Assembly (NCBI RefSeq): GCF_030128875.1
Contig: NZ_CP124620.1
Span: 2,356,001-2,420,000, forward strand
DNA length: 64,000 bases
Direction of reading: 5' to 3'
DNA from: Stenotrophomonas sp. BIO128-Bstrain
GTDB taxonomy: Bacteria > Pseudomonadota > Gammaproteobacteria > Xanthomonadales > Xanthomonadaceae
This document shows, in pieces, positions 1 through 64,000 of this stretch. Made by a program: the position numbers and the translations under genes. Position 1 is the first letter of the stretch. Every line of letters begins with the position of its first letter. The notes beneath the pieces are model-generated. The model made no database searches, was not told the origin of the DNA, and was given only the letters and a program-made list of their open reading frames with translations.

Positions 1-426
1 GGCAACGAAGGTGTTGCCGCCTATGTGAAGCAGATCAAGGGCGGCATCGGCTACGTCGAACTGTCCTACGCGCTGCAGAACAAGATGTCCTATGCCGCGA
101 TGAAGAACGCCTCGGGCAAGATCGTGCTGCCGAGCGACACCTCCTTCGCCGCCGCTGCCGCCAGCGCCGACTGGGCCAGTTCGAAGGATTTCTACCTGGT
201 CATGACCAACGCCCCGGGCGCCGATGCGTGGCCGATCACCGCCACCAACTTCATCCTCGTCCGCAAGCAGCCCAAGAACGTCGCCAACGCCAAGGCCACC
301 CAGGAGTTCTTCCGCTGGATCTACAAGAGCGGCGATGCGCAGGCCAAGCAGCTCGACTACGTTCCGCTGCCGGACACCCTGGTCAAGCAGATCGAGACCT
401 ACTGGTCGCAGAACCTGAAGTATTGA
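1..426 (+). CDS. pstS: Phosphate ABC transporter substrate-binding protein PstS, C-terminal part
   Basis: Only the last 141 codons are present; the gene begins upstream of the window and ends with TGA. The protein is the periplasmic phosphate-binding component that delivers phosphate to the PstCAB permease. The visible part closely resembles the same region of the complete PstS encoded just downstream, with shared blocks such as YVKQIKG, IGYVEL, YALQN and WPITATNF and the same C-terminal YVPLP segment. This makes it a tandem paralogue. The lipobox or signal peptide is outside the window, so its anchoring cannot be judged. The next gene lies 302 bp away behind a hairpin and a candidate Pho box, so the two pstS genes may be expressed separately. 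Confidence 0.93.
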   Translation, partial: GNEGVAAYVKQIKGGIGYVELSYALQNKMSYAAMKNASGKIVLPSDTSFAAAAASADWASSKDFYLVMTNAPGADAWPITATNFILVRKQPKNVANAKATQEFFRWIYKSGDAQAKQLDYVPLPDTLVKQIETYWSQNLKY

Positions 427-457
427 GCAAGCCACCACCGACGGTGGTGACCTACCG

Positions 458-483
458 GTAGGTGCCGACCGTTGGTCGGTACG
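458..483 (+). repeat. SMAG-like palindromic repeat (GTAG-headed)
   Basis: A GTAG head is followed by GTGCCGACC-GTT-GGTCGGTAC, a stem with one G·U pair. This matches the GTAG-headed repetitive extragenic palindromes typical of S. maltophilia. It is isolated here, downstream of the first pstS. Confidence 0.6.
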
Positions 484-515
484 CGTCGCCCCCGACGCAA
501 CTACTGGACAGTGCA

Positions 516-554
516 ATGGCGCCGGAGGGACCTCTCTCCCCCTTCCGGCGCCAT
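516..554 (+). terminator. Hairpin downstream of first pstS
   Basis: The arms ATGGCGCCGGA (516-526) and TCCGGCGCCAT (544-554) are perfect reverse complements around a 17-nt loop. No U-tract follows directly. It could be an attenuating or RNA-protecting hairpin rather than a classical Rho-independent terminator. Confidence 0.45.
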
Positions 555-646
555 CGGGCGCGGGCCGCAAGGTTCCGCGCCTTTTTGTTGCCTGCCCCCG
601 ACGGGGCGGCCCTTGTGGGACAAGGCTTTGCGTGCGCCAGGTCACG

Positions 647-680
647 GCGTCATCAAGCTGTAACAAAAACATCATTTCAT
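647..680 (+). promoter_or_regulatory. Candidate Pho box upstream of second pstS
   Basis: CTGTAAC at 658-664, the spacer AAAA, then ACATCAT at 669-675 and TTCAT resemble the 7-bp direct repeats at 11-bp spacing bound by PhoB (consensus CTGTCAT). A further GTCATCA-like unit precedes it. The position, about 50-80 bp before pstS, fits a phosphate-starvation promoter. The match is partial. Confidence 0.45.
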
Positions 681-728
681 AGTCGCGTCGCCGGAAAGAC
701 CGGCCCTTATCCCGCTATGGAGTGACGC

Positions 729-1820
729 ATGAAACTGCACACGGCCAGCATTGCCGCCCTTTCCCTGGCCATCGCGCTGGGTCTTTCCGCCTGCAAGCCG
801 GGCGCTGACGGCCAGGCCGCCGCGCCGGCCACCGATGCGCCCGCTGCCGCTCCGGCCGCTGGCGATCGCCTGACCGCCGAGATCTCCGGCGCCGGTGCAT
901 CCTTCATTTTCCCGCTGGTGTCCAAGTGGTCGGCCGACTACAACGCCGCCACCGGCGCCAAGATCAACTACCAGTCGATCGGTTCCGGTGGTGGCATCGC
1001 CCAGATCAAGGCCGGCACCGTTGATTTCGGTTCTTCCGACAAGCCGCTGAGCAGCGAAGAACTGGCCCAGGCCGGTCTCGGCCAGTTCCCGTCGGCCATC
1101 GGTGGCGTGGTCCCGGTGGTGAACATCGACGGACTGGAAGCCGGCAAGCTGCGCCTGAGCGGCGCCCTGCTGGCCGACATCTTCCTGGGCAAGGTCAAGA
1201 CCTGGAACGACCCGGCCATCGTCGCCGCCAACCCGGGCGTCAAGCTGCCCGACGGCAAGATCACCCTGGTCCACCGTTCGGACGGCTCGGGCACCACCTT
1301 CAACTTCTCCAACTACCTCTCCAAGGTCAGCCCGGACTGGAAGAGCAAGGTCGGCGAAGGCACCTCGGTGCAGTGGCCGGACGGCGTGGGTGGCAAGGGC
1401 AACGAAGGCGTGGCCTCGTACGTGAAGCAGATCAAGGGCTCGATCGGCTACGTCGAACTGGCCTACGCGCTGCAGAACGGCATGCCGTACGCCTCGATGC
1501 AGAACGCCGCCGGCAACTGGGTGCAGCCGAGCGCGGAAACCTTCGCCGCGGCAGCCGCCAGCGCCGACTGGGCCAGCGCCAAGGACTTCAACCTGGTCAT
1601 CACCAATGCCCCGGGCGACCAGGCATGGCCGATCACCGCCACCAATTTCATGCTGATGCACAAGCAGCCCAAGGATGCCCAGCGCAGCAAGGACACCCTG
1701 GCGTTCTTCAAGTGGGCCTTCGAGAAGGGCCAGGCCCAGGCCAACGAACTGCACTACGTGCCGCTGCCGGCCGAACTGGTCACCCAGATCGAAGCCTACT
1801 GGACCAGCGAGTTCAAGTAA
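729..1820 (+). CDS. pstS: Phosphate ABC transporter substrate-binding lipoprotein PstS
   Basis: This is the complete 363-residue periplasmic phosphate receptor. The N-terminus is a lipoprotein signal ending in a lipobox (LSAC, Cys22), followed by an Ala/Pro-rich linker to about residue 45, so it is probably membrane-tethered. The PBP-like fold carries phosphate-contact motifs of the family: GAGASFIFPL near residue 55, SIGSGGG, DFGSSDKPL and HRSDGSGTTFNF. A GGAG-like ribosome site precedes ATG 729. It is the second of two adjacent pstS genes and lies 87 bp before pstC, separated by a stem-loop. That arrangement usually allows more binding protein than permease. It is probably induced by PhoB at low phosphate. 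Confidence 0.95.
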   Translation: MKLHTASIAALSLAIALGLSACKPGADGQAAAPATDAPAAAPAAGDRLTAEISGAGASFIFPLVSKWSADYNAATGAKINYQSIGSGGGIAQIKAGTVDFGSSDKPLSSEELAQAGLGQFPSAIGGVVPVVNIDGLEAGKLRLSGALLADIFLGKVKTWNDPAIVAANPGVKLPDGKITLVHRSDGSGTTFNFSNYLSKVSPDWKSKVGEGTSVQWPDGVGGKGNEGVASYVKQIKGSIGYVELAYALQNGMPYASMQNAAGNWVQPSAETFAAAAASADWASAKDFNLVITNAPGDQAWPITATNFMLMHKQPKDAQRSKDTLAFFKWAFEKGQAQANELHYVPLPAELVTQIEAYWTSEFK

Positions 1821-1827
1821 GCCAGAC

Positions 1828-1856
1828 AGCGGGCCTGTGCACAGCGCAGGCCCGCT
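1828..1856 (+). terminator. Attenuating stem-loop between pstS and pstC
   Basis: The arms AGCGGGCCTG (1828-1837) and CAGGCCCGCT (1847-1856) form a perfect 10-bp stem with a 9-nt loop, followed only by TTTCC. It is probably a leaky terminator or a 3'-end stabiliser that sets the ratio of pstS to pstCAB mRNA. Confidence 0.5.
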
Positions 1857-1907
1857 TTCCTCGCCGCACCACCCTGCCGAACCACCACTCGGGCCCCCGC
1901 CTCAGCC

Positions 1908-2876
1908 ATGAATGCCATCGCCCAGCCTGTTCCCGCACCGTCCCTCCGCGACCTGCGTGATGCCCGCAACGACACACTGTTCCGCTGGGTACTGATCGCC
2001 ACCGTCATCCTGGTGCTGGTCGCCCTGGCCTGCGCCGCGCTCTCCATGCTGTGGGGCGGCCGCCATGCCCTGCAGGAGCAGGGCCTGAGCTTCTTCTACT
2101 CGTCCGAATGGAATCCGGTCGAGAACAAATTCGGTGCGCTCGCACCGATCTACGGCACCCTCGTCACCGCCCTGATCGCGATGGTCATCGCCGTCCCGGT
2201 GAGCTTTGGTATCGCCTTCTTCCTGACCGAGGTCGCCCCGCGCTGGCTGCGTGGCCCGGTCGGTACCGCCATCGAACTGCTGGCCGGTATCCCCTCGATC
2301 ATTTACGGCATGTGGGGCCTGTTCGTGCTGGTGCCGGTGATGACCGAATACGTCACCCCGTTCCTCAACGACCACCTGGGCACGATGCCGATCATCGGCC
2401 CGCTGTTCCAGGGCCCGCCGCTGGGCATCGGCGTGCTCACCGCCGGCTTCGTGCTGGCGATCATGGTGATCCCCTTCATCTCCTCGGTGATGCGCGAAGT
2501 GTTCCTCACCGTGCCGACCCGCCTGAAGGAATCGGCCTATGCGCTGGGCTCCACCAAGTGGGAAGTGAGCTGGGACATCGTGCTGCCCTACACCCGCTCG
2601 GCGGTGATCGGCGGCATCTTCCTGGGCCTGGGCCGCGCGCTCGGTGAAACCATGGCGGTGGCCTTCGTGATCGGCAACAGCGTGCGCCTGTCGCCGTCGC
2701 TGCTGGAACCGGGCACCACGATTGCGGCGCTGATCGCCAACGATTTCGGCGAAGCCACTGAAACCTACCGCTCGGCGCTGCTGCTGCTCGGCTTCGTGCT
2801 GTTCATCGTGACCTTCGTGGTGCTGGCGATCGCCCGCCTGATGCTGATGCGCCTGGCCCGCAAGGAGGGCAACTGA
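1908..2876 (+). CDS. pstC: Phosphate ABC transporter permease PstC
   Basis: An inner-membrane permease subunit of the high-affinity phosphate importer, 322 residues. The first membrane segment lies near residues 25-48. A periplasmic stretch containing FFYSSEWNPVENKFGALAPIYGT is followed by five more hydrophobic segments. The EAA-type cytoplasmic loop that contacts PstB is seen in LKESAYALGSTKWE. It pairs with PstA, whose ATG overlaps this stop codon by one base (TGATG). Translational coupling is therefore likely. Confidence 0.95.
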   Translation: MNAIAQPVPAPSLRDLRDARNDTLFRWVLIATVILVLVALACAALSMLWGGRHALQEQGLSFFYSSEWNPVENKFGALAPIYGTLVTALIAMVIAVPVSFGIAFFLTEVAPRWLRGPVGTAIELLAGIPSIIYGMWGLFVLVPVMTEYVTPFLNDHLGTMPIIGPLFQGPPLGIGVLTAGFVLAIMVIPFISSVMREVFLTVPTRLKESAYALGSTKWEVSWDIVLPYTRSAVIGGIFLGLGRALGETMAVAFVIGNSVRLSPSLLEPGTTIAALIANDFGEATETYRSALLLLGFVLFIVTFVVLAIARLMLMRLARKEGN

Positions 2877-3742
2877 TGTCCACCGCCAACGCCCAACCGC
2901 TGTACCTGCGCCGCCGCATCGTCAACGTGGTCGCGCTGCTGATGTCCTGCCTGACCGCGCTGTTCGGCCTGTTCTTCCTCGGCTGGATCCTGTGGACGCT
3001 GGCCTCCAAGGGCCTGGCCGGCATCAACCTGGACCTGTTCACCAAGATGACACCGCCGCCGATGCAGGAAGGCGGCCTGGCCAATGCGTTCTTCGGCAGT
3101 GCCGTGATGTGCGGCCTGGCGATCGCGATCGGCACCCCGCTGGGCGTGCTCGCGGGCACCTGGCTGGCCGAGTACGGCAACTTCCGCAAGGCCGGCACGG
3201 TGGTCCGTTTCGTCAACGACATCCTGCTCTCGGCGCCGTCGATCGTGCTGGGCCTGTTCGTCTATACCCTGTATGTGATGCAGACCGGTGGCCAGTTCTC
3301 GGCCTTCGCCGGTGCGCTCTCGCTGGCCTTCATCGTGCTGCCGGTGGTGGTGCGTACCACCGATGAAATGCTGCGCCTGGTGCCCTCGCAGATGCGCGAA
3401 GCAGCGCTGTCGCTGGGTATCCCGCAGTGGAAGGTGACCGTGCAGGTGCTGTACCGCAGCGCCGCCGCCGGCATCGTGACCGGCATCCTGCTGGCGCTGG
3501 CCCGCATCTCCGGTGAAACCGCGCCGCTGCTGTTCACCGCCTTCGGCAACCAGTACTGGAACAGCAACGTGTTCCAGCCGATGGCCTCGGTGCCGGTGGT
3601 GATGAACCAGTTCGCCGGCAGCCCGTATGAATCCTGGCAGGTGCTGGCCTGGGCCGGCGCGCTGGTGCTGACTGTGTTCGTGCTGCTGGTCAGCCTTTCC
3701 GCGCGCGGCATCCTGCTGCGCAACCGTATCTCCCATGACTGA
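2876..3742 (+). CDS. pstA: Phosphate ABC transporter permease PstA
   Basis: The second inner-membrane permease subunit of the Pst importer, 288 residues. It has a leading transmembrane segment (about residues 17-45) and a conserved permease core. The coupling-helix motif is [14 protein letters not shown]. It starts inside the pstC stop and overlaps pstB by 8 bp, so pstC, pstA and pstB form a tightly coupled unit. No unusual feature is visible. Confidence 0.95.
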
Positions 3743-4592
3743 CCTTTCCACGGACATCGCCATGAACGATCTCTCCAATGCCGTGCCGATGCAGCGCATC
3801 GTGGTCCCGGCCTCGCATGAAAACCTGCAGACCCCGGCGCCGATCAAGCTGGCCGCGCGCGGTCTGGATTTCTACTACGACAAGTTCCATGCGCTGAAGG
3901 GCATCGACCTGGAAATTCCGGAAAAGCGCGTCACCGCGCTGATCGGTCCCTCCGGTTGCGGCAAGTCTACCCTGCTGCGCATCTTCAACCGCATCTACGC
4001 GCTGTACCCCAAGCTGGAAGCGCGTGGTGAAGTGCTGCTGGATGGCGAGAACATCCTCTCGCCGAAGTACCCGATGAACCGCCTGCGCAGCAAGGTCGGC
4101 ATGGTGTTCCAGAAGCCGGTGCCGTTCCCGATGACCATCTTCGAGAACGTGGCCTACGGCATCCGCCACCACGAGAAGCTCTCCAAGTCCGAGATGACCG
4201 ACCGCGTCGAGCAGGCCCTGCGCCAGGGCGCGCTGTGGGACGAGGTGAAGGACAAGCTCAACCAGAGCGCGCTGGGCCTGTCCGGTGGCCAGCAGCAGCG
4301 ACTGTGCATCGCCCGCGCCGTGGCGCTGCGCCCGGACGTGCTGCTGCTGGACGAGCCGACCTCGGCGCTGGACCCGATTTCCACCAGCCGTATCGAGCAG
4401 CTGGTGGAAGAGCTCAAGCACGACTACACGATCGTCATCGTGACCCACAACATGCAGCAGGCCGCGCGCGTATCCGACTACACCGCCTTCATGTACCTGG
4501 GCGACCTGATCGAACACGACCGCACCGAAGTGATCTTCTCGCAGCCCAACAAGCAGCAGACCGAGGATTACATCACCGGTCGTTTCGGTTGA
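3735..4592 (+). CDS. pstB: Phosphate ABC transporter ATPase PstB
   Basis: The cytoplasmic ATPase that energises phosphate import. It has Walker [10 protein letters not shown] at residues 71-79, the Q-loop [11 protein letters not shown] typical of PstB, the signature LSGGQQQR, Walker [13 protein letters not shown] and the switch histidine in VTHN. At 285 residues it is about 28 longer than E. coli PstB. The extra part is an N-terminal tail, and in-frame ATGs at residues 10 and 19 are alternative starts. It overlaps pstA by 8 bp and precedes phoU by 65 bp. Confidence 0.95.
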
Positions 4593-4657
4593 TCGGTGCT
4601 GTCCCCTCACCAACTGTCCCAGCCAGGCATGGCCTGGCGCTACCCGGATTGCAGACC

Positions 4658-5365
4658 ATGAATCTTCCCAACGACCACATCGTCAAGAGCTACGACGAAG
4701 AACAGCAGCGCCTGGTGGCCGAGATCGTGCGCATGGGCGAGATGGCCGTCGCCCAGCTGGAGGCGTCCATGGACGTCATCGAGAAGCGCGACGAGAACGC
4801 GGCCCAGCGCATCATCGCCAACGATGAAGCCATCGATGCGCTCGAGCAGCACATCAGCCACGACGTCATGCGCCTGGCGCTGCGCGGGCCGATGGCACGC
4901 GACCTGCGCGAGATCCTGGCCGGCCTGCGCATTCCGGCCGACATCGAACGCATCGGCGATTACGCCGCCAACGTGGCCAAGCGCTCGATCGCCCTGAGCA
5001 AGGTGCCGCCGCTGCCGCAGATCCAGGGCCTGCGTGCGCTGGGCCGGCTGGCCGCGCAGCAGGTGCGCCGCGCGATCGAAGCCTACCGTGACAACGACGC
5101 CGCCGCCGCGCTGGAACTGCGCGACGACGATGCCCGCCTGGACGCGCAGTACACCGCGCTGTTCCGCGAGCTGCTGACGTACATGATGGAGGACCCGCGC
5201 AACATCACACCCTGCACCCACCTGCTGTTCATGGCCAAGAACCTGGAGCGCGTGGGCGACCATGCCACCAACATCGCCGAGAACGTGTGGTTCCTGGTGC
5301 ATGGCGAGCAGGCCCTGCCGCCGCGCGAGAAGCGCGACGAGACGAGCAGTACCGATCACGTCTGA
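4658..5365 (+). CDS. phoU: Phosphate signalling complex protein PhoU
   Basis: A 235-residue all-helical regulator that links the Pst transporter to the PhoR sensor kinase and keeps the Pho regulon off when phosphate is plentiful. Two PhoU repeats are visible, each with the metal-coordinating pattern: DIERIGDYAANVAKR in the first half and NLERVGDHATNIAE in the second. The reading frame stays open far upstream into pstB, but that part is out of frame with pstB. ATG 4658 gives the family length and starts with MNLPNDHIVKSYDEE. It is the last gene of the pst operon, and a terminator follows. Confidence 0.95.
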   Translation: MNLPNDHIVKSYDEEQQRLVAEIVRMGEMAVAQLEASMDVIEKRDENAAQRIIANDEAIDALEQHISHDVMRLALRGPMARDLREILAGLRIPADIERIGDYAANVAKRSIALSKVPPLPQIQGLRALGRLAAQQVRRAIEAYRDNDAAAALELRDDDARLDAQYTALFRELLTYMMEDPRNITPCTHLLFMAKNLERVGDHATNIAENVWFLVHGEQALPPREKRDETSSTDHV

Positions 5366-5394
5366 GCGCGCGCTTCAAAAACGCAAAGCAAAAG

Positions 5395-5421
5395 CCGCTG
5401 CCTTCGGGTGGCGGTTTTTTT
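5395..5421 (+). terminator. Rho-independent terminator after phoU
   Basis: The stem CCGCTGCC/GGTGGCGG (two G·U pairs) is closed by a UUCG tetraloop at 5403-5406 and followed by seven T residues. It separates the pst operon from the peptide cluster that follows. Confidence 0.88.
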
Positions 5422-5476
5422 GTAGCCGGAGCGTCCGGGCGCTCCGGCAATGAGGCGCTGCACTTCACGAAACGTT

Positions 5477-5495
5477 GAATCCTGTGTGAGGATTC
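5477..5495. promoter_or_regulatory. Inverted repeat upstream of the EGKCG precursor gene
   Basis: GAATCC (5477-5482) and GGATTC (5490-5495) are perfect reverse complements separated by TGTGTGA. The repeat lies about 90-105 bp before ATG 5583, in the only spacer between the phoU terminator and the precursor gene. It is a candidate operator. The nearby GAAACG and CGAT words could also be parts of an ECF-type promoter, but I cannot assign one with confidence. Confidence 0.3.
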
Positions 5496-5582
5496 GATGA
5501 GCCGGGCCGGTCCACCATGGCCGCACCTGCTGCCCCCACGCCGCCATCCCGGGCCCCGGCCCCTTGCAAGGAGATCCACCCG

Positions 5583-5957
5583 ATGAGCACACCCACCCGC
5601 GCGCAGTCTCTGTTGGCAGCGGCCGCGCTGGCCGCCGGCCTGGGCGTGACCGCCTCGGCGTCCGCGTTGAGCATGACCGACCTGGCCCAGGGCTACCTGG
5701 TGGCCGGCCAAGCGGCGACCAAGGCGGCCGAAGGCAAGTGTGGCGAAGGAAAATGTGGTGCGCACGGCGACAAGGCCGGCAGCACGGCGGGCGACAAGGC
5801 CGCGACCGCCGGTGCCAAGACCGCCGAAGGCAAGTGTGGGGAAGGCAAGTGCGGTGCCGACAAAGGCAAGGCCGCTGGCGGCAAGGCAAAGACCGCCGGC
5901 GACAGCAAGGCGGCGGAAGGCAAGTGCGGCGAAGGCAAGTGCGGTGCCAGGCACTGA
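5583..5957 (+). CDS. hvfA: EGKCG-repeat RiPP precursor, HvfA/bufferin-like
   Basis: A 124-residue precursor of a predicted modified, secreted metal-binding peptide. Residues 1 to about 28 look like a Sec signal peptide (hydrophobic [13 protein letters not shown], then ASASA). The rest is Lys/Gly/Ala-rich and carries six EGKCG motifs in three [11 protein letters not shown] doublets starting at residues 50, 82 and 112. All six cysteines lie in these motifs. In Haemophilus HvfA, EGKCG cysteines are converted by an MNIO enzyme to copper-binding oxazolone/thioamide groups, and related bufferins sequester copper. ATG 5583 was preferred over 5517 because AAGGAG lies 9 nt upstream and the signal peptide then starts correctly. 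The following enzyme gene overlaps by 14 bp. The modification is inferred from the family. Confidence 0.88.
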
Positions 5958-6816
5958 CGCTCCCGCCACTGGGCTGGACCGGTTGCCGCTGCCTGCGGCG
6001 GCGACCGGACTTGGCTTGCGCCGCGCCCTGCTGCAGGACCTGCGCGATGCGCCCGCGGGAGATCTCGACTTCCTCGAATGCGCGCCGGAAAACTGGATCG
6101 GCGTCGGTGGGCCGGCCGGCGATGCACTGGCCGAACTGGCAACGCGCTACCCGCTTACCTGCCATGGGCTGTCGCTTTCGCTGGGCAGCACTGCGCCACT
6201 GGATACCTCCCTGCTCGACCAGGTGGGACGCTTCCTGGAGCGGCACAAGGTGCCGCTGTACAGCGAACACCTGAGCTACTGCAGCGATGACGGCCACCTC
6301 TACGACCTGCTGCCGATTCCCTTCACCGAGGAAGCAGTGCGTCACACCGCAGCGCGTATCGCCCGGGTGCAGGACCTGCTGGGCCGGCGCATCGCGGTGG
6401 AGAACGTGTCCTATTACCTTGCCCCCGAGCCGGCCATGGACGAACTGGCCTTCACCACGGCGGTGCTCGCCGAGGCCGATTGCGACCTGCTGCTGGACGT
6501 CAACAACGTCTACGTCAACGCCTGCAACCACGGCTACGACGCTGATGCCTTCATCGCCGGGCTGCCGGCTGCGCGCATCGTCTGCCTGCATGTGGCCGGT
6601 CACCTCGATGAGGCCCCTGACCTGAAGATCGATACGCACGGAAGCGCCGTGATCGATCCGGTCTGGGCGCTGCTCGGCCGCACCTATGCGCGCATCGGGC
6701 CCCGCCCGACCCTGCTGGAACGCGATTTCAACTTCCCCCCGTATGCCGAGCTGCGTGGCGAGCTGCAGACCATCCGCCAGCGGATGGCCGCTCATGCAGG
6801 AGGCCGGCATGACTGA
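5944..6816 (+). CDS. hvfB: MNIO-family (DUF692) peptide-modifying enzyme, HvfB/BufB-like
   Basis: A predicted multinuclear non-haem iron-dependent oxidative enzyme of about 290 residues. It would install oxazolone/thioamide-type groups on the EGKCG cysteines of the adjacent precursor. The TIM-barrel family shows in GLGLRR near the N-terminus, [32 protein letters not shown] and CLHVAGH, which carry the conserved His/Glu/Asn/Asp metal ligands. I chose GTG 5944 (GAAGG 8 nt upstream), which overlaps the precursor by 14 bp; TTG 5983 is an alternative. The long in-frame opening before 5944 is an out-of-frame reading of the precursor. It overlaps the partner gene by 8 bp. Confidence 0.9.
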
Positions 6817-7576
6817 CGTCCCGGCGCGCCTGCACGCGCAGCAGCGAGCCCTCACCGCGCACCTGCGCGACCCGGCCCAGGTCCCTGCCCCGCCGGGTCT
6901 GGACGCGCGCCGGCTGGGCCTCCATGAGCGGCTGGTGTTCAACAACGTGCTCGGGCTGCTGGGCAACGGCTTCCCGGTCTGCGTGCGCCTGCTCGGCGAG
7001 GCAGCGTGGGCCGCCCTGGTCCGGCGGTATCTCGCAGTACACCGTGCGCAGACCCCGTTGTTCACCGAACTGGCCGCCGAGTTCGTGCAGTGGTTGCAGG
7101 GCCAGGCCACGCTGCCGCATCCGGCACTGGCCGAACTGGCCCATTACGAGTGGGTGGAAACGGCTCTCTACCAGTTGGACGCGTCCCCGCTGCCGCCCGC
7201 GCCCGGCCTGGACCCGATGCGCGCGGCGCTGCAGCGCTCACCGCTGGCCTGGCCGCTGCGCTATCGCTGGCCCGTGCACCGGCTCGGCACCGATGACGCG
7301 CCGACGCGGCCCGACCCCGAGCCGACCGCGTTGCTGGTCCGCCGCGACCCGGATGGGCAGGTCCGCTTCGCCGCGGTCAGCCCGATGGCCGCGCAGCTGC
7401 TGGAGCTGATCGGTCAGCATCCCGGCAGCACCGGCACCACGTATCTGCAGCAGCTTGCGCAGGCACACGGCATGGCGGCCGATGCCCTGCTGCTGCCAGG
7501 CGCCGCCCTGCTGCGGCAATGTCACGACAGCAGGGTGATCGGACCGGCCCCCGACGCTGGCGGCCGCAGCGCCTGA
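6809..7576 (+). CDS. hvfC: DUF2063-family partner protein, HvfC/BufC-like
   Basis: A 255-residue protein of the DUF2063 family, formerly called a putative DNA-binding domain. In HvfABC and bufferin systems this protein binds the precursor leader and forms a complex with the MNIO enzyme. Family hallmarks are the N-terminal [15 protein letters not shown] helix, [19 protein letters not shown] and [14 protein letters not shown] (about residues 95-108). ATG 6809 follows AGGAGG by 5 nt and overlaps the enzyme stop by 8 bp, so the three genes are translationally coupled. No DoxX-type membrane gene (HvfD) follows; the next gene is rnt. Confidence 0.88.
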
Positions 7577-7604
7577 GCGCGGGGGGGCATACAGGTCGCT
7601 CTGC

Positions 7605-7610
7605 TAAACT
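7605..7610 (+). promoter_or_regulatory. Possible -10 element immediately before rnt
   Basis: TAAACT, preceded by TGC (an extended -10 pattern), ends six bases before ATG 7617. A transcript from this element would start at or next to the initiation codon and so be leaderless. No good -35 hexamer is apparent. Confidence 0.3.
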
Positions 7611-7616
7611 GGGGCG

Positions 7617-8276
7617 ATGACTGACGACCTCCCCCGCTCCGACGCGCCGGCTGCTGCCGACGCACTGCCCGCTGCCGCCCAGCGCTTGATGGCGACCCGC
7701 TTCCGCGGCTTCCTGCCGGTGGCGGTGGACGTGGAGACCGGTGGATTCGACTCGGATCGCCACGCCCTGCTGGAGATCGCCGCGGTGCCGATCGAGATGG
7801 ACGAGACCGGCCTGCTCTATCCCGGCCAGACCGCCAGCGCCCATGTGGTACCCGCCGAAGGCCTGGAGATCGATCCCAAGTCGCTGGAGATCACCGGCAT
7901 CATCCTGGACCACCCCTTCCGGCTGGCCAAGGTCGAGCGCGACGCGCTGGACCACATCTTCGCCCCGATCCGGGTGGCGATGAAGAAGTACGGCTGCCAG
8001 CGCGCGATCCTGGTCGGGCACAACGCCCACTTCGACCTGGGCTTCGTCAATGCGGCGGTCAACCGGACCGGCCACAAGCGCAACCCGTTCCACCCCTTCA
8101 GCGTGTTCGACACCGTCACCCTCGGCGGCATCGCCTATGGCCAGACCGTGCTGGCACGCGCGGCCACCGCAGCCGGGCTGGGCTGGGATGCCGATGAGGC
8201 GCACAGCGCGGTGTATGACACCGAGCAGACCGCCAAGCTGTTCTGCAAGGTCGCCAACAGCTGGCCGCGCCCCTGA
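7617..8276 (+). CDS. rnt: Ribonuclease T
   Basis: A DEDDh-family 3'-5' exoribonuclease that trims the 3' ends of tRNA and other stable RNAs, including CCA turnover. Exo I is VDVETGG (Asp38, Glu40), Exo II is GHNAHFDL and Exo III is AHSAVYDTE. The basic and aromatic residues expected for RNase T are present ([20 protein letters not shown]). At 219 residues it is the usual size. The gene converges with the diguanylate cyclase gene, and their stop codons are 6 bp apart. Confidence 0.95.
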
Positions 8277-8282
8277 GCGGTA

Positions 8283-11200
8283 TCAACCGATAGCGGTTCT
8301 GTCGCGCCCTTCGCTCTTGGCCCGGTACAGCGCGCGGTCGGCGCGCTGGTAGAGCAGCATCGGCGTGCGGTCGGCGGCATCCAGCTCGACCAGGCCGGCG
8401 CTGAAGGTCACCGTCAGCCCCGCGATGCCTGCCCAGTCGGGGTGGTCATGGAACAAGCCGCGCAGGCGCGCGCAGACCTGGGCGGCTTCGTCCAGGCGGG
8501 TGTCATTGAGCAGCAGCGCGAATTCTTCGCCGCCGGTACGCGCCGGCATGTCCGAATCACGGCAGGCCGAGGCCAGCAGCCGCGCCACTTCCACCAGCAC
8601 CACATCGCCCACCGAATGGCTGTGCCGGTCGTTCACTTCCTTGAAGTGGTCGATGTCCAGCACCACCAAGCACAGAGGGTGGTGGCTGCGCTGCGAGCGC
8701 GCGAAATCACGCGCCAGCGCTTCATCGAACGCGCGCCGGTTCGGCAGCCCGGTCAGGGCGTCTTCGCGGGCCTGCCGCTCGAAGGCCTCGGCCTGCACTG
8801 CCAGCCGGTCAGCCAGTTCGGTCTTCTCCAGATTCAGCGCCTGCAGGTTCACCGTCTGCGTCTGCAGATCCAGCGTCGCTTCCTTCACCATCCGTGCCAG
8901 CCGTACATTGCTGGCCTTGTAGCGGTTGATCAGATACCGGTACAACGCGATCAGCCCGGCCAGCAACATCAGCGCGGCGACCAGCTGCACACTGCGGCGT
9001 TGCCACAGGAACGGTTCCACCGTGAATTCCCACACCGCTTCACTGTCGCTCCAGGCACCGCCCGGATGCGCAGCGGACACGTGCAGCGTGTAGTCGCCCG
9101 GCGGCAGGCCGATGAACTCCACGCTGCGCTGCTGGCCGCGCTCGATCCAGCCTTTGTCCAGGCCATCCAGACGGGTGCGGTAGCGGATACGCTCGGAAAG
9201 CAGATAGCTCAGCCCGACGTAACTCACGCTCAAGCGGCGCCCACCGGGAATCGAATTATGGTCGCTGCCCTGCCAATGCAGCGGCGCCCCATCGACCTGC
9301 ACGCTCTCGATCACCGCCGGCGGCGCCAGGCGCTCGCGGAAGCGCTGCAGCCGCAGCGGGTCGACCATGCTCAGGCCACCAGCGGTCACCACCCAGAACG
9401 TGCCGTCCTGACGCAGGATCGCCGATGGCCCGGAGCTGCCGTTGGCCTGTGAATTGGCCATGCCGTCGATCTCGTTGTAATGCTCGACCTCCACCCGCGC
9501 GGCGCGCCCGTCAGCGACGGCATTGAGCATCGCCATGTCGGTGCGCAGCACGCCGCGGTTGCTGCTGATCCAGACATTGCCGACCCGGTCGGGCACCAGC
9601 TGGAACACGGTGTCCACCGGCATGCCCTGCTCCAGGCCGACCCGCGCCAGCGTGCCTTGCTGGTAGCGGTACAGGCCGCGGTCGGTGCTGATCCACATCG
9701 CATCGCCGATCTGCTGGAAGCCGAACACGCTGCGCCCGCCGCCCAGGCGCTGCAGGTCGATGGCCTGCACCCGGTCGCCGCGCAGCACCCGGATGCCCTC
9801 GATGGTGCCGATCCACAGCCCGCCCTCAGCATCATGCGCCAGCGCGGTGATCAGCCCGGTCGGCATGCCGGGAATCGCCGGCTGCCCGACCTGGCCGGCC
9901 TCGATGCGGATCACGCCTTTCTGGGTCCCGGCCCAGACCACCCCGTCGCGGTCGATGCTGATCGCGCGGATGTTGCCGCCTGGCAGCCCTTCGGCGTTGC
10001 CGTAGACGTGCAGGCGCTGGCCCTGTTCGTTGATCTGGAAGATGCCGTCGCCGAACGTGCCCACCCACAACCTGCCCTCACGATCCTGCGCCAGGCTCAG
10101 CACCGAGGGGCTCTTGCCAACGTTGTTGCGCAGCGGCACCGGGCTGAAGCGCCCCTGCGCGTCGCGCCGGTCCAGGCCGCTGGCGCTGCCGATCCAGAGC
10201 TGGCGCAGGCGATCCTCGAACACCGTGCGCACGTAGTCGCCGCTGAGCCCGTCGCGCTCGGTGAAGCTGCTGAACAAGGTTTCGCGCAAGCGGTACAGGC
10301 CGCCATTGGCGCCCACCCAGATGCTGCCCTCGGCGTCTTCGCGCAGGCTGACCACGCGCCCCCCGGGCAGCGACAGCCCGGTCGGCAAACGCTCCAGCCC
10401 GTGCCGCGACAAGCGCAGCAGGCCCTGGTTCTCGGTGCCCAGCCACAGGTCGCCGTGGCGGTCCTGCAGCATCGCAGTGATGTGGGTCACCCCCGGCAGG
10501 CGGTGCTGCAGCAGCGGCGCCCCATCCTGCATGCGGTAGATGCGCTCACCGGCCACCACCCACATCACCCCATCGGGCGCGCGGTACGGCCATACCAGGC
10601 CGCGCCCCAATCCCCAGCTGTCCGGCGCGCGGCGCTGCACGCCATCGGTGTCGCGCACGACCAGGCCGTCCAGCGTGCCGACCCAGACCCGGTCCTGCGC
10701 ATCCACCACCAGCTTGGTGAAACTCATCGCCATCGGCACATCGGCCGGCGGCGTCTGATAGTCGAACGTGCCGTCCGGGCCCAGGCTGCCGATGCCCTTG
10801 CCTTCATACAGCAGCCACAGCCGCCCATGGCTGTCCATCTGCATCGCCTGGATCAGCACCTGCGGGGTATCGGGGCGATGCTCCCAGACCTGCCAGCGGC
10901 CGTCCGCGCCGCGCCGGGTCACATTGCCGCGCGAATCACTGATCCACAGCCCGCCACTGCGGTCCACCAGCAGCGCGCCGACGCCGTTGTCGCGCAGGCC
11001 CGGCGTGGTGCTGCGGTCGAATACCGTGAAATCCAGCCCGTTGTAGCGGACCAGGCCTTCCCAGGTGGCGAACCACAGATGCCCTTCGGGGGTCTGGGCG
11101 ATGTCGCGCAGCGAGTTGTGCGGCAGCCCGTTGCGCGAGGTCCAGACATCGATCGCATAGTCACGCAGCGGCGGCGGGCCATCCTGGGCCGAGAGCGACC

Positions 11201-11312
11201 ACGGGACCGCGCACAGCAGCATCAGCCACAGCGCAGCCGCCTGCAGGGTCGGCATGCCCGGGAACTTCAGTTGTGCCGGCCGCCACCGGTTCCTGCCCCC
11301 CCGATCGCTCAT
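8283..11312 (-). CDS. Membrane diguanylate cyclase with two-component-regulator propeller sensor
   Basis: A 1009-residue sensor-cyclase predicted to make c-di-GMP in response to an extracytoplasmic cue. It has an N-terminal signal segment (about residues 20-42), then many Reg_prop beta-propeller repeats (patterns such as GHLWFATWEGLVRYN, GGLWISD, GNVWISSNRG). A Y_Y_Y domain precedes one transmembrane helix (about 777-794) and a short coiled coil. The GGDEF domain starts near DALTGLPNRR at 851, with an intact active-site GGEEF at 927-931. An RxxD inhibitory site (Arg918-Asp921) lies five residues before it, so product inhibition is expected. No histidine kinase domain is present. ATG 11255 is an alternative start. 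The signal is unknown. Confidence 0.9.
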   Translation of the reverse strand: MSDRGGRNRWRPAQLKFPGMPTLQAAALWLMLLCAVPWSLSAQDGPPPLRDYAIDVWTSRNGLPHNSLRDIAQTPEGHLWFATWEGLVRYNGLDFTVFDRSTTPGLRDNGVGALLVDRSGGLWISDSRGNVTRRGADGRWQVWEHRPDTPQVLIQAMQMDSHGRLWLLYEGKGIGSLGPDGTFDYQTPPADVPMAMSFTKLVVDAQDRVWVGTLDGLVVRDTDGVQRRAPDSWGLGRGLVWPYRAPDGVMWVVAGERIYRMQDGAPLLQHRLPGVTHITAMLQDRHGDLWLGTENQGLLRLSRHGLERLPTGLSLPGGRVVSLREDAEGSIWVGANGGLYRLRETLFSSFTERDGLSGDYVRTVFEDRLRQLWIGSASGLDRRDAQGRFSPVPLRNNVGKSPSVLSLAQDREGRLWVGTFGDGIFQINEQGQRLHVYGNAEGLPGGNIRAISIDRDGVVWAGTQKGVIRIEAGQVGQPAIPGMPTGLITALAHDAEGGLWIGTIEGIRVLRGDRVQAIDLQRLGGGRSVFGFQQIGDAMWISTDRGLYRYQQGTLARVGLEQGMPVDTVFQLVPDRVGNVWISSNRGVLRTDMAMLNAVADGRAARVEVEHYNEIDGMANSQANGSSGPSAILRQDGTFWVVTAGGLSMVDPLRLQRFRERLAPPAVIESVQVDGAPLHWQGSDHNSIPGGRRLSVSYVGLSYLLSERIRYRTRLDGLDKGWIERGQQRSVEFIGLPPGDYTLHVSAAHPGGAWSDSEAVWEFTVEPFLWQRRSVQLVAALMLLAGLIALYRYLINRYKASNVRLARMVKEATLDLQTQTVNLQALNLEKTELADRLAVQAEAFERQAREDALTGLPNRRAFDEALARDFARSQRSHHPLCLVVLDIDHFKEVNDRHSHSVGDVVLVEVARLLASACRDSDMPARTGGEEFALLLNDTRLDEAAQVCARLRGLFHDHPDWAGIAGLTVTFSAGLVELDAADRTPMLLYQRADRALYRAKSEGRDRTAIG

Positions 11313-11464
11313 CCGTATGGATCAGCCTTGGGCAGGCGCCGTGCGCATGGGGGGAACGGCCGTGCACCAGCGCGGGGGCTGGCAGAGTCGTACGCTCTCA
11401 TGGGGGAGACGCTGGAAAGAGATGCCCATAGTAGGCAAATCCTTGCGTTTTGGGGGAGCCGGCG

Positions 11465-12880
11465 TCAGCCGCCGCGGGATCCGGCCGGGGCCCGCGCCGG
11501 CGAGCTCCAGCGCACGATGGCCTCCAGCCCGCCCTGCGGATGGTTGCGCAGGTGCAGGCTTGCCCCATCCTTCTCGGCCAGTGCGCGGGCGATGGTCAGC
11601 CCCAACCCGGCCCCGCCAGTCTGGCGCGAACGCGAGGTTTCCAACCGCACGAACGGGTCGAACACGGCTTCCAGTTCGTCCTCGGCCAGGCCCGGGCCGC
11701 TGTCGCGGATGCGGACCTCGACGTCCTGCCCGGATTGCTTCACGCGCACCCGTGCGGTCTGCCCATACATCAACGCGTTGTCGACCAGGTTGGAGAACAG
11801 GCGATGCATCGCCAGCGGCCGCAGCATCAGTACCGCCCCGCTCGGCTGCTCGAAGCGCACATCCCCACCGGCCTCGGCGGCATCTTCCACGATGCTCTCC
11901 AGCAGCGAATCCAGATCCAGCGCGGCCCGCTGTTCGGCGCTCTCGGCGCTGCGGGCCAGCTCCAGGCCTTCGCGGATCAATGCCTGCATCGCGCCCAGGT
12001 CGCCGATCAGGCGCTCACGCAGGGCCTCGTCGGTGACGTTCTCCAGCCGCAGCCGCAGGCGGGTCACCGGGGTCTGAAGGTCGTGGGTGATCGCCGCCAG
12101 CATCTGGGTGCGTTCACCGAGGTGGCGCTGCAGGCGCTTCTGCATGGCATTGAAGGCCTCCGCGGCGCGGCGGACCTCGAACGGGCCGGTCACCGGCATC
12201 GGCGCGCCCTGCAGGTCATCGCCCAGCGCCGCGGCGGCATCAGCCAAGCGCTGCAGCGGTGCACTGGCCATCCGCGCCACGATGTAGGCAAGGATCGCGA
12301 TCGCCACCACCAGCAGGGTCAGGAACAGCGGGTCCACGGCAAGCACGCCGTTATGCGCAACCGCCGGGGAATCCAGCGCCAGCCGCAGCGGCGTGCCATC
12401 GCTCAGCTGCAGGGTCACCACACGGCACTTGGGCGGAATGAAAGACGGATCACGCTCACGCGGCGGATGCCGCATCTTTTCCTTGTCGCGCGGCGGCGGC
12501 AGCAGTTCCGGCAGCCGCGGCAGGCAGGAGCGGAAGGAGGTGAAGGCGACCTGGCTGCTCGCCACCGGCCCGGGCCGGTCATCGAGGATCTCCATCAACG
12601 CCGCGTCGGGCCGGCCGATGCGCGCACCTTCCGGCAACTGGCGCACGCTCGGCCCGCCACTGCCGAGAAGGCGCTCGCGGAGTTCCGGATTGCCGTCGAG
12701 CAGGTTCACGAAGCCCTGCAGGCGATCAGCGATGCGGTTGAGGTTCTGCCGTTCAAATTCCTGCTGGCGCTTGGTGCTGGCCAGCATGGTCGCGCCGATC
12801 GCGGCCACGCTCATGCCCAGCAGCAGGATGACGAACAATCGTCCCACCATCGAGGAAAAGAAACGGCGCAGGCGTGTCAT
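11465..12880 (-). CDS. Sensor histidine kinase, EnvZ/MacS-like
   Basis: A 471-residue membrane histidine kinase. Transmembrane helices lie at about residues 13-33 and 184-203 and flank a periplasmic domain of about 150 residues rich in Pro and Arg. HAMP follows (about 200-255), then the DHp motif with phospho-acceptor His266 in AAITHDLQTPVTR. The catalytic domain has an N box (FSNLVDNALMYG), a G1 box (DSGPGL) and a G2 box (GGAGLGL). It overlaps the upstream response-regulator gene by 4 bp, so they form one operon. The pair is divergent from macABC and probably corresponds to the macRS pair reported beside macABC in S. maltophilia. Regulation of the pump is not shown by sequence. Confidence 0.9.
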   Translation of the reverse strand: MTRLRRFFSSMVGRLFVILLLGMSVAAIGATMLASTKRQQEFERQNLNRIADRLQGFVNLLDGNPELRERLLGSGGPSVRQLPEGARIGRPDAALMEILDDRPGPVASSQVAFTSFRSCLPRLPELLPPPRDKEKMRHPPRERDPSFIPPKCRVVTLQLSDGTPLRLALDSPAVAHNGVLAVDPLFLTLLVVAIAILAYIVARMASAPLQRLADAAAALGDDLQGAPMPVTGPFEVRRAAEAFNAMQKRLQRHLGERTQMLAAITHDLQTPVTRLRLRLENVTDEALRERLIGDLGAMQALIREGLELARSAESAEQRAALDLDSLLESIVEDAAEAGGDVRFEQPSGAVLMLRPLAMHRLFSNLVDNALMYGQTARVRVKQSGQDVEVRIRDSGPGLAEDELEAVFDPFVRLETSRSRQTGGAGLGLTIARALAEKDGASLHLRNHPQGGLEAIVRWSSPARAPAGSRGG

Positions 12881-13605
12881 TCCAGGGTGACCGCCGCCGC
12901 AAGCACATAGCCTTCGTTGCGCACGGTCTTGATCAGGCCATCGCTGCCCCCGTCATCGGCCAGCTTGTTGCGCAGGCGGCTGACCTGCAGGTCGATCGCA
13001 CGGTCCTGCGACTCGTAGTTGCGGCCGCTGCTCAGCGAGACCAGCTGCTCGCGGGACAGCACCTTGTTGGCATGCCCCACGAAGACCCGCAGCAGGCGGA
13101 ACTCGGCGCCGGACAGCACCACCACCCGCCCGTCGGGATCGACCAGGTGGCGATGTTCCAGATCGAATATCCAGCTGGAGAAGCGCGCGCGGCGGATCGC
13201 CAGCGGCTCCAGGTTGGCCGGCAGCGCCTCGGTGCGACGCAGGACGTTGCGGATGCGGGCAAGCAGTTCGCGCGGCTCGAACGGCTTGGCCAGGTAATCG
13301 TCGGCACCCATCTCCAGGCCCAGCACGCGGTCGATCGGCTCGCTCCGCGCGGTCAACATGATCACCGGCGTGCTCGAACGCGCACGCAGATCCCGGCACA
13401 GGGTCAGGCCGTCTTCGCGCGGCAGGTTGAGGTCGAGCACGATCAGGTCCACGTGCTCGCGCTCCAGCAGCTGGCGCATGCCGTGGCCATCGCCGGCAGT
13501 GCTCACCAGGTAACCGGCGCGGCCGAGCTGCTCGGCGAGCAGCTGGCGGATATCGTTGTCGTCATCGACGATCAGCAGTCTATGCATGCTGTTGGCAGTC
13601 TCCAT
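12877..13605 (-). CDS. OmpR-family response regulator
   Basis: A 242-residue cytoplasmic regulator. The receiver domain has an acidic pocket (IVDDDND), a phospho-accepting Asp58 in LIVLDLNLP, Thr in MLTARSE and Lys in LAKPFEPREL. A winged-helix DNA-binding domain follows (about residues 140-235; LSREQLVSLSSGRNYESQDRA). Its stop overlaps the kinase start by 4 bp. ATG 13587 (MHRLLIVDD) is an equally plausible start. The 157-bp divergent gap to macA is the obvious place for its binding site. Confidence 0.93.
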   Translation of the reverse strand: METANSMHRLLIVDDDNDIRQLLAEQLGRAGYLVSTAGDGHGMRQLLEREHVDLIVLDLNLPREDGLTLCRDLRARSSTPVIMLTARSEPIDRVLGLEMGADDYLAKPFEPRELLARIRNVLRRTEALPANLEPLAIRRARFSSWIFDLEHRHLVDPDGRVVVLSGAEFRLLRVFVGHANKVLSREQLVSLSSGRNYESQDRAIDLQVSRLRNKLADDGGSDGLIKTVRNEGYVLAAAVTLE

Positions 13606-13762
13606 GCGGTGATCATCCCCTGTCGGGAGCTGAACCGCATCTCCTGGTTTGCGTACGTCTGTTTCAAAGGGTCATGCAGATACATAACGAAATGTGCTGT
13701 GCACCGCAGGGATACATCTTGGTACACGGCGAGCATTGAGCCGGCGGTGAACGATCTTCACA
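13606..13762. promoter_or_regulatory. Divergent control region between the two-component system and macA
   Basis: This 157-bp gap must hold promoters for both directions. It is less GC-rich than its surroundings, with AT words such as GATACATAACGAAATG around 13680. I could not identify a convincing -35/-10 pair or a clear OmpR-type direct repeat. Confidence 0.4.
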
Positions 13763-15046
13763 ATGCTGACAACGCCGATGCACCGGCCTGCCGAGTTGAC
13801 GATCATCGTGAAGCCCCGTTTGCCCAGAACCCGCCGTGCCCGTCTGCTGCTGTTGCTCGTGGTCGTCATCCTGATCGCCGCGATTGTGGCATGGATGCTG
13901 CGCAAGCCGGCCGCCCCCACCCTGGCCACGTCACCGGTCAGCCGCGGCGACATCGAACAGACCGTGGAAGCCACCGGCGTGATCGACGCCTACAAGCTGG
14001 TCAGTGTCGGCGCGCAGGCCTCCGGCCAGATCAAATCATTGAAGGTCCAGCTCGGCGATACGGTCAAGGAAGGCGACCTGATCGCCGAGATCGACGCGAC
14101 CACCCAGCAGAACCAGGTGCTCAATGCCCAGGCCTCGCTGGACCAGGTCAAGGCGCAGCGCGCGGTGCAGCAGGCCAGCCTGCGCGAAGCCGAGCTGGAG
14201 TTCGCCCGCCAGCAGCAGATGCTCGCCGCCGAGGCCACTTCGCGCGCTGAGTTCGATGCGGCCGACGCCCAGCTCAGGACCGCGCGTGCCCAGATCCAGT
14301 CCTTCGATGCACAGATCAAGGGCCGCGAAACCGAACTGGGCACCGCCCGTGCCAACCTGGCCTACACCCGCATCACCGCGCCGATGGACGGCACCGTGGT
14401 CGCCGTGGTCGCCGAAGAAGGCCGCACCGTCAACGCCAACCAGACCGCGCCGACCATCGTGATGCTGGCCCGCCTGGACCTGGTCACGGTCAATGCCGAA
14501 GTTTCCGAAGCGGACGTGGTCAAGATCAAGGCCGGCATGCCGGTGTACTTCACCACGCTGGGTGAGCCGGACCGCAAGTTCCACGCCACGCTGCGCCAGA
14601 TCAATCCGGCGCCGGCCTCGATCGCCAACGACAGCTCGAGCAGCTCCAGCTCGTCCAGTTCCAGCTCCAGCACGGCGGTGTACTACAACGCGCTGTTCGA
14701 CGTGGAAAATCCCGACGGCACGCTGCGCATCGACATGACCGCGCAGGTCTCGGTGATGCTCAAGCAGGCCAAGGACGTGCTGATCATCCCGGCCGTTGCA
14801 CTCGGCCCGAAGACCCGCGACGGGCAGTACATGGTGCGCGTGGCCGATGCCGATGGCATGCCGGCACCGCGCAAGGTCAAGATCGGCATCAACAACGGCG
14901 CCAATGCCGAGGTGCTGTCCGGGCTGGCCGAGGGCGACAAGGTGATCGTCGGCGAAGGCGGCGGTCTGCAGGGCACCGGTGGCGGCAACCGCGGCGGCAG
15001 CACGGTGCGGATCGGCGGCCCCGGCATGGGCGGGCCGCGCCGATGA
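13763..15046 (+). CDS. macA: MacA-like periplasmic adaptor of ABC efflux pump
   Basis: A 427-residue membrane-fusion protein linking the MacB ABC transporter to the outer-membrane channel. A transmembrane anchor lies at about residues 27-47, followed by a biotinyl-lipoyl barrel half ([31 protein letters not shown]), a long alpha-hairpin (about 115-200) and the second lipoyl half ([12 protein letters not shown]). In the beta-barrel region there is an unusual run of 13 serines (DNA 14633-14671). The C-terminus is Gly/Arg-rich. It overlaps macB by 4 bp. In S. maltophilia the MacABC pump contributes to macrolide and other drug tolerance and to envelope-stress tolerance. Confidence 0.93.
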
Positions 15047-17013
15047 GCAGCGCCTCGACGGGCACGCCGCTGCTGCGGCTGCGCGACCTGCGCCGCGAGT
15101 TTCCGGCGGGCGATGAGACCATCGCAGTGCTGCGCGATGTCAATCTGGACATCGCCGCCGGCGAGATGGTGGCCATCGTTGGCCAGTCCGGTTCGGGCAA
15201 GTCCACGCTGATGAACATCCTCGGCTGCCTGGATCGGCCGACCCGTGGCAGTTACCAGGTCGCCGGCCGCGAGACCGGCCGCATGGAGCCGGACGAGCTG
15301 GCCGAACTGCGCCGCGAGCATTTCGGTTTCATCTTCCAGCGCTACCACCTGCTCGGCGATCTGGATGCGCGCGGCAATGTCGCCGTGCCGGCCGTGTACG
15401 CCGGCAGCCCCGGCCCGGTGCGCACCGCACGCGCCGAACAGCTGCTGCAGCGGCTCGGCCTGGGCGACCGCATGAACCACAAGCCCGGCCAGTTGTCTGG
15501 TGGCCAGCAGCAGCGCGTGTCGATTGCTCGGGCGCTGATGAACGGTGGCGAGGTGATCCTGGCCGATGAGCCGACCGGCGCGCTGGACACCCGATCCGGC
15601 GAAGAAGTGATGGGCATCCTCGGCGAGCTGCATGCCGAAGGCCACACCATCATCATCGTGACCCACGACATGAGCGTGGCCGAACACGCCCAGCGCATCA
15701 TCGAAATCCGCGACGGCGAGATCATTGCCGACCGCACCAATCCGAATGCACCGCGCTACCGCGCGCAGCGCCAGCCCACCGTGGCCGCCGGCAAGGGCCA
15801 CAGCTGGCGGGCCGCGCGCGACCGCTTCACCGAAGCGTTCCGTATGGCCCTGCTGGCAATGAACGCCCACCGCCTGCGCACCTTCCTGACCATGCTCGGC
15901 ATCATCATCGGCATCGCTTCGGTGGTCTCGGTGGTGGCGATGGGCAACGGCTCGCAGCAGCAGATCCTGCAGAACATCAGCGCACTGGGCACCAATACGA
16001 TCGATGTGTATCCCGGGCGCGGGTTCGGCGACATGCGCTCGGCCCGCGTACAGACCCTCAAGGCCAGCGACGCCGATGCACTGGGCCGGCAGAGCTATAT
16101 CGACAGTGCCACGCCGAGCGTCTCCTCCTCGGTGACCGCGCGCTACCGCAACCAGTCGGCCACCGCGCAGGTCAACGGCGTGGGCGAGCAGTTCTTCCGG
16201 GTCAAGGGCGTGACCCTGGTCGCCGGCAGCTTCTTCGATACCGATGCGGTGCGCAGCCTGGCCCAGGTGGCGATCATCGACGAAAACACCCGCACCCAGT
16301 TCTTCCCCAATGGCGAGGACCCGGTGGGCCAGGTGATCCTGCTCGGCAACGTGCCGGTGCGCGTGGTCGGCGTGGCGCAGCGGCAGAGCTTCGGTTTCGG
16401 CGGCAGCACCAGCCTGAGCGTGTGGGTGCCGTACACCACGGTGATGTCGCGGATGCTGGGCCAGAGCCATGTGTCCAGCATCACCGTGCGCGTGGACGAT
16501 GCCACCCCGATGGATGCCGCGCAGGCCGCGATTTCCAAGCTGCTGATCATGCGCCACGGCACCGAGGATTTCTTCCTCAGCAACAGCGCCGAGATCCGCC
16601 AGACCATCGAACAGACGACCCGCACGATGACCCTGCTGATCAGTGCCATTGCCGCCATCGCGCTGCTGGTCGGCGGCATCGGCGTGATGAACATCATGCT
16701 GGTCTCGGTGACCGAACGGACCCGCGAGATCGGCGTGCGCATGGCCGTCGGCGCGCGGCAGAGCGACATCCGCCAGCAGTTCCTGATCGAGGCGGTGCTG
16801 GTGTGCCTGCTCGGCGGTCTGCTCGGCGTCGGCCTGTCGCTGGTGGTCGGCTGGCTGTTCGGCAAGTTCGCGCCAGACTTCCAGATGCTGTTCTCGACCG
16901 CGTCCATCGTGGCCGCCTTTGCCTGCTCCAGCCTGATCGGCGTGGCGTTTGGTTTCCTGCCGGCCCGCAATGCCGCCCAACTTGATCCCGTGGAGGCGCT
17001 GGCGCGCGAATGA
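15043..17013 (+). CDS. macB: MacB-like ABC efflux transporter (ATPase-permease fusion)
   Basis: A 656-residue ABC mechanotransmission transporter. The N-terminal ATPase has Walker [10 protein letters not shown] (residues 47-55), the signature [15 protein letters not shown], Walker [13 protein letters not shown] and switch VTHD. A transmembrane helix follows near residue 280 ([22 protein letters not shown]), then a periplasmic domain (about 300-525), and three helices form the FtsX-like C-terminal part. The end motif [17 protein letters not shown] is typical. It starts inside the macA stop and overlaps the outer-membrane gene by 4 bp. Confidence 0.95.
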
Positions 17014-18449
17014 AGATTTCTCCTGCTCTGCTGCACCCCGCTTCGCTGCGTCCACTGGCCCTGGCCTGCGTGACCGCACTGACCCTGTCGGCCTGCGTCA
17101 GCACCGGTCGCTACCAAGTCGACGCGCCGGCAGTACCGGCCACCTATGGCCGCGGCGATGCCACCCTGAACACCCCCACCGAGCCCGTGAGCGAACAGCC
17201 GCACGCCACATCGGCCGATGTCCGCACCGATGCCTGGTGGACCCAGTTCGGTGACCCCGGCCTCGACCGTGTGATCGACCGCGCCCTGGCCGCCAACACC
17301 GACCTCGTCTCGGCCGGGCTGGCGGTGCAGCGCGCGCGCCTGCAGGCCGGGCTGGCCGACAACGCACTGTGGCCACAGCCCTCGGGCAGTGTCAGCAGCA
17401 GCGGCAACCGCCCGATCGACCAAAGCGCGGACTGGAACCGCGGCAGCTCGGCCGGCGTGTCACTGGGGTGGGAAATCGACCTGTGGGGGCGCCTGCGCAC
17501 CCAGCGCGACATCGCCCAGTGGGAAGCCCAGGCCAGCCAGGAGGACCTGCAGAACACCGCCCTGCTGGTAATCAGCGACGTGGCCACGCAGTACTGGACG
17601 CTGGCCTTCCTCAACCAGTCGATCAACGCAGGGCAGGCCAACCTGGAGCGCCTGCAGCGCACCCGCGAACTGGTCCAGGCCCGCTTCGATGCCGGTGCGG
17701 TCTCGCGGCTGGACGTGCGCCAGGCCGCCCAGAGCCTGGAGGCACAGCGTGCCGCGCAGAGTGCGCTGGTGCAGCAACGCGTTGCCGCGCGCAATGCACT
17801 GACCGTACTGCTGGATGGGCAGCCGCTGTCCGTGGCCGACGAGCCGCAACAGCTGCAGCGGGTGGCCAGCCCGGTGATCGCCGAAGGCCTGCCGGCCGAT
17901 CTGCTCGGCCGCCGGCCCGACCTGCGCGCGGCCGAGCTGCGGCTGCGCAACAGCCTGAAGACCATCAAGGTGACCGCGACCCAGTACTACCCGGCGCTGA
18001 GCCTTACCGGCAGCGTGGGTACGGGCGCTACCTCGCTGTCGGACGTGCTGAAGAATCCGGTCGCCACGCTCGGCGCCGGGCTGTCGCTGCCGTTCCTCAA
18101 CGTGCGCCAGGCGCAGTTGAACACCCGGCTGGCCGGCACGGATTATCAGATCGCCGCCAACGGCTTCCGCCGCACGCTGTACACCGCGCTGTCGGAGGTG
18201 GACAACGCCTTGTCGGCGCGCACGCAGTTTGCCACCCAGGTGGCGGCCTCGCAGGCGTCCTACGACGAAGCGGTCGAGATCGAGCGGATGTATGAAGTGC
18301 GCTACCGGGTCGGCGCCACCGACCTGCGAACCTGGCTGGAAGCGCAGCAGACCCGGCGTGATGCGGAGCTGTCGCTGGCGTCGGTGAGGCAGCGCCAGTT
18401 GATCAACGATGTGACGTTGTTCAAGGCATTGGGCGGCAGCGCAGGCTGA
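17010..18449 (+). CDS. macC: TolC-family outer-membrane efflux channel (MacC-like)
   Basis: A 479-residue outer-membrane factor of the NodT/OprM type that completes the tripartite pump with MacA and MacB. The N-terminus is a lipoprotein signal with lipobox LSAC (Cys29). Two OEP domains follow, with [16 protein letters not shown] early and [15 protein letters not shown] midway. The long helices contain [17 protein letters not shown] and [17 protein letters not shown]. It overlaps macB by 4 bp, so all three pump genes form one transcription unit. A SMAG cluster follows. Confidence 0.93.
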
Positions 18450-18460
18450 CGCCGGGGGGG

Positions 18461-18563
18461 GTAGAGCCGACCGTTGGTCGGCTGCTCTACGCGGCAGGAC
18501 GGCAGCCGACCAACGGTCGGCTCTACGTGGGTGGGTCGGCAGCCGACCAACGGTCGGCTCTAC
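18461..18563. repeat. Cluster of three SMAG palindromes
   Basis: The first unit is on the + strand at 18461-18490 (GTAGAGCCGACC-GTT-GGTCGGCT, extended by GCTCTAC). Two inverted units follow at 18504-18526 and 18541-18563, each ending GGCTCTAC. They sit between macC and convergent rlmB and could fold into large hairpins protecting both 3' ends. Confidence 0.85.
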
Positions 18564-18578
18564 CCCCGCGCGTGGGGA

Positions 18579-19325
18579 TTACAGGCCGCGCTGGCGGACG
18601 GCCTCGAACAGGCTCACGCCGGTGGCGACGGAGACGTTCAGGCTCTCGATATCGCCCGGCATCGGAATCTTGACCAGGCCGTCGCAGTTTTCACGGGTCA
18701 GGCGGCGCAGGCCGTCGGCTTCGCCGCCCAGCACCAGCGCCACGTTGCCCTTGAGGTCGATTGCGTACAGCGACTCGGTGGCTTCACCGGCCAGGCCGTA
18801 GATCCACACGCCCAGCTTCTGCAGGTCCTTCAGGCAGCGCGAGAGGTTGGTCACCTGCACGACCGGGATGCGGTCGGCCGCGCCGGCCGAGGTCTTGCGC
18901 ACGGTCGCGTTGACCGAGGCCGACTTGTCCTTGGGAATGATCACCGCCGTGGCACCGGCGGCCGCTGCGCTGCGCAGGCAGGCGCCGAGATTGTGCGGAT
19001 CCTGCACTTCATCAAGGATCAGCAGCAGGGCCTTGCCCTCGGCCGCTTCGACCAGCCCTTCCAGTTCGTTCTCGCCCCAGGTCCGCGCGGCCTGGTAGCG
19101 CGCCGCCACGCCCTGGTGACGCACCGAACCGCCCACACCGTCCAGCGCCTGGGTGTTCACCTTGCGCACGTCGATGCCCTTGCGGCGTGCGTTTTCCTCG
19201 ATCTCGGTCAGACGCGGATTCTTCGCACCGGCCTCGATGAGGACCTCGCGGACGTTCTCGGCATCATTCTCGATCGAAGAGGCGACGGCGTTGACGCCGA
19301 CGATCCACTGGCTTTGCTTGCTCAT
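18579..19325 (-). CDS. rlmB: 23S rRNA (guanosine-2'-O-)-methyltransferase RlmB
   Basis: A SPOUT-class methyltransferase that 2'-O-methylates G2251 in the 23S rRNA P-loop, 248 residues against 243 in E. coli. The N-terminal L30e-like substrate domain begins IVGVNAVASSIEN. The catalytic trefoil-knot domain has LLILDEVQDPHNLGACLRSAAAAG, then LGGEADGLRRLT and IPMPGDIESLNVSVATG. I chose ATG 19325 (MSKQSQW) over an in-frame ATG at 19412, because the 29 extra residues do not belong to the family. Confidence 0.95.
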   Translation of the reverse strand: MSKQSQWIVGVNAVASSIENDAENVREVLIEAGAKNPRLTEIEENARRKGIDVRKVNTQALDGVGGSVRHQGVAARYQAARTWGENELEGLVEAAEGKALLLILDEVQDPHNLGACLRSAAAAGATAVIIPKDKSASVNATVRKTSAGAADRIPVVQVTNLSRCLKDLQKLGVWIYGLAGEATESLYAIDLKGNVALVLGGEADGLRRLTRENCDGLVKIPMPGDIESLNVSVATGVSLFEAVRQRGL

Positions 19326-19421
19326 TGCGGGGGGCGGGACCGGTAAAGGGGTTGGTAATGGTAGAGCATCAAGGCCCACCCTGCCCTGCCGGGCGTTCAC
19401 GGGGGCGTTCACGGCCTGCCT

Positions 19422-19898
19422 TCAGCGGGGTGGCCAGTCGCTGGTGTCGTGGTCGGGGTGCTGGTGGGAAACGATATGCAGCAGGAAGTCGCCGGCCTCG
19501 GCATCCTGCTCGCTGCGCAACGCGCTCAGCGAGCCCAGGCGGTCCACGAAGGGCAGCTTGGCTTCGATCCCGTACTGGATCGTCGGCGGCAGGCGGGCCG
19601 GCTCGTCGAAAGCGCCCGCCGCGATCGCCACCCCATCCGGGGCTTCGTAGGTCAACGGGGTGCCGCAGTCGGCGCAGAAGCCGCGCTGGACCATGTTGGA
19701 GGACTGGAAACGCCGGGGCTCGCCGCGGGTCCAGCGGAACTCGCTGCCACGCACCGACACCAGGGGGGCGTAGTACGCGCCGAACGCCTTCTGGCACATC
19801 CGGCAGTGGCAGATCGAGCTGTGGGTCAGCTCACCGACCACGTGGAAGCGGATCGCGCCGCACTGGCAGCCGCCGCTGTATTCGGGGAGGGACGGCAT
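19422..19898 (-). CDS. GFA (glutathione-dependent formaldehyde-activating) family protein
   Basis: A 158-residue single-domain protein of the GFA/CENP-V zinc-binding fold. Zinc-ligand cysteines are visible in GGCQCGAIRF, CHCRMCQKAFGA and FCADCGTPL, together with the family end motif around IQYGIEAKLPFVDRL. Family members include S-hydroxymethylglutathione synthase, but most small members have unknown substrates. Formaldehyde activity should not be assumed. The gene stands alone between rlmB and rnr on the same strand, with hairpins on the rnr side. Confidence 0.85.
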   Translation of the reverse strand: MPSLPEYSGGCQCGAIRFHVVGELTHSSICHCRMCQKAFGAYYAPLVSVRGSEFRWTRGEPRRFQSSNMVQRGFCADCGTPLTYEAPDGVAIAAGAFDEPARLPPTIQYGIEAKLPFVDRLGSLSALRSEQDAEAGDFLLHIVSHQHPDHDTSDWPPR

Positions 19899-19934
19899 GG
19901 GATCGCTCCGACGGGGTCCGTGGGAAACACCATG

Positions 19935-19988
19935 CCACCCGCGGAGGGCGGGTGGATGGTCCGCGTACCGGCCGAGGGCCGGTACGCG
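19935..19988. terminator. Two hairpins downstream of rnr
   Basis: CCACCCGC/GCGGGTGG-type arms lie at about 19935-19955. A perfect 12-bp stem, CGCGTACCGGCC/GGCCGGTACGCG with a GAG loop, lies at 19962-19988. They lie just past the rnr stop (minus strand) and before the GFA gene. No T-run follows, so they are more likely 3'-end stabilisers than classical terminators. Confidence 0.4.
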
Positions 19989-19992
19989 TGGA

Positions 19993-22461
19993 TCAATACT
20001 TCTGTTTCTGGCGCTTGGCCGGCTGGCCGCGCGGCGGCAGCTCGGGCAGCGAATCGTCCTTCTCTTCGACCAGGCGAAAGTCGATCTTGCGCTCTTCCAT
20101 GCTGGCCTTGAGCACCAGGATCCGCACCCGGTCGCCGAGACGGTAGATCTTGCCGCGGCGCTCGCCGTTGAGCGTCTTGCGCACCGCGTCGAACTGGTAA
20201 TAGTCGTGCGGCAGCTGGGTCACGTGGACCAGGCCGTTGACCTTGGATTCGTCCAGTTCCACGAACAGGCCGAAGCTGGTCACGCCACTGATCACGCCAT
20301 CGAACTGGCCACCGACGTGCTTTTCCATCCACGCGGCGCGGTAACGCTCGTCCACTTCGCGCTCGGCTTCATCGGCACGACGCGCACGCTCGGAGCACTG
20401 CAGCGCCAGTGCCGCCATCTCACGCGGTGAGTAGGTGAACTTCTCCGGTGCGGCCCCGCTGAGCGCGTGCTTGATCGCACGGTGCACCAGCAGATCGGGG
20501 TAGCGACGGATCGGCGAGGTGAAGTGCGCGTAAGCATCCAGTGCCAGGCCGAAGTGGCCCAGGTTGTCCGGCGAATACACCGCCAGGCTCTGGCTGCGCA
20601 GCAGCACCGATTCCAGCAGTGCTGCGTCCGGTCGGTCGCGCACCTTCTTGAGCAGCTTGGTGAAATCGGCCGGCTGCACCTTCGACCACGGCGGCAGGCT
20701 CAGCTTGAATTCCTTCAGGAACTCGAGCAGGTCGGCGTACTTGGATTCCGGCGGGCGCTCATGGTCACGGAACGGCGCCGGCACGTGCTTGGCCAGCAGG
20801 TAGCGAGCAGCCTGCACGTTGGCCGCGATCATGCATTCTTCGATGAGCTTGTGCGCATCGTTGCGCACCATCATCCCGGCCTGGGTGACTTCGCCGGTGT
20901 TGTCCAGCACGAAGCGTACTTCGGAGGTTTCAAACTCGATCGCACCGCGGCGGGTACGGGCCTTGGCCAGCACGTGATACAGCTGGTACAGGCGATCCAC
21001 CTGCGGCATCAGCGGACCGATCGCCTTGCGCGCGGCCGGGTCGTTCTCGCCCACCGCTTCCCAGACCTGGTTGTAGGTCAGGCGCGCGTGCGAATTCATC
21101 ACGGCTTCGTAGAACCGCGAGTGGATGACCTCGCCCTCGCGGTTGACCTGCATGTCGCAGACGAAGCACATGCGGTCGACCTTGGGCATCAGCGAGCAGA
21201 TGCCGTTGGACAGCGTCTCCGGCAGCATCGGCACCACGAAGCCCGGGAAGTAGACCGAGGTCGCACGCTTCTGCGCTTCATCATCCAGCGGCGTACCAGG
21301 ACGCACGTAGTTGGAAACGTCGGCGATCGCCACGACCAGGCGGAAGCCTTCGGCATTCGGTTCGCAATAAACGGCGTCGTCGAAGTCCTTGGCATCCTCG
21401 CCATCGATGGTGACCAGCGGCGTGTTGCGCAGGTCTTCGCGATGGCCGATCTGTTCCGGGGTGACCACCATCGGCACTGCGGTGGCTTCAGCCAGCACTT
21501 CCGCCGGGAACTCGAACGGCAGTTCATGGCCGTGGATGGCGGTTTCCACCACCAGCGACGCGGTCAGCTTGTCACCAAGCACGGCGATGATGCGGCCGAT
21601 CGGCGGGCGGCGGGTATCCGGCGCCTGGGTCAGCTCGCAGACCACCAGCTGGCCATCCCGGGCCTCGCCGGTCTGGTCGGGTGGGATCTGCACGTTGCGC
21701 TGCACGCGCTTGTCGTCGGGCACCACATAGTTGATGCCGAATTCGACGCTGAAGCGACCGATCAGGCGGCTCATGCCGCGCTCGAGCACACGCGAAATGC
21801 TCGCCTCGCGGCGGCCACGGCGATCGATGCCGGTCACGTTGACCAGCACGCGGTCGCCATGCAGCACCTTGCGCATTTCAAACGGCGGCAGGAACAGATC
21901 GTCGCCACCTTCGACCGGGCGGAGGAAGCCGAACCCTTCCGGGTTGGCGATCACCACGCCGGTGATCAGGTTGACCGCCTGCAGCGGCGCGAATCCGCCA
22001 CGGCGGTTCTGCACCAGCTGGCCATCACGGCACATCGCGCCTAGGCGCTTGCCGAGGGCATCGGCGCGGTCCGGCTCGGTCAGGCCGAGATGGATGGCGA
22101 TCTCTTCGGCGGTCTGCGGGCCATCGCAGCGGTCGAGCAGCTGCAGGATCGCCTCGCGGCTGGCGATCGGCTGCGCATAGCGCTCGGCCTCGCGGGCGGC
22201 AAAGGGATCCAGCTGCACTTCACCGTCCAGCGGGGTGGGATGCGGGCGGCGACGGGTCGGGATGGGACCGGCGTGCGCGGGCTTGGGGCCCCGCTTGTTG
22301 CCACGCGGCGGCTCAGGGGTGTTCAGGGATTCGGGCATCCAGGGTGGCAGCTTGCCGGCCTTCTTGGCGGCAGCGCGGGGCTTGCCCGACGGACCGGCTG
22401 CCTTCTTGGGCGCCGGGGACTTGGGGGCTTTCGCGCCCTGGGTCGGTTTCTTTGGTTTCAT
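19993..22461 (-). CDS. rnr: Ribonuclease R
   Basis: An 822-residue processive 3'-5' exoribonuclease of the RNB family that degrades structured RNA and takes part in quality control. The order is: a Lys/Ala/Pro-rich basic N-terminal tail (about residues 1-80), a winged-helix region (LDRCDGPQTAEEIAIHLGL), two cold-shock domains, then the RNB core with its acidic cluster (VTIDGEDAKDFDDAVYCE). A C-terminal S1 domain follows (GVISGVTSFGLFVELDES) and a short Lys-rich tail. ATG 22461 (MKPKKPTQGAK) was chosen. The reading frame continues upstream into antisense tRNA sequence, which is not coding. Confidence 0.95.
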   Translation of the reverse strand: MKPKKPTQGAKAPKSPAPKKAAGPSGKPRAAAKKAGKLPPWMPESLNTPEPPRGNKRGPKPAHAGPIPTRRRPHPTPLDGEVQLDPFAAREAERYAQPIASREAILQLLDRCDGPQTAEEIAIHLGLTEPDRADALGKRLGAMCRDGQLVQNRRGGFAPLQAVNLITGVVIANPEGFGFLRPVEGGDDLFLPPFEMRKVLHGDRVLVNVTGIDRRGRREASISRVLERGMSRLIGRFSVEFGINYVVPDDKRVQRNVQIPPDQTGEARDGQLVVCELTQAPDTRRPPIGRIIAVLGDKLTASLVVETAIHGHELPFEFPAEVLAEATAVPMVVTPEQIGHREDLRNTPLVTIDGEDAKDFDDAVYCEPNAEGFRLVVAIADVSNYVRPGTPLDDEAQKRATSVYFPGFVVPMLPETLSNGICSLMPKVDRMCFVCDMQVNREGEVIHSRFYEAVMNSHARLTYNQVWEAVGENDPAARKAIGPLMPQVDRLYQLYHVLAKARTRRGAIEFETSEVRFVLDNTGEVTQAGMMVRNDAHKLIEECMIAANVQAARYLLAKHVPAPFRDHERPPESKYADLLEFLKEFKLSLPPWSKVQPADFTKLLKKVRDRPDAALLESVLLRSQSLAVYSPDNLGHFGLALDAYAHFTSPIRRYPDLLVHRAIKHALSGAAPEKFTYSPREMAALALQCSERARRADEAEREVDERYRAAWMEKHVGGQFDGVISGVTSFGLFVELDESKVNGLVHVTQLPHDYYQFDAVRKTLNGERRGKIYRLGDRVRILVLKASMEERKIDFRLVEEKDDSLPELPPRGQPAKRQKQKY

Positions 22462-22546
22462 TGACCTCAATAGTAACCGCTGCGGGTGTGCAGAACCGGT
22501 CAGCGGCACTGCCTGTGCAGGATTGTGAAGAAATTTCACAAAACCG

Positions 22547-22575
22547 TTGACAAGCCTCACGGACATGCCCAAAAT
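22547..22575 (+). promoter_or_regulatory. Promoter of first tRNA-Leu
   Basis: TTGACA (22547-22552), a 17-bp spacer and CAAAAT (22570-22575) lie 14 bp before the tRNA. The GC-rich discriminator that follows (CGCCCCC) is typical of stringently controlled stable-RNA promoters. Confidence 0.8.
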
Positions 22576-22589
22576 TCGCCCCCTGAGTC

Positions 22590-22676
22590 GCCCAGGTGGC
22601 GGAATTGGTAGACGCACTAGCTTCAGGTGCTAGCGGGGGCAACTCCGTGGAGGTTCGAGTCCTCTCCTGGGCACCA
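22590..22676 (+). tRNA. tRNA-Leu (CAG), copy 1
   Basis: An 87-nt class II tRNA with CCA encoded. The acceptor is GCCCAGG/CCTGGGC. The anticodon stem CTAGC/GCTAG closes the loop TTCAGGT, giving anticodon CAG for the major Leu codon CTG. The long variable arm (CGGGG-GCAA-CTCCG) and the T-loop GTTCGAGTC are intact. It is the first of three tandem copies. Confidence 0.97.
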
Positions 22677-22693
22677 TGACTCGGAAAATGATC

Positions 22694-22716
22694 AAACCCG
22701 CGCAAGCGGGTTTTTT
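22694..22716 (+). terminator. Terminator of tRNA-Leu copy 1
   Basis: AAACCCGC-GCAA-GCGGG is followed by six T residues, 18 bp after the tRNA 3' end. Confidence 0.88.
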
Positions 22717-22808
22717 CGTTTCTGGCGTCCGCGCCACGCACGATTCGCGCGGAATGGACCGCGATGACGCTGCAATGCGTGGCAAATGAAATTTCCTGCG
22801 AAATCCTG

Positions 22809-22837
22809 TTGACACAATTCCGGATCTCCCGCAGAAT
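22809..22837 (+). promoter_or_regulatory. Promoter of second tRNA-Leu
   Basis: TTGACA (22809-22814), a 17-bp spacer and CAGAAT (22832-22837) lie at the same distance from the tRNA as in copies 1 and 3. Confidence 0.8.
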
Positions 22838-22851
22838 TCTCCTCCTGAGTC

Positions 22852-22938
22852 GCCCAGGTGGCGGAATTGGTAGACGCACTAGCTTCAGGTGCTAGCGGGG
22901 GCAACTCCGTGGAGGTTCGAGTCCTCTCCTGGGCACCA
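22852..22938 (+). tRNA. tRNA-Leu (CAG), copy 2
   Basis: Identical to copy 1 over all 87 nt by eye, with anticodon CAG. It has its own promoter and terminator. Confidence 0.97.
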
Positions 22939-22955
22939 TGACTCAGAAAATGATC

Positions 22956-22978
22956 AAACCCGCGCAAGCGGGTTTTTT
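22956..22978 (+). terminator. Terminator of tRNA-Leu copy 2
   Basis: The same hairpin and six-T tail as after copy 1. Confidence 0.88.
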
Positions 22979-23110
22979 CGTTTCTGCGGTTCGTCAATGC
23001 GCGGCCCTGCCCTGCGTCGATGCGCAACGCACGATGTGCGTGGCATCAACACCGCGATGACGCGGCCAATGACGACTGACGACTGGCGAAACATTTCCCG
23101 CGCGATCCTG

Positions 23111-23139
23111 TTGACACGATCACAGTTCTCCCGCAGAAT
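23111..23139 (+). promoter_or_regulatory. Promoter of third tRNA-Leu
   Basis: TTGACA (23111-23116), a 17-bp spacer and CAGAAT (23134-23139). The downstream bases up to the tRNA are the same as in copy 2. Confidence 0.8.
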
Positions 23140-23153
23140 TCTCCTCCTGAGTC

Positions 23154-23240
23154 GCCCAGGTGGCGGAATTGGTAGACGCACTAGCTTCAGGTGCTAGCGG
23201 GGGCAACTTCGTGGAGGTTCGAGTCCTCTCCTGGGCACCA
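23154..23240 (+). tRNA. tRNA-Leu (CAG), copy 3 with variable-arm substitution
   Basis: An 87-nt tRNA-Leu with anticodon CAG. It differs from copies 1 and 2 by one base, AACTCCG becoming AACTTCG in the variable arm. This turns a G-C pair into a tolerated G·U pair, so it should still fold and function. Confidence 0.96.
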
Positions 23241-23257
23241 TGACTCGGAAAATGATC

Positions 23258-23280
23258 AAACCCGCGCAAGCGGGTTTTTT
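23258..23280 (+). terminator. Terminator of tRNA-Leu copy 3
   Basis: The same hairpin and six-T tail as after the other two copies. Confidence 0.88.
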
Positions 23281-23340
23281 CGTTTCTGGCCGCCGCGCCC
23301 GGAAAGGCACGGAGCGCATTCCACGCTGGTCAGGAACCAC

Positions 23341-23371
23341 AAAAAAACCCCGCCTTTCAGCGGGGTTTTTT
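23341..23371. terminator. Bidirectional terminator between tRNA genes and emrB
   Basis: A7-CCCCGC-CTTTCA-GCGGGG-T6 gives a strong hairpin with U-tracts in both directions. It can end emrB transcripts from the minus strand and read-through from the tRNA units. Confidence 0.9.
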
Positions 23372-23394
23372 CGTTTCAGCTTACCGCGAACACC

Positions 23395-24966
23395 TCAATG
23401 CCCACCGGCCGAGGCAGCACCCGCGCCTGCGCCGAACGGCGGCTTGGCCAGCCACAGGAAGGCGATGATGGCCAGGAAGATCCAGCCCAGCAGGAAGAAG
23501 ATGTCGTTGAAGCCCATCTGCGACGCCTGGTGGTTGATCATGTTGTTGAGCGCGGCCGCGCCATGCTGCAGGTCGCCCTGCCCCATCGCGGTCACCTGGT
23601 CCTGCATGCCCGGGGTGTAGCCGGAGATGTGTTCGGTCAGATGCGCGTGGTGTTCCTGGGTACGGCGTGCCCACAACCACGTGGTCAGCGAGGCGGCGAA
23701 GCTGCCGCCCAGCGTGCGCAGGAAGGTGGCCAGGCCGGAGCCCGCGGCGATCTCGCGACCGTCCAGATCCGACAGCAGGATCTGCAGTACCGGCATGAAG
23801 AACAGCGCCACACCGATACCCATGATCAGCTGGATGCCGGCCACGTGGCCGAAGTCCACCTGCAGGTTGAACCCCGAGCGCAGGAAGCTGGTGAAGGACA
23901 GGAAGATGAAGGCGATCGTGGCCAGCATGCGCATGTCGAAGCGCGAGGCGTACTTGCCCACGAACGGCGTCATGATCACCGGCAGCACGCCGATCGGTGC
24001 GGTCGCCAGACCGGCCCAGATCGCGGTGTAGCCCATGTCACGCTGCAGCCACTGCGGAATCAGCAGCGCCACGCTGAAGAACGCCGCATACGCCACCACC
24101 ATCGCCAGCGTACCGGCGCGGAAGTTGCGATGCCGGAACAGGCGCAGGTCGACGATCGGGTCCTTGTCGGTCAGTTCCCAGATCAGGAACACCGCCAACG
24201 CCACCACCGACACACAGGCCAGCACGATGATCTTGGTCGAACTGAACCAGTCTTCGTCATTGCCCAGATCGAGCACCAGCTGCAGCGCGCCCACGCCGAT
24301 CACCAGGGTGATCAGGCCGACGTAATCCATCTTCGGCTTTTCAACGTGCTCCGGGCGTCCCTTGAGCTGGTTGCCCACCACCAGCGCGGCGAAGATGCCC
24401 AGCGGCACGTTGATCAGGAAAATCCATTCCCAACTGTAGTTGTCGGTGATCCAGCCCCCGAGGATCGGGCCGGCGATCGGCGCGACCACGGTGATCATCG
24501 CCAGTAGCGCCAGTGCCTGCCCGCGTTTCTCACGCGGGTACAGCGAAACCAGAAGGCTCTGCGTGATCGGGTACATCGGGCCGGCGACGAAGCCCTGGAT
24601 CGCACGCGACACGACCAGCATGCCCATGCTCTGGGCCAGGCCACACAGCAGCGAGGCCAGGGTGAAGGCCAGCGTGGCCCATACGAACAGCTTGGTCTCG
24701 CCGAAACGGCGGCTGAGGTAACCGGTCAGCGGCAGCGCGATCGCGGTGCTGACCGCGAACGAGGTGATGACCCAGGTGGCCTGCTGCGAACTGGCACCGA
24801 GATTACCGGCGATGGTCGGCAACGAGACGTTGGCGATGGTGGTGTCCAGGACCTGCATGAACGAGGCCATCGCCAGCCCTGCGGTACACAGGGCGACGTT
24901 GGCCGGCCGGAAGGCCATGCCTGGCGCCGCGGGGGCGCCCGGCGCGGCGGGAGCTTGTGCGGACAT
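23395..24966 (-). CDS. emrB: EmrB-like MFS drug efflux transporter (DHA2 family)
   Basis: A 523-residue inner-membrane proton-drug antiporter with 14 predicted transmembrane helices. Hallmarks are MQVLDTTIANVSLPTIAGNLG in helix 1, the loop motif TGYLSRRFGETKLF and motif C-like GPILGGWITDNYSWEWIFLINVPLG. It is the last gene of emrRCAB, and its ATG lies 7 bp after the emrA stop. In S. maltophilia the EmrCAB pump exports hydrophobic compounds such as nalidixic acid and uncouplers. Confidence 0.94.
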   Translation of the reverse strand: MSAQAPAAPGAPAAPGMAFRPANVALCTAGLAMASFMQVLDTTIANVSLPTIAGNLGASSQQATWVITSFAVSTAIALPLTGYLSRRFGETKLFVWATLAFTLASLLCGLAQSMGMLVVSRAIQGFVAGPMYPITQSLLVSLYPREKRGQALALLAMITVVAPIAGPILGGWITDNYSWEWIFLINVPLGIFAALVVGNQLKGRPEHVEKPKMDYVGLITLVIGVGALQLVLDLGNDEDWFSSTKIIVLACVSVVALAVFLIWELTDKDPIVDLRLFRHRNFRAGTLAMVVAYAAFFSVALLIPQWLQRDMGYTAIWAGLATAPIGVLPVIMTPFVGKYASRFDMRMLATIAFIFLSFTSFLRSGFNLQVDFGHVAGIQLIMGIGVALFFMPVLQILLSDLDGREIAAGSGLATFLRTLGGSFAASLTTWLWARRTQEHHAHLTEHISGYTPGMQDQVTAMGQGDLQHGAAALNNMINHQASQMGFNDIFFLLGWIFLAIIAFLWLAKPPFGAGAGAASAGGH

Positions 24967-24973
24967 GGTGGCC

Positions 24974-26155
24974 TCAGCTCGCCTTGGCCTGCTGCGGCAG
25001 GTTGCTCTGGATGATCTGGTGGATCACGTCGTCGGCGCTGTGCAGCTGCTTGGCGTAGACGTCGGTATCGAACACCTGGCCCTTGGCGGTTTCGGTCGGC
25101 AGCACGGTGCCCTTCTGGTCACGCAGGCTCACTTCGGCCTTGATCGACAGGCCGATGCGCAGCGGATGCTCGGCCAGCTGCTTGGCGTCGATGGCGATAC
25201 GCACCGGCACGCGCTGCACGATCTTGATCCAGTTGCCGCTGGCATTCTGCGCCGGCAGCAGCGAGAACGCCGAGCCGGTGCCCAGGCCCAGGCTGTCGAT
25301 GCGGCCCTTGTAGGTCACGTCGCCGCCGTACAGGTCCGAGCGCAGTTCCACTTCCTGGCCCAGGCGCATGTGACGCAGCTGGGTTTCCTTGAAGTTCGCT
25401 TCCACCCACATCTGCTCGGTCGGCACCACGGCCATCAGGGCAGTGCCCGGCTGCACGCGCTGGCCGACCTGCACCGAACGACGCGCCACGTAACCAGTGA
25501 CCGGTGCGACGATACCGGCGCGGGCGTTGTTGAGGTAGGCCTGGCGCAGCTGCGCGGCGGCGGCCTGTACGTCCGGCTGGGTGGCGATCACGGTGTCATC
25601 GACCAGTGCATTGCTGCGCTCGAAGGTTTCGCGCGAGCCGGCCACGGCTGCTTCGGCAGCGGCCAGTTCGGTGCGGGCATGCGCCAGTTCTTCGTTGGAG
25701 ATCGCGCCGGTGCTGGCCAGATCCTTACGGCGGTTGAAGTCTTCGCGCACGCGCTTGAGGGTGACCTGGCGCGCGTTCAATTCGGCCTGCGCGCCTTCCA
25801 CGCTGCGGTACAGACCGCGCACCTGGCGGACCGTCTTGGCGAGGTTGGCTTCAGCCTGCTGCAGGGCGACTTCAGTATCGGCCGGATCCAGCTGGACCAG
25901 CAGCTGGCCGCGCTCGACACGCATGCCGTCATCGGCGTTGATCCCGACCACCGTACCGCTGATCAGCGGGGTGATCTGGACCTGGTTGCCCTGCACGTAG
26001 GCATCGTCGGTTTCTTCGAACCAGCGGCCGAACATGAAGTACCACAGGGCCAACGCGGCCAACAGCAGCACCACGATGACCAGCAGGCCGCGCAGCAGCT
26101 TGCCGCGACGGGAGGGAGCTGCCTTCTCGGCAGCAGGAGCGGAGGTCTGACTCAT
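24974..26155 (-). CDS. emrA: EmrA-like HlyD-family membrane-fusion protein
   Basis: A 393-residue periplasmic adaptor. It has a single membrane helix at about residues 22-45 (LLVIVVLLLAALALWYFMF), a lipoyl half with INADDGMRVERGQLLVQLD, a coiled-coil hairpin (about 90-190) and a second lipoyl half (GIVAPVTGYVARRSVQVGQRV), then a beta-barrel. It links EmrB to the EmrC channel. It lies between emrC (11 bp) and emrB (7 bp) in one operon. Confidence 0.94.
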   Translation of the reverse strand: MSQTSAPAAEKAAPSRRGKLLRGLLVIVVLLLAALALWYFMFGRWFEETDDAYVQGNQVQITPLISGTVVGINADDGMRVERGQLLVQLDPADTEVALQQAEANLAKTVRQVRGLYRSVEGAQAELNARQVTLKRVREDFNRRKDLASTGAISNEELAHARTELAAAEAAVAGSRETFERSNALVDDTVIATQPDVQAAAAQLRQAYLNNARAGIVAPVTGYVARRSVQVGQRVQPGTALMAVVPTEQMWVEANFKETQLRHMRLGQEVELRSDLYGGDVTYKGRIDSLGLGTGSAFSLLPAQNASGNWIKIVQRVPVRIAIDAKQLAEHPLRIGLSIKAEVSLRDQKGTVLPTETAKGQVFDTDVYAKQLHSADDVIHQIIQSNLPQQAKAS

Positions 26156-26166
26156 GGGGATGACTC

Positions 26167-27660
26167 TCAGGAATGCGAGGATTCGGGGGTGGCGGCGACC
26201 GTGGCGGCATCGCTGGTCGGGGTGAAACCACCGCCCAACGCCTGGCTCAGGCGGACCGAAACAAGGATCTGGCGCGACTGCAGGTCGGCCAACCGCTGCT
26301 GGGAGACCAGCAGCTGCTCTTCGACACTGAGCACGTCCAGGTAGCTGCCGATGCCGGCGCGGTAGCGCTGCTCGGCCAGGTCATGGGCGGCGCGCGCGGT
26401 GCTGACGGCCTGGGCCTGGGCACTGGCCTGGTCGGCCAGCGAATGCACCGCGTTGACCTGATCGGCGACGTCGCGCAGCGCGTTGACCACCGACTGGTTG
26501 TAGTCGGCCACGGCCAGGTCGTACTGCGCGTCGGTCTTGCCCAGGTTGGCGCGCAGGCGGCCACCGTCGAAGATCGGCAGGCTCAGCGCCGGGCCGAGGA
26601 AGGCGAACGTCGAGCCGCTCTTGAGCAGCTGGTCCACTTCACTGGAGACCACACCGCCAAGGGCGGTCAGGTTGAGGCTGGGATAGAACTCGGCCTTGGC
26701 CGCATGGATCTGGCGGTTGGCCGCTTCCACGCGCCAGCGCGCGGCGACGATGTCCGGGCGGCGGCCCAGCAGTTCGCTGGGCAGCACGCCGGGCAGCTGC
26801 AGCGCCAGCGGGTTCAACACCTGCGGGCGCTGGATCTGCAGCCCGCGGTCCGGGCCCTGCCCGACCAGCGCGGCGAGCGCGGTGCGCGCTTCGTCGATCT
26901 GCTGCTGTGCAGCCTGCTGCTGCTGTTGCGCGGCTGGAATGCGCGCTTCGGCCTGGCGGGTCTGCAGGTCGCTGTCGATGCCGGCAGCACGACGCTGGCG
27001 GGTCAGATCCAGCGTCTTCTGCGAACGTGCCAGTTCTTCGCTGGCCACGTCATGCAGCGTCCACGCGTAGCCCAGCTGCGCGTACGCCTCGGCGATGGCG
27101 GCAGAGAGGTTCAGGCGCGCGGCCTGGGCGTCCACTTCGGCGGCATGACCGCTGTCCACGGCCGCTTCCCAGGCGGCGCGCTTGCCGCCCCACAGGTCGA
27201 TGCCGTAGCTGAAGCTCAAGTAGGCCTGGCCACTGCCGGCATAGCTGCCACCCAGTTCGTCGCCAACCATCGATTCGGGCAGGCGTACACCGGTGTAGCC
27301 CCCGGAAGCAGAGAGGCTGGGCAGGCGTGCGGCACGCGCGGTACCGATCTGGGCACGCGCCTGGCGCAGGCGCGCATCGGCCGCCTCCAGGCCAGGATTG
27401 CGCTGCAGGCCTTCGGCGATCAGCGCATCCAGCTGGGGGTCGCCCAGCGCGCGCCACCAGTCGGTGGCCGGCCAGCCGGGCTGGCTCAGGCCGTTGGCGG
27501 CCAGGGTGCGCTGGGTCTGCAGGCTGTCGGCGTCGAGCAGGCGGCCCTGCGGCTCCAGGCCGCGGCTGCTGGCACACGCGGCCAGCGCAAGCGCCAGCGC
27601 GGAGACCAGCACCGGCCGCAGCGGGCGCAGTGAATGAGAGCGTTCAAACATGGAAGTCAT
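26167..27660 (-). CDS. emrC: EmrC-like TolC-family outer-membrane channel
   Basis: A 497-residue outer-membrane efflux lipoprotein of the NodT class. The signal ends in lipobox LAAC (Cys29). OEP repeats include DWWRALGDPQLDALIAEGL, LLGRRPDIVAARWRVE and RYRAGIGSYLDVLSVEEQLL. Its start overlaps the emrR stop by 4 bp, so it is co-transcribed with the repressor gene. A dedicated channel gene inside an emr operon is characteristic of Stenotrophomonas emrCAB and differs from E. coli emrAB. Confidence 0.93.
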   Translation of the reverse strand: MTSMFERSHSLRPLRPVLVSALALALAACASSRGLEPQGRLLDADSLQTQRTLAANGLSQPGWPATDWWRALGDPQLDALIAEGLQRNPGLEAADARLRQARAQIGTARAARLPSLSASGGYTGVRLPESMVGDELGGSYAGSGQAYLSFSYGIDLWGGKRAAWEAAVDSGHAAEVDAQAARLNLSAAIAEAYAQLGYAWTLHDVASEELARSQKTLDLTRQRRAAGIDSDLQTRQAEARIPAAQQQQQAAQQQIDEARTALAALVGQGPDRGLQIQRPQVLNPLALQLPGVLPSELLGRRPDIVAARWRVEAANRQIHAAKAEFYPSLNLTALGGVVSSEVDQLLKSGSTFAFLGPALSLPIFDGGRLRANLGKTDAQYDLAVADYNQSVVNALRDVADQVNAVHSLADQASAQAQAVSTARAAHDLAEQRYRAGIGSYLDVLSVEEQLLVSQQRLADLQSRQILVSVRLSQALGGGFTPTSDAATVAATPESSHS

Positions 27661-28100
27661 GGCGTTACCAGTGAGTCGCGTACACGGGTCATGAGGGAAA
27701 GCAGCTGTGCGCGTTCGTCCGAAGACAGGTCACGCATGGCGTCGTCGATGGTCTGGTCGCCCCGCTGTTTGAGGCGGGCCCACAACTGGCGACCCGGCTC
27801 GGTCAGCACGATCTGCAGTGCCCGCCGGTCCTGGGCATGCGGTTCGCGCCGCACGCAGTCCAGGGCTTCCAGCTTGTCCAGCAGGCGGGTGACCGCGCTG
27901 GGTACCTGGTCCAGGGCCTGGGCCAACTCGTTGGCGGTACACGGGGCACGCGCCGCGAGCACCTTCAGGCCGAGGTAGTGGGTGAAGCCAATGCCGAGGT
28001 TTTCCTCGGCCATCGACGTGTCTAGCTGACGGACCAGTCCATCGCGCACTTGGCGCAGCAGGAGTCCGAAGCTGGGGGGATGGGCATCAGGGCAGATCAT
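27657..28100 (-). CDS. emrR: MarR-family repressor EmrR
   Basis: A 147-residue winged-helix repressor that in S. maltophilia controls emrRCAB and is released by hydrophobic ligands. Family features are the core LGLKVLAARAPCTANELAQALDQVPSAVTRLLDKLEAL (recognition helix about residues 60-80) and the wing DRRALQIVLTEPG. I chose ATG 28100 (MICPDAHPP) over in-frame ATG 28136. It is first in the operon and divergent from an AraC-family gene. A perfect palindrome sits just upstream. Confidence 0.92.
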   Translation of the reverse strand: MICPDAHPPSFGLLLRQVRDGLVRQLDTSMAEENLGIGFTHYLGLKVLAARAPCTANELAQALDQVPSAVTRLLDKLEALDCVRREPHAQDRRALQIVLTEPGRQLWARLKQRGDQTIDDAMRDLSSDERAQLLSLMTRVRDSLVTP

Positions 28101-28125
28101 GGGTGAGCATTCTCTTCCAAAAAAT

Positions 28126-28145
28126 ATATTTCTCAATAGAAATAT
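28126..28145. promoter_or_regulatory. Candidate EmrR operator in emrR/AraC divergent region
   Basis: ATATTTCT-CAAT-AGAAATAT is a perfect inverted repeat with 8-bp arms, 26 bp upstream of emrR, in a strikingly AT-rich island. A second short inverted repeat, ATTTGG-AA-CCAAAT, lies at 28149-28162. MarR proteins bind such palindromes over their own promoter. The AT-rich words here probably also supply the emrR -10 element. Confidence 0.55.
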
Positions 28146-28230
28146 TTAATTTGGAACCAAATGCTGTGTTGCAGCAATCAGAACAATGGGCAGGCGACTA
28201 CCTTAATGGCGGCCTGGACTGGCCGGGTAT

Positions 28231-28236
28231 TACAAT
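28231..28236 (+). promoter_or_regulatory. Possible -10 element abutting the AraC-family gene
   Basis: TACAAT ends seven bases before ATG 28244, implying a transcript that starts at or next to the initiation codon. No clear -35 hexamer is seen. Confidence 0.35.
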
Positions 28237-28243
28237 CTGGACA

Positions 28244-29122
28244 ATGGATAACACTTTCAGGCCAGAGCGGGAGACGGCCGCCACCCAGATGATCCGCAAC
28301 CAGGTGCTGGATTGGTTCGAGCGGGATGACGGGCTGGGGGTACTCGGCTTCCGGATCGAAAGCGCCCGCGGGCTGGACCGGGAGATCGACTGGCACCAGC
28401 ACCGGCGTGCCCAGCTGATCTGCGTGGAAGCCGGGCTGCTGACCGTCCGCACCCGGCACGGCACCTGGTCGCTGCCGCCCGGCTGCGCCGGCTGGATGCC
28501 GCCGGGCGAGCCGCACACGGTGGATATCTGCGGTCCCTTGCGCGGCTGGGGGGTGATCGTCAGCGCCGCGATGGCCCATGACCTGCCCGACGCGCCGTGC
28601 GTGGTGGCCATCTCCGATCTGCTGCAGGCGCTCGCGCTGCGCGTCACCGAATGGGTGCCGGCGGCCGCGCCCAGCCTGCGCCAGCAGCACATGATCGAGG
28701 TGCTGCTGGACGAGATCCGCAATGCCCCGCGCCAGCGCATGCACCTGCCGATGCCGCAGGACCGCCGCCTGCTGCGCATCGCCTCGCAGCTGATCGCCAA
28801 CCCGGCCGATGGCCGCAGCCTGGACCAATGGGCGCAGTGGGCCGGCCTCTCGCCGCGTACACTGACCCGGCACTTCCGCGATGAAACCACGCTCAGCTTC
28901 GCGCAGTGGCGTCAGCAGGCCAGGCTGGCCGAGGGCCTGCGGCGCCTGTCCGATGGCCAGAGCGTGTCCGATATCGCGCACGAACTGGGGTTCAGCAGCC
29001 CCAGCGCCTTCGTCACGGTCTTCCGCCGCCACTTCGGCAGCCCGCCCGGGCGCTATCTGGCACGCAGTGGACACCCCCTGAACCCATCACGCGGCTTGGC
29101 ATCCCCGGCCGCATCCGGATAA
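28244..29122 (+). CDS. AraC-family transcriptional regulator
   Basis: A 292-residue regulator. The N-terminal cupin-like ligand domain (about residues 25-120) contains EIDWHQHRRAQLICVEAGLLTV and PPGEPHTVDICGP. The C-terminal AraC DNA-binding domain (about 190-285) has two helix-turn-helix units, in SLDQWAQWAGLSPRTLTRHFRDET and VSDIAHELGFSSPSAFVTVFRRHFG. It is of the AraC_binding_2/YdiP-like group. I chose ATG 28244 because the reading frame before it is AT-rich operator DNA. It is divergent from emrRCAB. Whether it regulates the pump is unknown. Confidence 0.9.
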   Translation: MDNTFRPERETAATQMIRNQVLDWFERDDGLGVLGFRIESARGLDREIDWHQHRRAQLICVEAGLLTVRTRHGTWSLPPGCAGWMPPGEPHTVDICGPLRGWGVIVSAAMAHDLPDAPCVVAISDLLQALALRVTEWVPAAAPSLRQQHMIEVLLDEIRNAPRQRMHLPMPQDRRLLRIASQLIANPADGRSLDQWAQWAGLSPRTLTRHFRDETTLSFAQWRQQARLAEGLRRLSDGQSVSDIAHELGFSSPSAFVTVFRRHFGSPPGRYLARSGHPLNPSRGLASPAASG

Positions 29123-29180
29123 TCGTCCGCCTGCGAGGGCGACAGCCGTCGCCGTCCCTTGCCACAGGTAACAATCCCGC

Positions 29181-31424
29181 ATGACCGATCTTGCCCGCCC
29201 CGCGTTCCACGGCTTTGAACAGCTGCCCCTGCGCGAGTACGCCGAACGGGCGTACCTGGACTATTCGATGTACGTGGTGCTCGACCGCGCATTGCCGTTC
29301 CTCGGCGACGGTCTAAAGCCGGTGCAGCGCCGCATCATCTATGCGATGAGCGAGCTGGGCCTGAATGCCGCCTCCAAGCCGAAGAAGTCCGCGCGTACCG
29401 TCGGTGACGTGATCGGTAAATACCATCCGCACGGTGACAGCGCGTGCTACGAGGCGCTGGTGCTGATGGCCCAGCCGTTCTCGTACCGCTACCCGCTGAT
29501 CGAAGGCCAGGGCAACTTTGGTTCGACCGACGATCCCAAGTCGTTCGCGGCGATGCGCTACACCGAGTCCAAGCTGACCCCGATCGCCGAAGTGCTGCTG
29601 GGCGAGATCAACCAGGGCACCACCGACTGGACCCCGAACTTCGACGGCACGCTGGAAGAGCCGACCTGGATGCCGGCGCGCCTGCCGCACCTGCTGCTCA
29701 ACGGCACCACCGGCATCGCCGTGGGCATGGCTACCGACGTGCCGCCGCACAACCTCAACGAGATCGTCAGCGCGCTGCTGCACCTGCTCGACGACCCCGA
29801 TGCGACGGTCGCCGAGCTGTGCGAGCACGTGAAGGGCCCGGATTACCCGAGCTTCGCCGAGATCATCACCCCGATCGCCGATCTGCGCACCATGTACGAA
29901 ACCGGCTACGGCAGCGTGCGCGCGCGTTCCACCTTCCTGAAGGAGAACGGCAACATCGTGGTCAACGCGCTGCCGTTCCAGGTGTCGCCTTCGAAGGTGA
30001 TCGAGCAGATCGCCGCGCAGATGCGCGCCAAGAAGCTGCCGTGGCTGGAGGACATCCGCGATGAGTCCGACCACGCCAACCCGGTGCGCGTGGTGCTGGT
30101 GCCGCGCTCCAACCGCGTGGACGCCGAACAGCTGATGGGCCACCTGTTCGCCACCACCGACCTGGAGCGCAGCTACCGGGTCAACCTCAACGTGATCGGC
30201 CTGGACGGCCGCCCGCAGGTCAAGAACCTCAAGACCCTGCTCAGCGAGTGGCTGCAGTTCCGTGGCACCACCGTGACCCGCCGCCTCAACCACCGCCTGC
30301 AGAAGGTCGAGCGCCGCCTGCACATGTTGGAAGGCCTGCTGGTGGCCTTCCTCAACCTGGATGAAGTGATCCACATCATCCGCACCGAGGATGAGCCCAA
30401 GCCGGCGCTGATCGCGCGCTTCGGGCTGAGCGAGGAGCAGACCGAATACATCCTGGAGACCAAGCTGAAGCAGCTGGCGCGCCTGGAAGAGATGAAGATC
30501 CGTGGCGAGCAGGAGGAGCTGGCCAAGGAACGCGACAAAATCCTGGCCATCCTGGACAGCAAGGCCAAGCTGAAGAAGCTGATCCGCGATGAGCTGGTGG
30601 CGGACGCGAAGAAGTTCGGCGATGACCGTCGCTCGCCGCTGGTGCAGCGTGGCGCAGCGCAGGCCATCGACGAAACCGAGCTGGTGCCGAGCGAGCCGAT
30701 GACGGTGGTGCTGTCGGAGAAGGGCTGGATCCGTGCGGCCAAGGGCCACGACATGGACCCCTCGACCCTGTCCTACCGCGATGGCGATGCGCTGCTGGGC
30801 TCGGTGCGGGCCCGCAGCACGCAGCAGGTGGCGTTCCTGGACAGCGAGGGCCGCGCGTATTCGACCCTGATCCACACCCTGCCCTCGGCACGCGGCAATG
30901 GCGAGCCCCTGACCGGTCGCTTCTCGCCGGCCCCGGGCAGCGCCTTCATGACCCTGGCCAGTGGCGAGAACAACACCCGCTTCGTGCTGGCCTCCACGCA
31001 CGGCTACGGCTTCGTGACCCGCTTCGAGAACCTCACCGGCCGCAACAAGGCCGGCAAGGCGATGCTCAACCTGACCTCCGGCTCCAAGGTGCTGACCCCG
31101 GCCGCGGTCGCCAACCCGGAAACCGACCGCATCGTGGCGGTGACCAGCTCGGGCAACCTGCTGGCCATCGCCGCCAGCGACCTGCCGGAACTGGACAAGG
31201 GCAAGGGCAACAAGATCATCGACATCCCCAAGGCCAAGCTCGCCACCGAGCGCGTGGTCGCGGTGGTCTCGGTGGCGCCGGGCAACACGCTGCTGGTGCG
31301 CAGCGGCCAGCGCACGATGAACCTGTCGTTCAAGGATCTGGATACCTACCTGGGCACCCGCGCCACCCGTGGCCATCTGCTGCCCCGTGGCTGGCAGAAG
31401 GTGGAGGGGCTGGCGGTGGAGTAA
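29181..31424 (+). CDS. parC: DNA topoisomerase IV subunit A
   Basis: A 747-residue type IIA topoisomerase subunit that decatenates daughter chromosomes with ParE. The winged-helix/breakage domain has its catalytic tyrosine at residue 127 (AAMRYTES). The quinolone-resistance-determining region reads [11 protein letters not shown], with the susceptible-type Ser87 and Glu91 (E. coli Ser80 and Glu84). A coiled-coil gate (about 390-480) and a C-terminal beta-pinwheel with degenerate blades (about 500-747) follow. A GATAAT box at 29118-29123 may be its -10. A strong terminator follows. Confidence 0.95.
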
Positions 31425-31450
31425 CGTTCCAGCGTCGACGTGAATCGGAA

Positions 31451-31511
31451 CGGCCGGGGAAACCCGGCCGTTTTTTTTGCCCACAGAAAAGGCCGGGTTT
31501 CCCCGGCCTTT
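31451..31511. terminator. Double terminator between parC and bfr
   Basis: CGGCCGGG-GAAA-CCCGGCCG followed by eight T residues (31451-31478) ends parC. A second stem, AAAGGCCGGG/CCCGGCCTTT (31488-31511), has a T-run on the minus strand and can end bfr transcripts. Confidence 0.9.
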
Positions 31512-31609
31512 CTGCTTGGTGCAACGTCGGCTGGCTGGCGGATGCTGGCGGGCGGACGAGGGTTCGATGCGGCGTGCTGGCGAAGGCTGGCTGGCGCGCA
31601 GTGGCACCG

Positions 31610-31635
31610 GTAGTGCCGGCCGCTGGCCGGCTCCC
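31610..31635 (+). repeat. SMAG palindrome
   Basis: GTAGTGCCGGCC-GCT-GGCCGGCTCC, the GC-rich subtype of the GTAG-headed repeats. It lies just downstream of bfr. Confidence 0.8.
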
Positions 31636-31657
31636 CGGAATACCCGGACACACCCGC

Positions 31658-32146
31658 TCAGTGCGCGGCCGTGCCCTTCGCATCCATCTTGCTGGTCTGG
31701 TACAGCGCCAGGCCGATGCGCTTGATCAGGCCCAGCTGCTGCTCCAGCCACCAGGCATGGTCTTCTTCGGTGTCCTTCAACTGCACCAGCAGCATGTCGC
31801 GGCTGACGTAGTCCTGGTGCTGTTCGCACAGCTTCATGCCGGCGGCCAGGTTGTCGCGGACGCTGTATTCGGTATCCAGGTCCTTCTGCAGCATCTCTTC
31901 CACGGTCACGCCGGGCTCGAACACATGCGGGCGCATGTCCGGATCGCCGCCGAGGAAGAGGATGCGACGCAGCAGCGCATCGGCGTGCTGGGTCTCCTCT
32001 TCCATCTCGTGGTTGAGGCGCTCATAGAGCGCGAACAGGCCCTGGTCTTCGTAGCGGCGCGAGTGGATGAAGTACTGGTCGCGCGCGGCCAACTCGCCGC
32101 GCAGCAGTTCCTTCAAGCAGGCGATGACGTCCGGGTTGCCTTTCAT
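31658..32146 (-). CDS. bfr: Bacterioferritin-family iron storage protein lacking the haem methionine
   Basis: A 162-residue ferritin-like protein that oxidises and stores iron in a 24-mer cage. The sequence follows E. coli Bfr closely (MKG start, [23 protein letters not shown]). Ferroxidase ligands are present: Glu18, Glu51, His54 and the downstream EEDH motif. The position of the haem ligand Met52 of E. coli Bfr is Thr (EEETQHAD), so inter-subunit haem binding is not expected in a homo-oligomer. The ATG follows an AGGAG site. No Bfd-like ferredoxin gene is adjacent. Confidence 0.9.
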
Positions 32147-32290
32147 GGGGGTGCTCCTGATGAATCAATGCGCGCATGGTGCCCTATCTGAAAATCCGGT
32201 GGTCTAATCGGAATCAGTTGCAGTTGCGCTTCGCTAGCCGTGCACAGGGCGTTCACGCCTCCCCTACAATCAAGCCCTACCTACACGGGG

Positions 32291-34648
32291 ATGCGCAGGA
32301 TGCGGCATTGGCTGAAGCGGTTGCTCTGGGGCGTGCTGATCCTGGCGCTGGCGGCGGTGTTCACGGCGTGGTGGCTGCTGCGCGGCAGTCTCCCCCCCCT
32401 GAAAGGCGAGCAGGCCATGGCCGGCCTGCAGGCGCCGGTGAGCATCACCCGTGATGCCTTGGGCGTGGTCACCATCGACGCGGCAAGCCAGGCCGATGCG
32501 ATGCGGGCGCTGGGTCTGGTACATGCGCAGGAGCGCTATTTCGAGATGGACCTGATGCGCCGTACCGCCGCTGGCGAGCTGGCCGAGCTGTTCGGCCCGG
32601 CGGCGATCGAGATGGACAAGCGCATGCGTGTGCACCGGCTGCGGGCGCGCACCAGGGCCCACCTGGAGGTTGCCACGGGCAGCAGTGCCGGCGCCCTGCA
32701 GGCCTATGTGGAGGGTATCAACCAGGGCGTTGCCGAGCTTCGGGTACGTCCTTGGCCGTATCTGCTGCTGCGCCAGGCGCCGGCACCGTGGCGTGCCGAA
32801 GACAGCGTGCTGACCGGGCTGGCGATGTATGCCGACCTGCAGGACCCCACCAATCAGAACGAACTGGCGATGGCTCGGATCCGTGCGGTGGTGCCACCGG
32901 CGCTGTATGCCCTGCTCAGCCACGATGGCAGCGAATGGGATGCGCCGCTGTTTGGCGAAGCGCGCGGCAACGCGCCGTTACCGGAGGCCGCCGTCCTCGA
33001 TCTCCGGCGGGCCGATCCGGCGCAGACCACCGGTGCCGTCACGGCCGGTCATCTGGACCCCGATGTGCTGGGCAGCAACAACTTCGCCGTGGCCGGTGCA
33101 CTGACCGCGGACGGTCGCGCCATCGTCGCCGACGATATGCACCTGGGACTGCGCGCCCCCAATCTCTGGTTCCGGGTACGGCTGCGCTATCCCGATGCAC
33201 AGGCTCCCGACGGCCGCGTCGATGTCAGTGGCTTCTCGCTGCCCGGCCTGCCGGCCATCGTGGTGGGCAGCAACGGACACGTGGCCTGGGGCTTCACCAA
33301 CAGTTACATCGACACGGCCGATTTCCGCAGCGTACCGGCCAATGCGGCGGGCATCACCACGCACGAGGAGCGTATCCGCGTCGTCGGCCAGGCACCGGTG
33401 ACATTGCGCGTGCGCGAGACCGCCTGGGGTCCGGTGCTGCACACGCGGCAGGACGGCAGTGGCGAAGCACTGCGCTGGACGGCACAACTCCCCGGTGCGG
33501 TGCGCCTGGACTTCGCCGAGATGGCGCGCGCGGCGACGCTTGACGAGGCGTTCGAGGTGGCCGACCGCAGCGGCATTCCCGCGCAGAACCTGGTGCTCGC
33601 CGACCGCAGCGGTCGCATCGCCTGGCGGTTGATCGGCACACGCCCTGACCGCGCTGCGGACTGCCCGCCGAACGGCAACACCGCCACCGCGCCTGCACGC
33701 TGTGCGCCGTGGCCAATCCGCAGCGATGGCGCGCCCGCATTGATCGATCCCCCCACGCATCGGCTGTGGACCGCCAACGGCCGCGTGCTCGATGGGGACG
33801 CCCTGGCCATTGCCGGGAACGGTGGCTACGACCTGGGCGCACGCGGTCGGCAGATCCGCGATGGCCTGCTGGCGAAAGAGCGCTTCACCGAGGCAGACCT
33901 GCTGGCGATCCAGCTCGACGATCGCGCCCTGTTGCTCACGCGCTGGTGGCATCTGCTGCGCGAGGTCGTCACCACCAGCGACGACCCTGCCCTGCAGCGG
34001 CTGGAGGTCGCAACCCGGCGGTGGGACGGCCGTGCGGGGGTGGACTCGGTCAGCTACCGGGTCACCCGCGGTTTCCGCGGCATGCTGATCGACCGCGTTG
34101 GCGAAGGCCTGCTCGCCCCGGCGAAAGCACAGCTCGGGGAGGACTATCTGGAGCCACGACTGGGGCAGTTCGAGGGCGTGTTGTGGCCGCTGGTGAGCGA
34201 ACGTCCCGCGCATCTGCTGCCGCCCCCCTATTCCAGTTGGGATGCACTGCTGGTCGATACCGCCAAGGCGCTGGAAGCAGACCTGAGCAGTCAAGGCCCG
34301 CTGGACGCGCGTACGTGGGGCGAACGCAATACCGCCGCGATCTGTCACCCGGTCAGTCGCGCCCTGCCTGCCTTTGCCCGGTCGTGGCTGTGCATGCCGG
34401 CCGACCGCCTGCCCGGCGACCGCGACATGCCCCGCGTGCAGGGCCCCGCGTTTGGCGCCTCGCAGCGCATGGTGGTGTCGCCCGGGCACGAGGCCGAGGG
34501 ATGGATCCACATGCCCGGTGGGCAGAGCGGTCACCCGTTGTCACCGTTCTGGGGCGCGGGACATGAGGACTGGGTCAACGGCAGGCCGACGCCGTTCCTC
34601 CCCGGCACGACGGTGCATACCCTTAGGTTGGTGCCGACGCGGGAGTGA
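32291..34648 (+). CDS. Penicillin acylase family protein (Ntn hydrolase)
   Basis: A 785-residue secreted or membrane-anchored hydrolase. It has an N-terminal hydrophobic segment (about residues 10-30) and an alpha chain (about 35-255). The autoprocessing site is Gly261-Ser262 in DVLGSNNFAV, where Ser262 becomes the N-terminal nucleophile of the beta chain. Conserved ADDMHLGLRAPNLWF and GFSLPGLPAIVVGSNGHVAWGFTN follow. Relatives act on penicillins, acyl-homoserine lactones or other amides, and the sequence does not tell which. I chose ATG 32291; an earlier start at 32240 is less likely. It is monocistronic. Confidence 0.9.
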   Translation: MRRMRHWLKRLLWGVLILALAAVFTAWWLLRGSLPPLKGEQAMAGLQAPVSITRDALGVVTIDAASQADAMRALGLVHAQERYFEMDLMRRTAAGELAELFGPAAIEMDKRMRVHRLRARTRAHLEVATGSSAGALQAYVEGINQGVAELRVRPWPYLLLRQAPAPWRAEDSVLTGLAMYADLQDPTNQNELAMARIRAVVPPALYALLSHDGSEWDAPLFGEARGNAPLPEAAVLDLRRADPAQTTGAVTAGHLDPDVLGSNNFAVAGALTADGRAIVADDMHLGLRAPNLWFRVRLRYPDAQAPDGRVDVSGFSLPGLPAIVVGSNGHVAWGFTNSYIDTADFRSVPANAAGITTHEERIRVVGQAPVTLRVRETAWGPVLHTRQDGSGEALRWTAQLPGAVRLDFAEMARAATLDEAFEVADRSGIPAQNLVLADRSGRIAWRLIGTRPDRAADCPPNGNTATAPARCAPWPIRSDGAPALIDPPTHRLWTANGRVLDGDALAIAGNGGYDLGARGRQIRDGLLAKERFTEADLLAIQLDDRALLLTRWWHLLREVVTTSDDPALQRLEVATRRWDGRAGVDSVSYRVTRGFRGMLIDRVGEGLLAPAKAQLGEDYLEPRLGQFEGVLWPLVSERPAHLLPPPYSSWDALLVDTAKALEADLSSQGPLDARTWGERNTAAICHPVSRALPAFARSWLCMPADRLPGDRDMPRVQGPAFGASQRMVVSPGHEAEGWIHMPGGQSGHPLSPFWGAGHEDWVNGRPTPFLPGTTVHTLRLVPTRE

Positions 34649-34671
34649 CAGGGGGTGGGCGGTGACGGGGC

Positions 34672-34728
34672 AGCCGACCAACGGTCGGCTCTACCGTGAT
34701 GTGGGTTGGTGCCGCCCGTTGGTCGTAC
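34672..34728. repeat. SMAG palindrome pair (one degenerate)
   Basis: An inverted unit, AGCCGACC-AAC-GGTCGGCTCTAC, lies at 34672-34694. A degraded unit in the opposite sense follows at about 34703-34728. They lie between two convergent genes. Confidence 0.7.
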
Positions 34729-34745
34729 ACCGCACACCGCCAGCT

Positions 34746-36125
34746 TCATCGTCGACAACGCTCGATCAGGTTCAACAACGGCCCGGTCATTGCGGTGGTC
34801 ACCAGCGCCATGATCACCAGCACGGCGAACAGGCGGTCGCCAAGGAAGCCCAGTTCGTAGCCCAGGTTGAGCACGATCAGCTCCATCAGGCCACGGGTGT
34901 TCATCAGCGCACCCAGTCTCCACGCGTCATGGTTGTCCATGCCGGCACTGCGCGCTGCACTCCAGGTGCCGATCAGCTTGCCCAGCGTGGCGACCACGAT
35001 CACGATCAGGCACAGCACCAGGTCGCTGGCCTGCAGGGCGTCGGCGCGCATGCGCAGGCCGGTCATGGCGAAGAACAACGGCAACAGCAGCGTGACGGCG
35101 AACGGCTCCACGCGCTCGGCCACGGTGTGCCGCAGCGTCGCGTTGCCGGACACCGCGACGCCGGCCGCGAACGCGCCGAACAGCGCATGGATGCCCAGCA
35201 TCTCGGTGACCAGCGCGCAGCCCAGCGCCATCAGCAACATGATCAGCAGCCAGCGTCCTTCCTGGCCCGGTGCGATCACCAGGCGCGAGAACCACGGCCG
35301 CACCACCCCCAGCATCAGTGCGACGAAGGCGACCACGCAGACCAGGTTGATCGTGGCCGGCACCCAGCCCTGCGACTGCGCGGCGGCCACGATCAGCGCC
35401 AGCAGGCACCACGCGGTGGCATCGCCGAGGGCGGCGCAGGCGATCGCGGTCTGGCCCAGCGGTGTACCGGTCAAGCCGCGGTCGGCGAGGATGCGCAGCA
35501 GCACCGGAAAGGCCGTGATGCTCAATGAAATACCGACGAACAGGGCGAAACCGGTGAAGCCCACGCCGGGCGGTGCGTGCGCGCCATACAGCCAGATCGC
35601 CAGCAGCACGCCGAGCACGAAGGGCACGGCGATGCCGGCGTGGCTGACCACGAAAGCGAAACGACGCCGCCCTCGCAATCCGCCCAGATCCAGTTCCGCC
35701 CCCGCCACCAGCAGGAACATCAGCACGCCAAGCTGGCTGAGCAAGCCGAGCGAGCCGAGGGAGGCGGCCGGGAACAGCACGCCATGCACCTGGGGCAGCA
35801 CGGCCCCAAGCACCAGCGGCCCCATCATCAGACCGGCCGCCATTTCCCCGATCACCCCGGGTTGACCCAGCCGGCGGAACAGCCACCCCGCACCCTTGGC
35901 CACCAGCAGCAGGACCAGCAACTGCAGCAGGAACAGACCGAGCGGCGCATGCAGGTGCGCGGCCCAGTCGGCCCCCAGCGACGCCTCGGCACGGGCCACC
36001 TGTGCCGAGACGGCCGGACCGGCAAACCGTGCCAGGCCCAGGCCGATCAACAGGGGCAGCGCTACCCAGCCCAGATAACGCCAGGCCAGCCCGCTGCGGC
36101 GCATGCCGGTGGTGTCAGAGTCCAT
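34746..36125 (-). CDS. Cation/proton antiporter, CPA2 family
   Basis: A 459-residue inner-membrane exchanger with about 12-13 predicted helices. Family motifs are FRRLGQPGVIGEMAAGLMMGPLVLG, VLMFLLVAGAELDL and GISLSITAFPVLLRILADRGL. It ends soon after the last helix, with no cytoplasmic RCK/TrkA-N domain, unlike KefB/KefC. The transported ion (Na+ or K+) cannot be told. The N-terminus has an extra hydrophobic segment (residues 13-32) before the canonical domain. Confidence 0.9.
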   Translation of the reverse strand: MDSDTTGMRRSGLAWRYLGWVALPLLIGLGLARFAGPAVSAQVARAEASLGADWAAHLHAPLGLFLLQLLVLLLVAKGAGWLFRRLGQPGVIGEMAAGLMMGPLVLGAVLPQVHGVLFPAASLGSLGLLSQLGVLMFLLVAGAELDLGGLRGRRRFAFVVSHAGIAVPFVLGVLLAIWLYGAHAPPGVGFTGFALFVGISLSITAFPVLLRILADRGLTGTPLGQTAIACAALGDATAWCLLALIVAAAQSQGWVPATINLVCVVAFVALMLGVVRPWFSRLVIAPGQEGRWLLIMLLMALGCALVTEMLGIHALFGAFAAGVAVSGNATLRHTVAERVEPFAVTLLLPLFFAMTGLRMRADALQASDLVLCLIVIVVATLGKLIGTWSAARSAGMDNHDAWRLGALMNTRGLMELIVLNLGYELGFLGDRLFAVLVIMALVTTAMTGPLLNLIERCRR

Positions 36126-36213
36126 GATCGATCCCCATCGATTGAAGGGGCGATTCTACGGGCTGCACGCGCTGCCACACCACCGCGATCGACGCGGCGG
36201 CGTGGCACCTCGA

Positions 36214-37905
36214 TCAGGCCAGCGCCTGCTCGTGCACGCCGGCGATGGCGCGTCCGGAGGGATCGGCCATCGCCGCGAAGCTGGCATCCCAGGCAATGGC
36301 CGCCGGCGAGGAGCATGCGATCGACTTGCCACCCGGCACCGTTTCCGCCGCCGCCTGGGTCGGGAAGTACTGCTCGAACACGTGGCGGTAGAAGTAGGCT
36401 TCCTTGGTCTGCGGCGGGTTGTGCACGAAGCGCTTGTCCGCCGCGGCCATCACCCGGTCACTGACCTGGGCTTCGGCGTGCGCCTTGAGTCCGTCGATCC
36501 AGCCGTAGCCGACACCATCGCTGAACTGTTCCTTCTGGCGCCACAGGATCGAGTCCGGCAGGTAACCTTCGAAGGCCTCGCGCAGCACCGCCTTCTCGAT
36601 CCGGCGTGCACCGGCGGGGCCCTGCCCGACCATCTTGTGCCTGGCATCGATGCGCATCGCCACATCGAGGAACTCGCGGTCCAGGAACGGCACGCGCGGC
36701 TCCACGCCCCAGGCCATCATCGACTTGTTGGCGCGCAGGCAGTCGTAGTTGTTGAGCGCGTCCAGCTTGCGCACCAGTTCTTCATGGAACTCACGCGCGT
36801 TGGGGGCTTTGTGGAAGTAGAGGTAGCCACCGAAGATTTCGTCGCTGCCCTCGCCGGACAGCACCATCTTCACTCCCATCGCCTTGATCCGGCGGGCCAG
36901 CAGGAACATCGGGGTGGAGGCGCGGATCGTGGTGACGTCATAGGTTTCCACGTGGCGGATCACTTCCGGCAGTGCGTCCAGGCCTTCTTCGAAGGTGTAC
37001 TCGAAGCCGTGATGCACGGTGCCCAGTGCTTCGGCCGCGATCGCCGCGGCGGCCAGGTCGGGCGAGCCCTTCAGGCCGATCGCGAAAGAATGCAGGCGCG
37101 GCCACCACGCTTCGCTCTGGTCGCCATCCTCAACGCGGTGGCGGGCATAGCGTGCGGCCACCGCTGCCACCAGCGACGAATCCAGGCCGCCGGAGAGCAG
37201 CACGCCATAGGGCACATCGGTCATCAGCTGGCGGTGTACCGCGCGCTCGAAGGCCTCACGCAGTTCGACCCGGTCGGCCTCGACGCCTTCGACCGCGTCG
37301 TAGTCGCGCCACGGGCGCTCGTAGTAGCGGGTCAGGGTGTCGGTGGCGCTGTCGTACCAGTGGCCCGGCGGGAACTGCGCCGCATCGGCGCAGATGTCCA
37401 CCAGCGACTTCAGTTCGGAGGCCACCACCAGCCGGCCATCCTTGTCGTGGCCCCAGTACAGCGGCACCACGCCGATCGGATCACGGGCAATCAGCACGCG
37501 CTGCGCGGCACGGTCCCACAAGGCGAAGGCGAAGATGCCGTTGAGGCGGTTCAGGAACGAGGCCGGGCTGTCTTCGCGGTACAGGGCGTTGATCACCTCG
37601 CAGTCCGAGCCGGTCTGGAAGGCGTAGGGCTGGGCCAGCTCGGCCTTCAGTTCGCGGTGGTTGTAGATCTCGCCGTTGACCGCCAGCGCCAGGCCGCCGT
37701 CTTCGGAGAGCAGCGGCTGCGAACCGCCGGCCGGGTCCACGATGGCCAGGCGCTCGTGGACCAGGATGGCGCCGTCATCGACGTACACCCCGCTCCAGTC
37801 CGGGCCGCGATGGCGCTGGCGCTGCGAGAGGTCCAGCGCATGGCGGCGCAATGCGGTGAGGTCGTCGCCGGCCTGCAGGCCGAAAATACCGAAGATCGAA
37901 CACAT
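36214..37905 (-). CDS. asnB: Asparagine synthase (glutamine-hydrolysing) AsnB
   Basis: A 563-residue cytoplasmic enzyme that makes asparagine from aspartate, ATP and glutamine. The class II glutaminase domain begins with catalytic Cys2 (MCSIFGIFG) and includes RGPDWSG and AVNGEIYNH. The synthetase domain has the PP-loop SGGLDSS and SGEGSDEIFGGYLYFH. ATG 37905 was fixed by Cys2, which must follow Met, and by CAGGAG upstream. The reading frame is open further upstream across the attenuator, but that part is not AsnB. A leader ORF with six Asn codons and a terminator precede it. Confidence 0.95.
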   Translation of the reverse strand: MCSIFGIFGLQAGDDLTALRRHALDLSQRQRHRGPDWSGVYVDDGAILVHERLAIVDPAGGSQPLLSEDGGLALAVNGEIYNHRELKAELAQPYAFQTGSDCEVINALYREDSPASFLNRLNGIFAFALWDRAAQRVLIARDPIGVVPLYWGHDKDGRLVVASELKSLVDICADAAQFPPGHWYDSATDTLTRYYERPWRDYDAVEGVEADRVELREAFERAVHRQLMTDVPYGVLLSGGLDSSLVAAVAARYARHRVEDGDQSEAWWPRLHSFAIGLKGSPDLAAAAIAAEALGTVHHGFEYTFEEGLDALPEVIRHVETYDVTTIRASTPMFLLARRIKAMGVKMVLSGEGSDEIFGGYLYFHKAPNAREFHEELVRKLDALNNYDCLRANKSMMAWGVEPRVPFLDREFLDVAMRIDARHKMVGQGPAGARRIEKAVLREAFEGYLPDSILWRQKEQFSDGVGYGWIDGLKAHAEAQVSDRVMAAADKRFVHNPPQTKEAYFYRHVFEQYFPTQAAAETVPGGKSIACSSPAAIAWDASFAAMADPSGRAIAGVHEQALA

Positions 37906-37991
37906 GGGAACAGCTCCTGATGATGGGGGAATACACGTATTGCAGGCATTCGACCGGCCACCCAGGCCCGGAAGGGGTAAACCCGGGCCAC

Positions 37992-38020
37992 AAAAAAACC
38001 CGCATCGGTCGATGCGGGTT
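37992..38020 (-). terminator. Attenuator terminator in asnB leader
   Basis: On the minus strand AACCCGCATCG and CGATGCGGGTT form an 11-bp stem (38020-37997) followed by a run of seven T residues (37998-37992). It lies 86 bp before the asnB ATG and after a small ORF, so it must be passed for asnB to be expressed. Its 5' arm CCCGCATCG can alternatively pair with CGATGCGGG inside the leader ORF (plus-strand 38065-38073), which would be the antiterminator. Confidence 0.85.
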
Positions 38021-38047
38021 TTCTGGGGTCCGGGCGTATTGCTTGTA

Positions 38048-38146
38048 CTAGCCCTGGTCGCAGTCCCGCATCGGCCGCGCACGATTATTCGCGCGCAGAT
38101 TATTGCGGTTGGTATTGCTGACAGCGGTGGCCGGGAACGAGGACAT
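38048..38146 (-). CDS. Asn-rich leader peptide of asnB attenuator
   Basis: A 32-codon ORF ending TAG whose codons 11, 13, 15, 16, 20 and 21 are AAT or AAC; the residues read SNTNRNNLRANNR. Such control-codon clusters occur in his, leu, thr, ilv and phe leader peptides. A 9-bp hairpin (38075-38098) places two of the Asn codons (AATAAT) in its loop. The next segment (38065-38073) can pair with the terminator 5' arm. A ribosome stalled for lack of Asn-tRNA should favour the antiterminator. No clear ribosome-binding site is seen. TACGGT ends six bases before the ATG and could be a weak -10 for a leaderless start. The function is inferred. Confidence 0.8.
   Translation of the reverse strand: MSSFPATAVSNTNRNNLRANNRARPMRDCDQG
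38075..38098 (-). promoter_or_regulatory. Pause/pre-emptor hairpin in asnB leader
   Basis: On the minus strand CTGCGCGCG-AATAAT-CGTGCGCGG gives nine pairs (two G·U) with a six-base loop made of two Asn codons. It lies directly before the antiterminator segment. It may serve as the transcription-pause hairpin that couples RNA polymerase with the leader ribosome. Confidence 0.6.
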
Positions 38147-38273
38147 GGACCGACCGTAACCGGGTTTTGACGGCGGCGCAACTGTTGCGATGGCAACCAA
38201 ACAGGCCGCCGCGGACAACCCGGCGCTTCGGGGCCGCGCGATAATCACGGTCCTTCTGCACCATCCGGCTGGC

Positions 38274-39152
38274 ATGATCCCTCGCATTGGACGCATCGCT
38301 ACACGCCTGGGCGGCATCGCCCTGGCCCTTTCCCTGATTGCCTGCAGCAGCAGCCCTGCACGGACGCCTGCGAGCATCGTGCAGTCGGTCGAGGCCAAGG
38401 CGGCCGATGGCAGCTTCGACAGTGCCTGGGAGGCAGCCAGGACCTTTGAAACCTTCAACGACCCGCGCGCCGTGGGCTGGTACGAGCGTGCGGCAGCCGT
38501 TACCCCGTGGACCTTCCACAACCCGCAGGCCGAAGAGGCCCTGGGCAGGATCTGGACCCACGGTGAGCTGCTGCATGGCACCGGCCCGAACATCCGCCAG
38601 GGCACTGCCCTGCGCGCCTCACCGCGCAAGGCAGAGCGCTGGTATCGCGCCGCTGCCGAGCACGGCAACCCGATGGCGATGCTGATGCTGGCCAGGTTCC
38701 ATCGCGACCACGGTGACGCGGCCAGCGCGCTGCGCTGGGACCTGCGCGCGACGATCTACCATCACATGCCGTCCGAATCCTCGCGACTGCCACAGGCGAT
38801 CGCAGCGCGGCCGGATGGCACCGTGCATTCGCTGGTCGCCGAGATCCAGCGACGTGCGCAGCGTGGCGATGCCGACGCCCAGGTGGATCTGGGCGCCATG
38901 TACGAACTCGGCATGGGCCTGCCGCGCGATGGCGTGGAAGCGCTGCGCTGGTACCGGCTGGCGGCCGACCAGGGCAATGTGTACGGGCAGTATTTCAGCG
39001 GCCTGCTGCTGGGCCGTGGCCGCGCCGGCGTAACGCGCGATCTGGACGCAGCCGCCGGCTGGTTCGCGAAGGCGTCTGCGCAGAAGTTCTACCTGGCCGG
39101 GGAGACGTATTGGCGCGACCGGATCAAAGCCCCGTTCTGGACCTTCGACTGA
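38274..39152 (+). CDS. Sel1-repeat lipoprotein
   Basis: A 292-residue exported protein of unknown function. ATG 38274 begins a lipoprotein signal with lipobox LIAC (Cys21), followed by Ser/Pro-rich residues. Sel1-like (TPR-type) repeats are visible: AERWYRAAAEHGNPMAMLMLARF, DADAQVDLGAMYELGMGLPRDGVEALRWYRLAADQGN and YFSGLLLGRGRAG. Sel1 repeats usually mediate protein contacts. The gene diverges from the asnB leader with a 127-bp gap that must contain both promoters. It is followed by tandem SMAG repeats. Confidence 0.85.
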   Translation: MIPRIGRIATRLGGIALALSLIACSSSPARTPASIVQSVEAKAADGSFDSAWEAARTFETFNDPRAVGWYERAAAVTPWTFHNPQAEEALGRIWTHGELLHGTGPNIRQGTALRASPRKAERWYRAAAEHGNPMAMLMLARFHRDHGDAASALRWDLRATIYHHMPSESSRLPQAIAARPDGTVHSLVAEIQRRAQRGDADAQVDLGAMYELGMGLPRDGVEALRWYRLAADQGNVYGQYFSGLLLGRGRAGVTRDLDAAAGWFAKASAQKFYLAGETYWRDRIKAPFWTFD

Positions 39153-39160
39153 CAGGATAA

Positions 39161-39274
39161 CCACGCGGTAGAGCCGACCGTTGGTCGGCTGCACGTGTCG
39201 CCCCACGCGGTAGAGCCGACCGTTGGTCGGCTGCACGTGTCGCCCCACGTGTCTGCACCAACGGTCGGCTCTAC
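39161..39274. repeat. SMAG array: 42-bp tandem duplication plus inverted partial unit
   Basis: Two near-identical 42-bp units (39161-39202 and 39203-39244) each contain a GTAGAGCCGACC-GTT-GGTCGGCT palindrome and the linker GCACGTGTCGCC. A third, inverted and degenerate half ends at CTAC 39274. The exact period points to a recent local duplication. Confidence 0.85.
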
Positions 39275-39372
39275 GTCGGAGGGGACCACGTATGCGCGCC
39301 GGTGACGCTGTACACACTCCGCCGCTGCCTTCAAGACTGCCGCCTGCGCCGCCCATCACCGAGAATGGCCGC

Positions 39373-40056
39373 ATGACCACCGCCATTTTCCGCGACGACA
39401 CGCTCACCCGCGAGCGCATGCAGGCCATCATTGCCGCGCATCCGCGCGCGGCCGCCTTCGAGAACTGCACGTTCGATCACGGCGACTTCTCGCGGCTGGA
39501 CATGGATGGGTTCCAGTTCAACCAGTGCTCGGTCACGGGTGCGAACTGGCTGGCCGCCTCGCTGGAAGAAACCCAGTGGACGAAGTGCCGGGGCAGCCAG
39601 TGCGATTTCAGCTCGGCGCTGCTCAGCGACGCACGCTTCTCGCACTGCGATCTCAACAACAGTCATTGGCGCCGCGCGACGCTGTCCTCGGTGCGGTTTC
39701 AGGACTGCAAGCTGACCGGCGCGCATCTGCAGGAAGTGACCGGCTGGGCGCTGGAGTTCCGCGAGTGCCTGCTGGTCAGCGCCGACCTGCGCGGGATGTC
39801 ATTCCGCAAAGCGCAGCTGGACGGCATGGACTTTTCCGAAGCGGAGTTGTCCGGCTGCGATTTCCGCGATGCGGTGTTCAACGGCGGCAGCCTGCGCAAT
39901 GCACAGACGCGGCTGACGCGCTTCGAAGGTGCCGACCTGCGTGGCACCGACATCAGCGGGCTCAACGTGATGGACGCCAAGCTGTTCAAGAAGGCGGTGA
40001 TTTCGCAGCGCCAGGCGGCGGCCGCGTTGGCGTCGTTCGGGTTGATCGTGGCGTAA
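39373..40056 (+). CDS. Pentapeptide-repeat protein
   Basis: A 227-residue right-handed quadrilateral beta-helix protein. The repeats follow A(D/N)LXX and (C/S)XFXX patterns from about residue 25 to 205, for example CTFDHGDFSRLDMDGF, CDFSSALLSDARFSHCDLNNSHW and ADLRGTDISGL. Its last residues (ISQRQAAAALASFGLIVA) form a capping helix similar in style to McbG/Qnr proteins, which protect gyrase or topoisomerase IV. It lacks the two-residue-set loop layout I would need to call it Qnr, so topoisomerase protection is only a possibility. ATG 39373 gives a clean domain; the earlier in-frame opening is SMAG DNA. Confidence 0.82.
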   Translation: MTTAIFRDDTLTRERMQAIIAAHPRAAAFENCTFDHGDFSRLDMDGFQFNQCSVTGANWLAASLEETQWTKCRGSQCDFSSALLSDARFSHCDLNNSHWRRATLSSVRFQDCKLTGAHLQEVTGWALEFRECLLVSADLRGMSFRKAQLDGMDFSEAELSGCDFRDAVFNGGSLRNAQTRLTRFEGADLRGTDISGLNVMDAKLFKKAVISQRQAAAALASFGLIVA

Positions 40057-40090
40057 GAGCAAACCGACCCTCGGCCGATTGCTGCCGCAC

Positions 40091-40201
40091 GGTAGCCGCC
40101 GACCGCGGCTCGGCGCAGCACATGCACCCGGTCGTGCCGGCCGCTGGCCGGCTCTCATGACTGCCAGACCGAAGAAGCAGCCGGCCAGCGGCCGGCACTA
40201 C
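40091..40201. repeat. SMAG palindromes downstream of the pentapeptide gene
   Basis: A degenerate unit starts at 40091 (GTAGCCGCCGACC). A GC-rich unit with GTCG head lies at 40131-40156 and an inverted unit at 40179-40201 (AGCCGGCC-AGC-GGCCGGCACTAC). The last two face each other as a dimer between convergent genes. Confidence 0.75.
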
Positions 40202-40228
40202 CGCGACCGTCGGTTCCATCCGCTGGAT

Positions 40229-41356
40229 TCAGGCCAGCAGGCGTTCGATCAAGCGCTGGTACAGCGCCGGCAGCGCTTCCAGATCGGCCACGCGGATGTT
40301 CTCGTCGACCTGATGGATGCTCGCGTTTACCGGGCCTACTTCGATGCACTGCGCGCCCAGCGGTGCGATGAAGCGCGCATCGGAGGTGCCACCGCCCGTG
40401 CTCTCTTCCGGCGGCGCACCGGCGAACTCGCCGAGCACCTCGCGGGCGACACGGCGAAGCGTGCCTTCCGGGGTGTAGAACGGCTCGCCGCTGCGATGCC
40501 ACTTCAGCGTGTACTCCAGCGCATGGCGGTCCAGCAGCGCGGCGATCTCCTGCTCCAGCGCCGGCGCGTTCCAGTGCGGGTTGTAGCGCAGGTTGAACAG
40601 CACCTGCAGCTCGCCGGGGATCACATTGTTGGCGCCGGTCCCGGCATGGATGTTGGAGACCTGCAGGCTGGTCGGCGGGAAGCTTTCGAAACCGTCATCC
40701 CAGTGCCGGGCGGTGAGTTCGGCCAGGGCGGCAGCGGCCAGATGGATTGGATTGCGTGCCTTGTCCGGGTAGGCGACATGGCCCTGCACGCCCTTCACCG
40801 TCAGCGTGGCCGAGAGGCTGCCGCGCCGGCCGACGCGCAGCAGATCGCCAAGCACCGCGGTGGAAGACGGCTCACCGGTGATGCACCAGTCGATGGCCTG
40901 GCCGCGCTCGCGGAAGAGGTCGGCCACCCGGCGCACACCGTCGATGGCATCGCCCTCCTCATCGCTGGTCAGCAGCACCGCCAGCGTGCCGGGGTGATCC
41001 GGATGGGCAGCCACGAACTGCTCGGCGGCCACCACGAAGGCGGCCACGCTGCCTTTCATGTCCGCCGCACCGCGCCCGTACAGCACGCCATCACGGATCT
41101 GCGGATCGAACGGATCGCTGGCCCAGGCCGAGACCGGGCCGGTCGGCACCACATCGGTATGCCCGAGCAGCACCAGTACCGGCGCGCCCTGGCCGTGCGT
41201 GGCCCACAGGTTGTCGACCTCGCCCAGGCGCAGGTGTTCGCAGTGGAACCCTGCGCGCTCAAGACGGCCCGCCAGCAACGGCTGGCAGCCGGCATCCTCC
41301 GGCGTGACCGAAGCGCGCGCGATCAGGTCACAGGTCAGCGCGACGACGTCATTCAC
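40229..41356 (-). CDS. dapE: Succinyl-diaminopimelate desuccinylase
   Basis: A 375-residue M20 metallopeptidase-fold enzyme that removes succinate from N-succinyl-LL-diaminopimelate in lysine and peptidoglycan precursor synthesis. Zinc ligands and catalytic residues are visible in [29 protein letters not shown] and GGGTSDARF. The dimerisation lid domain is in the middle. The start is GTG 41356 ([16 protein letters not shown]), which overlaps the upstream arsC-like gene by 4 bp. The longer opening to 42112 is antisense-type noise. It belongs to the glnD-dapD-arsC-dapE unit. Confidence 0.94.
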
Positions 41357-41715
41357 GCGCCCACTCCGAACCGCTGCTTGAAACCGTTGTCCGAAAAGCC
41401 CTGGGTCATTGCCCCGTCCGCGCTCACCACCACCGGACGCTTGATCAGCTGCGGGTACTCGCGCAGCAGCAGCTTCCATTCGGCCTCGGAGTCCGCCGCT
41501 TTGCGGTTCTCCGGCAGCTGCCGCCACGTGGTGGAGGACCGGTTGATCAACGCGGGGAATCCACCCGCCTGGGCGGCCCAGTCGATCAGGGTTTCCGGCG
41601 TCGGCTTGTGCTCGCGGTAGTCGACGAAGGTGTACGGCACCTGGAAACGGTCCAGCCACTTGGTGGCCTTCTTGCAGGTGTCGCAGTTCTTCAATCCATA
41701 CACGGTGGTGGTCAT
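41353..41715 (-). CDS. ArsC/Spx-family thioredoxin-fold protein (YffB-like)
   Basis: A 120-residue member of the ArsC/Spx/MgsR family. The redox motif is CDTCKKA (CxxC at residues 11-14). Later come [31 protein letters not shown] and [11 protein letters not shown]. In many gammaproteobacteria this gene (yffB) sits directly before dapE, exactly as here, suggesting a conserved but unproved functional link. It is unlikely to be an arsenate reductase, as no ars genes are nearby. It overlaps dapE by 4 bp and lies 12 bp after dapD. Confidence 0.9.
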
Positions 41716-41727
41716 GGCGTGCCCGGC

Positions 41728-42806
<1,079 letters not shown>

Positions 42807-42807
<1 letters not shown>

Positions 42808-45446
42808 CAGTGGGGGTCTCCGGCTTTTCGATCAGGGTCCAGGCAGGCGAGCATGGCGTCTTGCAGCTGCTGTCTGGCGGATTCGGTGAGGGCGTGATCA
42901 TGCTCATCGCTGATCACGAACATGTCTTCGGCGCGTTCGCCGAAGGTGGCGATGCGCGCATCATGCACGCGCAGCCGCTGGTTGCGCAGCACGAACGCCA
43001 CGTCGGCCAGCAGGCCGGGGCGGTCGGGCGCGACCAGGCTGAAACGGGTGCTGGTGGTCTCGCCATCGGTGACATCGCGGAACTCGATGCGCGGGGCGAA
43101 ACGGAAGTGCCGCAGCTGGCGCGGAATGACCCGCCGCGACGGGCGCAGCCGGGTCAGGTCGCCGGACAGCGCTTCACGCAGGCCGGCCTCCAGGCGCAGC
43201 GCATCGCCATCGGCGAAGCTGTCGGCCGGGGTCACTTCGAACGTATCGAAGATGGTATCGACCGGGCCATCCAGCACACGCGCGCGGTGGATGCCGTAGC
43301 CCTTGCGGTCCAGCGTCATCACGATCGCGGCGAACAGGCCATCGCGGTCCGGCGAGTGCACGAACACCTCCAGCGCGTGGTCGTCCGGGGTGATCCGGCG
43401 CACCTTGACCAGGGTCTGGCCCTGCTTGACCGGTACCAGCGCGGCGGCCTGCCAGGCAAGCTGCTCGGGCCGCAGCCGGATGAAGCTCTCATCGGGCATC
43501 ACGGTGAACTGACGCTCGATCGTCGCGTCGTCGTAGCCGCGCTCGCGCACCAGCTGGCGCACCGATTCGCGCGCTTCGGCAACACGCTCGGCGGCCGGCA
43601 TCTGGTTCTCCAGCCCGTCGCGCAGCGCGCGCCGCGCCGCGAAATACAGGTCGGCCAGCAAGCGGTCCTTCCATGCATTCCACAGTTTGGGGCTGGTCCC
43701 GGCAATGTCGGCGCAGGTCAGCAGATACAGGTAATCGAGCCGGTCGCGGCTGGCCACCAGGGTGGCGAAGCGATGGATCACGTCCGGATCGGAGATGTCC
43801 TGCTTCTGTGCGGTGATGGACATGCGCAGGTGCTGTTCGACCAGCCACGCCACCAGTTCGGTGTCCGAACTGCTCAGCGCCAGCGCCTCGCAGAATTCAC
43901 GCGCGTCCACCGCACCGAGTTCGGAGTGATCGCCGCCGCGGCCCTTGGCGATGTCATGGAACAGGCCGGCCAGCAGCAGCAGTTCCGGTTTGCGCAGGCG
44001 CGGCCAGACCTCATGCGCGATCGAGAAACGCTCGTCGGCGCGGCTGCTGGCGAACAGGCCGATGTTCCGCAGCACCATCAGGGTGTGCTGGTCCACGGTG
44101 TAGACGTGGAACAGATCGAACTGCATGCGCCCGGAGACCTGCGCGAATGCGGGGATCCACTGACCGAGCACGCCCAGGCGCGCCATCCGCGCCAGCGTGT
44201 CGACCGCGCGCGGGCTGCGCAGCAGGGCCAGGAACTGCTCGCGTGCGGCGGGACTGGCGTCGGTATACGCGGCCAGGTCCGGCAGCGCTTCGGCCAGCGC
44301 GCGGGCGGTCAGCGAGTGCAGGCCGCGCACATCCGGGTTGTAGGCCCAGCTGGAGAACAGCGCGAACACCTGTTCGATGTCGCCTTCGGGCCAGGCCGGA
44401 TCGTTGGCCGCCAGGTAACCACGGCGCAGCGAGAACCCCACGCTGACCGGCTCGGGCACCGCCTCGCCATCGAACTGTTCCTCGAAGCGCTGCAGCAGGC
44501 GGTCGCTGATCCGCCGCACCACGGTGGCACTGCGGTAGAAGCCCTGCATCATTTTTTCCACGGCCAGGCTTTCGATGTCGTCTTCGAAACCCAGGCGGGC
44601 GGCAAGTGTCTTCTGGTAATCGAAACGCAGGCGCTCTTCGGGCCGGTTGGCGACCAGATGCAGGCCGAAGCGCAGCCGGGCCAGGGCGCAGCGTTCGCGC
44701 TTGAGCGCGGCCGCTTCATCCGGGCCGAGGTGGCCCAGGCCGACCAGTGCTTCCAGGTCGCGCACGCCGAAGGCACGCAACGCCATCCAGCCCAGGGTGT
44801 TGAGATCGCGCAGACCGCCGGGACCGTCCTTGATGTCCGGTTCCAGGTTGTCGGCGGTATCACCGAAGCGCTGATGGCGGGCCAGCAGCTCTTCACGCTT
44901 GGCGAGGAAAAACTCGCGCGGCGGCCACAGGCCGTCCACGTTCACCGCGGCCTTCAAGGCCGCGCGCGCGGTGTCGTCGGCAACCACCGGGCGCGATTCG
45001 ATCAGTGCGGTCAGCACGGTCTGGTCGGCGCTGGCCTGGGTGCACTCGGCTGGCGAACGCACCGCGTGACTCACGGGCAGGCCGCAATCCCACAGCAGCG
45101 CGAAAAAGCGCGCAAGCCCGGATTCGTGCCGCCGCTGCTGTTCCGGCGTACCCAGCACCAGCACGTCGATATCCGAGCGCGGGAACAACTCACCGCGCCC
45201 ATACCCACCGACGGCAAACAAGGCCAGTCCAGACCCGGCCGGCAGGCAGCGGTGCCACGCCAACCGGATCAGGTGGTCGGCCGCGCGGGCGCGCAACGCG
45301 AGCAGGCGCTCGATGTTGTCGCCCTGGTCGAAACGGCGGTACAGCCGTGCGTCGGTCTGTTGCAGCGACTGGCGCGCCAGCGCCGCCCAGTCCGGGTCGG
45401 CGACGGATTCGGCCGGCGCGTCCAGCATCGGGCTCGCCGGCAGCAT
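42807..45446 (-). CDS. glnD: Bifunctional uridylyltransferase/uridylyl-removing enzyme GlnD
   Basis: An 879-residue nitrogen sensor that uridylylates PII proteins when glutamine is low and removes UMP when it is high. The nucleotidyltransferase domain has [15 protein letters not shown] (about residues 80-94). A central domain follows, then an HD hydrolase domain with [20 protein letters not shown], and two C-terminal ACT domains that sense glutamine ([33 protein letters not shown]). ATG 45446 starts 2 bp after the map stop; ATG 45428 is an alternative. It leads the glnD-dapD-arsC-dapE run. Confidence 0.95.
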
Positions 45447-45448
45447 GC

Positions 45449-46222
45449 TCAGACCTGCGATTCGCCGGGCGAGAGGGTCAGCACGTCGACGCCGGTCTCG
45501 GTGACCGCGACCATGTGCTCCCACTGCGCCGACAACTTGCGGTCCTTGGTGACCACGGTCCAGCCATCGGGCAGCACCTTGTTGTAGCGGGTGCCCTCGT
45601 TGATCATCGGCTCGATGGTGAAGGTCATGCCCGGCTGCAGCACCAGGCCCTGGCCCGGACGACCGTAATGCACCACCTGCGGCTCGTCGTGGTAGACCTT
45701 GCCGATGCCATGGCCGCAGTACTCGCGCACCACGCTGAAACGCTCGGATTCGGCATAGCTCTGGATCGCGTGGCCGATGTCGCCCAGCGTCGCGCCCGGC
45801 TTGACCGCGCGGATGCCGCGCCACATGGCTTCGTAGGTCGCATCGACCAGGCGCTTGGCCATGACCGACGGCGTGCCCACGTAGTACATGCGGCTGGTAT
45901 CGCCGTGCCAGCCATCCTTGATCACGGTGACATCGATGTTGACGATGTCGCCGTCCTTGAGGACCTTGGCTTCACTGGGAATACCGTGGCAGATCACGTT
46001 GTTGACCGACGTGCAGACCGTCTTGGGAAAGCCGCGGTAGCCGACATTGGCCGGTGTGGCCTTCTGCACGTTGATGATGTGGTCGTGGCAGATGCGGTCC
46101 AGCTCTTCGGTCGTCACGCCCGGCTTGACGTGGGGGGTGACGATGTCGAGCACTTCGCTGGCCAGACGGCCGGCGATGCGCATCAGTTCGATTTCCTCGG
46201 GGGTTTTCAGATTCACGCTCAT
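45449..46222 (-). CDS. map: Methionine aminopeptidase type I
   Basis: A 257-residue metalloprotease that removes initiator methionine. The five metal ligands and the catalytic His are in the usual motifs: NNVICHGIP (His), VNIDVTVIKDGWHGDTSRMY (two Asp), EYCGHGIG (His), FTIEPMI (Glu) and EHMVAVTE (Glu). I chose ATG 46222 (MSVNLKTPEE); ATG 46228 is six bases upstream. A GATAAT box lies only seven bases before this ATG. It is separated from rpsB, its usual divergent neighbour, by the pilus operon. Confidence 0.95.
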   Translation of the reverse strand: MSVNLKTPEEIELMRIAGRLASEVLDIVTPHVKPGVTTEELDRICHDHIINVQKATPANVGYRGFPKTVCTSVNNVICHGIPSEAKVLKDGDIVNIDVTVIKDGWHGDTSRMYYVGTPSVMAKRLVDATYEAMWRGIRAVKPGATLGDIGHAIQSYAESERFSVVREYCGHGIGKVYHDEPQVVHYGRPGQGLVLQPGMTFTIEPMINEGTRYNKVLPDGWTVVTKDRKLSAQWEHMVAVTETGVDVLTLSPGESQV

Positions 46223-46229
46223 GGCGCCC

Positions 46230-46258
46230 ATTATCGCCGATCCGGGGCCAATCTGAAC
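46230..46258 (-). promoter_or_regulatory. Candidate promoter of map (leaderless)
   Basis: On the minus strand TTCAGA is followed by a 16-bp spacer and GATAAT (46235-46230), which ends seven bases before ATG 46222. Transcription would therefore begin at or beside the start codon. Confidence 0.45.
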
Positions 46259-46495
46259 GGGATCGGATAGAACGCTGACAGCCGCGGTTTGGGCGGCCGG
46301 GCCGGTCAGGTCCATGAATGACTGCGATGCACGTCCCAGAACGCAGGATTGTGCCGAAAACGGCCATTGAATCTGTCAAATCTCACGGCCTCCCAACAAG
46401 GCGAAACCTATAACCGGGTCAACACCGTTCCATCGCCCCACCCGTTCGGCAGCATCGTGTTGTTCAGCAAGGACCCGCGTCCAAGGAGCATGCCC

Positions 46496-47020
46496 ATGCG
46501 ATTTCTCCGTCCTGCCCTGTTGAGCCTGGCCATTGCCAGCCTCGCTGCGCCCGCCCTGGCGGCCGATACCACGACCTTCAACGTCAAGATCATCATCACC
46601 AAGGCCTGCACGATCACCGCAGCGGCCGCCACCGATGTGGATTTCGGCTCGGCCCTCTCCACGGCCACCACCCCGTCCAACGCCCAGGGCACGATCACCG
46701 CCCAGTGCTCGGCATTGACCCCGTACACCGTCGCCCTCAATGCCGGTGCGAACGCGGGAACCGCCAATGACGTGACCACCCGCCGGATGAAGAACACCGA
46801 TGCGAGCGTGACGGCGAACAATTTCGTCGGCTACCAGCTCTATCGCGATGCCGCCCATACCAATGTGTGGGGCGCGACCACCGGCACCAATACGACGGCG
46901 GGCATCGGCACTGGCCTGGCGCAGACATTGAATGTCTACGGCCAGATCGCCAACCCCAGCGTCAACAACGCCGCTGCGGGTAACTATCAGGACACGATCA
47001 CCGCCACCATCACCTATTGA
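46496..47020 (+). CDS. Spore coat U/Csu-type pilin subunit
   Basis: A 174-residue secreted subunit of an archaic chaperone-usher pilus (Csu-like). The signal peptide ends ALA-ADT near residue 24. The SCPU domain has VKIIITKACTITAAAATDVDFG (first Cys), TITAQCSALTPYTVALNAG (second Cys, disulphide) and the closing strand GNYQDTITATITY. ATG 46496 follows AAGGAG by 7 nt. It is the first gene of the operon and probably the major rod subunit. It is 9 bp from the chaperone gene. Confidence 0.88.
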   Translation: MRFLRPALLSLAIASLAAPALAADTTTFNVKIIITKACTITAAAATDVDFGSALSTATTPSNAQGTITAQCSALTPYTVALNAGANAGTANDVTTRRMKNTDASVTANNFVGYQLYRDAAHTNVWGATTGTNTTAGIGTGLAQTLNVYGQIANPSVNNAAAGNYQDTITATITY

Positions 47021-47028
47021 GGTCCGCC

Positions 47029-47775
47029 ATGCCGATTTCCGCAGGGCGTCGCCCTGGGCGGTTCGGGTGCGCGGTGCTGGGCTGGCTGTGGCTGCTGATG
47101 GGGAGCGCCACCGCCGCAAGCCTGCAGGTCGCCCCCACCTCATTGCAGCTGACGCCACGGCAGAACGCCGATGCGCTCTGGCTGACCAACAGCGGTACGA
47201 CGCCGGTGCAGGTGCAGGTGCGGGTCTTCGAGTGGCGCCAGGACACCGGCCAGGACCAGCTCCTGCCCACCACCGACCTGCTGGTGAGTCCGCCGATGCA
47301 GTCGTTGGCGGCCGGCCAGCAGCAGCTGATCCGCGTGGTGCGCAGCGACGCTGAGGCACCCTCATCGCAGCGCGCTTACCGGGTGATCGTCGATGAACTG
47401 CCCACGGTGGATCCGCGTCGCAGCGGGATGCAGTTCGTGCTGCGCTATTCGATGCCGGTGTTTGTCCAGCCCGGTGCGGAGGGCCCGCTCGAACACGCGC
47501 TGCAGGTACGCCTGATACGCCTGGATGACGGGCGCCCGGCCCTGGAGGTGCACAACAGCGGCAACAGTTACGCGCAGCTGGCCGACATCGGCCTGGGGCC
47601 CGTCGACCGACCGCAGATCGTCCATCCTGGCCTGCTCGGTTACGTACTCGGTGGACAGACCATGCGCTGGCCGCTGGATGTCCCGGCCGCCCGCCTGGCG
47701 GGCGCCACAGTCTCGGCAAAGATCAATGGCGAGTCGGCCCAGACGCCACTGCCCGCCGCGCCGCCGGCTCGCTGA
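47029..47775 (+). CDS. Periplasmic pilus chaperone (PapD-like, Csu type)
   Basis: A 248-residue fimbrial chaperone. A signal peptide (residues 1 to about 30, ending ATA-ASLQVAP) precedes two Ig-like domains: SLQLTPRQNADALWLTNSG and VQVRVFEWRQ, then QQQLIRVVR, RAYRVIVDELP and FVLRYSMPVFVQP. These resemble CsuC and related FimC/PapD proteins, which hold subunits by donor-strand complementation. ATG 47029 was chosen over TTG 47017. It lies 7 bp before the usher gene. Confidence 0.88.
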   Translation: MPISAGRRPGRFGCAVLGWLWLLMGSATAASLQVAPTSLQLTPRQNADALWLTNSGTTPVQVQVRVFEWRQDTGQDQLLPTTDLLVSPPMQSLAAGQQQLIRVVRSDAEAPSSQRAYRVIVDELPTVDPRRSGMQFVLRYSMPVFVQPGAEGPLEHALQVRLIRLDDGRPALEVHNSGNSYAQLADIGLGPVDRPQIVHPGLLGYVLGGQTMRWPLDVPAARLAGATVSAKINGESAQTPLPAAPPAR

Positions 47776-47782
47776 GGCCTGC

Positions 47783-50137
47783 ATGCGGATGCTGCTTACC
47801 GCGACGCTGGCCCCGTGCGCCGCGATGGCAGCGGACGCCGACGCGGGCATCGACGCATCGGCCGACACCCTGTTGCCGCCGCCGACGCCGTTGACGGCCG
47901 CACAGACGCTGTACCTGGATGTGACCCTCAACCAGGCACCGCGTGGCCTGCTGCCATTCACCGAGCTGCAGGGCAGGCTGATGGCCTCGGGCGCGACGCT
48001 GCGCCAGCTCGGGTTTTCCGCACGGGGCGAAGAGCAGGTCGCGCTGGACCAGCTCAGCGGGGTTGTCGTGCGCTACGACGCAGCGCTGCAGACGCTGGCC
48101 CTGGACGTCCCGCTGGAACAGCTGTCGTTGCCTACCACGCGGCTGGAGCGTGCAGCCGATACTGCGCCGCCTGCGGCGTCCTCGCTTGGCATGCTGATCA
48201 ACTACGACCTTTACGGCAGCCACAACGAGGGCGGCGGCAACCTGGCCCTGACCACCGAACTGCGCCTGTTCGGGGTGGGCCACGGCGTACTGGAAACGAG
48301 TGCATTGCAGCGCACCTGGCAGGATCCGGCCGATCGTCGGTGGCGGGGCGAAAGCGTGCGGCTGGATACGGCGTGGCGCCTGGACTTCCCGGACGCGGCC
48401 GTGTCGCTGACGGTGGGCGATTTCTACAGCGGCTTCGTCGACTGGAGCCGGCCGGTGCGCATGGGCGGTGTGCAGATCGGCCGCAACTATGGCCTCCAGC
48501 CCTATCGCGTGCTGAGCCCCACCCCCACGTTCCTGGGGGAAGCCGTGGTTCCGTCCAACGTGGAGCTGTATGTGGATGGCCTGCGCCAGTACAACGGCGA
48601 GGTCCCGGTCGGGCCCTTCCAGCTGGCGGCCCAGCCGGGCATCAACGGGACCGGCAATGCCCAGGTCGTGATCACCGATGCGTTCGGCCGGATGCAGACC
48701 CTGGACTTCGCCTTCTATGGCACGCAGCAACTGCTCGCCAAGGGCCTGTCCGACTGGTCGGCCGGCGTGGGCAGGATGCGGAAGGACTACGGCATCCGTT
48801 CGTTCGCCTATGAAACGCCCGTGATCGGCAGCGCCACCTGGCGCTACGGCGCCAGCGATCGCTTCACGGCCGAAGCGCACGTGGAAGGGGGCGGCGGCGT
48901 GGTCAATGGCGGCGCTGGCGGCTGGTGGCTGCTGGGCGGTGCCGGCGTGGTCAACGCCGCCTACGCACACAGCCGCCACGACGCTCTCCAGGGAGGGCAA
49001 TACGCGCTGGGCTACAGCTGGAACAACCGCCGGTTCAACGTCAACCTGCTGACCCGGCGAACCCACGGCCACTACCGCGACCTGGGCGCGCTGCAGGACA
49101 CCCTGCCCCCGGATATCAGCGAACAGGCTACCCTGGGCATCAACCTGCAGCGCGCCGGCTCGCTCAGCGCCAGCTACCTCCGGCTGCGTTACCCCGACGG
49201 CGACGACAACCGCTACGCCAGCGTGTTCTGGTCGCGCAGCTTCGGCGATCGCTGGTCGGCCTATCTCTCGTTCAACCAGAACCTGGCCGACAGCGATGAC
49301 CGCAGTGCCTATCTGTCGGTCTCCGCTGCGCTGGGACGCAACCGCCAGAGCAGCCTGTCGGCACAACGCAACGGCGAACGGATGACCTATGTCGCCGATC
49401 TGTCCCAGCCCGTGCCCGGCGATGGCAGCCAGGGCGGCTACGGGTGGCGGGTGCAGGCGCGCGGCGGCGACGATGGCGGCGGCGGCCTGGCCGAACTCGG
49501 CTGGCTCAACCGGGTCGGGCGCTACTCGATGGGCTACGCGCGCCAGGGCGATCTTGACTACGGCTACGCCAGCGCCAGTGGCAGCGTGGTGTGGATGGGC
49601 GGACATGTATTCGCCGCGCGCGAGGTGCCCGACGCCTTCGCCGTGGTCGCCACCGACGGCTACCCGGGCATCCCGGTGCGGCTGGAAAACCGGCTGATCG
49701 GCAGTACCGACAGGAACGGCCTGCTGCTGGTGACCCCGCTGCTGTCGTGGCAGCGCAACCGGCTCTCCATCGATACGCTGGACCTGCCGGCGGACATGCG
49801 CGCCGACCGGGTGGACACCTGGGTGACGCCGCGACAGAGCGCCGGGCTGGGCGTCGACTTCGGCCTGCGCCGCACCCGGGCCATTCGCGTGATCCTGCAC
49901 GATGACGCCGGGGCCCCGCTGCCGGTCGGCAGCAGCGTGCGCCTGCCCGCTGGCGGCACTGCCACGGTGGGCTACGACGGGGAGACCTATCTGGAAGATG
50001 TCGTGCTGCCGGCCCAGTTGCAGGTCGAGTTGCCCGAAGGGCACTGCAGCGTACGCCTGGACCCGCCCGTCACCGCCACCTCCCCCGGCGTACCCCGAGT
50101 CGGGCCGCTGCGCTGCGTGCCGACCTCCCGACCATGA
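47783..50137 (+). CDS. Outer-membrane usher of Csu-like pilus
   Basis: A 784-residue outer-membrane usher. The signal peptide is residues 1 to about 18. The N-terminal chaperone-binding domain has YLDVTLNQAPRGLLPF and the 24-strand pore region includes GMLINYDLYGSHN, VSLTVGDFYSGFVDWSRPVRMGGVQIGRNYGLQPY and PTFLGEAVVPSNVELYVDG. C-terminal domains follow (VDFGLRRTRAIRVILHDDAGAPLPVGSSV). ATG 47783 is 7 bp after the chaperone stop. The reading frame before it overlaps the chaperone gene out of frame. The stop overlaps the next gene by 4 bp (ATGA). Confidence 0.9.
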   Translation: MRMLLTATLAPCAAMAADADAGIDASADTLLPPPTPLTAAQTLYLDVTLNQAPRGLLPFTELQGRLMASGATLRQLGFSARGEEQVALDQLSGVVVRYDAALQTLALDVPLEQLSLPTTRLERAADTAPPAASSLGMLINYDLYGSHNEGGGNLALTTELRLFGVGHGVLETSALQRTWQDPADRRWRGESVRLDTAWRLDFPDAAVSLTVGDFYSGFVDWSRPVRMGGVQIGRNYGLQPYRVLSPTPTFLGEAVVPSNVELYVDGLRQYNGEVPVGPFQLAAQPGINGTGNAQVVITDAFGRMQTLDFAFYGTQQLLAKGLSDWSAGVGRMRKDYGIRSFAYETPVIGSATWRYGASDRFTAEAHVEGGGGVVNGGAGGWWLLGGAGVVNAAYAHSRHDALQGGQYALGYSWNNRRFNVNLLTRRTHGHYRDLGALQDTLPPDISEQATLGINLQRAGSLSASYLRLRYPDGDDNRYASVFWSRSFGDRWSAYLSFNQNLADSDDRSAYLSVSAALGRNRQSSLSAQRNGERMTYVADLSQPVPGDGSQGGYGWRVQARGGDDGGGGLAELGWLNRVGRYSMGYARQGDLDYGYASASGSVVWMGGHVFAAREVPDAFAVVATDGYPGIPVRLENRLIGSTDRNGLLLVTPLLSWQRNRLSIDTLDLPADMRADRVDTWVTPRQSAGLGVDFGLRRTRAIRVILHDDAGAPLPVGSSVRLPAGGTATVGYDGETYLEDVVLPAQLQVELPEGHCSVRLDPPVTATSPGVPRVGPLRCVPTSRP

Positions 50138-51183
50138 CCGGCGCGCGTACGCTCATGGTCGTGCTGATGCTGATGGCCCTGTGCTGGGCACCCGGGGCAC
50201 GTGCGGATACGACCTGCACGGCCACGGCGCCAGGCGCGTTGGCGTTCGGCACCATCACCAATGGCGCGGCCAGCGCGACCGATGCCATGACCAGCTTCAC
50301 CATCACCTGCAACACCACCGCGCTGAGCGTGCTGGGCAGCGCCAGCGTGCGCGCCTGCCTGAAGATCGGCACCGGCAGCACCGGCAGCACGCTGCTGCCG
50401 AGCCGAAGCATGAGCAACACCACCGCCGATCCGATGGCATTCCAGCTCTATACCAACGGTGGCCGCACCACGGTGTGGGGCGCGGTGCCGGGGGGTTCGC
50501 CGCCGGCAGCCATCGTGACCCTCGGCTACAGCGTGCCATTGATCACCGGCGGCAGCGGCGCCCAATCGGTCACGCTCTACGGGCAGGTGCCCGCCGCGCA
50601 GGTGCTGTCGGCCGGCGCCTTTGCCAGCAGCTTCACCGCCGCCAACGTCAGCCTGGAGTATGCCTACAACGAGAGCATCATCGGCACCGCCCAGCCGCCG
50701 GCGCTGTGCACCAGCACCAGCGGGGTCAGCGGCCACAAAACAGCCGATGGCGCCTTCCCGTTCACGGTCAGCGCCAACGTCCTGCCGCAGTGCAGTACCT
50801 ACGTCACCACCGACATGGATTTCGGCAGCAACGCGGGGGCGATCACCGCCAACCTGGACCGCACCTCGACGATCGGCCTGACCTGCATCAACCGCACCGC
50901 CTACAGCATCGGCCTGAACAACGGGCAGAACGCATCGGGCAACGTGCGCCGCATGCGCTTCACTGCACTGGACGGCAGCGTCTACTACATCCCCTACGAG
51001 CTGTACCGGAACGCTGCGCGCTCCCAGCGCTGGGGCAACACGCTCAACACCGACACCCTGGCCGGCACCGGCACTGGCGCCGCGCAGACCCTCACCGTGT
51101 ATGGGCGTGCCCCGCCGAGCGTCGGCGCGGTGCCCGCCCAGGGCAGCTACAGCGACGTCATCACGGTCACGATCACCTACTGA
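50134..51183 (+). CDS. Two-domain SCPU protein, probable CsuE-like tip adhesin
   Basis: A 349-residue secreted protein with a signal peptide (to about residue 24, GARA-DTT) and two tandem spore-coat-U domains. Domain 1 (about 25-190) has TATAPGALAFGTITNG and FTITCNT. Domain 2 (about 195-349) has FTVSANVLPQCSTYVTTDMDFGSNAG and ends YSDVITVTITY. In Csu pili the two-domain subunit CsuE sits at the tip and binds hydrophobic surfaces. This gene has the same place after the usher. It overlaps the usher stop by 4 bp. Confidence 0.85.
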   Translation: MTGARTLMVVLMLMALCWAPGARADTTCTATAPGALAFGTITNGAASATDAMTSFTITCNTTALSVLGSASVRACLKIGTGSTGSTLLPSRSMSNTTADPMAFQLYTNGGRTTVWGAVPGGSPPAAIVTLGYSVPLITGGSGAQSVTLYGQVPAAQVLSAGAFASSFTAANVSLEYAYNESIIGTAQPPALCTSTSGVSGHKTADGAFPFTVSANVLPQCSTYVTTDMDFGSNAGAITANLDRTSTIGLTCINRTAYSIGLNNGQNASGNVRRMRFTALDGSVYYIPYELYRNAARSQRWGNTLNTDTLAGTGTGAAQTLTVYGRAPPSVGAVPAQGSYSDVITVTITY

Positions 51184-51258
51184 GCAGCGCCGGCCAGGCC
51201 CTCAAGCCGTGGCCGTCGCGGCCGCTAACGCTCGCATCCCTCCGCAGTGCGATGCACG

Positions 51259-51549
51259 ATGCCCGCGCGACCACCCTCCTTCGTCCTCGCCTGGCTGCTG
51301 GCCGTATACGCCGCTGTGTACGCCGCCGTACCGGCCGCCGCGCGGCCCGGCGCAGGCAGCGCGGCCACGTTGCAGGTGGCGGTAAGGATCGTTGCCGATT
51401 GCGGCAGCCCCGGGGCGGAGGCGCTGCCCACCTGCCGGCCCGCGCGCCAGCGAGGCGACGCGCTGCATCCGGTGCCCGCGCAGGTGGCCGCATTGAGTCC
51501 GGCCATCGCGGATACCGGGCGCACCGCGCCGGTCACCGTGACCTACTGA
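51259..51549 (+). CDS. Very short SCPU-like secreted protein, possibly a reduced pilin
   Basis: A 96-residue protein. A signal peptide spans residues 1 to about 28 (LAWLLAVYAAVYAAV then AAA). The remainder starts like an SCPU domain (ATLQVAVRIVADCG) and ends with the same closing strand (TAPVTVTY), but most of the middle is missing. Cysteines are at about residues 48 and 59. It could be a minimal subunit, a pilus terminator or assembly stop, or a decaying pilin. ATG 51259 was chosen over GTG 51247. The stop overlaps the next gene (TGATG), so it is under translational selection or coupling. Confidence 0.65.
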   Translation: MPARPPSFVLAWLLAVYAAVYAAVPAAARPGAGSAATLQVAVRIVADCGSPGAEALPTCRPARQRGDALHPVPAQVAALSPAIADTGRTAPVTVTY

Positions 51550-52259
51550 TGCAGTGGCTGCCGGCTGCCCTGCTGATCGCCGTGACCGCCCTGCCCGCGC
51601 AGGCACTGGAAATCCGTCCGGTCCGTGTCTCGGTGCCGGCCGATGCGGCACAGGCCGACCTGTGGCTGGACAACCCCGGAAGCACCGCCTGGCGCGGCCA
51701 GGCCCGGCTGTACCGATGGGAGCAGGCGGGCGACCAGGAACGCCTGCTCCCCGCCGACGACGTGGCCGTGAGCCCGACCCATCTGGCCATCGCCCCGGGC
51801 GGCGGCCAGCGCGTGCGCGTGGTCCGGCTGGGGACGGCGCCGGCGGCCGTTGAACAGGCATACCGGCTGGTGCTCAGCCCCGGGCCGGAGGCCGCCGCCG
51901 GCGCCGCGCGCTATTCCCTGCCGGTCTTCTTCGAACCCAGCATCCCTGCCACCGGCTCGCGCCTGCGCGTGGCGGCGGCCGGCAGCCCCGCCGCACCGGT
52001 GTTGCGCCTCTATAATGAAGGCGCGGCCCATGCCCACCTTGCCGATCTGGTGTACGTGGATGCGCGCGGCCGACGCCAGCCCCTGATCGATGGACTGGCC
52101 GGGTACGTCCTGCCGCACAGTACCCGCAGCTGGGCCCTGCCGCCCCGCCCTGACGGCTATGCCGACGGCCGTTTCCTTGCCCGCCTGGACCATGCCGCCG
52201 AAGCGATCCTGGCCGCCCCGCCCGCCGAGATTGCGGCGCGGGCCGGGGCCGGGCTATAA
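51549..52259 (+). CDS. Second periplasmic pilus chaperone
   Basis: A 236-residue PapD-like chaperone. The signal peptide ends ALPAQALEI near residue 18. Domain 1 has VRVSVPADAAQADLWLDNPGS, RLYRWEQ, GGQRVRVVRLG and AYRLVLSP, and domain 2 begins near ARYSLPVFFEPS. It resembles the first chaperone of the operon, which makes this a two-chaperone system. The frame is open far upstream only by overlap with other genes. ATG 51549 shares one base with the preceding stop. The rpsB promoter lies in its last codons. Confidence 0.85.
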   Translation: MQWLPAALLIAVTALPAQALEIRPVRVSVPADAAQADLWLDNPGSTAWRGQARLYRWEQAGDQERLLPADDVAVSPTHLAIAPGGGQRVRVVRLGTAPAAVEQAYRLVLSPGPEAAAGAARYSLPVFFEPSIPATGSRLRVAAAGSPAAPVLRLYNEGAAHAHLADLVYVDARGRRQPLIDGLAGYVLPHSTRSWALPPRPDGYADGRFLARLDHAAEAILAAPPAEIAARAGAGL

Positions 52260-52260
52260 T
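52231..52260 (+). promoter_or_regulatory. rpsB promoter
   Basis: TTGCGG (52231-52236), an 18-bp spacer and a consensus TATAAT (52255-52260). It lies inside the 3' end of the second chaperone gene and gives an rpsB leader of about 205 nt. Confidence 0.75.
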
Positions 52261-52266
52261 CGACCG

Positions 52267-52472
52267 GATCTCCTGCCTCATCGAAGCAGGAACACGTCAA
52301 CACCGGACGTCACCGGTGAATCCACACCTGCCGCCCATATCCGTGCCGGGGTGCTCCGCAAGGAGTTCGGTCACGGAAGCGACAGGGAAGCCAAACCCCG
52401 GAACCACCCGCCTTGCGGCGGACCGCCCAACTATTACCCGTGGCGGCCGGTTCCCTATCAGGAGTTACTGCA
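52267..52472 (+). ncRNA. rpsB 5' leader, candidate S2 autoregulatory RNA
   Basis: The long untranslated leader contains hairpins CCTGC/GCAGG (52272-52290) and CACCGG/CCGGTG (52301-52318), with further GC-rich pairing near the ribosome site (AGGAG 52460-52464). In Gammaproteobacteria the rpsB leader binds S2 for feedback control and can be processed to a small RNA. I infer the same here from length and position, not from a confirmed motif. Confidence 0.45.
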
Positions 52473-53300
52473 ATGCCCCAGGTCACCATGCGTCAGATGC
52501 TGGAAGCCGGCGTCCATTTCGGCCACCAGACCCGTTACTGGAACCCCAAGATGGGCCAGTACATCTTCGGCGCCCGCGGCAAGATCCACATCATCAACCT
52601 GGAAAAGACCGTTCCGCTCTTCAATGACGCGATGAACTTCATTTCCAGCGTTGCGCAGAAGCGCGGCACCATCCTGTTCCTGGGCACCAAGCGCAGCGCC
52701 CGCGAGTCGATCCGTGAAGAAGCCGAGCGTTGCGGCATGCCGTTCATGAACCAGCGTTGGCTGGGCGGCACCCTGACCAACTTCCGTACCGTGAAGCAGT
52801 CGGTTGCCCGCCTGAAGGAACTGGAAGCCGGTGAGACCGACGGCAGCTTCGACAAGCTGGTCAAGCACGAAGTGCTGGGCCTGCGTCGCGAGCGCGACAA
52901 GCTGGAAGCTTCGCTGGGCGGCATCAAGGACATGAACCGTCTGCCGGACGCGATCTTCGTCATCGATATCGGCCATGAAGACATCGCCATCAAGGAAGCC
53001 AAGAAGCTCGGCATCCCGGTGATCGCTGTGGTCGATACCAACTACAACCCGGAACTGGTCGACTACGCGATCCCGGGCAACGACGACGCCATCCGTGCCG
53101 TGCAGCTGTACGCCCGCGCCGCTGCCGACGCCGTGCTGGAAGGCAAGGCTGCTGCGCCGCACGCCGCCACCGTCCGTGAAGAAGAGTTCAGCGAAGCCGC
53201 TGCTGGCGAAGAAGCCAAGCCGGCCCGCCGCGCTCCGGCCAAGAAGGCTGCTGCTGCTCCGGCCGCCGACGCGCCGGCTGCTGGCGAAGCCCAGGCCTGA
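52473..53300 (+). CDS. rpsB: 30S ribosomal protein S2
   Basis: A 275-residue ribosomal protein needed to bring S1 to the 30S subunit. It begins [19 protein letters not shown] and contains [21 protein letters not shown] and [24 protein letters not shown] blocks. It is about 34 residues longer than E. coli S2 because of a C-terminal Glu/Ala/Lys/Pro tail ([16 protein letters not shown]). AGGAG lies 8 nt before the ATG. It is followed by tsf after a strong hairpin. Confidence 0.97.
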
Positions 53301-53309
53301 TCCAGGCCC

Positions 53310-53334
53310 GCGGTGGGCGCAGCGCGCCCACCGC
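53310..53334 (+). terminator. Stem-loop between rpsB and tsf
   Basis: GCGGTGGGCGC-AGC-GCGCCCACCGC is a perfect 11-bp stem with a three-base loop and no U-tract, 10 bp after the rpsB stop. E. coli also has a partial terminator in this gap; here it may set the S2:EF-Ts ratio. Confidence 0.55.
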
Positions 53335-53426
53335 TCCTGTCCGCTGCCGATGGCGCGACGACAGGACACTGTCATACGGGCCGGCCACCATGCCGGCCCA
53401 ACCCCTTTCTTTCGTGAGGAAATCCC

Positions 53427-54305
53427 GTGGAAATCACTGCTTCCCTGGTCAAGGAACTGCGCGAGCGCACTGGCGCCGGCATGATGGAGTGCAAGAAGGC
53501 ACTCGTCGAAAACGGCGGCGACATCGACGCCTCGGCCGAATGGCTGCGCAAGTCCGGCCTGGCCAAGGCCGACAAGAAGGCTGACCGCGTGGCTGCCGAA
53601 GGCATCATCGTGGCGGCCCAGGACGGCGGCAAGGCCGTGCTGGTCGAAGTCAACTCGGAAACCGACTTCGTCGCCAAGGACAGCAACTTCCTGGACTTCA
53701 CCAAGGCTGTTGCTGCCACCGCGCTGAGCTCGGGCGCTGCCGACATCGACACCCTGAAGGCCGCCAAGCTGCCGTCCGGCGAGACGATCGAAGAAGCCCG
53801 CGCCGCCGTCATCGCCAAGGTTGGCGAGAAGGTCGACGTGCGTCGCATCGTGCGCCTGGAATCCACCAACAACGTCGCTGCCTACGTGCACGGCGGCCGC
53901 ATCGGCGTGCTGGTCGAGCTGGCCGGTGGCAACGAAGAGCTGGCCCGTGGCCTGGCCATGCACGTGGCTGCCATGAACCCGCCGCACAACAAGGCCGCCG
54001 ATGTGCCGGCCGAGTTCGTTGCCAAGGAAAAGGAAATCGAACTGGCCAAGATGTCCGACAAGGACAAGTCCAAGCCGGCCGATATCCTGGAAAAGATCAT
54101 CAGCGGCAAGATCGCCAAGATCGTCAACGAAGTGACCCTGTACGGCCAGCCGTACGTGCTGGACACCAACCAGTCGGTCGAGCAGGTCCTCAAGGCCGCC
54201 GGTGCCGACGTGGTCGGCTTCCAGCGTCTGGCGGTCGGCGAAGGCATCGAGAAGGTGGTGGAAGACTACGCCGCCGAAGTGATGAAGCAGGCCGGCCTGG
54301 CCTGA
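53427..54305 (+). CDS. tsf: Elongation factor Ts
   Basis: A 292-residue guanine-nucleotide exchange factor for EF-Tu. The N-terminal UBA-like domain reads [24 protein letters not shown]. The core has [10 protein letters not shown], the TDFV contact with EF-Tu, and a C-terminal module ([17 protein letters not shown] end). It is of normal length. A GTGAGGAAATCCC ribosome site precedes the ATG. A strong terminator follows, so it is not co-transcribed with pyrH here. Confidence 0.97.
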
Positions 54306-54332
54306 TCTTCACCGCTCGAATGTGTTACGAAA

Positions 54333-54363
54333 GAAGCCGCGGACTCCGCGGCTTCTTTTTTTT
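54333..54363 (+). terminator. Rho-independent terminator after tsf
   Basis: GAAGCCGCGG-ACT-CCGCGGCTTC is followed by eight T residues. Confidence 0.93.
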
Positions 54364-54497
54364 GTCCACTGGCTTTGCTTTGTGTGCCGGATCAGGGCAA
54401 TACTCCCAAACCGATCTGCCGCGTCAACGCAAGAAATCAAGGACGAAACTGTGATGCACCTCAGGTATTCTTGCCCCAACATACTGACAACCCCGCC

Positions 54498-55997
54498 ATG
54501 CCTCCCGAGCTGACAGCCGCCCTGGCGCTCTGCCGCAACCTGCCCTCCCCGCCCGGTATTGCCCTGCGCATCATCGAACTGGCGCAGGATCCGGAAGCGG
54601 ACATCACCACCGCCGCCGACATCATCGCCATCGACATGGCGCTGAGTGCCCGCATGCTGCGCATCGCCAATTCGCCGCTGTATGCCAGCCGCCGCCGGAT
54701 CGAGAATCTCGGTCAGGCGCTGACGATGCTCGGTCTGAATGCCACGGTCAGCCTGGCCCTCGGCTTCACCGTGACCCAGAACCTGACCGCCGCCGGCGAC
54801 GGCCAGGACCTGCGCGAGCGCGCGTGGCGCCGCAGCATCCTCAGCGCCCTGGCCGCCAGCCTGCTGGGGCAGGCGCGCGGCCTGCGCAAAGCCGAAGAGC
54901 TGATGCTGGCCGGCCTGCTGCAGGATATCGGCGTGCTGGCCCTGGCCCAGGCGCAACCGGACACCTACCTGCCGCTGCTGCGCCAGGCCACCGACAACGA
55001 CGCGCTGGTCGCCCTGGAGCGCGAACACCTGCAGTGCAGCCACGCCGACGTCGGCGCGTGGGTCGCCGAAGAATGGGGCCTGCCGCGCTACCTGGTGGAC
55101 AGCATCGCGCACAGCGAATCGCCCGCCACCGGCGATGACAATTTCCAGAACTGCGTCGCCCTGTCCGGCGCGGTGGCCGATATCTGGCTCGGCACCGATG
55201 CCGATGCCGCGCGCGAGCACGCCCTGCAGCAGGTACATGACACGCTCGGCCTGGACAGCGCCCAGTTCGACCAGGTGCTGGCCCGCATCGGTGAATCGCT
55301 CCCGGACATCAGCACCCTGTTCGAGACCCCGCTGTTCTCGCCCTCGCGCGTGCAGCAGCTGATCGACCATGCCCAGGAGCTGGCCACCCTGCGCAACCTG
55401 CGCGAGATGCAGGACGCCGCCCTGGCCCGCAAGCGGGCGGATGAATTCGAAGCGCGCGCCAACCGGCTGGCCGAGCAGGCGCACCGTGACGCCCTCACCG
55501 GCGTGCTCAACCGCCGCCAGCTGGAAGCCGTGCTCGAGCAGGAATTCCTGCGCGCCACCCGGCATGGCTGGCCGCTTTCGGTCGCCTTCATCGACCTGGA
55601 CGACTTCAAGAAGATCAACGACGCCCATGGCCACCTGATGGGTGACCAGGTGCTGCGCATGTTCGCCACCAAGCTGCAGGAGCAGCTGCGCAACAGCGAC
55701 ACGGTGGCCCGCTTCGGCGGCGAGGAATTCATCGCGCTGCTGCCCAACACCACCGAGCCGGTCGCGCTGGAAGTGGTGCGCCGGGTCCTGGCCAGCATCG
55801 TCAACACGCCGATGGCCGAAGTCGCCAGCGGCCCGCTGTTCGTGACCTTCTCGGCAGGCGTGGCGACCCAGGGGGGCTATGAGCGTTTCGCCGATGTCCA
55901 GGATCTGCTCAAGGCCGCCGACGACGTGCTGTACCGCTCCAAGAACCTAGGCCGCAACCGGGTCATCGCGCGCTCGCCCAGCACCGCACCGGCCTGA
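54498..55997 (+). CDS. HDOD-GGDEF diguanylate cyclase
   Basis: A 499-residue soluble signalling protein. The N-terminal HDOD domain (about residues 1-210) has LPSPPGIALRIIELAQDPEAD, MALSARMLRIANSPLY and HADVGAWVAEEWGLP. A coiled-coil linker precedes a GGDEF domain with DALTGVLNRRQLEAVLE, FIDLDDFKKINDAHGH and an intact GGEEF site. Arg/Asp of a possible inhibitory site precede it (RNSD). It probably makes c-di-GMP. I chose ATG 54498; upstream in-frame starts are unlikely. It separates tsf from pyrH, which are usually adjacent. Confidence 0.92.
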   Translation: MPPELTAALALCRNLPSPPGIALRIIELAQDPEADITTAADIIAIDMALSARMLRIANSPLYASRRRIENLGQALTMLGLNATVSLALGFTVTQNLTAAGDGQDLRERAWRRSILSALAASLLGQARGLRKAEELMLAGLLQDIGVLALAQAQPDTYLPLLRQATDNDALVALEREHLQCSHADVGAWVAEEWGLPRYLVDSIAHSESPATGDDNFQNCVALSGAVADIWLGTDADAAREHALQQVHDTLGLDSAQFDQVLARIGESLPDISTLFETPLFSPSRVQQLIDHAQELATLRNLREMQDAALARKRADEFEARANRLAEQAHRDALTGVLNRRQLEAVLEQEFLRATRHGWPLSVAFIDLDDFKKINDAHGHLMGDQVLRMFATKLQEQLRNSDTVARFGGEEFIALLPNTTEPVALEVVRRVLASIVNTPMAEVASGPLFVTFSAGVATQGGYERFADVQDLLKAADDVLYRSKNLGRNRVIARSPSTAPA

Positions 55998-56013
55998 GCG
56001 TTAGCCCCGCGCG

Positions 56014-56033
56014 GGGCCGTCATCACGGCCCCC
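56014..56033 (+). terminator. Hairpin after HDOD-GGDEF gene
   Basis: GGGGCCGT-CATC-ACGGCCCC is a perfect 8-bp stem without a U-tract. It is a possible 3'-end stabiliser. Confidence 0.4.
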
Positions 56034-56130
56034 ACAGCGCCCCCATGCGCCGCACCGCAGCAAATTTATGCTGCCCGATGGCCCGGCTTCCAGTAGAATC
56101 CGGGCGTTTTCCACGCACCCAGAGATCGCC

Positions 56131-56859
56131 ATGTCAAAGCTCGCCTATCGCCGCATCCTGTTGAAAGTTTCCGGGGAGGCGCTGATGGGAGACGAGGACT
56201 ACGGCATCGACCCCAAGGTGATCCACCGCCTCGCCCGTGAGGTGATGGAAGCCCAGGCGGCCGGCGCCGAAGTGGCCCTGGTGATCGGCGGCGGCAACAT
56301 CTTCCGCGGCGCCGGCCTGGCCGCAGGCGGCATGGACCGGGTCACCGGCGACCAGATGGGCATGCTCGCCACCGTCATCAACGCGCTGGCCATGCAGGAC
56401 GCCCTGGAAAAGCTGGGCGCCAAGGCCCGCGTGATGAGCGCGATCAAGATCAATGACGTCTGCGAGGATTACATCCGCCGCCGCGCCATCCGCCACCTGG
56501 AAAAGGGCCGCCTGGTGATCTTCGCCGCCGGCGTCGGCAGCCCGTTCTTCACCACCGATTCCGGCGCTGCCCTGCGCGCGATCGAGATCGGCGCGGACCT
56601 GCTGCTGAAGGCTACCAAGGTCGACGGCGTGTACGACAAGGACCCGAACAAGTACAGCGACGCGGTCCGTTTCGACAGCCTGACCTACGACGAAGTGATC
56701 CGCCGGGGCCTTGAAGTCATGGATACCGCCGCCTTCGCGCTGGCCCGCGACAGCGACCTGCCGCTGCGCGTGTTCGACATGGGCCAGCCGGGCGAGCTGC
56801 TCAAGATCCTGCACGGCGACAACATCGGCACCCTGGTCCAGGGCCGCGACAACGCCTGA
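56131..56859 (+). CDS. pyrH: UMP kinase
   Basis: A 242-residue hexameric kinase that phosphorylates UMP to UDP. Motifs are [11 protein letters not shown] (N-terminal), [15 protein letters not shown], a UMP site around [33 protein letters not shown] and [13 protein letters not shown] 56131 (MSKLAYRR) was chosen. A TAGAAT box at 56094-56099 could be its -10. It is followed 99 bp later by frr. Confidence 0.97.
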
Positions 56860-56918
56860 GCCTGAGCGGCGCCCGACGCCGGGCGCCCTGAACGGCCCGG
56901 AAAGGGTCGGTATTCGCC

Positions 56919-56924
56919 TATAAT
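56919..56924 (+). promoter_or_regulatory. Candidate -10 of an frr promoter
   Basis: A consensus TATAAT lies 35 bp before the frr ATG, in the 99-bp pyrH-frr gap. No good -35 is present, so it may be an internal promoter of modest strength. Confidence 0.45.
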
Positions 56925-56958
56925 CGCCCGATTCCCAGTTACATCCAGGATTCGGGCG

Positions 56959-57516
56959 ATGCTCAACGAAATCAAGCAGGACGCGCAGACGCGCATGGCA
57001 AAGAGCATCGATGCTCTGAAGCACACCCTCACCTCCATCCGCACCGGCCGTGCTTCCCCGGCCCTGCTGGACCGCATCACCGTCAAGGCCTACGGCACCG
57101 ACACCCCCCTTAACCAGGTCGCCTCGATCAGCGTTTCCGAGGGCCACTCGCTGGTCATCACGCTGTTCGACAAGGGCATGATCAAGGACGTCGAGAAGGC
57201 GATCTACGCCTCCGATCTGGGTCTGACCCCGAACGTGGCCGGCACCGTCATCCGCCTGAACCTGCCGCCGCCGACCGAAGAGCGCCGCAAGGAGCTGGGC
57301 AAGCAGGTGCAGAAGGAAGGCGAAGGCGCCAAGATCGCCATCCGCAACATCCGCCAGGACGCCAACAAGGCGATCGCCAACCTGCTCAAGGACAAGGCGA
57401 TCAGCGAAGACGACAAGAAGCGCGGCGAAGATGACATCCAGAAGCTGACCGACAAGTCCATCAAGGACGTCGACAGTGTGGTCGCCGAGAAAGAAAAGGA
57501 ACTGATGGCGGTCTGA
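56959..57516 (+). CDS. frr: Ribosome recycling factor
   Basis: A 185-residue factor that splits post-termination ribosomes with EF-G. It has the family's usual length and motifs: the long helix with [13 protein letters not shown], then [18 protein letters not shown], the domain II turn near [18 protein letters not shown] and the [20 protein letters not shown] end. It lies 5 bp before uppS. Confidence 0.97.
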
Positions 57517-57521
57517 GCCCC

Positions 57522-58292
57522 ATGTCCCAGGCCCCGACCAGCGGCACTGCCGCGCCCATGCCGCGCCACGTCGCCATCATCATGGATGGCAACGGGCGTT
57601 GGGCACAGAAGCGTCGTCGCCCGCGCGTGATCGGCCATCGTGCCGGCGCGCGCGCGGTCAACCGCACCATCGATTTCTGCCTCGACAACGGCATCGCCGC
57701 ATTGACCCTGTTCGCCTTCTCCAGTGAAAACTGGGGCCGGCCGACCGATGAGGTCGATGCGTTGATGAAGCTGTTCCTCAATGCGCTCGACCGCGAAGTG
57801 GACGAGCTGCATCGCCGTGGCGTGCGCGTGCGTTTCATCGGCGAGCGCGAGCGCTTCGGCGCCGGGCTGGTCAGCCGCATGCAGCTGGCCGAACAACGCA
57901 CCGCCGACAACCGTGCGATGACCCTGAGCATCGCCGCCAGCTATGGTGGCCGCCAGGACATTGCCCGCGCCGCACGCGAACTGGCCGCCGAGGTCGCGGC
58001 CGGCCGCCTGCTGCCCGAGCAGATCGACGAAGCGATGCTGAGCAGCCGCGTGGCCCTGGCAGACCTGCCGCCGCCGGACCTGTTCATCCGCACCGGTGGC
58101 GACACCCGCATCAGCAATTTCCTGCTCTGGCAGCTGGCTTACACCGAACTGTGGTTCACCGACGTACTGTGGCCCGAGTTCGACGCCGCCGTCCTGCAGC
58201 AGGCGATCGACGCCTATGCTTCGCGTGAACGCCGTTTCGGCCTGACCAGCGCCCAGATCGCCGCCTTGGCCACCGAGACCTCTTCCCCATGA
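57522..58292 (+). CDS. uppS: Undecaprenyl pyrophosphate synthase
   Basis: A 256-residue cis-prenyltransferase that makes the C55 carrier lipid for peptidoglycan. Motifs are [16 protein letters not shown] (catalytic Asp), [49 protein letters not shown] and WPEFD. The reading frame overlaps cdsA by 4 bp (ATGA). Confidence 0.97.
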
Positions 58293-59113
58293 CCAAGACC
58301 CGAGTCATCGCCGCGCTGATCATGGCGCCGGTCGCCATCCTCGCCATCCTGATGCTGCCGACCCAGTGGCTGGCCGCTGCCGCTGCCGCGGTGTTCCTGA
58401 TCGGCCTGTGGGAATGGCTGAAGCTGGCCGACGTGGAAGACACCCTGGCCCGCACCATCCTGCTGGTGCTGAACCTGGTGCTGATGGTGCTGATCGTGTG
58501 GGCCGATGCCGGCTCGCTGGTGCTGTACCAGATCGCCGCGCTGGTCGGCATCGGGTGGTGGTTGCTGGCCCTGCTGTGGCTGCGCTTCTTCAACTTCGGC
58601 GCCAGCCCCAGCAGCCCGGCGCGTGCCCTCAAGCTGCTCGCCGGCACCCTGGCGATCGTGCCCGCCTGGGCATCGCTGGTGCTGATCCATGCCAGTGGCG
58701 AGAACGGCCACCTGTGGCTGCTGACCGCGCTGGCCGTGGTCTGGGCCGCCGATTCGGGCGCCTATTTCGCCGGCCGCACCTTCGGCCGCACCAAGCTCGC
58801 CCCGCGGATCAGCCCCAACAAGACCTGGGAAGGTCTCGGCGGCGGCATGGTCGCCGGCCTGATCGTGGCCCTGGGCTTCGGCTGGCTGGCCGGGATCGAC
58901 AGCGGCCACCTGATCGGCCTGGTCATCACCGCCGTGGTGACCGTGTTCGCCTCGGTGCTGGGCGACCTGTACGAAAGCCTGATCAAGCGCCACGCCGGTG
59001 CCAAGGACTCGGGCCATATCATCCCGGGGCATGGCGGCGTGCTCGATCGTATCGACGGCGTCCTCGCCGCCCTGCCGGTGTTCGCACTCGGCAAGGAAAT
59101 CTTCGGGTTCTAA
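58289..59113 (+). CDS. cdsA: Phosphatidate cytidylyltransferase
   Basis: A 274-residue inner-membrane enzyme that makes CDP-diacylglycerol from phosphatidate and CTP for phospholipid synthesis. About eight membrane segments are seen. The signature [20 protein letters not shown] and GVLDRIDG near residues 235-260 is intact, as is [23 protein letters not shown]. It overlaps uppS by 4 bp and ends 2 bp before dxr. Confidence 0.96.
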
Positions 59114-59115
59114 CC

Positions 59116-60306
59116 ATGGCCAGCGCCTCCGCCCCCCGCCAGGTCGCCGTGTTCGGCGCCACCGGTTCGATCGGCGCATCCGCGCTGGACGTGATCGCAC
59201 GCCATCCGGACCGCTACCAGGTCACCGTGCTCGCCGCCGGCCGCCAGGTCGATGCGCTGGTTGCCCTGTGCGCCCTGCATCGCCCGGCCCATGCCGTGAT
59301 CGCCGATGAATCGCGGTACGCCGCCCTGCGCGACGGCCTGCGTGACGCCGGCCTGGCCACCCAGGCCCATGCCGGCGCCGGGGCGCTGGACCAGCTGGCC
59401 GCCAGCGATGTCTGCGACACGCTGGTCGCGGCGATCGTCGGCGCGGCCGGACTGTCCTCGACCCTGGCCGCCGCCGCGGCCGGCAAGCGGATCCTGCTGG
59501 CCAACAAGGAATCGCTGGTGCTGGCCGGCGAGCTGCTGATGCGCCAGGCCGCTGCCGCCGGGGCCGAGATCATCCCGATCGACAGCGAGCACAGCGCCAT
59601 CTTCCAGTGCCTGCGTTCGCGCGATGCCAGTCTGGACGGTGCCGGCGTGCGCCGGATCATCCTGACCGCCTCCGGGGGCCCGTTCCGTGGCCGTACCCGC
59701 GAACAGCTGGCCCAGGTCACCCCGGCCCAGGCCGTGGCGCACCCGAAGTGGTCGATGGGCCCGAAGATCTCGGTCGATTCGGCGACGTTGATGAACAAAG
59801 GGCTGGAAGTCATCGAAGCCCACCACCTGTTCGGCGTGCCGGGCGAGCGTATTGACGTCCTGGTCCACCCGCAGAGCCTGGTGCATTCGCTGGTCGAGTT
59901 CGTCGACGGCTCGACCCTGGCCCAGCTGGGCCTGCCGGACATGCGCACCACCCTGGCCGTCGGCCTGGGCTGGCCGCAGCGGATCGAATCCGGGGTCGGC
60001 GGGCTGGACCTGCTGACCCAGGGCCGGCTGGATTTCGAAGCCCCGGACACCGAGGCGTTCCCCTGCCTGAAGCTCGCCTGGCAGGCCATGGCCGCCGGCG
60101 GGACCGCCCCGGCGATCCTCAATGCCGCCAACGAAGTCGCGGTTTCAGCGTTTCTTCAGGGGCGGGCAGCTTTCCTTGCCATTCCAGCGCTGGTCGCTAA
60201 CGCTCTGTCAACACTGTCCAGCGAGTCCGCCGATACACTGGAGGGCCTGCTGACCGCCGATCAGCGCGCCCGCCAGATCACCCAAGCCGCCATCGACCAC
60301 GCCTGA
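59116..60306 (+). CDS. dxr: 1-deoxy-D-xylulose 5-phosphate reductoisomerase
   Basis: A 396-residue NADPH-dependent enzyme of the methylerythritol phosphate pathway to isoprenoids. It has a nucleotide-binding [13 protein letters not shown] at the N-terminus, then [13 protein letters not shown], the metal/substrate site [11 protein letters not shown] and the flexible loop [21 protein letters not shown] and MRTTLAVGL follow. ATG 59116 lies 2 bp after the cdsA stop; the upstream open frame overlaps cdsA and is not coding. Confidence 0.97.
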
Positions 60307-60340
60307 ATGCCCCACACGCCCCCTTACAGTGCTGATCACC

Positions 60341-61699
60341 ATGGGTGATTTCATCGGATCCGTCTGGTGGATGATCGTCAGCCTTGGCCTGCTGGTGACG
60401 TTCCACGAGTTCGGTCACTACTGGGTCGCCCGCCGCTGCGGGATCAAGGTGCTGCGCTTCTCTGTCGGTTTCGGCAAGCCGCTGTGGTCGCGCCGCAACC
60501 GCGCGGGCACCGAATTCGCGATCGCCGCCATTCCACTGGGCGGCTACGTGAAGATGCTGGACGAGCGCGAGGTCGAGGTACATCCCGCCGAGCGCGGCCA
60601 GGCCTTCAACCACAAGACCGTGTGGCAGCGGATCGCGGTGGTCGCCGCCGGTCCGGCGGCCAACCTGATCCTGTGCATCGCCCTGCTGTGGGCGATGTTC
60701 GTGATCGGCAAACAGGATTACTCGGCCACCATCGGCCGCACCACCGGCATGGCCCAGACTGCGGGGCTGCAGGCCGGGGACCGTGTGGTCAAGGTCGATG
60801 GCCGCAGCGTGGCCACCGCCGGCGAGGCCAGCATGGCGCTGACCACCGCGGCGATGGATCGTCACGATGCCCAGGTCGAGGTCCTCGATGGCCTGGACCA
60901 GGTACGCACCCGCACCCTGCCCCTGTCCCAGCTGCCGGCCGGCTTCGATGAGCGCCGCGTTCCCCAGTTGACCGGGCTGAGCTGGCAGTTCTGGCTGCAG
61001 CCGGCGCTGGTGGACAAGGTCCTGCCCGATGCGGCTGCCCAGGGCGTGCTGCTGCCGGGCGACCTGATCGTGGCCGTGGACGGCCAGCGCATCGAAGGTG
61101 CCGACCAGGTCCCGGCGCAGATCGCCGCGCTCGGCCAGCGCGGTGGGCCCGGCATGATCGACGTCCTGCGCGGCGGCGAGCGGCTGGCGCTGGAGATCAC
61201 CCCCCGCCAGGGCGTGGACGGCCGCGGCCAGCCGACCTGGCAGATCGGGATCGGTTTCCCCGAGACCCATGCCCCGGCATACGACGCTGAGCTCAAGTTC
61301 GGGCCGTTTGCGGCAGTGCCGGTCGCCCTGCGTGAAACCGCCCGGATGGCGGGGGATTCACTGGGGATGATGCGCCGCATCGTCACCGGCAATGCCTCGC
61401 TGCAGAACATCTCCGGCCCGGTCACCATTGCCCGGGTCGCCAATGTCTCGGCCAAACGTGGCCTGGACTGGTTCCTGTATTTCCTGGCCCTGCTGTCGCT
61501 GAGCCTGTGCATCATCAACCTGTTGCCCATCCCCATCTTGGACGGCGGGCACCTGCTGTATTACCTTATCGAGTTGGTCAAGGGCAGCCCGCTGAGCGAG
61601 CGCGCCATGGCTGCCGGGCAGTATGTGGGCCTGGCGCTGCTGGCCGGGCTGATGGGATTGGCGTTCTACAACGACATCCTCGGCCTGGTCCCGCGATGA
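60341..61699 (+). CDS. rseP: Site-2 protease RseP
   Basis: A 452-residue inner-membrane zinc metalloprotease that makes the second cut of the anti-sigma factor RseA in the envelope-stress response. Zinc ligands are in HEFGH (about residues 20-24, in helix 1) and the second ligand is in NLLPIPILDGGH near the C-terminus. Two PDZ domains lie between (AGLQAGDRVVKVDG and GVLLPGDLIVAVDGQ). I chose ATG 60341; GTG 60329 is possible. It is co-directional with dxr (34 bp) and bamA (73 bp). Confidence 0.96.
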   Translation: MGDFIGSVWWMIVSLGLLVTFHEFGHYWVARRCGIKVLRFSVGFGKPLWSRRNRAGTEFAIAAIPLGGYVKMLDEREVEVHPAERGQAFNHKTVWQRIAVVAAGPAANLILCIALLWAMFVIGKQDYSATIGRTTGMAQTAGLQAGDRVVKVDGRSVATAGEASMALTTAAMDRHDAQVEVLDGLDQVRTRTLPLSQLPAGFDERRVPQLTGLSWQFWLQPALVDKVLPDAAAQGVLLPGDLIVAVDGQRIEGADQVPAQIAALGQRGGPGMIDVLRGGERLALEITPRQGVDGRGQPTWQIGIGFPETHAPAYDAELKFGPFAAVPVALRETARMAGDSLGMMRRIVTGNASLQNISGPVTIARVANVSAKRGLDWFLYFLALLSLSLCIINLLPIPILDGGHLLYYLIELVKGSPLSERAMAAGQYVGLALLAGLMGLAFYNDILGLVPR

Positions 61700-61772
61700 A
61701 CTTTTTTCCTTTTGTCGTCGTCTTATGCGCCGGCATCCCGCAATGTTGAAATCGACTCCAACCGGACGTGAC

Positions 61773-64000
61773 ATGACGCGACTCCCCAATCGCCGCCTGC
61801 TGGCCCTCGCACTCGTTGCCGGTTTCGGCGCGCCCGCCCTGGCGCAGGCAGCCGAGCCCTTCACCGTCAGCGACATCCGCGTGGATGGTCTGCAGCGCAT
61901 CACCTCCGGTACCGTGTTCACCTACCTGCCGGTGGAACGTGGCGACACCATCACCGACAACAAGGTCGGTGAAACCATCCGTGCGCTGTACAAGACCGGC
62001 TTCTTCGAAGACGTCCAGCTCAACCGCCAGGGCGACATCCTCGTGGTCACGGTCAAGGAACGCCCGGCGATCAACAAGTTGACCGTCACCGGCAACAAGG
62101 ACATCAAGAGCGACCAGCTGCTCAAGGGCCTGAGCGACATCGGCCTGACCGAGGGCGGCACCTTCGACCGCCTGAGCCTGGACCGCGTGACCCAGGAACT
62201 GCGCCGCCAGTACAACGACCGTGGCAAGTACAACGTGGACATCACCCCGACGGTGAGCCCGCTGGACCGCAACCGCGTGGACATCGCCATCGCGATCAAG
62301 GAAGGCAAGGCCGCCAAGATCCAGCACGTCAACCTGGTCGGCACCGAGAAGTTCCCGGCCAAGGACATCCTGGAAACCTGGGAATCCAAGGAGCACAACT
62401 GGGCCTCGTGGTACCGCCGCGATGACCAGTACTCCAAGGAAAAGCTGTCCGGCGACCTGGAAAAGCTCAACGGCTGGTACCTGGACCGCGGCTACGTGGA
62501 TTTCAGCATCGATTCCACCCAGGTCTCGATCAGCCCGGACAAGCGCGACATGTTCATCACCGCCGGCGTGACCGAGGGTGAGCAGTACAAGATCTCCGAG
62601 ATCAAGGTCACCGGCGACACCATCCTGCCGCAGGAAGATGTCGAGCGCATGGTGATCCAGAAGTCCGGCGACACGTTCTCGCGTGCGCTGCTGGAATTCA
62701 GCTCGGACCAGATCACCAATTCGCTGTCCAACATCGGCTACGCCTTCGCCAAGGTGAACCCGATCCCGACCAGCAACCGTGCCGACCGCACGGTGGCCAT
62801 CAACATGCAGGTCGTTCCCGGCCCGCGCGTGTCGGTGCGCCGCATCACCTTCAAGGGCAACACCCGCACCTCCGACGAAGTGCTGCGTCGTGAAATGCGC
62901 CAGTTCGAGAACAGCTGGTACTCCCAGGCTGCGATCGACCGCTCCAAGATCCGCCTGCAGCGCCTGGGCTACTTCGAATCGGTGGACGTGGAAACGCCGC
63001 CGGTCACCGGCAGCAACGACCAGGTCGACGTGGTCTACAACGTCAAGGAAACCACCTCGGGCAGCTTCGTGTTCGGCCTGGGCTATTCCCAGTCCTACGG
63101 CATGACCACCTCGGTGCAGCTGTCGCAGAACAACTTCCTCGGCGGCGGCAACCGCGTGTCGGTCGAAGCCTCGCGCAGCAGCTACCTGCAGCGCTACGGC
63201 TTCAGCTACACCAACCCGTACTTCACCGATGACGGCGTCTCGCTGGGCTACAACCTGTCCTGGCGCGAACTGGATTACTCCGACTTCAACACCGCGCAGT
63301 ACAACAGCACCAACGGTGCCGCGCAGGTGGTGTTCGGCGTGCCGATCACCGAGAACGACACCGTCTCGCTGATGGTGGGCATCGACAGCAACCAGATCAC
63401 CACCTACCAGGGCTCGACCCCGCAGGCGATCATCGATTACATCGACGCCATCGGCCAGCGCACGTTCCATTCCTGGCGCACCGAGCTGGGCTGGGCGCGC
63501 GATACCCGCAACGACTACTTCATGCCGACCCGCGGTACCTACCAGCGCGTGGGCCTGGAAACCACGCTGCCGGGCTCGACCGTCGAGTACTACAAGCTGA
63601 ACTACCAGTTCTCCAAGTACTGGCCGATCATCCCGCAGCTGGTCATCAACACCCGCGCCGAAGTCGGCTACGGCGACAGCTACGGCAATGACACCACCCG
63701 CGTGATCACCAACCCGGATGGCAGCACCCGCGTCGTGACCGCCTCGGGCCTGCCGTTCTACGAGAACTTCTACGCTGGTGGTACCAACTCGGTGCGCGGC
63801 TTCGAGGACAACACCCTCGGCCCGCGTTCGGAACCGACCCTGAGCTACAACCGCGGCCAGCCGCTGGGTGGCTCGCTGAAGACCGTCGGTTCGGTCGAAG
63901 CCTACTTCCCGCGCCTGTTCGACAGCCCCTCGGCCCGCATCTCGGCCTTCGTGGACTTCGGCAACGTCTACAACGGCGTGGACAACTTCAAGGCCAACGA
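61773..64000 (+). CDS. bamA: Outer-membrane assembly factor BamA (3' end beyond window)
   Basis: 742 codons of the essential beta-barrel assembly protein, open to the window edge; roughly the last 40-50 residues should be missing. A signal peptide (about residues 1-27, ALAQAAEPF) is followed by five POTRA domains (about 28-430: VSDIRVDGLQRIT, LTVTGNKDIKSDQLLKGL, VRRITFKGNTRTSDEV). The barrel then contains the conserved loop motif NSVRGFEDN (L6, VRGF). ATG 61743, ten codons upstream, is an alternative start. It is adjacent to rseP, as in most Gammaproteobacteria. Confidence 0.96.
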   Translation, partial: MTRLPNRRLLALALVAGFGAPALAQAAEPFTVSDIRVDGLQRITSGTVFTYLPVERGDTITDNKVGETIRALYKTGFFEDVQLNRQGDILVVTVKERPAINKLTVTGNKDIKSDQLLKGLSDIGLTEGGTFDRLSLDRVTQELRRQYNDRGKYNVDITPTVSPLDRNRVDIAIAIKEGKAAKIQHVNLVGTEKFPAKDILETWESKEHNWASWYRRDDQYSKEKLSGDLEKLNGWYLDRGYVDFSIDSTQVSISPDKRDMFITAGVTEGEQYKISEIKVTGDTILPQEDVERMVIQKSGDTFSRALLEFSSDQITNSLSNIGYAFAKVNPIPTSNRADRTVAINMQVVPGPRVSVRRITFKGNTRTSDEVLRREMRQFENSWYSQAAIDRSKIRLQRLGYFESVDVETPPVTGSNDQVDVVYNVKETTSGSFVFGLGYSQSYGMTTSVQLSQNNFLGGGNRVSVEASRSSYLQRYGFSYTNPYFTDDGVSLGYNLSWRELDYSDFNTAQYNSTNGAAQVVFGVPITENDTVSLMVGIDSNQITTYQGSTPQAIIDYIDAIGQRTFHSWRTELGWARDTRNDYFMPTRGTYQRVGLETTLPGSTVEYYKLNYQFSKYWPIIPQLVINTRAEVGYGDSYGNDTTRVITNPDGSTRVVTASGLPFYENFYAGGTNSVRGFEDNTLGPRSEPTLSYNRGQPLGGSLKTVGSVEAYFPRLFDSPSARISAFVDFGNVYNGVDNFKAN

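Follow-up and report, generated by a model that had tools for sequence, protein, structure and literature searches.

The asnB gene of Stenotrophomonas sp. BIO128-Bstrain is very probably controlled by a ribosome-mediated transcription attenuator, in which translation of a short asparagine-rich leader peptide would sense charged tRNA-Asn. The locus lies in the 64,000-nt stretch of DNA analysed here (the window), to whose numbering all positions refer unless another source is named. An Asn-codon attenuator of asnB had been proposed in an earlier sequence-only reading of this DNA, and the anatomy of the locus, its conservation, the alternative pairing and the spacing of its parts all argue for that proposal. 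Our case is built on what the sequence and its comparison among relatives show: which codons are used, which pairings compete, how these elements are spaced, where a promoter-like element lies and which gene follows. New beyond that reading are a sister leader before ilvC, the prediction of a leaderless switch with two states, the occurrence in two families and a conserved distance of 14 nt between the last Asn codon and the antiterminator.

The leader ORF (Table 1) encodes MSSFPATAVSNTNRNNLRANNRARPMRDCDQG followed by a stop codon, and its 32 codons on the minus strand carry Asn at codons 11, 13, 15, 16, 20 and 21, exactly as first described. Codons of the regulated amino acid are thereby clustered in a short leader ORF, as is expected of an attenuator. 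The next gene had been called asnB, and its product indeed scores 868.6 bits against NF006949 (cut-off 499), so that the gene downstream makes the amino acid which the leader would sense, another feature of attenuators. On the upstream side, the neighbour of the leader is a Sel1-repeat ORF that runs divergently on the plus strand, which leaves asnB as the one evident gene for the leader to serve. Farther along the plus strand, a pentapeptide-repeat protein at 39223-40056 shows weak, sub-cut-off likeness to the Qnr-type and HetL families.

Table 1. Elements of the asnB leader region, in positions of the window.
Feature	Position	Strand	Basis or remark
Predicted -35 element TTGCGC	38176..38181	-	17-nt spacer to -10; sequence and leader comparison
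Predicted -10 element TACGGT	38153..38158	-	ends 6 nt before the leader ATG
Leader ORF	38048..38146	-	32 codons, ATG at 38146; read from sequence
First bases of the six Asn codons	38116, 38110, 38104, 38101, 38089, 38086	-	
9-bp hairpin, Asn codons 20-21 as loop	38075..38098	-	sequence; lineage-restricted
Putative antiterminator 5' strand (segment 2), CGGCCGATGCGGG	38065..38077	-	last ORF codons; pairing, folding, spacing
Putative antiterminator 3' strand (segment 3 and terminator loop), CCCGCATCGACCG	38006..38018	-	pairing, alignment
Intrinsic terminator hairpin and T-run	37992..38022	-	covariation, own scan, alignment
Shine-Dalgarno (SD) sequence of asnB, AGGAG	37918-37914	-	sequence
asnB, asparagine synthase B (controlled gene)	36214..37905	-	NF006949 equivalog match

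The regions upstream of asnB that were compared number 168, namely the window, 39 of 80 loci from named genomes and 128 of 129 loci from same-family genomes; the same-family loci were the best 30 and the next 100 of 357 matching genomes and lean to close relatives. The two sources overlap in some genomes, and over their last 300 nt the 168 regions reduce to 162 distinct ones. The set leaves out L018, L024 and L044, which are not Lysobacterales and in which no leader was found, as well as L093, whose leader has seven Asn per 12 codons. The 152 leaders used below leave out L064, L154 and L169, and thinning them to less than 90% similarity gave 79. Within 420 nt upstream of asnB, a short ORF with at least four Asn per 12 codons was found in 165 of the 168 regions, and the remaining three have three Asn per 12 codons. 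Under the same Asn criterion, 157 of the 162 distinct regions, the window included, have such an ORF within 300 nt, while chance gives it in 5 of 1560 random 500-nt segments from 400 kb of the window's genome, the one genome from which this null was drawn. None of the other amino acids is comparably raised against its own null in the regions upstream of asnB. In the window's genome, the pattern AAYAAYCGNGCGCGGCCGATGCGGG, with up to three mismatches allowed, occurs once, at this locus.

The start of the leader stands at a fixed distance from a promoter-like element. Among the 79 leaders, 72 have a TTG whose first base is at -35, -36 or -37 relative to the leader ATG, and 49 have a TANNNT starting at -12 (25 leaders) or -13 (24 leaders), the next commonest position holding 2. 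An SD-like sequence stands before the leader ORF in 11 of the 79 and ahead of asnB in 75. Because the distance from promoter to ATG is fixed, a leaderless transcript is predicted, with its 5' end on or adjoining the AUG of the leader. A transcription start downstream of the leader, the counter-case raised by the sequence-only reading, is disfavoured by the sequence, since the combination TTGNNN-N16..18-TANNNT precedes the leader ATG in 52 of 79 leaders, compared with a single one of the 79 in which it stands between the terminator and asnB. In a simple promoter and terminator scan, both the promoter and the terminator of the window went unreported; the terminator was seen instead by a dedicated scan and by alignment. 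The predicted -35 element is overlapped by an inverted repeat, GTTGC-CATC-GCAAC followed by GTTGC (38184-38197, 38176-38181). A similar motif occurs upstream of 30 of the 79 leaders, and it is possible that this repeat is the operator of a DNA-binding regulator.

The first reading had also pointed to a 9-bp hairpin with AATAAT in its loop. This hairpin, CTGCGCGCG-AATAAT-CGTGCGCGG (38098-38075), is present in the window, but it is not general in the family, since only 73.5% of its cells are paired in an alignment of 56 leaders, and a role as an essential element is therefore rejected. It possibly serves as a pause hairpin for RNA polymerase. It does not overlap segment 2, and since it stands clear of the antiterminator strand, the classical 1:2 protector hairpin is missing. 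The protector marks the classical three-hairpin form and not attenuation as such. A hairpin that is neither conserved nor masking the antiterminator makes the switch look two-state.

Two Asn codons of the window form the loop of this hairpin, and their surroundings are strongly conserved. It could be asked, on these grounds, whether the AAYAAY repeats are an RNA motif, a loop or protein-binding site through which an RNA-binding protein controls the terminator, rather than codons. The rate of change by codon position, 0.154, 0.156 and 0.161 for positions 1, 2 and 3 over the whole ORF, shows no clear third-position excess, which fits such a motif and rules out a general protein-coding constraint on the leader; selection is apparent only on the Asn codons and the frame. 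Nevertheless, we give this explanation very little credence, since both AAC (282) and AAT (249) are common in the 79 dereplicated leaders, and 60 of the 63 gaps in alignment columns 1-76 are multiples of three. Furthermore, several pairs of the hairpin are missing in about 20 of the 56 sequences while the Asn-rich ORF persists, the promoter-like element keeps its fixed distance to the ATG, and the second positive family retains Asn runs in different surroundings.

Between the leader and asnB lies an intrinsic terminator with a covarying stem and a T-run, as in known attenuators. It reads AAAACCCGCATCG-AC-CGATGCGGGTTTT (38022-37995), with seven T at 37998-37992. In the 56 aligned leaders, 96.6% of its cells are paired and four pairs are changed on both sides, and 0 of 500 shuffles reach its covariation values. 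A second GC-rich hairpin, GGCCCGGG-N9-CCGGGCC (37965-37989), follows directly after the T-run in the asnB 5' UTR and has no T tail of its own. The duplication claimed earlier was confirmed in the sequence, CGATGCGGG standing at 38073-38065 inside the ORF and recurring as the terminator 3' arm. The 5' arm of the terminator can accordingly take either copy as its partner, as had been proposed, and the antiterminator can be longer than the 9 bp implied by the repeat: CGGCCGATGCGGG can face CCCGCATCGRCCG over 13 positions, of which the window has 12 paired. From sequence and folding, this putative antiterminator and the terminator would be mutually exclusive, the 5' strand lying in the path of the ribosome.

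Over its 13 positions, the antiterminator has 90.5% of cells paired in the same alignment. Its covariation score of 0.031 is equalled by 11 of 500 shuffles, and one pair is changed on both sides, a count that 433 of 500 also attain. The antiterminator is nearly invariant within the family, so that covariation is not decisive there. Between lineages, segments 2 and 3 are seen to change together when their sequences are compared. In the 79 leaders, the pairing of each segment 2 with its own segment 3 averages -19.6 kcal/mol versus -16.8 with swapped partners (0 of 10000 permutations), a difference to which common ancestry can contribute; for the 33 leaders without GATGCGG, the own pairing averages -18.4, again with 0 of 10000 permutations. 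Compensated examples are found in L021 (GGCCTGC / GCAGGCC) and L193 (GCCCGT / ACGGGC). Compared with shuffled leaders, the duplex of segments 2 and 3 has a median z of -3.6 over 159 distinct sequences. A weak duplex, with z above -2, is seen in 30 of the 159, Lysobacter and Rhodanobacter-type leaders among them, and the duplexes of L019 (z +0.7) and L064 are worse than their shuffles.

The terminator is strong and is predicted by folding to form in the complete, unoccupied transcript, as it would if it were constitutive and closed, say, a transcript arriving from upstream, with asnB having a promoter of its own and the Asn ORF being incidental. We hold this explanation to be slightly less probable still than an RNA motif, because the divergent upstream gene leaves no evident transcript for the terminator to end, the promoter-like pair between terminator and asnB is confined to the one leader noted above, and segments 2 and 3 vary in concert from one lineage to another.

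Attenuation by a translating ribosome, the reading we prefer, is further suggested by the geometry of the leader. From the start of the last Asn codon to the first paired base of segment 2, the distance is 14 nt in 115 of the 152 leaders. With the last Asn codon in the A site, the front edge of the ribosome presumably lies just before segment 2. For folding, transcripts were cut at the end of segment 3 and the bases covered by a ribosome were forced to be unpaired. More than half of the pairs between segments 2 and 3 were formed in 141 of the 152 leaders with no ribosome, in 145, 145 and 139 with a ribosome on the first, middle and last Asn codon, respectively, and in 30 with a ribosome at the stop codon. 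In the window, the predicted number of these pairs falls from 8.0 with a stalled ribosome to 1.7 with a ribosome at the stop. The stop codon of those 30 leaders comes a few codons later; many are Stenotrophomonas types ending in DCALGR, and there are others. In the model, a ribosome parked at their stop codon misses segment 2, and the effect must then come from its passage. The pairing of segments 2 and 3 without a ribosome in 141 of 152 leaders implies that the untranslated state favours read-through. In classical attenuators that are left untranslated, a protector hairpin hides segment 2; the Asn leader has no such hairpin.

The switch would work as follows. Transcription would begin on the leader AUG or beside it, with immediate loading of a ribosome at the 5' end. 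When Asn-tRNA is scarce, the ribosome would stall on the Asn codons, and a stall on the last one would halt it just short of segment 2. Segment 2 could then capture segment 3 as it emerges, the terminator would be blocked, and RNA polymerase would read into asnB, giving read-through on asparagine starvation. With ample Asn-tRNA, the ribosome would cross segment 2 to the stop codon, segment 3 would be freed and the terminator would form. An action in trans of the leader peptide, or of the short RNA left by termination, with attenuation of asnB as a secondary matter, has a parallel in the trans-acting attenuator peptide peTrpL reported for Sinorhizobium (PMC7298713, in the portion available) and is as improbable as a constitutive terminator, seeing that peptide ends and lengths differ among genera while codon-antiterminator spacing and pairing are kept.

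In sequence comparison, the predicted layout is recurrent before asnB in the Xanthomonadaceae and Rhodanobacteraceae samples. It was found in Stenotrophomonas, Xanthomonas, Pseudoxanthomonas, Luteimonas, Lysobacter and Thermomonas, and also in Arenimonas, Rhodanobacter, Dyella, Frateuria and Fulvimonas. In the homologous regions, the Asn codons are retained, as is a second copy with which the terminator arm could pair, and so the layout passes the comparison that the earlier reading had proposed. One family of the order (f12), taken to be Rhodanobacteraceae from the likeness of its leaders, has the leader in 10 of 14 members; the AsnB of the four members without it (L221, L228, L249, L253) starts differently (e.g. 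MCGFVAVLDP). Two genomes of family f1 (L213, L214), whose AsnB closely resembles that of L071, also have no leader; in both positive families, members that bear another type of AsnB go without it. In the other sampled families of the order, 1 of 34 has a leader (f4 0/1, f5 0/1, f10 0/1, f9 0/9, f7 1/22), and one of the 22 f7 loci has just 95 nt of upstream DNA. In the f7 case, L224, the Asn-rich leader MFAIYNTINTTNNRLLRSAGSF stands isolated ahead of asnB and is accompanied by a T-tailed hairpin; it is possibly an ancestral remnant or of independent origin.

Beyond the two families, the AsnB loci L046-L083, which are not part of the 168 regions, fall below four Asn per 12 codons in 36 of 38 cases. 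The two above this cut, L051 and L075, had no terminator in the scan and were taken as chance. L064 passed a laxer Asn cut but was rejected on its duplex, and L068, under the cut, shows the same layout by eye. A covariance model run with strict filters against 274 genomes of the class exceeded 45 bits in three genomes of its own family only. Its best class-wide match outside that family, judged from the ORF list only, had 40.1 bits; distant forms may escape the model, which was derived from a single family.

Of 60 family genomes, 58, that of the window among them, have an asparaginyl-tRNA synthetase (AsnRS) scoring above the cut-off, and in the window's genome no match was found for gatC / GatC or for asnA / AsnA. 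With AsnRS present and GatC and AsnA unmatched, the charging of tRNA-Asn should hinge on free asparagine made by AsnB. Another, partial relative of AsnB is located at 952612-953814 of the same genome.

Weaker matches of the Asn-leader model elsewhere were followed in 15 stretches. One is the asnB leader, and the other 14 have Leu, Val and Ile codons in the leader, e.g. LLVLVLITQPTGAGRTGV, ahead of a gene which we take, from its sequence, to be that of ketol-acid reductoisomerase (ilvC). The ilvC leader of the window's genome lies outside the window (G000:C1:159150-159274, minus strand); the set from this genome and its relatives comprises L310-L317 and L319-L324. By eye, these leaders have a promoter-like sequence with the ATG directly behind it, a strong T-tailed terminator with matching arms, and, within the last ORF codons, an antiterminator strand, GGTGCGGG being one example; apparently, the ilvC leader is leaderless too. 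The two leaders share their build, whereas the codons (Leu, Val and Ile) and the leader sequence differ. Given the like build of the ilvC leaders, the local design to which the Asn leader belongs has at least two leaders. On balance, we lean towards a stripped-down design spread through the Xanthomonadaceae/Rhodanobacteraceae lineage, with a leaderless ORF, no protector and two states, ON by default and OFF by passage of the ribosome, of which the asnB version would be the first Asn attenuator and the ilvC version, so far from Xanthomonadaceae, a branched-chain one.

Classical leader-peptide attenuators are those of the enterobacterial trp, his, leu, thr, ilv and phe operons, Rfam RF00506 and RF00514 among them. 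Like them, the Asn leader has an ORF with codons of the end product and a putative antiterminator whose formation would prevent that of an intrinsic terminator, and it is followed by a biosynthetic gene. It differs from them in its Asn codons, in mostly having no Shine-Dalgarno sequence and a predicted leaderless start, in a segment 2 without a protector hairpin, and in matching no Rfam family at gathering score. The Rfam Thr_leader reached 21.3 bits against a gathering score of 55, over the terminator part only, and was rejected; His_leader has no match in the window's genome. In the T-box leaders of Firmicutes amino-acid genes, the RNA binds tRNA directly. They likewise respond to the charging of a tRNA whose amino acid is served by the gene behind, as proposed here, but do so by that direct binding. 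Four Rfam matches up to E = 1 were obtained for 36000-40000, all of them partial and sub-threshold, and T-box is absent from them.

In full-text searches of an open library, no recognisable description of an Asn-codon attenuator was found; Vitreschak and others (2004) reportedly compared proteobacterial attenuators, and priority is not certain. The words 'asparagine' and 'asnB' are absent from the main text of PMC2965389 and PMC1262725. In Xanthomonas, the level of an asnB2 was unchanged in an sRNA test, according to PMC3771888. The mycobacterial leaderless polycysteine attenuators (Canestrari et al., 2020, via the review PMC9031893), as far as the accessible passages of that review describe them, resemble the Asn leader in a small ORF, leaderless there and predicted to be so here, in a run of a single amino acid and in attenuation of the following gene. 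They differ in sensing cysteine, in acting on downstream translation, with no intrinsic terminator named in those passages, and in belonging to Actinobacteria.

If this reading is true, asparagine joins the amino acids that are sensed through leader-peptide attenuation, and the control of AsnB among relatives in Xanthomonas, Stenotrophomonas, Lysobacter and Rhodanobacter would be accounted for. The conserved 14 nt from the sensor codon to the antiterminator make the geometry of the stalled ribosome directly testable. The locus would, furthermore, offer a compact model of leaderless attenuation with two states, in which RNA polymerase and the leading ribosome set out at the same time.
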